A stretch of 10,950 nt of DNA from NCBI GenBank assembly GCA_020626475.1, contig JAHKZT010000019.1, positions 1 to 10,950 on the forward strand, read 5' to 3'. The notes under the pieces are model-generated. The model had not been told where the DNA came from, made no database searches, and was given only the letters and a program-made list of their open reading frames with translations. The DNA comes from a bacterium. Lineage in GTDB: Bacteria; Patescibacteriota; Saccharimonadia; Saccharimonadales; Saccharimonadaceae. Positions 1 to 10,950 of this stretch are shown here, one piece after another. The number at the start of each line of letters is the position of its first letter. Position 1 is the stretch's first letter. The translations under genes and the position numbers were made by a program.

Positions 1-203
1 TCAAGAAAATCGCCTTCGCGCGCCCATGGCATCTCTTCGTCTTTGACGCCGCTAGGCATGCCATTGTAGCCGGTAGCGACAATTTTGTGATCATCGTTGA
101 CGATGCAGGCGCCAACTTGAGTATTAGGGTCTTTGCTGCGTTGCGCTGACAGCAGTGCGAGACCCATAAAATATTCATCCCACCTGATGTAATCTTCGCG
201 CAT
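1..203 (-). CDS. dCMP (deoxycytidylate) deaminase, N-terminal part
   Basis: The visible 67 codons read [20 protein letters not shown] at the N-terminus, then [15 protein letters not shown], then GYNGMPSG. This is the start of the zinc-dependent dCMP/cytidine deaminase family (ComEB type), which converts dCMP to dUMP in the cytoplasm for dTTP synthesis. The zinc-binding HAE and PCxxC motifs would lie beyond the left edge and cannot be checked. The ATG start is supported by an AGGGAG Shine-Dalgarno about 6 bases upstream and by an extended -10 promoter at 230-238. The gene appears to be monocistronic at this end. The family call is firm. Activity is not verifiable because the catalytic half is outside the window. 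Confidence 0.88.
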
Positions 204-229
204 GTTAACACTCCCTATTTATTAGAGAT

Positions 230-238
230 AGTATAGCA
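230..238 (-). promoter_or_regulatory. Extended -10 promoter of the dCMP deaminase gene
   Basis: On the minus strand this reads TGCTATACT (TGn plus hexamer TATACT). The predicted transcript start is about 20 bases before the ATG. The -35 position falls inside the preceding terminator hairpin and has no consensus hexamer, so recognition would rest on the extended -10. The upstream gene's terminator U-run ends only a few bases away. Confidence 0.6.
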
Positions 239-240
239 TT

Positions 241-274
241 AAAAAGCCGCCTCCGGCTGGAAAATGGAGGCGGC
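241..274 (-). terminator. Rho-independent terminator after the 119-aa gene
   Basis: Perfect 9-bp arms GCCGCCTCC (246-254) and GGAGGCGGC (266-274) enclose an 11-base loop. On the minus strand the hairpin is followed by TTTTT (241-245). This fits termination of the minus-strand gene at 328-687 before the deaminase promoter. A smaller hairpin-like CCCC/GGGG element lies at about 290-302. Confidence 0.85.
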
Positions 275-327
275 GATAGTGAAAGGAGGACCCCTTGTGG
301 GGCCAGTATATGGGATAATGGATAGAG

Positions 328-687
328 CTAGAATTTTGCGTATAAGACGCCATCTTTGAGCCAGACTGAGGCGGGAGTATATGAATAATCTTCGCCATCG
401 GCGTCGCCTTCATCGTTATTAGCGGCGTGAGCTCTGAGAGCATCGTTATATGACTTAAGTCTGAAGTCGAGTTCATCCTGAATGTCAGTGCAAACTTTCT
501 TAATATCATCTTCGTCTTCTGGGAAGTCGAAGTTCAAATCTTTGAGCCTAAAGGTGTAGGCCTGCGCTTCGTCGTCAAAAGCGACGGAGCCGTTGTTGAC
601 TGAATCGAATATCTTTTCTTCGAGATCGCAGATGTTGCTTTCGTAATCTGTGTCATTGCCTGCTGGCTTTAGTAATATCTTGTCCAT
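328..687 (-). CDS. Small acidic protein of unknown function (119 aa)
   Basis: This gene is not recognised. The product is strongly acidic: Asp/Glu-rich patches lie at residues 56-63 (PEDEDD) and 92-101 (DEGDADGED). It has no membrane segment or signal peptide and only two cysteines, so it is probably a soluble cytoplasmic protein. It ends in a hydrophobic stretch, SVWLKDGVLYAKF. Reality of the gene is supported by an AAAGGAAGG Shine-Dalgarno about 10 bases before the ATG, a consensus promoter at 755-783 and a strong terminator at 241-274. It is a single-gene transcription unit, divergent from xth. The promoter is the best match to consensus in the window, which suggests high expression. No function is proposed. 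Confidence 0.82.
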   Translation of the reverse strand: MDKILLKPAGNDTDYESNICDLEEKIFDSVNNGSVAFDDEAQAYTFRLKDLNFDFPEDEDDIKKVCTDIQDELDFRLKSYNDALRAHAANNDEGDADGEDYSYTPASVWLKDGVLYAKF

Positions 688-705
688 AAGCTATTACCTT
701 CCTTT

Positions 706-754
706 CTAAGAATAAAAGATCTTGCCGCGGCCGTATGCGTGCGACGATTCTTAG
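706..754. repeat. 8-bp inverted repeat flanking the start of the 119-aa gene's leader
   Basis: CTAAGAAT (706-713) and ATTCTTAG (747-754) are perfect inverted copies 33 bases apart. The right arm directly abuts the -10 box of the minus-strand promoter and covers its predicted start site (about 748). The left arm sits just upstream of the Shine-Dalgarno. The transcript would contain only part of the right arm, so a DNA operator is more plausible than an RNA stem. Chance cannot be excluded. Confidence 0.35.
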
Positions 755-783
755 ATTATATAATATCTAATATAAAATGTCAA
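755..783 (-). promoter_or_regulatory. Consensus sigma70-type promoter of the 119-aa gene
   Basis: On the minus strand TTGACA (778-783) and TATAAT (755-760) are separated by exactly 17 bases, a perfect match to the housekeeping consensus. The predicted start is near 748, giving a leader of about 60 nt. The -10 region lies in an AT-rich near-palindrome with arms TTAGAT/ATCTAA. Confidence 0.85.
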
Positions 784-788
784 TAAAA

Positions 789-797
789 TGATAAAAT
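789..797 (+). promoter_or_regulatory. Extended -10 promoter of xth, predicted leaderless
   Basis: TGATAAAAT matches TGnTAnAAT. Placing the last T at -7 puts +1 on base 804, the A of the xth ATG. The 20 bases before that ATG are only A, T and one G, with no Shine-Dalgarno, which fits a leaderless mRNA. Confidence 0.55.
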
Positions 798-803
798 AAA
801 AAT

Positions 804-1595
804 ATGAAGATTTTTTCTTGGAATGTGAATGGTTTGCGGGCAGTTCTCGGCAAGGGTGCTTTGCAGGCGTTCATAGAGAAATATCAGCCAGATATATTGT
901 GCCTACAAGAGACAAAGGCTAAGCAGGGACAGGCAGAGGTGGACTTGCCGGAATATGAAGAGATTTGGAATTCGGCCGAGCGGGCGGGTTATTCTGGTAC
1001 GGCGATTTTTACAAAGCAGAAGCCGCTGAGTGTGCGCTATGGCTTTAATGATTCACAAAATGCCTTCGCAGGCTGGGAAGATGCTTTTGGGGATGCGCGC
1101 ACGGAAGGCCGTGTTTTGACGGCGGAATTTGAGGATTTCTATCTAATTGACGTGTATGTTCCAAACGAAAAAGACGATTTGGGGCGAATGACTTATCGTG
1201 AATCGGTTTGGGACAAAGCTTTGCTTGAGTATATGAAGCAGTTGGATGTCTTGAAACCTGTAATTGTTTGCGGTGATTTTAATGTGGCGCATGAAGAGAT
1301 TGATTTGGCGCGTCCGGCGCAGAATGAAGGGCATGCCGGCTTTACAAAGTCTGGCCGACAGGGAATGACGAACTTTTTGAGCAATGGCTTTATTGATACT
1401 TGGCGCGAGTTGCATCCTGATGAGCAAAAATATAGTTGGTGGTCGTATCGTGGCGGTGCAAGACAGCGCAATGTTGGTTGGAGGATCGATTATTTTCTAG
1501 CGAGCGATAGACTGCGTGGACAGATTAAAAATGCGGAAATTTGTAATGAAGTAATGGGCTCGGATCATTGCCCGATAATGCTGGAGTTAGCATGA
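804..1595 (+). CDS. xth: Exodeoxyribonuclease III / AP endonuclease
   Basis: The 263-aa product has the usual length and all motifs of the ExoIII/ExoA branch of the endonuclease/exonuclease/phosphatase family. These are WNVNGLRA (residues 6-13), LQETK with the metal ligand Glu36, DVYVPN with Tyr118, the catalytic GDFNVAH (157-163; Asp158, Asn160), WRIDYFLAS with Asp229, and GSDHCPI with the catalytic His255. It cleaves DNA 5' to abasic sites and removes 3' blocking groups in base excision repair. The start has no Shine-Dalgarno and is probably leaderless. Its TGA stop overlaps the start of the next gene (ATGA), so the two form an operon. Confidence 0.95.
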   Translation: MKIFSWNVNGLRAVLGKGALQAFIEKYQPDILCLQETKAKQGQAEVDLPEYEEIWNSAERAGYSGTAIFTKQKPLSVRYGFNDSQNAFAGWEDAFGDARTEGRVLTAEFEDFYLIDVYVPNEKDDLGRMTYRESVWDKALLEYMKQLDVLKPVIVCGDFNVAHEEIDLARPAQNEGHAGFTKSGRQGMTNFLSNGFIDTWRELHPDEQKYSWWSYRGGARQRNVGWRIDYFLASDRLRGQIKNAEICNEVMGSDHCPIMLELA

Positions 1596-2392
1596 GTGAG
1601 AACTTAGATTATTGGCACCGTCAGAGTACAAAAAAGTTATTCAGTGACATTGATATGATGGCGCCAGAGCAGAGGCGCTTTGCGGGGAAGTTGCTTATCA
1701 TAGGCGGCAATAAGGGAATGTTTTTTGCAGTAGCGAGTGCGCTAGAGGCGGCGAAGCGTTTTGGCGTTGGAGAGGTGCGTGCTTTGATGCCGGATGCGCT
1801 TAAAAATCAGGTGCCGAGCACGCCGGAGTTGTATTTTGCAGAGGCGGAGGCATCTGGGGCCTTTGGCAGGTTAGCTTTACAGGATATGCTTCGTCAGGCA
1901 GAGTGGGCTGATGCGGTGATTTTGATTGGCGATAGCGGCAAAAATGCGGAGACTTCGCTAGTATTTGCAGAGTTTATGAACAAGTGTCAAAAACCGGTGT
2001 TTATTACGCGCGATGCAGTGGAGACCGTGACACCGTCGGCGGCGGATTGGTCGATGCGCGAGTATGAAACGGGTTTATTGTTGACCTTGCCGCAACTCCA
2101 GAAATTACTTCGAACAATGTATTACCCAAAGGTAATTACGCTTTCGATGCCAACAAACCAATTAATTGAGACTCTGCACAAGTTCACCTTGAGCTATCCG
2201 GTGACAATTGCGACTTATCATAACGATCTGGTCGTAGTGGCGCAGAATGGCGAGGTAGTTACGCAGGCGATAAGCGAGACGAATTTGACTCCGATTTCTC
2301 TTTGGAGCGGAGCGCTATTGGTGCAGTCGGTGGTGGCGCGCCTATGGAATCCAGAAAAAGATTTCTATAAAGTTTTTTCGAGCTCACTTTGA
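1592..2392 (+). CDS. Degenerate NAD(P)HX dehydratase-like (NnrD/ribokinase-fold) protein
   Basis: This 266-aa protein resembles the ADP/ATP-dependent NAD(P)H-hydrate dehydratase (NnrD/YjeF C-terminal) family. It has an N-terminal GKLLIIGGNKGM glycine-rich segment (32-43), an alternating alpha/beta pattern, WADAVILIGDSG (105-116) where NnrD has its nucleotide-fold strand, and KPVFITRDA (134-142) where NnrD has the DADAL strand. The family's GTGD anion-hole and catalytic Asp motif near the C-terminus is replaced by LWSGAL (237-242), so dehydratase or kinase activity is doubtful. ATG at 1592 is preferred over the in-frame TTG at 1568, because it overlaps the xth stop as ATGA and has GGAG about 6 bases upstream, implying coupled translation. 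The family assignment is from pattern recognition and is moderately sure. The function is unknown. Confidence 0.72.
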   Translation: MSENLDYWHRQSTKKLFSDIDMMAPEQRRFAGKLLIIGGNKGMFFAVASALEAAKRFGVGEVRALMPDALKNQVPSTPELYFAEAEASGAFGRLALQDMLRQAEWADAVILIGDSGKNAETSLVFAEFMNKCQKPVFITRDAVETVTPSAADWSMREYETGLLLTLPQLQKLLRTMYYPKVITLSMPTNQLIETLHKFTLSYPVTIATYHNDLVVVAQNGEVVTQAISETNLTPISLWSGALLVQSVVARLWNPEKDFYKVFSSSL

Positions 2393-2402
2393 GAGGAGCA
2401 AG

Positions 2403-2431
2403 AAAAAAGGAGCCGTTAGTAGTACGGCCCC
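2403..2431 (-). terminator. Rho-independent terminator overlapping the stop codon
   Basis: On the minus strand the 8-bp arms GGGGCCGT (2424-2431) and ACGGCTCC (2409-2416), with one G-U pair, enclose a 7-base loop and are followed by TTTTTT (2403-2408). The TAA stop of the phosphatidyltransferase-like gene (2416-2418) lies in the loop and 3' arm. The plus direction has an A-C mismatch and no T-run, so it serves only the minus-strand gene. Confidence 0.82.
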
Positions 2432-3477
2432 TCAAAAGTAGAGTTTTCGATGTCTCTTGTGTCAGCGATAATGCTGATTGCGCTGCAGACGATAACAACA
2501 AGTGTACTGAGTGCGGTGTAGCCTGCCATCATGTTGTCGTTGGTATAAGCAGTGTATAAGCTAAGCATTATCCAACAGTAGACGATTATGCGTCTGATGA
2601 GATTAATATGGTAGCTGCGTAAGGAGACATAATTAAGGCGCCAGCGCCCAGCTATATGCCAAATAGCTACAATAATATCTCTGATGATTGCAATAGCCAC
2701 GAGTAGCGCGACTGCGGTCGAAGCCTTAAGATTGTTTAGGCGTAGATCGGTTTTTGACAGCGCGATTGTGACTGCGATCATGTGTCCGATAACGAAGAAT
2801 TTTTGTGAGAATACTTCGAGCCAGCCATAAAATCTAGTCATTCGCTGATGTTCACGCCAAATATATCCATTTACGGCATCCATGATTAGGATGCAGCATA
2901 AGGGGATAATGGCGCCGATATAGTAGCTGCAGGCTCCGAAACATCTGGTTGCGATAATATGGATATTGATCGCGATTAGAATGTTGCAGACGATTGCGCT
3001 GTGGCCTAAGTAGCCGATTCGATTATCGTTATCTGATAACCAGATTGGATTGCGCTTGTGTAGTACGAATGCCAGGGTACGCAGGGCTTCGTAGACTGAT
3101 ACGGCTAATACTATGTACCACGCAATGAACTGGATTACATCGAAGACGATGTGTCCTCTCGTGAAATGGCGCATAATTATTGAGACGAAGGCGACTGCGT
3201 AGGCAGCGGTTTTGATGGCGACTCCTATGCGATAACACAGGTCTTTTTGCGGGCACCACTGGTGTGCGTCGCGATGGAATGGTATTTGGAACCAGACGCC
3301 ACACAAGATAAAGCGGGCGAGATTTGAAATGCCGATAATCGCGAGCAGCCAGACTATTCCGGGCGGTTTAGCTAAAACGCCAAAGATGATTGCGCAGAAA
3401 TAACACAATGCATCGGCGATTTCGGTTACGCCCGAACGCTTAGCGATACTCCTTACGGAGTCTACAAAAAGTTTCAT
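2416..3477 (-). CDS. Catalytically degenerate CDP-alcohol phosphatidyltransferase paralogue
   Basis: This 353-aa polytopic membrane protein aligns nearly end to end with its upstream neighbour (352 aa). In the CDP-alcohol phosphotransferase signature the neighbour has four Asp at 200, 203, 221 and 225. This copy keeps Asp200 but has Asn203, Glu221 and Gln225, plus Trp207 for Ala and Tyr217 for Gly. The entry motif IPN...R is also gone. Loss of metal-binding and catalytic residues predicts a pseudoenzyme. The reading frame is intact and has its own promoter (3539-3567), AGGAG Shine-Dalgarno and terminator, so it is not a decaying pseudogene. The N-terminal half shares the motif PFHxxAHxxxPxKDxC (66-81) with the paralogue. 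ATG at 3477 was chosen for its Shine-Dalgarno. The frame is open further upstream without one. A partner or regulatory role is inferred. Confidence 0.85.
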   Translation of the reverse strand: MKLFVDSVRSIAKRSGVTEIADALCYFCAIIFGVLAKPPGIVWLLAIIGISNLARFILCGVWFQIPFHRDAHQWCPQKDLCYRIGVAIKTAAYAVAFVSIIMRHFTRGHIVFDVIQFIAWYIVLAVSVYEALRTLAFVLHKRNPIWLSDNDNRIGYLGHSAIVCNILIAINIHIIATRCFGACSYYIGAIIPLCCILIMDAVNGYIWREHQRMTRFYGWLEVFSQKFFVIGHMIAVTIALSKTDLRLNNLKASTAVALLVAIAIIRDIIVAIWHIAGRWRLNYVSLRSYHINLIRRIIVYCWIMLSLYTAYTNDNMMAGYTALSTLVVIVCSAISIIADTRDIENSTFEGPYY

Positions 3478-3538
3478 AAGACATACTTCTCCTTTCAAGG
3501 TACGATGGGACTTTGAGATAAAAGCTCCAATGCTGTAT

Positions 3539-3567
3539 ATTTTATCACAAAGTACGTAAAAAGTCAA
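3539..3567 (-). promoter_or_regulatory. Promoter of the degenerate phosphatidyltransferase paralogue
   Basis: On the minus strand TTGACT (3562-3567), a 17-base spacer ending in TGA, and TAAAAT (3539-3544) form a near-consensus promoter with an extended -10. The start is predicted near 3532, giving a leader of about 55 nt. The first leader bases (ACAGCATTGGAGCTTTTATC) resemble those of the paralogue's leader. Confidence 0.8.
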
Positions 3568-3584
3568 TAGAATAACAGGGGTAG

Positions 3585-3610
3585 AAAAAAGGCAATCCAG
3601 ATGGATTGCC
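3585..3610 (-). terminator. Rho-independent terminator of the intact phosphatidyltransferase gene
   Basis: GGCAATCC (3591-3598) and GGATTGCC (3603-3610) form a perfect 8-bp stem with a 4-base loop. On the minus strand it is followed by TTTTTT (3585-3590). It lies immediately after the TAA stop and just before the next gene's promoter, so the two paralogues are separate transcription units. Confidence 0.87.
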
Positions 3611-3611
3611 T

Positions 3612-4670
3612 TTAAGTTTTGAGCGCGGCCTGAAGCCTTTGATAATCAGCGTAGATGCTGATTACGCTAAAGAGTGCCGTGAATACAATCATGACGATAC
3701 TCAGTATAGTCATTTGCAACTTTACGGATGCATTCGGCACAGTTAATGAGAGTGTCATCGAAAGTAGCCAGGCGCAGATGCAGCCCATGCGGACCTTATC
3801 GACGAGGCTTGCTCCGATGCCTTCCGGAATCTTGCGACCCCTGAGAAAGAACCATGCGAAGAAAAGTATATCGCGCGCGACGGTGATTGTGATGAAAATT
3901 GAAGTAATAATCATCGTACGTCTACTTCCCGTAATAATGCTGCTTTGGTAGAGTAGCCAAATGAATGCGATTGCATTCGGGAGGAAGATGATTTTATCGC
4001 CGAGGGGGTCGAGGTACTTTCCGACTTTCGTTATGCTGTTGGTTGCGCGAGCAATAAACCCGTCGACAGCATCGGTTGCGATTGCGAGGATCATTATGAC
4101 GGTAGCGATTAAGTTGCTCTTGTTACCGAAGCATTGTGTCATATAGATATGAGGTATAATGATCGAGATTGCAATGCGAGTGATACTGATCCAGTTCGGT
4201 ATGCCGATATAGCCATTGGTGCCGCGGAGCCAATCTTCGCTATACTTGTGCATCGTAAGAAGCAAGCATCGGAAGGTCTCGACTACGGTCGTAATGACGA
4301 TTAGATACCAAAAGATGCAGCGTGCGCCGGCGAGTTTTTTCGTGAGGTCATCAAAGAAAAACTCTGGCAATTTGATGATTGCTAGGATGACAAGCGAAAT
4401 AAGTTTGATGCCAACTACGATTAGCGTGCAGTCATCCTTGTTGGGGTTGTGGCAGTGTGCCGTTTTGTGAAACGGGGCATGATACCAAGCTCCCCTGATA
4501 AAAAAGCGGAAGATATCTGCCGCGATGATTATCGCGATAAAATACCAAGCGCCTTTTGTTCCGACCATTGAGTAGAATACGATTGCGCTAACATCACAGA
4601 AGATATCGGCAAGATCTGACTCTTTGGTCCGCTTTAATGCGCTAAGCGCATAACGTCCAATTTGTTGCAT
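3612..4670 (-). CDS. CDP-alcohol phosphatidyltransferase (PgsA-like) with extra N-terminal membrane domain
   Basis: The 352-aa polytopic membrane protein carries the full family signature at residues 200-225: DAVDGFIAR, eight residues, G217, KYL, Asp221, PLG, Asp225. It is preceded by the typical entry segment IPNWISITRI (157-166). The family moves a phospho-alcohol from a CDP-lipid (usually CDP-diacylglycerol) to an alcohol at the inner membrane face. The DPLGDK string is closest to phosphatidylglycerophosphate synthase, but the acceptor cannot be read from sequence. PgsA is usually near 180-200 aa. Here about 150 extra N-terminal residues hold membrane segments (roughly 29-58, 83-101, 118-140) and a motif PFHxxAHxxxPxKDxC (66-81) shared with the downstream paralogue. 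ATG at 4670 has AGGAG 10 bases upstream. The in-frame GTG at 4679 sits too close to it. Confidence 0.88.
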   Translation of the reverse strand: MQQIGRYALSALKRTKESDLADIFCDVSAIVFYSMVGTKGAWYFIAIIIAADIFRFFIRGAWYHAPFHKTAHCHNPNKDDCTLIVVGIKLISLVILAIIKLPEFFFDDLTKKLAGARCIFWYLIVITTVVETFRCLLLTMHKYSEDWLRGTNGYIGIPNWISITRIAISIIIPHIYMTQCFGNKSNLIATVIMILAIATDAVDGFIARATNSITKVGKYLDPLGDKIIFLPNAIAFIWLLYQSSIITGSRRTMIITSIFITITVARDILFFAWFFLRGRKIPEGIGASLVDKVRMGCICAWLLSMTLSLTVPNASVKLQMTILSIVMIVFTALFSVISIYADYQRLQAALKT

Positions 4671-4772
4671 GTTTACCACGCTCCTTTTTAAAGTGCGATA
4701 AGGGAAAATCTGGATTGCCTTTCAGATAAAATCCCCACCTGTAGGTTACCAGGGCAACAAAAAGCGCCCATT
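4671..4772 (-). promoter_or_regulatory. Structured 5' leader of the phosphatidyltransferase mRNA
   Basis: The predicted transcript starts near 4772, giving a leader of about 100 nt. Three small stems can be drawn: GGGC/GCCC (4766-4769 with 4752-4755), CCUG/CAGG (4750-4753 with 4738-4741) and AUCUG/CAGAU (4723-4727 with 4708-4712). The first two share two bases and are mutually exclusive. A block TTTTATCTnAAAG recurs in the paralogue's leader. It matches no riboswitch class I recognise. Regulation is possible but unproven. Confidence 0.35.
4688..4771 (-). CDS. Possible 27-codon upstream ORF (leader peptide)
   Basis: An ATG falls one base after the predicted transcription start and opens a frame of 27 codons beginning MGAFCCPGNL. 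It ends in TAA at 4688-4690, directly before the AGGAG Shine-Dalgarno of the phosphatidyltransferase gene. It would be translated as a leaderless ORF, as proposed for xth and the sortase. The peptide resembles no known protein. At the corresponding place the paralogue's leader has ATT instead of ATG followed by the same Gly-Ala-Phe codons, so the open frame there has no start. Real translation is speculative. Confidence 0.3.
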   Translation of the reverse strand: MGAFCCPGNLQVGILSERQSRFSLIAL

Positions 4773-4778
4773 ACTGTT

Positions 4779-4807
4779 ATTTTAGCATAAAAAGTGTTTT
4801 TCGTCAA
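4779..4807 (-). promoter_or_regulatory. Promoter of the intact phosphatidyltransferase gene
   Basis: On the minus strand TTGACG (4802-4807), 17 bases ending in TGC, and TAAAAT (4779-4784) form a near-consensus promoter with an extended -10. The string TTTATGCTAAAAT matches the promoters near 9450-9480. Its -35 box lies next to the divergent asnB -10 box, so the two promoters crowd each other. Confidence 0.8.
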
Positions 4808-4811
4808 GATG

Positions 4812-4820
4812 TGGTAGAAT
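4812..4820 (+). promoter_or_regulatory. Extended -10 promoter of asnB
   Basis: TGGTAGAAT matches TGnTAnAAT. The start is predicted near 4827, leaving a 20-nt leader with GGAGG (4835-4839) seven bases before the ATG. No convincing -35 hexamer is present. The expected place overlaps the divergent promoter's -35 and spacer. Confidence 0.6.
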
Positions 4821-4846
4821 AGAGAAAAAGCTTTGGAGGATTTTTT

Positions 4847-7492
4847 ATGTGCGGAATTGCAGGATGTTTCGCCTATGATAATACGAAAGAAATATTAGCA
4901 AAAATGAGCGATGCGATGACGCATCGTGGCCCTGATGGCTCTGGTGAGACGAGCTATTCAGATAAGGGTGTAAAAATAGGTTTAGCGCATCGCCGCCTGG
5001 CGATTATTGACCGTGCTGCCGGCAAACAACCGATGAAATCCGTAAATAATCCTGATTACGAGATTGTTTATAATGGTGAGGTTTATAACTATGTCGAGCT
5101 TCGCGAGGAGCTTCTTGCGGCAAATCCAAAGCTAAAGTTTAAGACAAATTCTGATACTGAGGTTGTGCTCGAGGCTTTCATCCAATGGGGCGACAAGGCA
5201 TTTGATAAGTTTAATGGCATGTTTGGTCTTGCCATTTTGAACCGCGCAAAAGGCGAAGTAACGCTTGCGCGCGATCATTTCGGCATTAAGCCGGTTTACT
5301 ATTACGAGAAGGATGGCGGCGTTATATTTGCGTCAGAAATCAAGACGATGCTTGCTTCCGGTGTGGTAGAAACGGCGCCAAACGATAAGATCGTTTATCG
5401 CTATCTTAAATTCCGTGTTCAGGATGATACGAACGAAACCTTCTTTGAGAATATTTATCGCTTGATGCCAGGTGAAATGATGACGATTAGTAAGAAGGGT
5501 ACGAAGCGCAAGATGTACACGAAGCTTCGCGAAGAGCTAATCGAGCTCGCAAAGAATCCGAAAGAGTACAGTGAAGAAGCGGCGAAGGAATACGGTGAGC
5601 GCTTGGATAAAGCGGTGCGTATGCGCTTGGTCGGTGAAGTGCCAGTTGGCACGTCGCTATCTGGCGGCCTCGATTCGTCTTCGGTAGCAGCACTTATCGC
5701 AAAGAATCTTGAGGCGGATGCAAAAGATAAGGATTTGGAGTCTGTTGGTACGCGTCAGAATACTTTCTCGGCAGTATTCCCGAATTTGAGCAATGACGAG
5801 GAAGTTTACGTTGATGCATTGATTAATAAGTATCCAAACAAGATAAAATCGCATAAGATTAAGCCAACGCCAAAGACTTTCCTAGAGGATTTGCAGGATT
5901 TTGTGCGTACGCAGGAAGAGCCAATTATTAGCACTGGTCCATATGCGCAATATGCCGTGATGCGTGAGGCTTCGAAGTATGTGACGGTTTTGCTTGACGG
6001 ACAGGGTGCAGACGAGATGATGGCTGGCTATAATCCGTATTACTACGTCTATCTCAATCAGCTTAAGACGCGTAAACAGTATAAGTTGCTTGCGGCTGAA
6101 ACGACGAAATCTGGCGATATCGTAAAGAAGATCTTGCGTGGCAAACGCAACAAATTGAAATCGATTACAAATTTGATGCAGCCTGAGTTTGCCGAGAAAT
6201 ACGCCGACGAGAAGATGGTCGTAATCAACGATAATCTCAAGATGCGTTTGCTTGACGACATCTTTAAGCATAGCTTGCCATCGTTGCTTCGCTACGAAGA
6301 TCGCAATACAATGCGCTTTAGCCTTGAGGGGCGCGTGCCATTTATCGATAAAGAACTTTTGAAGTATCTCTTTAGTCTGAATGACGATGCAATTATTCAT
6401 GGCGGCTGGAATAAGAATATCTTGCGTGATTCGATGAAGGGCATTTTGCCTGAGAAGATTCGTGCACGTCGCAATAAAATTGGTTTCACGACGCCGGAGG
6501 GCGAATGGTTCAAGGAAATTCACAAAGACCTCGAGAAGATTCTCGCTTCTGATGAGTTCGCGCATCGCAAATACTTCAATCAGCTTGAGGTATTGCGCGA
6601 GTTTAAGCTCGACGAGAAGGGTAAGACGAATTATGGTTCGATGGCGTTTTGGCGTATTATTAACGTTGAATTGTGGCTCCGTGAGTTCTTCGATGAGAAG
6701 CCGGACGAAAACGCGCCAAAGCCAGAAGAGCTTGGCTATGGCCCGAATGATAAGAAAAATGCTGACATTAAGTCTGACGTAAATAACAAGGTTTATACGC
6801 GTTATATGCTTCGTACGGAGCTCGTAACGCCGCAAACGAAGCTTGACGACTATATTAATCGTTATGTTGAAGCATTCGCAAAGACGATGAATAAAGAGGT
6901 CGGTAAGCGCAAATGGCAACTATATATCAGCGAAAAGATTATCGCAACGATGCAAGGACGCTCGTACTTCCTATGGGATGTTGATGCGCGCTGGACGGCG
7001 AGAGTTTTGAGCCGCTTTGTACATCGTACACCGGCAGGCATTGGCCTCGGTAATCCGGCAACGATGGAGCTAGCTTTGCGTGAAGCTGGTACGCCTAGAA
7101 TTCTTCTCGCTACCGTAGCTAGTGCAGCAGGTAAGGCGGTTGGTAAACGCGGCGTATTTTATAACGTTGCTGGCGCAAATGTTCGCGCGATTGATGGCCC
7201 AACATCGTATTCGGCATATCCTGCTAATGTTTCGGCGAAATTGCCGCCAAAGGATCCAGATAATGTCGCAGAACATATTGCGGTTTTGATTCGCGAAAAT
7301 GAGAAAATTTCTAAGACACTTCGTGATAACTTTGAGGGTGTTGTCGTAATTGACTCGAATGATATCGGTCGCAACGTGCTCGGCAAATCTTGTACGGATG
7401 AGGATGCGCTTCTCGCGTCGAAGTTTGCGGATAATCCATTTGGTCAAGCTCGCCAGCTAACACCAATGGCAATCGTGGTAGAGAACGACTAA
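4847..7492 (+). CDS. asnB: Asparagine synthetase (glutamine-hydrolysing) fused to a CofE-like gamma-glutamyl ligase domain
   Basis: This is a single 881-aa frame. Residues 1-615 are a complete AsnB. MCGIAGC gives the N-terminal nucleophile Cys2, followed by HRRLAIID (48-55), NGEVYNY (76-82), the ATP-pyrophosphatase loop SGGLDSS (272-278), DGQGADE (384-390) and the RYEDRN...EGRVPF block (482-499). It makes Asn from Asp, Gln and ATP, releasing Glu. After a charged linker (about 617-648), residues 649-881 resemble the F420-0:L-glutamate ligase family (CofE; also seen in proteins annotated as folate gamma-glutamate ligase). The matching segments are LYISEKIIATMQGR (692-705), KRGVFYNVAGANVRAIDGPT (767-786), KDPDNVAEHIAVLIRE (802-817) and VVVIDSNDIGR (832-842). 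AsnB is usually 500-650 aa, so the extra domain is real. Start: GGAGG seven bases upstream. AsnB part very sure; C-terminal family fairly sure; its substrate unknown. Confidence 0.92.
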   Translation: MCGIAGCFAYDNTKEILAKMSDAMTHRGPDGSGETSYSDKGVKIGLAHRRLAIIDRAAGKQPMKSVNNPDYEIVYNGEVYNYVELREELLAANPKLKFKTNSDTEVVLEAFIQWGDKAFDKFNGMFGLAILNRAKGEVTLARDHFGIKPVYYYEKDGGVIFASEIKTMLASGVVETAPNDKIVYRYLKFRVQDDTNETFFENIYRLMPGEMMTISKKGTKRKMYTKLREELIELAKNPKEYSEEAAKEYGERLDKAVRMRLVGEVPVGTSLSGGLDSSSVAALIAKNLEADAKDKDLESVGTRQNTFSAVFPNLSNDEEVYVDALINKYPNKIKSHKIKPTPKTFLEDLQDFVRTQEEPIISTGPYAQYAVMREASKYVTVLLDGQGADEMMAGYNPYYYVYLNQLKTRKQYKLLAAETTKSGDIVKKILRGKRNKLKSITNLMQPEFAEKYADEKMVVINDNLKMRLLDDIFKHSLPSLLRYEDRNTMRFSLEGRVPFIDKELLKYLFSLNDDAIIHGGWNKNILRDSMKGILPEKIRARRNKIGFTTPEGEWFKEIHKDLEKILASDEFAHRKYFNQLEVLREFKLDEKGKTNYGSMAFWRIINVELWLREFFDEKPDENAPKPEELGYGPNDKKNADIKSDVNNKVYTRYMLRTELVTPQTKLDDYINRYVEAFAKTMNKEVGKRKWQLYISEKIIATMQGRSYFLWDVDARWTARVLSRFVHRTPAGIGLGNPATMELALREAGTPRILLATVASAAGKAVGKRGVFYNVAGANVRAIDGPTSYSAYPANVSAKLPPKDPDNVAEHIAVLIRENEKISKTLRDNFEGVVVIDSNDIGRNVLGKSCTDEDALLASKFADNPFGQARQLTPMAIVVEND

Positions 7493-7494
7493 TA

Positions 7495-7523
7495 AAAAAT
7501 CCCCTCCATAAGAGGGGATTTTT
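7495..7523. terminator. Bidirectional rho-independent terminator
   Basis: Perfect 12-bp arms AAAAATCCCCTC (7495-7506) and GAGGGGATTTTT (7512-7523) enclose a 5-base loop. The A and T runs at the two ends make it work in both directions. It serves asnB from the left and the zinc-ribbon gene from the right. Confidence 0.93.
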
Positions 7524-7533
7524 GTTTGAACAA

Positions 7534-8088
7534 TTATTTTTTAGCTTGCCATTCGATGGCGGTACGGCAAGCTTTACAGGTGCCGACGGTACCCTTAATA
7601 GCATTTGCTTTGCCGCAATTTGGGCATTTGACGACGTGTGGCGTAGACTGGTCGGATGGGTCGACTTGCGTGTTGTCCTTTTGCATGATTGGAGTTTTGC
7701 GGACATCACTGCCGCTTGTGGTGCGGTTGGCGCCAGAACCGGCCGTATGAGCCATTCTAAGGGCCTGCGAGACGAGATTGGCGACTTTTCCTAGTGCGAT
7801 GCTAGCTATAATCATGATAACGCTAAAAATCGCTGTCCAGCGGCCGTAGTCGGTTAGTTTGCCGTAGAGTGGATGCGCGCGGAAGTCGATGAATGGCTGA
7901 AAAGCTGGAATTGAATCGCCGAAGTTTTGCTGGAGTAGCTCATAACCGCGTGGAGCTAGGCAGAGAAGTGCTATTACGAGAATAAGGGCTGGAACGCGAT
8001 AATAGCGATAGCTGCCATAGATAAAGAGGCGCGCGATGGTTAGCGCTACACCAAGGGGCGGCACGAAATATAGAGTAACTAGCAGCAC
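7534..8088 (-). CDS. Membrane protein with C-terminal zinc ribbon
   Basis: From the GTG at 8088 the product is 184 aa. Hydrophobic segments lie near residues 1-23, 32-47 and 85-108. A polar linker follows, and then a four-cysteine zinc ribbon, CPNC at 155-158 and CKAC at 171-174 (CxxC, 12 residues, CxxC). The ribbon should be cytoplasmic. The family is not one I can name. The start is uncertain: GTG has no Shine-Dalgarno and would begin inside the first membrane helix. The frame stays open upstream to a stop at 8161-8163, adding up to 24 plausible residues (SIQNFSFRLPSIPKIICSLP) but with no ATG, GTG or TTG. It lies 77 bases after the sortase stop on the same strand, probably in one operon, and ends at the shared bidirectional terminator. 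Confidence 0.72.
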   Translation of the reverse strand: MLLVTLYFVPPLGVALTIARLFIYGSYRYYRVPALILVIALLCLAPRGYELLQQNFGDSIPAFQPFIDFRAHPLYGKLTDYGRWTAIFSVIMIIASIALGKVANLVSQALRMAHTAGSGANRTTSGSDVRKTPIMQKDNTQVDPSDQSTPHVVKCPNCGKANAIKGTVGTCKACRTAIEWQAKK

Positions 8089-8165
8089 GGGCAGGCTGCA
8101 GATTATTTTAGGGATTGACGGTAGACGAAAAGAAAAGTTTTGAATACTTATAAGCTTATTTTATC

Positions 8166-9440
8166 CTATTCTTGACCGGTAAGCCATTTCCAGAATTGCT
8201 CGAATGGAGAATCATCGTTCTTCGGCATAGTCTGGTCATCGTTATCGTCGTTATCTTCAACTGGCTCCTCGATGTCTGATGAGCCGTCGTAACTTGGATG
8301 AATTTGTTCGCCGTAGACGAGTAGGCGGTATTTCGAGGTGCCAAGGGGTGTACAGGTAATGAGGGTAATCATCGGTTTGCCTGGGTTATTGCTTGCGATT
8401 TCGCGAAGCGACTTGGAATTTGAGGGCTCTACGGTGCGCGTGCCGGTGACGCGGTAGGTATAACGCTGATTTTCGTAGTCCATATAGATGAGATCGCCGG
8501 TACCCATGCGGGTTAGGCCGGAGAAGATGAACTTATAATCAGATTGCTGATAGATGTTGCCGGCAGAGTGCCCAGAGATTGCGAAGTTGCCGACTTCGCC
8601 TGGCTTTGCGGAGGCGCCAGGAATTGAGAAGTGGGCGACGCCATTGGACATCGCGTTTGCCATTGAGCTTAGGTCGTTCTTTGAACCGAAGACGACTGGT
8701 ACTTCAACGTTTAATTTTGGAATCATGAGAGTCGGTTTATCGTGAACGCTGGCAGAGACGGTCGGATCGATGGCAGTAATATCGTTAACCTCGGAACCGC
8801 CTGGAGACATATAAGCGACAGCATTAGCAATAATGACCTGGTTATACTGGAAGAGAAGGCCGAGTACGAGAATCGTAAAGCCGATTGTAAGTGGAATGAA
8901 ATGTCGACTCTTGCGCATCTTCTTGGCGCGTTTGGCGACTTTCTTTTGGATTTTTGATTTGAAATCGTTCTGGATTGCTTCGGACTCTTCGGCGCTTTGC
9001 GCTGGCGCAGGAGTGCTGGCAGCGGAGGAGATTGTAGTGCGCTCCTCGGCGGCTTTAGCTTCGCGCTCGGCTAGATCGCGTTCAATTTTTAGGCGTTCGC
9101 GTGCGACATATTCTTTGGCGGCGCGACCATAGTATTCGCCGTAGTATTTCTGGTAATAATCTTGCCACGCAGAATGATACTTCCGCCAATCCTCGGCTTT
9201 GACTTGAGGAGCGGGAGCTTGTTTGGTCGGTTCGCGATAATTCTGCGGCTGATGCTTGTAGGCTTCTAGGACTTTTTGGCGAGCGAGCGCAGCGGCAGTC
9301 TGCTGCTGTTTTTGAGCAGCGGATGGTTCTGTTGATTTTTGTTGCACAGCTGGACCATTGGCGGCATTTTGTGCCGCAGCTTGCCCCCAAGCATTCCAAC
9401 TAGGAGGAGTACTAGATTGCCCACCTTTCTGATTATCCAT
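8166..9440 (-). CDS. Sortase with long cytoplasmic N-terminal region
   Basis: The product is 424 aa from ATG 9440. Residues 1-180 are polar and probably cytoplasmic: Gln/Ala/Pro-rich to about 80, then a tyrosine-rich patch YHSAWQDYYQKYY (88-100), then a charged probable coiled coil (about 105-134). A basic stretch leads to one membrane helix (about 181-208). The outer domain is a sortase, with catalytic His291 in ISGHSAG, catalytic Cys363 in TLITCTP and catalytic Arg372 in KYRLLVYGE. Sortases cut a C-terminal sorting signal and join the protein to an acceptor at the cell surface. The tail is acidic (about 389-410) and ends WKWLTGQE. Most sortases are 200-300 aa, so the N-terminal region is an addition. 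An in-frame ATG at 9458 overlaps the -10 box and is rejected. No substrate with an LPXTG-like signal is seen here. Confidence 0.9.
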   Translation of the reverse strand: MDNQKGGQSSTPPSWNAWGQAAAQNAANGPAVQQKSTEPSAAQKQQQTAAALARQKVLEAYKHQPQNYREPTKQAPAPQVKAEDWRKYHSAWQDYYQKYYGEYYGRAAKEYVARERLKIERDLAEREAKAAEERTTISSAASTPAPAQSAEESEAIQNDFKSKIQKKVAKRAKKMRKSRHFIPLTIGFTILVLGLLFQYNQVIIANAVAYMSPGGSEVNDITAIDPTVSASVHDKPTLMIPKLNVEVPVVFGSKNDLSSMANAMSNGVAHFSIPGASAKPGEVGNFAISGHSAGNIYQQSDYKFIFSGLTRMGTGDLIYMDYENQRYTYRVTGTRTVEPSNSKSLREIASNNPGKPMITLITCTPLGTSKYRLLVYGEQIHPSYDGSSDIEEPVEDNDDNDDQTMPKNDDSPFEQFWKWLTGQE

Positions 9441-9448
9441 TACTTCAT

Positions 9449-9457
9449 ATTCTAGCA
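9449..9457 (-). promoter_or_regulatory. Extended -10 promoter of the sortase gene, predicted leaderless
   Basis: On the minus strand TGCTAGAAT matches TGnTAnAAT. With the last T at -7, +1 falls at 9442, two bases before the ATG at 9440, so there is no room for a Shine-Dalgarno. It is the second probable leaderless gene in the window. Confidence 0.6.
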
Positions 9458-9477
9458 TAAAGGCTATTTTTATGCTA
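9453..9477. repeat. 9-bp inverted repeat between divergent sortase and tRNA promoters
   Basis: TAGCATAAA (9453-9461) and TTTATGCTA (9469-9477) are perfect inverted copies separated by 7 bases. Each arm carries the upstream part of an extended -10 box, TGCTAGAAT leftward and TGCTAAACT rightward. The symmetry may therefore reflect two divergent promoters, or it may be an operator controlling both. Confidence 0.55.
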
Positions 9478-9500
9478 AACTAATATTGTTCTTTTAGAAT
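9473..9500 (+). promoter_or_regulatory. Promoter region of tRNA-Leu
   Basis: There are two candidate -10 boxes: the extended TGCTAAACT (9473-9481), placing the start near 9488, and TAGAAT (9495-9500), only two bases before the mature tRNA. The first leaves a short 5' leader for RNase P removal and is preferred. Neither has a clear -35. Confidence 0.4.
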
Positions 9501-9502
9501 CT

Positions 9503-9589
9503 GGGCGAGTGGTGGAATTGGTAGACACGCTAGACTCAAAATCTTGTGGCAGCAATGCCGTGAGGGTTCAAGTCCCTCCTCGCCCACCA
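9503..9589 (+). tRNA. tRNA-Leu (anticodon CAA)
   Basis: The 87-nt class II tRNA decodes UUG. The acceptor stem GGGCGAG (9503-9509) pairs perfectly with CTCGCCC (9579-9585), followed by discriminator A and an encoded CCA (9587-9589). The anticodon loop CTCAAAA (9535-9541) holds CAA at 9537-9539. The long variable arm has a GGCA/TGCC stem. The T-arm GAGGG/CCCTC encloses TTCAAGT (9567-9573). The anticodon stem CTAGA/TCTTG has one T-T mismatch (9531 with 9545). Confidence 0.96.
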
Positions 9590-9602
9590 AGCTTCGAATA
9601 GA

Positions 9603-9625
9603 ATCGCCTATCTCGGCGATTTTTT
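9603..9625 (+). terminator. Rho-independent terminator after tRNA-Leu
   Basis: ATCGCC (9603-9608) and GGCGAT (9615-9620) form a 6-bp stem with a 6-base loop followed by TTTTT (9621-9625). In the opposite direction no T-run follows, so it does not obviously serve the PEGA gene converging from the right. Confidence 0.82.
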
Positions 9626-9651
9626 GTTCGAAATTTGGTGAATGATTCCAA

Positions 9652-10950
9652 TTATAGGGATTTGCGTTTGAGGGTGTATTTGATTTTTGTTTCGGTGGTT
9701 GAGACTGGATCGGAGTCGGATGGGGTATCTTTGTCGGCGTCAGTAGAGGTCTCTTCTTCGACGATGTCAAAATGGTATAACCAGCGGTTATTCTCGCTGA
9801 TGATGACAGGGAATGGATTGTCGACATTTGATATGACCTTGCGGCGATTAGCGCCATCGAAATCGCGAACAATAATTGCATTGTCGACATTCTGCCAAAG
9901 AAGATAGTCATCGATCCAATTAATATTTGTGAGTTGAGCAGAGATTTCCGTATCGAAATAATCTTTTGTTTCCATGTCGTAGCTTGTGATATATTTGTCG
10001 CCAGAGAATACGACGACGCGCTGGTTGGCGTTGACGGAAAGTAGCTGCGGAGAATAATCTAGGTCGCGCTCGAGCTTCAATTTGAGTTTCGAAACTTCAT
10101 TTTTGCCATAGGATGGATATTTGCCGTTAAGAATATAAATCTTTTTATCGATGCTGTATGCTAGCCAATCCTCGTTCCAGTAGGATCCCATAGCGAGCTT
10201 GATGATTGTTTTGTCGTCAGTATTATCTAGCTTAGCAATAGTTGTCGCACCTTTTTCGCCTTCTTTATAGATGCTTAGTTGGCGAACATCATTCTCGACG
10301 TTTACGAAGGCGATGATGTCTCGATTGTGAGCGATTTTCTCGATATTGTTAGCAAAAGATCCAGAGATAGTGAGATTGTTTGTGTCGATGAGGCGGATAT
10401 TGCCGCTTTCGAGAGCCCAGAGCTTGCTAGCTGACTCATTCTCGATTAGAATGCTGTCAAAGTTGAGATTGAAATACTTAGTTAAATTAATGCTAGCGTC
10501 CGTGTGCTCGAGGTCGACGAGATGCCAGCTCGTTTTGTCGTTGAGGGTCCATTTTATAATAGCGCGCGAATTATTATCGTTCCATGCGACGACGGAAAGG
10601 TTGCCTTCGACGGCTTTGGCTGCGGTAGTGCTAAGACAGTCATTGAGATTTAGCTTATTGATTTTGAGTTTGTCGCCTTGGATGTCGACGAAGAATAGGG
10701 TATTGCTATCGGCTTCGGCGACGAGCATTTTTTTACGGTTGGACGAAAAAGTAGCGAGCCGTAAGTCTTCAAAGCTATGAACATCGGTGGTCTGAGATTT
10801 TTTAGGGAACAGACGAATCCAGTCGATGCGCGTAAGGAGGCCAGCGTCAATTTTCTGATCTTTATTCCAAGAATCGTAGCCAGGCTTTGTAATTTTGATT
10901 TGATGGGAACCGGAGCTGAGCATTTTGCTGAATTCTGTGTGGCCGAATTG
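9652..10950 (-). CDS. PEGA-domain / beta-propeller-like surface protein, N-terminus missing
   Basis: 432 residues are visible and the frame runs off the right edge. The first visible residues (GHTEFSKMLSSGSHQIKITKPGYDSW in two parts: GHTEFSKMLSSGS then HQIKITKPGYDSW) form the second half of a PEGA domain, a small beta-sandwich common in exported bacterial proteins. Next come about 330 residues of short strands with recurring patterns such as LATFSSNRKKMLVA, LSVVAWNDNNS and NINWIDDYLLWQ, typical of a WD40/TolB-like beta-propeller. The tail is Ser/Thr/Asp/Glu-rich and ends basic, YTLKRKSL. PEGA proteins of this type usually have an N-terminal membrane anchor, which would lie outside the window, so extracellular location is inferred. 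The ATG at 10923 is internal to the PEGA domain and not the start. No clear terminator follows the TAA at 9652. Confidence 0.75.
   Translation of the reverse strand, partial: QFGHTEFSKMLSSGSHQIKITKPGYDSWNKDQKIDAGLLTRIDWIRLFPKKSQTTDVHSFEDLRLATFSSNRKKMLVAEADSNTLFFVDIQGDKLKINKLNLNDCLSTTAAKAVEGNLSVVAWNDNNSRAIIKWTLNDKTSWHLVDLEHTDASINLTKYFNLNFDSILIENESASKLWALESGNIRLIDTNNLTISGSFANNIEKIAHNRDIIAFVNVENDVRQLSIYKEGEKGATTIAKLDNTDDKTIIKLAMGSYWNEDWLAYSIDKKIYILNGKYPSYGKNEVSKLKLKLERDLDYSPQLLSVNANQRVVVFSGDKYITSYDMETKDYFDTEISAQLTNINWIDDYLLWQNVDNAIIVRDFDGANRRKVISNVDNPFPVIISENNRWLYHFDIVEEETSTDADKDTPSDSDPVSTTETKIKYTLKRKSL

Follow-up and report, generated by a model that had tools for sequence, protein, structure and literature searches.

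The window, that is, the whole stretch of 10,950 nucleotides that was analysed, carries on its minus strand two adjacent genes, here referred to as a and d, with a followed by d after 134 bases. The original prediction described them as adjacent genes for proteins of 352 and 353 amino acids that align in register, and both points hold: the two frames are open, and the products share 26% identity over 340 amino acids (BLASTP, E 2e-29), a similarity far above chance level. The organism belongs to a group of tiny bacteria of host-dependent type. The features of the pair and its surroundings are the following:

1592-2392, plus strand: dehydratase-like gene, with weak matches to NAD(P)H-hydrate dehydratase
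2407..2433, minus strand: terminator-like consensus match after d, from a scan that overall was not above chance
2416..3477, minus strand: gene d, 353 aa, degenerate paralogue with retained predicted fold and no Pfam match
2419-2436: aromatic tail of d (also at the d gene ends in L059, L060 and L061)
2803..2880, minus strand: broken motif in d (D200, N203, E221, Q225)
3028..3477, minus strand: N-half of d (roughly residues 1-150), under less relaxed constraint than the C-half, with C59, H68 and C75-P-x-K-D79
3539..3567, minus strand: promoter-like site upstream of d, 10/12 matches
3588..3613, minus strand: terminator-like hairpin with a U run, chosen by eye, immediately downstream of a
3612..4670, minus strand: gene a, 352 aa, PgsA-like CDP-alcohol phosphatidyltransferase with all four signature Asp
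3996..4073, minus strand: intact motif in a, D200-x2-D203-G-x2-A-R-x8-G-x3-D221-x3-D225
4221..4670, minus strand: N-half of a (roughly residues 1-150), predicted as four long helices (AF2)
4779..4807, minus strand: promoter-like site upstream of a, 10/12 matches
4847-7492, plus strand: asparagine synthase (PF00733, TIGR01536), 881 aa
9503-9589, plus strand: tRNA-Leu (anticodon CAA)

The product of a matches PF01066 over residues 157-327 (E 2e-20, 74.1 bits against a cut-off of 22), and its signature is complete, comprising D200, D203, G204, A207, R208, G217, D221 and D225, residues that are invariant, the four Asp included, across a 29-row alignment of a-type proteins. As it reaches only 67.2 bits against TIGR00560, the PgsA equivalog, under the cut-off of 109.1, the protein is named PgsA-like and its acceptor is uncertain. 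It constitutes the sole PF01066 match of the window's own genome (81.6% complete). CDP-diacylglycerol synthase (PF01148) was identified in 10 of the 13 genomes tested, including all four that carry d, so that a can have its substrate in these; it was not found in G016, G017 and G012. The enzyme would act on CDP-diacylglycerol and an alcohol acceptor, most likely glycerol-3-phosphate, with release of CMP, and its active site would be the C-terminal six-helix unit.

A six-helix catalytic fold is predicted for this unit of a, and d combines common descent with a and a predicted six-helix fold of its own; in both proteins, the AF2 helices place an extra four-helix half beside the complete six-helix unit. 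The best structural match for each (VIA) is bacterial PgsA (phosphatidylglycerol phosphate synthase; PDB 7drj/7drk), which has the same C-terminal six-helix unit and a signature motif as in a. The solved PgsA chains, however, span 184-190 residues, whereas a and d carry the additional four-helix N-half, and a further differs in scoring under the equivalog cut-off and d in being without the motif. Foldseek searches of the PDB with the a and d models gave no match at E<=0.001, and the d profile retrieved nothing from PDB sequences at E<=10.

The intact frames of the original prediction stand, whereas the good promoters and terminators that it ascribed to both genes call for correction. The promoter scan of the region found 8 sites against 5.1 +/- 2.6 in shuffles, with no clear excess, and the terminator scan found 1 (after d) against 2.5 +/- 1.7. 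The hairpin after a folds at -16.3 kcal/mol (z -6.1) and is absent from the output of that scan. Separate transcription of a and d is plausible from these signals.

Distribution of the locus in the genus

Forty-five genomes of the genus were sampled, 40 of which supplied 41 stretches for a comparison of gene order. The long form of a, with a PF01066 match, is present in 32 of the 45 (frames of 298-496 aa, partial in G062) and any PF01066 match in 34. A clear d was identified in four genomes, namely G000 (the window), G033, G025 and G029, and adjoins a in each of them; no d was found in the other 41, among which G062 allows no judgement, its contig breaking off within a on the side expected for d. 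The order at the locus is exonuclease III, dehydratase-like gene, d where present, and a, often followed by an asparagine synthase, zinc-ribbon or sortase gene. Among the 29 stretches with a, 27 have the dehydratase-like neighbour; it lies directly beside a, or with only d between, in 20 of the 29, while one to three other ORFs intervene in the remaining 7 of the 27. The two stretches without it are those of G024, where a and the exonuclease are on separate contigs, and G062, at the contig end. Four more a genes (G005, G006, G011 and G015) are not among these stretches. Because the neighbours recur across stretches, the a genes amount essentially to a single orthologue at a single locus. Exonuclease and dehydratase are present with neither a nor d in 10 stretches, an eleventh (G011) being cut by a contig end, and in G016 (88% complete) a degenerate 401-aa relative stands alone at the locus, with no PF01066 match anywhere in the genome.

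No PF01066 match was found in 11 of the 45 genomes, and since these include the near-complete G017, G020, G026, G030 and G064 (96-99%), the genus seems to have lost this step in making phospholipids on repeated occasions. At the level of the order, 294 genomes drawn evenly from 143 genera were surveyed with the a profile, which matched in 82 genomes of 44 genera. Six matches are near full-length, in open frames of 343-429 aa, all of this genus and including the window, whose match runs one codon beyond the stop. Matches in other genera cover the C-terminal unit, mostly in frames of about 170-300 aa; those in G206, G051, G087 and G091 extend further towards the N-terminal side, but through stop codons. 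The long form is a trait of this genus.

Several further features of the neighbourhood were observed. In G010, G036 and G031 an unrelated gene of 317-318 aa (L065:7266-8216, L075:8289-9242, L076:7083-8033), HAD-family phosphatase-like by eye, stands where d would be, between the dehydratase-like gene and a. The dehydratase-like gene of the window matches PF01256 (E 0.0022) and TIGR00196 (E 1.3e-7), both under cut-off, and lies beside or near exonuclease III in those of the compared stretches that contain an exonuclease. The asparagine synthase carries a C-terminal extension of about 240 aa (residues 640-881) with a weak match to F420-0:gamma-glutamyl ligase (PF01996, E 0.002, under cut-off), and an 881-aa homologue (92%) adjoins a in G025.

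Motif loss, ancestry and selection in gene d

The d protein of the window matches no Pfam family at E<=10. At the positions of the four signature Asp it has D-N-E-Q, with W207 and Y217 in place of A207 and G217, all substitutions that had been pointed out beforehand and that the alignment reproduces. Its counterparts read D-N-E-Q plus a three-residue gap in G033, L-N-D-V in G025 and E-E-D-R in G029, whereas all four Asp are kept in the 29 other readable rows (28 of the genus and one short protein of another family), a comparison in which the short G058 protein, also of another family, was left out and G007 had no readable row. The G025 protein has a Glu one residue upstream of the first Asp position or, in another alignment, a gap at that place and the Glu two residues upstream. 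With this one ambiguous residue as the only exception, displacement of the acidic residues, as opposed to the loss claimed originally, is nearly excluded. An active d with a fixed alternative ligand set was rejected, as the residue sets differ among the d proteins. Judged by its residues, d is unable to bind the two metals in the known way.

Other origins of the broken gene were rejected. A sequencing or frame artefact is ruled out by intact d genes in four genomes of different species, and a mobile or phage origin found no support, with no relative of d in viral contigs and none in plasmids (tblastn); the a-d pair has no near DNA match in phages.

A 38-protein tree unites the four d sequences in one clade (100/98), nested within the a proteins from their own species clade (98/99), with the degenerate G016 protein as sister to d (98/90) on a very long branch. 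A smaller protein set gave 98/97 for d, 94/98 for d plus the G016 protein, and 100/100 for d once the latter was removed. The trees thus favour the G016 protein as a d orthologue; if it is one, d can exist without a. The species tree, with 39 rows of exonuclease and dehydratase, places the four species that carry both genes within a 13-species clade, where they do not form one clade themselves (2-3 changes). Absence of d from close relatives, which the original prediction had named as counting against it, is partly what was found, 41 of the 45 genomes showing no d: within the 13-species clade, four species have a only (G008, G032, G022, G068) and four have neither gene (G065, G017, G028, G064), in addition to G016. 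One early duplication in this clade followed by repeated later loss is the simplest reading.

Codon models returned an omega of 0.114 for d and 0.048 for a. Fixing omega at 1 for d was worse by about 107 log units (best of three kappa values), and 20 alignments generated by simulation along the d tree under omega 1 fell within 0.85-1.17. By half, the estimates were 0.047 (N) and 0.108 (C) for d, and 0.076 (N) and 0.023 (C) for a. With dS saturated, omega values are rough and simple dN/dS estimators are uninformative for d; the N-half omegas also disagree with the protein rates, and the protein data are safer here. Between G000 and G033, dN is 0.48 for d and 0.22 for a. The ratio of protein tree length of d to a is 1.9 in the N-half and 3.2 in the C-half, and mean identity drops from a to d by 0.14 (0.06-0.22) and 0.34 (0.28-0.41), respectively. 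Of the columns without variation among the four neighbouring a proteins, 13/44 in the N-half versus 8/92 in the C-half are also identical throughout the four d (Fisher p 0.004, columns taken as independent). When the halves of d are compared with each other, the N-half shows the higher conservation, but only at borderline significance (0.07, bootstrap 0.00-0.145). On these protein-rate and identity contrasts, relaxation has cost the catalytic unit of d most of its earlier constraint, and the N-half far less of it.

The four d proteins share 46 invariant columns. Residues invariant in d and not common to a include C59, C75, Y82, Y93 and W219, together with K242, N248, H274 and G277-R278. Around d residues 59-80 (window 3238-3303), C59, H68 and C75-P-x-K-D79 are common to the four d proteins, and H68, P76 and D79 are invariant in the four neighbouring a proteins as well; a metal or ligand loop common to a and d is possible at this site. 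All four d proteins also end in an aromatic tail (GPYY, GPY, YYYY and GPY) that is absent from the four neighbouring a proteins.

Our analyses therefore sustain the description of d as a maintained pseudoenzyme, through four intact syntenic copies with the motif broken in each, a single clade and an omega well under 1, with neither frameshifts nor relaxation to neutrality. The dead motif, the kept predicted fold, the one origin, the purifying selection and the adjacency to a are established by computation.

Origin of the N-terminal half

In the two members most distant by exonuclease identity, G012 (63%) and G002 (49%), a single frame, in the same place next to the dehydratase-like gene, contains two PF01066 matches. 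By eye, both units of each protein have four Asp, and the first units have 9 and 14 residues, not 8, from A-R to the motif Gly. An HMM of the N-halves of 31 a proteins, built without G012 and G002 and searched against 1240 ORFs, recovered those of its training proteins that the set contains, as well as the four d proteins (E 7e-18 to 3e-9) and the G016 protein (1.7e-8), and matched G012 at residues 78-191 with an E of 5.6e-9, the next unrelated ORF standing at 0.34; the matched segment is the part of the first unit after its last motif Asp. Alignment of the N-halves with the G012 and G002 first units by hhalign gave a probability of 95% (E 1.8e-8). The best explanation of the N-half is a first unit stripped of TM1-2 and of the motif, a remnant of TM3-6, mainly because of the G012 match, the synteny and the helix count; this origin appears well supported, but through few sequences. 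Each chain would then seem to combine, fused together, one complete unit with a truncated one, a feature missed in the earlier reading of this DNA.

Alternatively, the N-half might be an unrelated four-helix domain, with G012 and G002 representing separate fusions at the same locus. In its favour, a Pfam scan of 33 N-halves found PF01066 in those of G012 and G002 only, the others giving scattered weak hits to other families; hhalign probabilities were 0.09% for the N-halves against their own C-halves, 0.39% against the G012 and G002 C-halves, and 2.5% for the d N-halves against the G012 and G002 first units; the N-half HMM did not find G002 among the 1240 ORFs, and the reverse HMM (G012 plus G002) matched only the G025 N-half well (3.3e-4), an unrelated ORF following at 0.0037. 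We nevertheless consider this unlikely, given the strength of the G012 and hhalign matches, the shared position beside the dehydratase-like gene, and the four helices that TM3-6 would give.

A comparable architecture is known from the eukaryotic, including human, phosphatidylcholine synthases CEPT1 and CHPT1, in which, according to the cited reports, catalytic TM1-6 are followed by TM7-10, relatives of TM3-6 that make up the dimer interface; their authors infer a dimeric or duplicated ancestor, one unit of which lost TM1-2 and activity (PMC10156783, PMC10182977). One of these reports confines TM7-10 to eukaryotic members, names a two-unit bacterial protein, B3T1S3, and describes the internal repeat of CHPT1 as invisible in its sequence (PMC10182977). 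G012 and G002 resemble this B3T1S3 type in their two tandem CDP-AP units, whereas the window proteins seem to be without the TM1-2 and motif of the first unit. With CEPT1 and CHPT1, a and d have in common a complete six-helix unit and a fused four-helix half, which there corresponds to TM3-6 of a second unit and is C-terminal but here is N-terminal; they also differ in their bacterial host and in the survival of syntenic orthologues with two PF01066 units. CEPT1 and CHPT1 chains are absent among the structural matches listed for a and d, an absence of little weight with the halves in reversed order. Thus a looks like a bacterial, order-reversed counterpart of CEPT1, and its genus-limited distribution would point to convergence.

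Proposed role of gene d

According to two cited reports, bacterial enzymes of the family form dimers through TM3 and TM4, and both chains contribute to lining the pocket (PMC8633023, PMC6506517). The N-half of a would be a dead second unit reduced to TM3-6, the helices that these bacterial relatives obtain from the partner protomer. One tandem duplication of a in the ancestor of the 13-species clade would have produced d, whose remaining catalytic unit then lost its metal-binding Asp while selection kept a folded membrane protein. The resulting d may be a non-catalytic partner of a, associating with it in the membrane through the N-half in the way that CEPT1 protomers join via their dead half, and may tune the assembly, stability or substrate access of a; the association, its site and its effect are all to be read as inferred. 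Pseudoenzyme partners of active paralogues are a general concept, and here likewise a dead paralogue is kept by selection beside an active one, the partnership being a candidate; some, though not all, searches of the open-licence literature came back without a paper on a dead paralogue partner in this enzyme family, a weak absence. With a as the enzyme and d as its dead partner through the N-half, we have what we tentatively regard as the best explanation overall, somewhat short of probable and limited by the small number of four d sequences, saturated dS and incomplete genomes.

Several observations speak against a partnership. Most relatives that keep a are without d, so that a does not generally need it; a terminator-like hairpin lies between the two genes; a degenerate protein occurs without a in G016; and mutations at the CEPT1 dimer interface left activity unchanged according to the CEPT1 report, which speaks against control through that interface (PMC10156783). 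Nearly as likely is a private function, in which d is a maintained non-enzyme that, for instance, binds or moves a lipid or CDP-alcohol or acts in sensing, with no contact with a, and the adjacency merely reflects origin by tandem duplication. The residues invariant in d only, its possibly separate transcription unit and the G016 protein are all compatible with such a job of its own, but the residues common to a are enriched in the N-half, as expected if a partner or interface was kept, and d lies beside a in all four genomes with a clear d.

The two remaining explanations are not favoured. That d is a slowly decaying, functionless duplicate would fit its faster evolution compared with a, about 1.9-fold in the N-half and 3.2-fold in the C-half, and its being missing from 8 of the 13 species of its clade, but is made highly improbable by four full-length frames that have diverged to 26-47% mutual identity with no stops, by the 46 invariant columns, and by an omega far outside the range of the neutral simulations. 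About as improbable is a d that is still a transferase through altered metal ligands or other chemistry, since, although three residues within or next to the motif and pocket helices (K226, D267 and R295, the last being R294 in a) are invariant in the four d proteins and those of G000 and G033 keep one Asp plus a Glu, the substitutions differ among d, with Leu, Val and Arg at metal positions, and point to no common replacement metal site.

Taking d as the dead partner of a, the history of the locus would lead from a two-unit synthase, through an enzyme with a dead four-helix dimerisation half, to a dead duplicate serving as a dedicated subunit, the reduced enzyme being an independent, order-reversed counterpart of human CEPT1; as a joint claim this path is possible rather than probable. 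The two-unit form, the reduced form and the wholly dead duplicate are seemingly syntenic orthologues or paralogues within one bacterial lineage, so that the evolutionary path proposed for CEPT1 and CHPT1 would become testable there. If d does regulate a, the pair would represent a pseudoenzyme controlling how bacteria make phospholipids, in organisms with some close relatives that show no enzyme of this kind at all.
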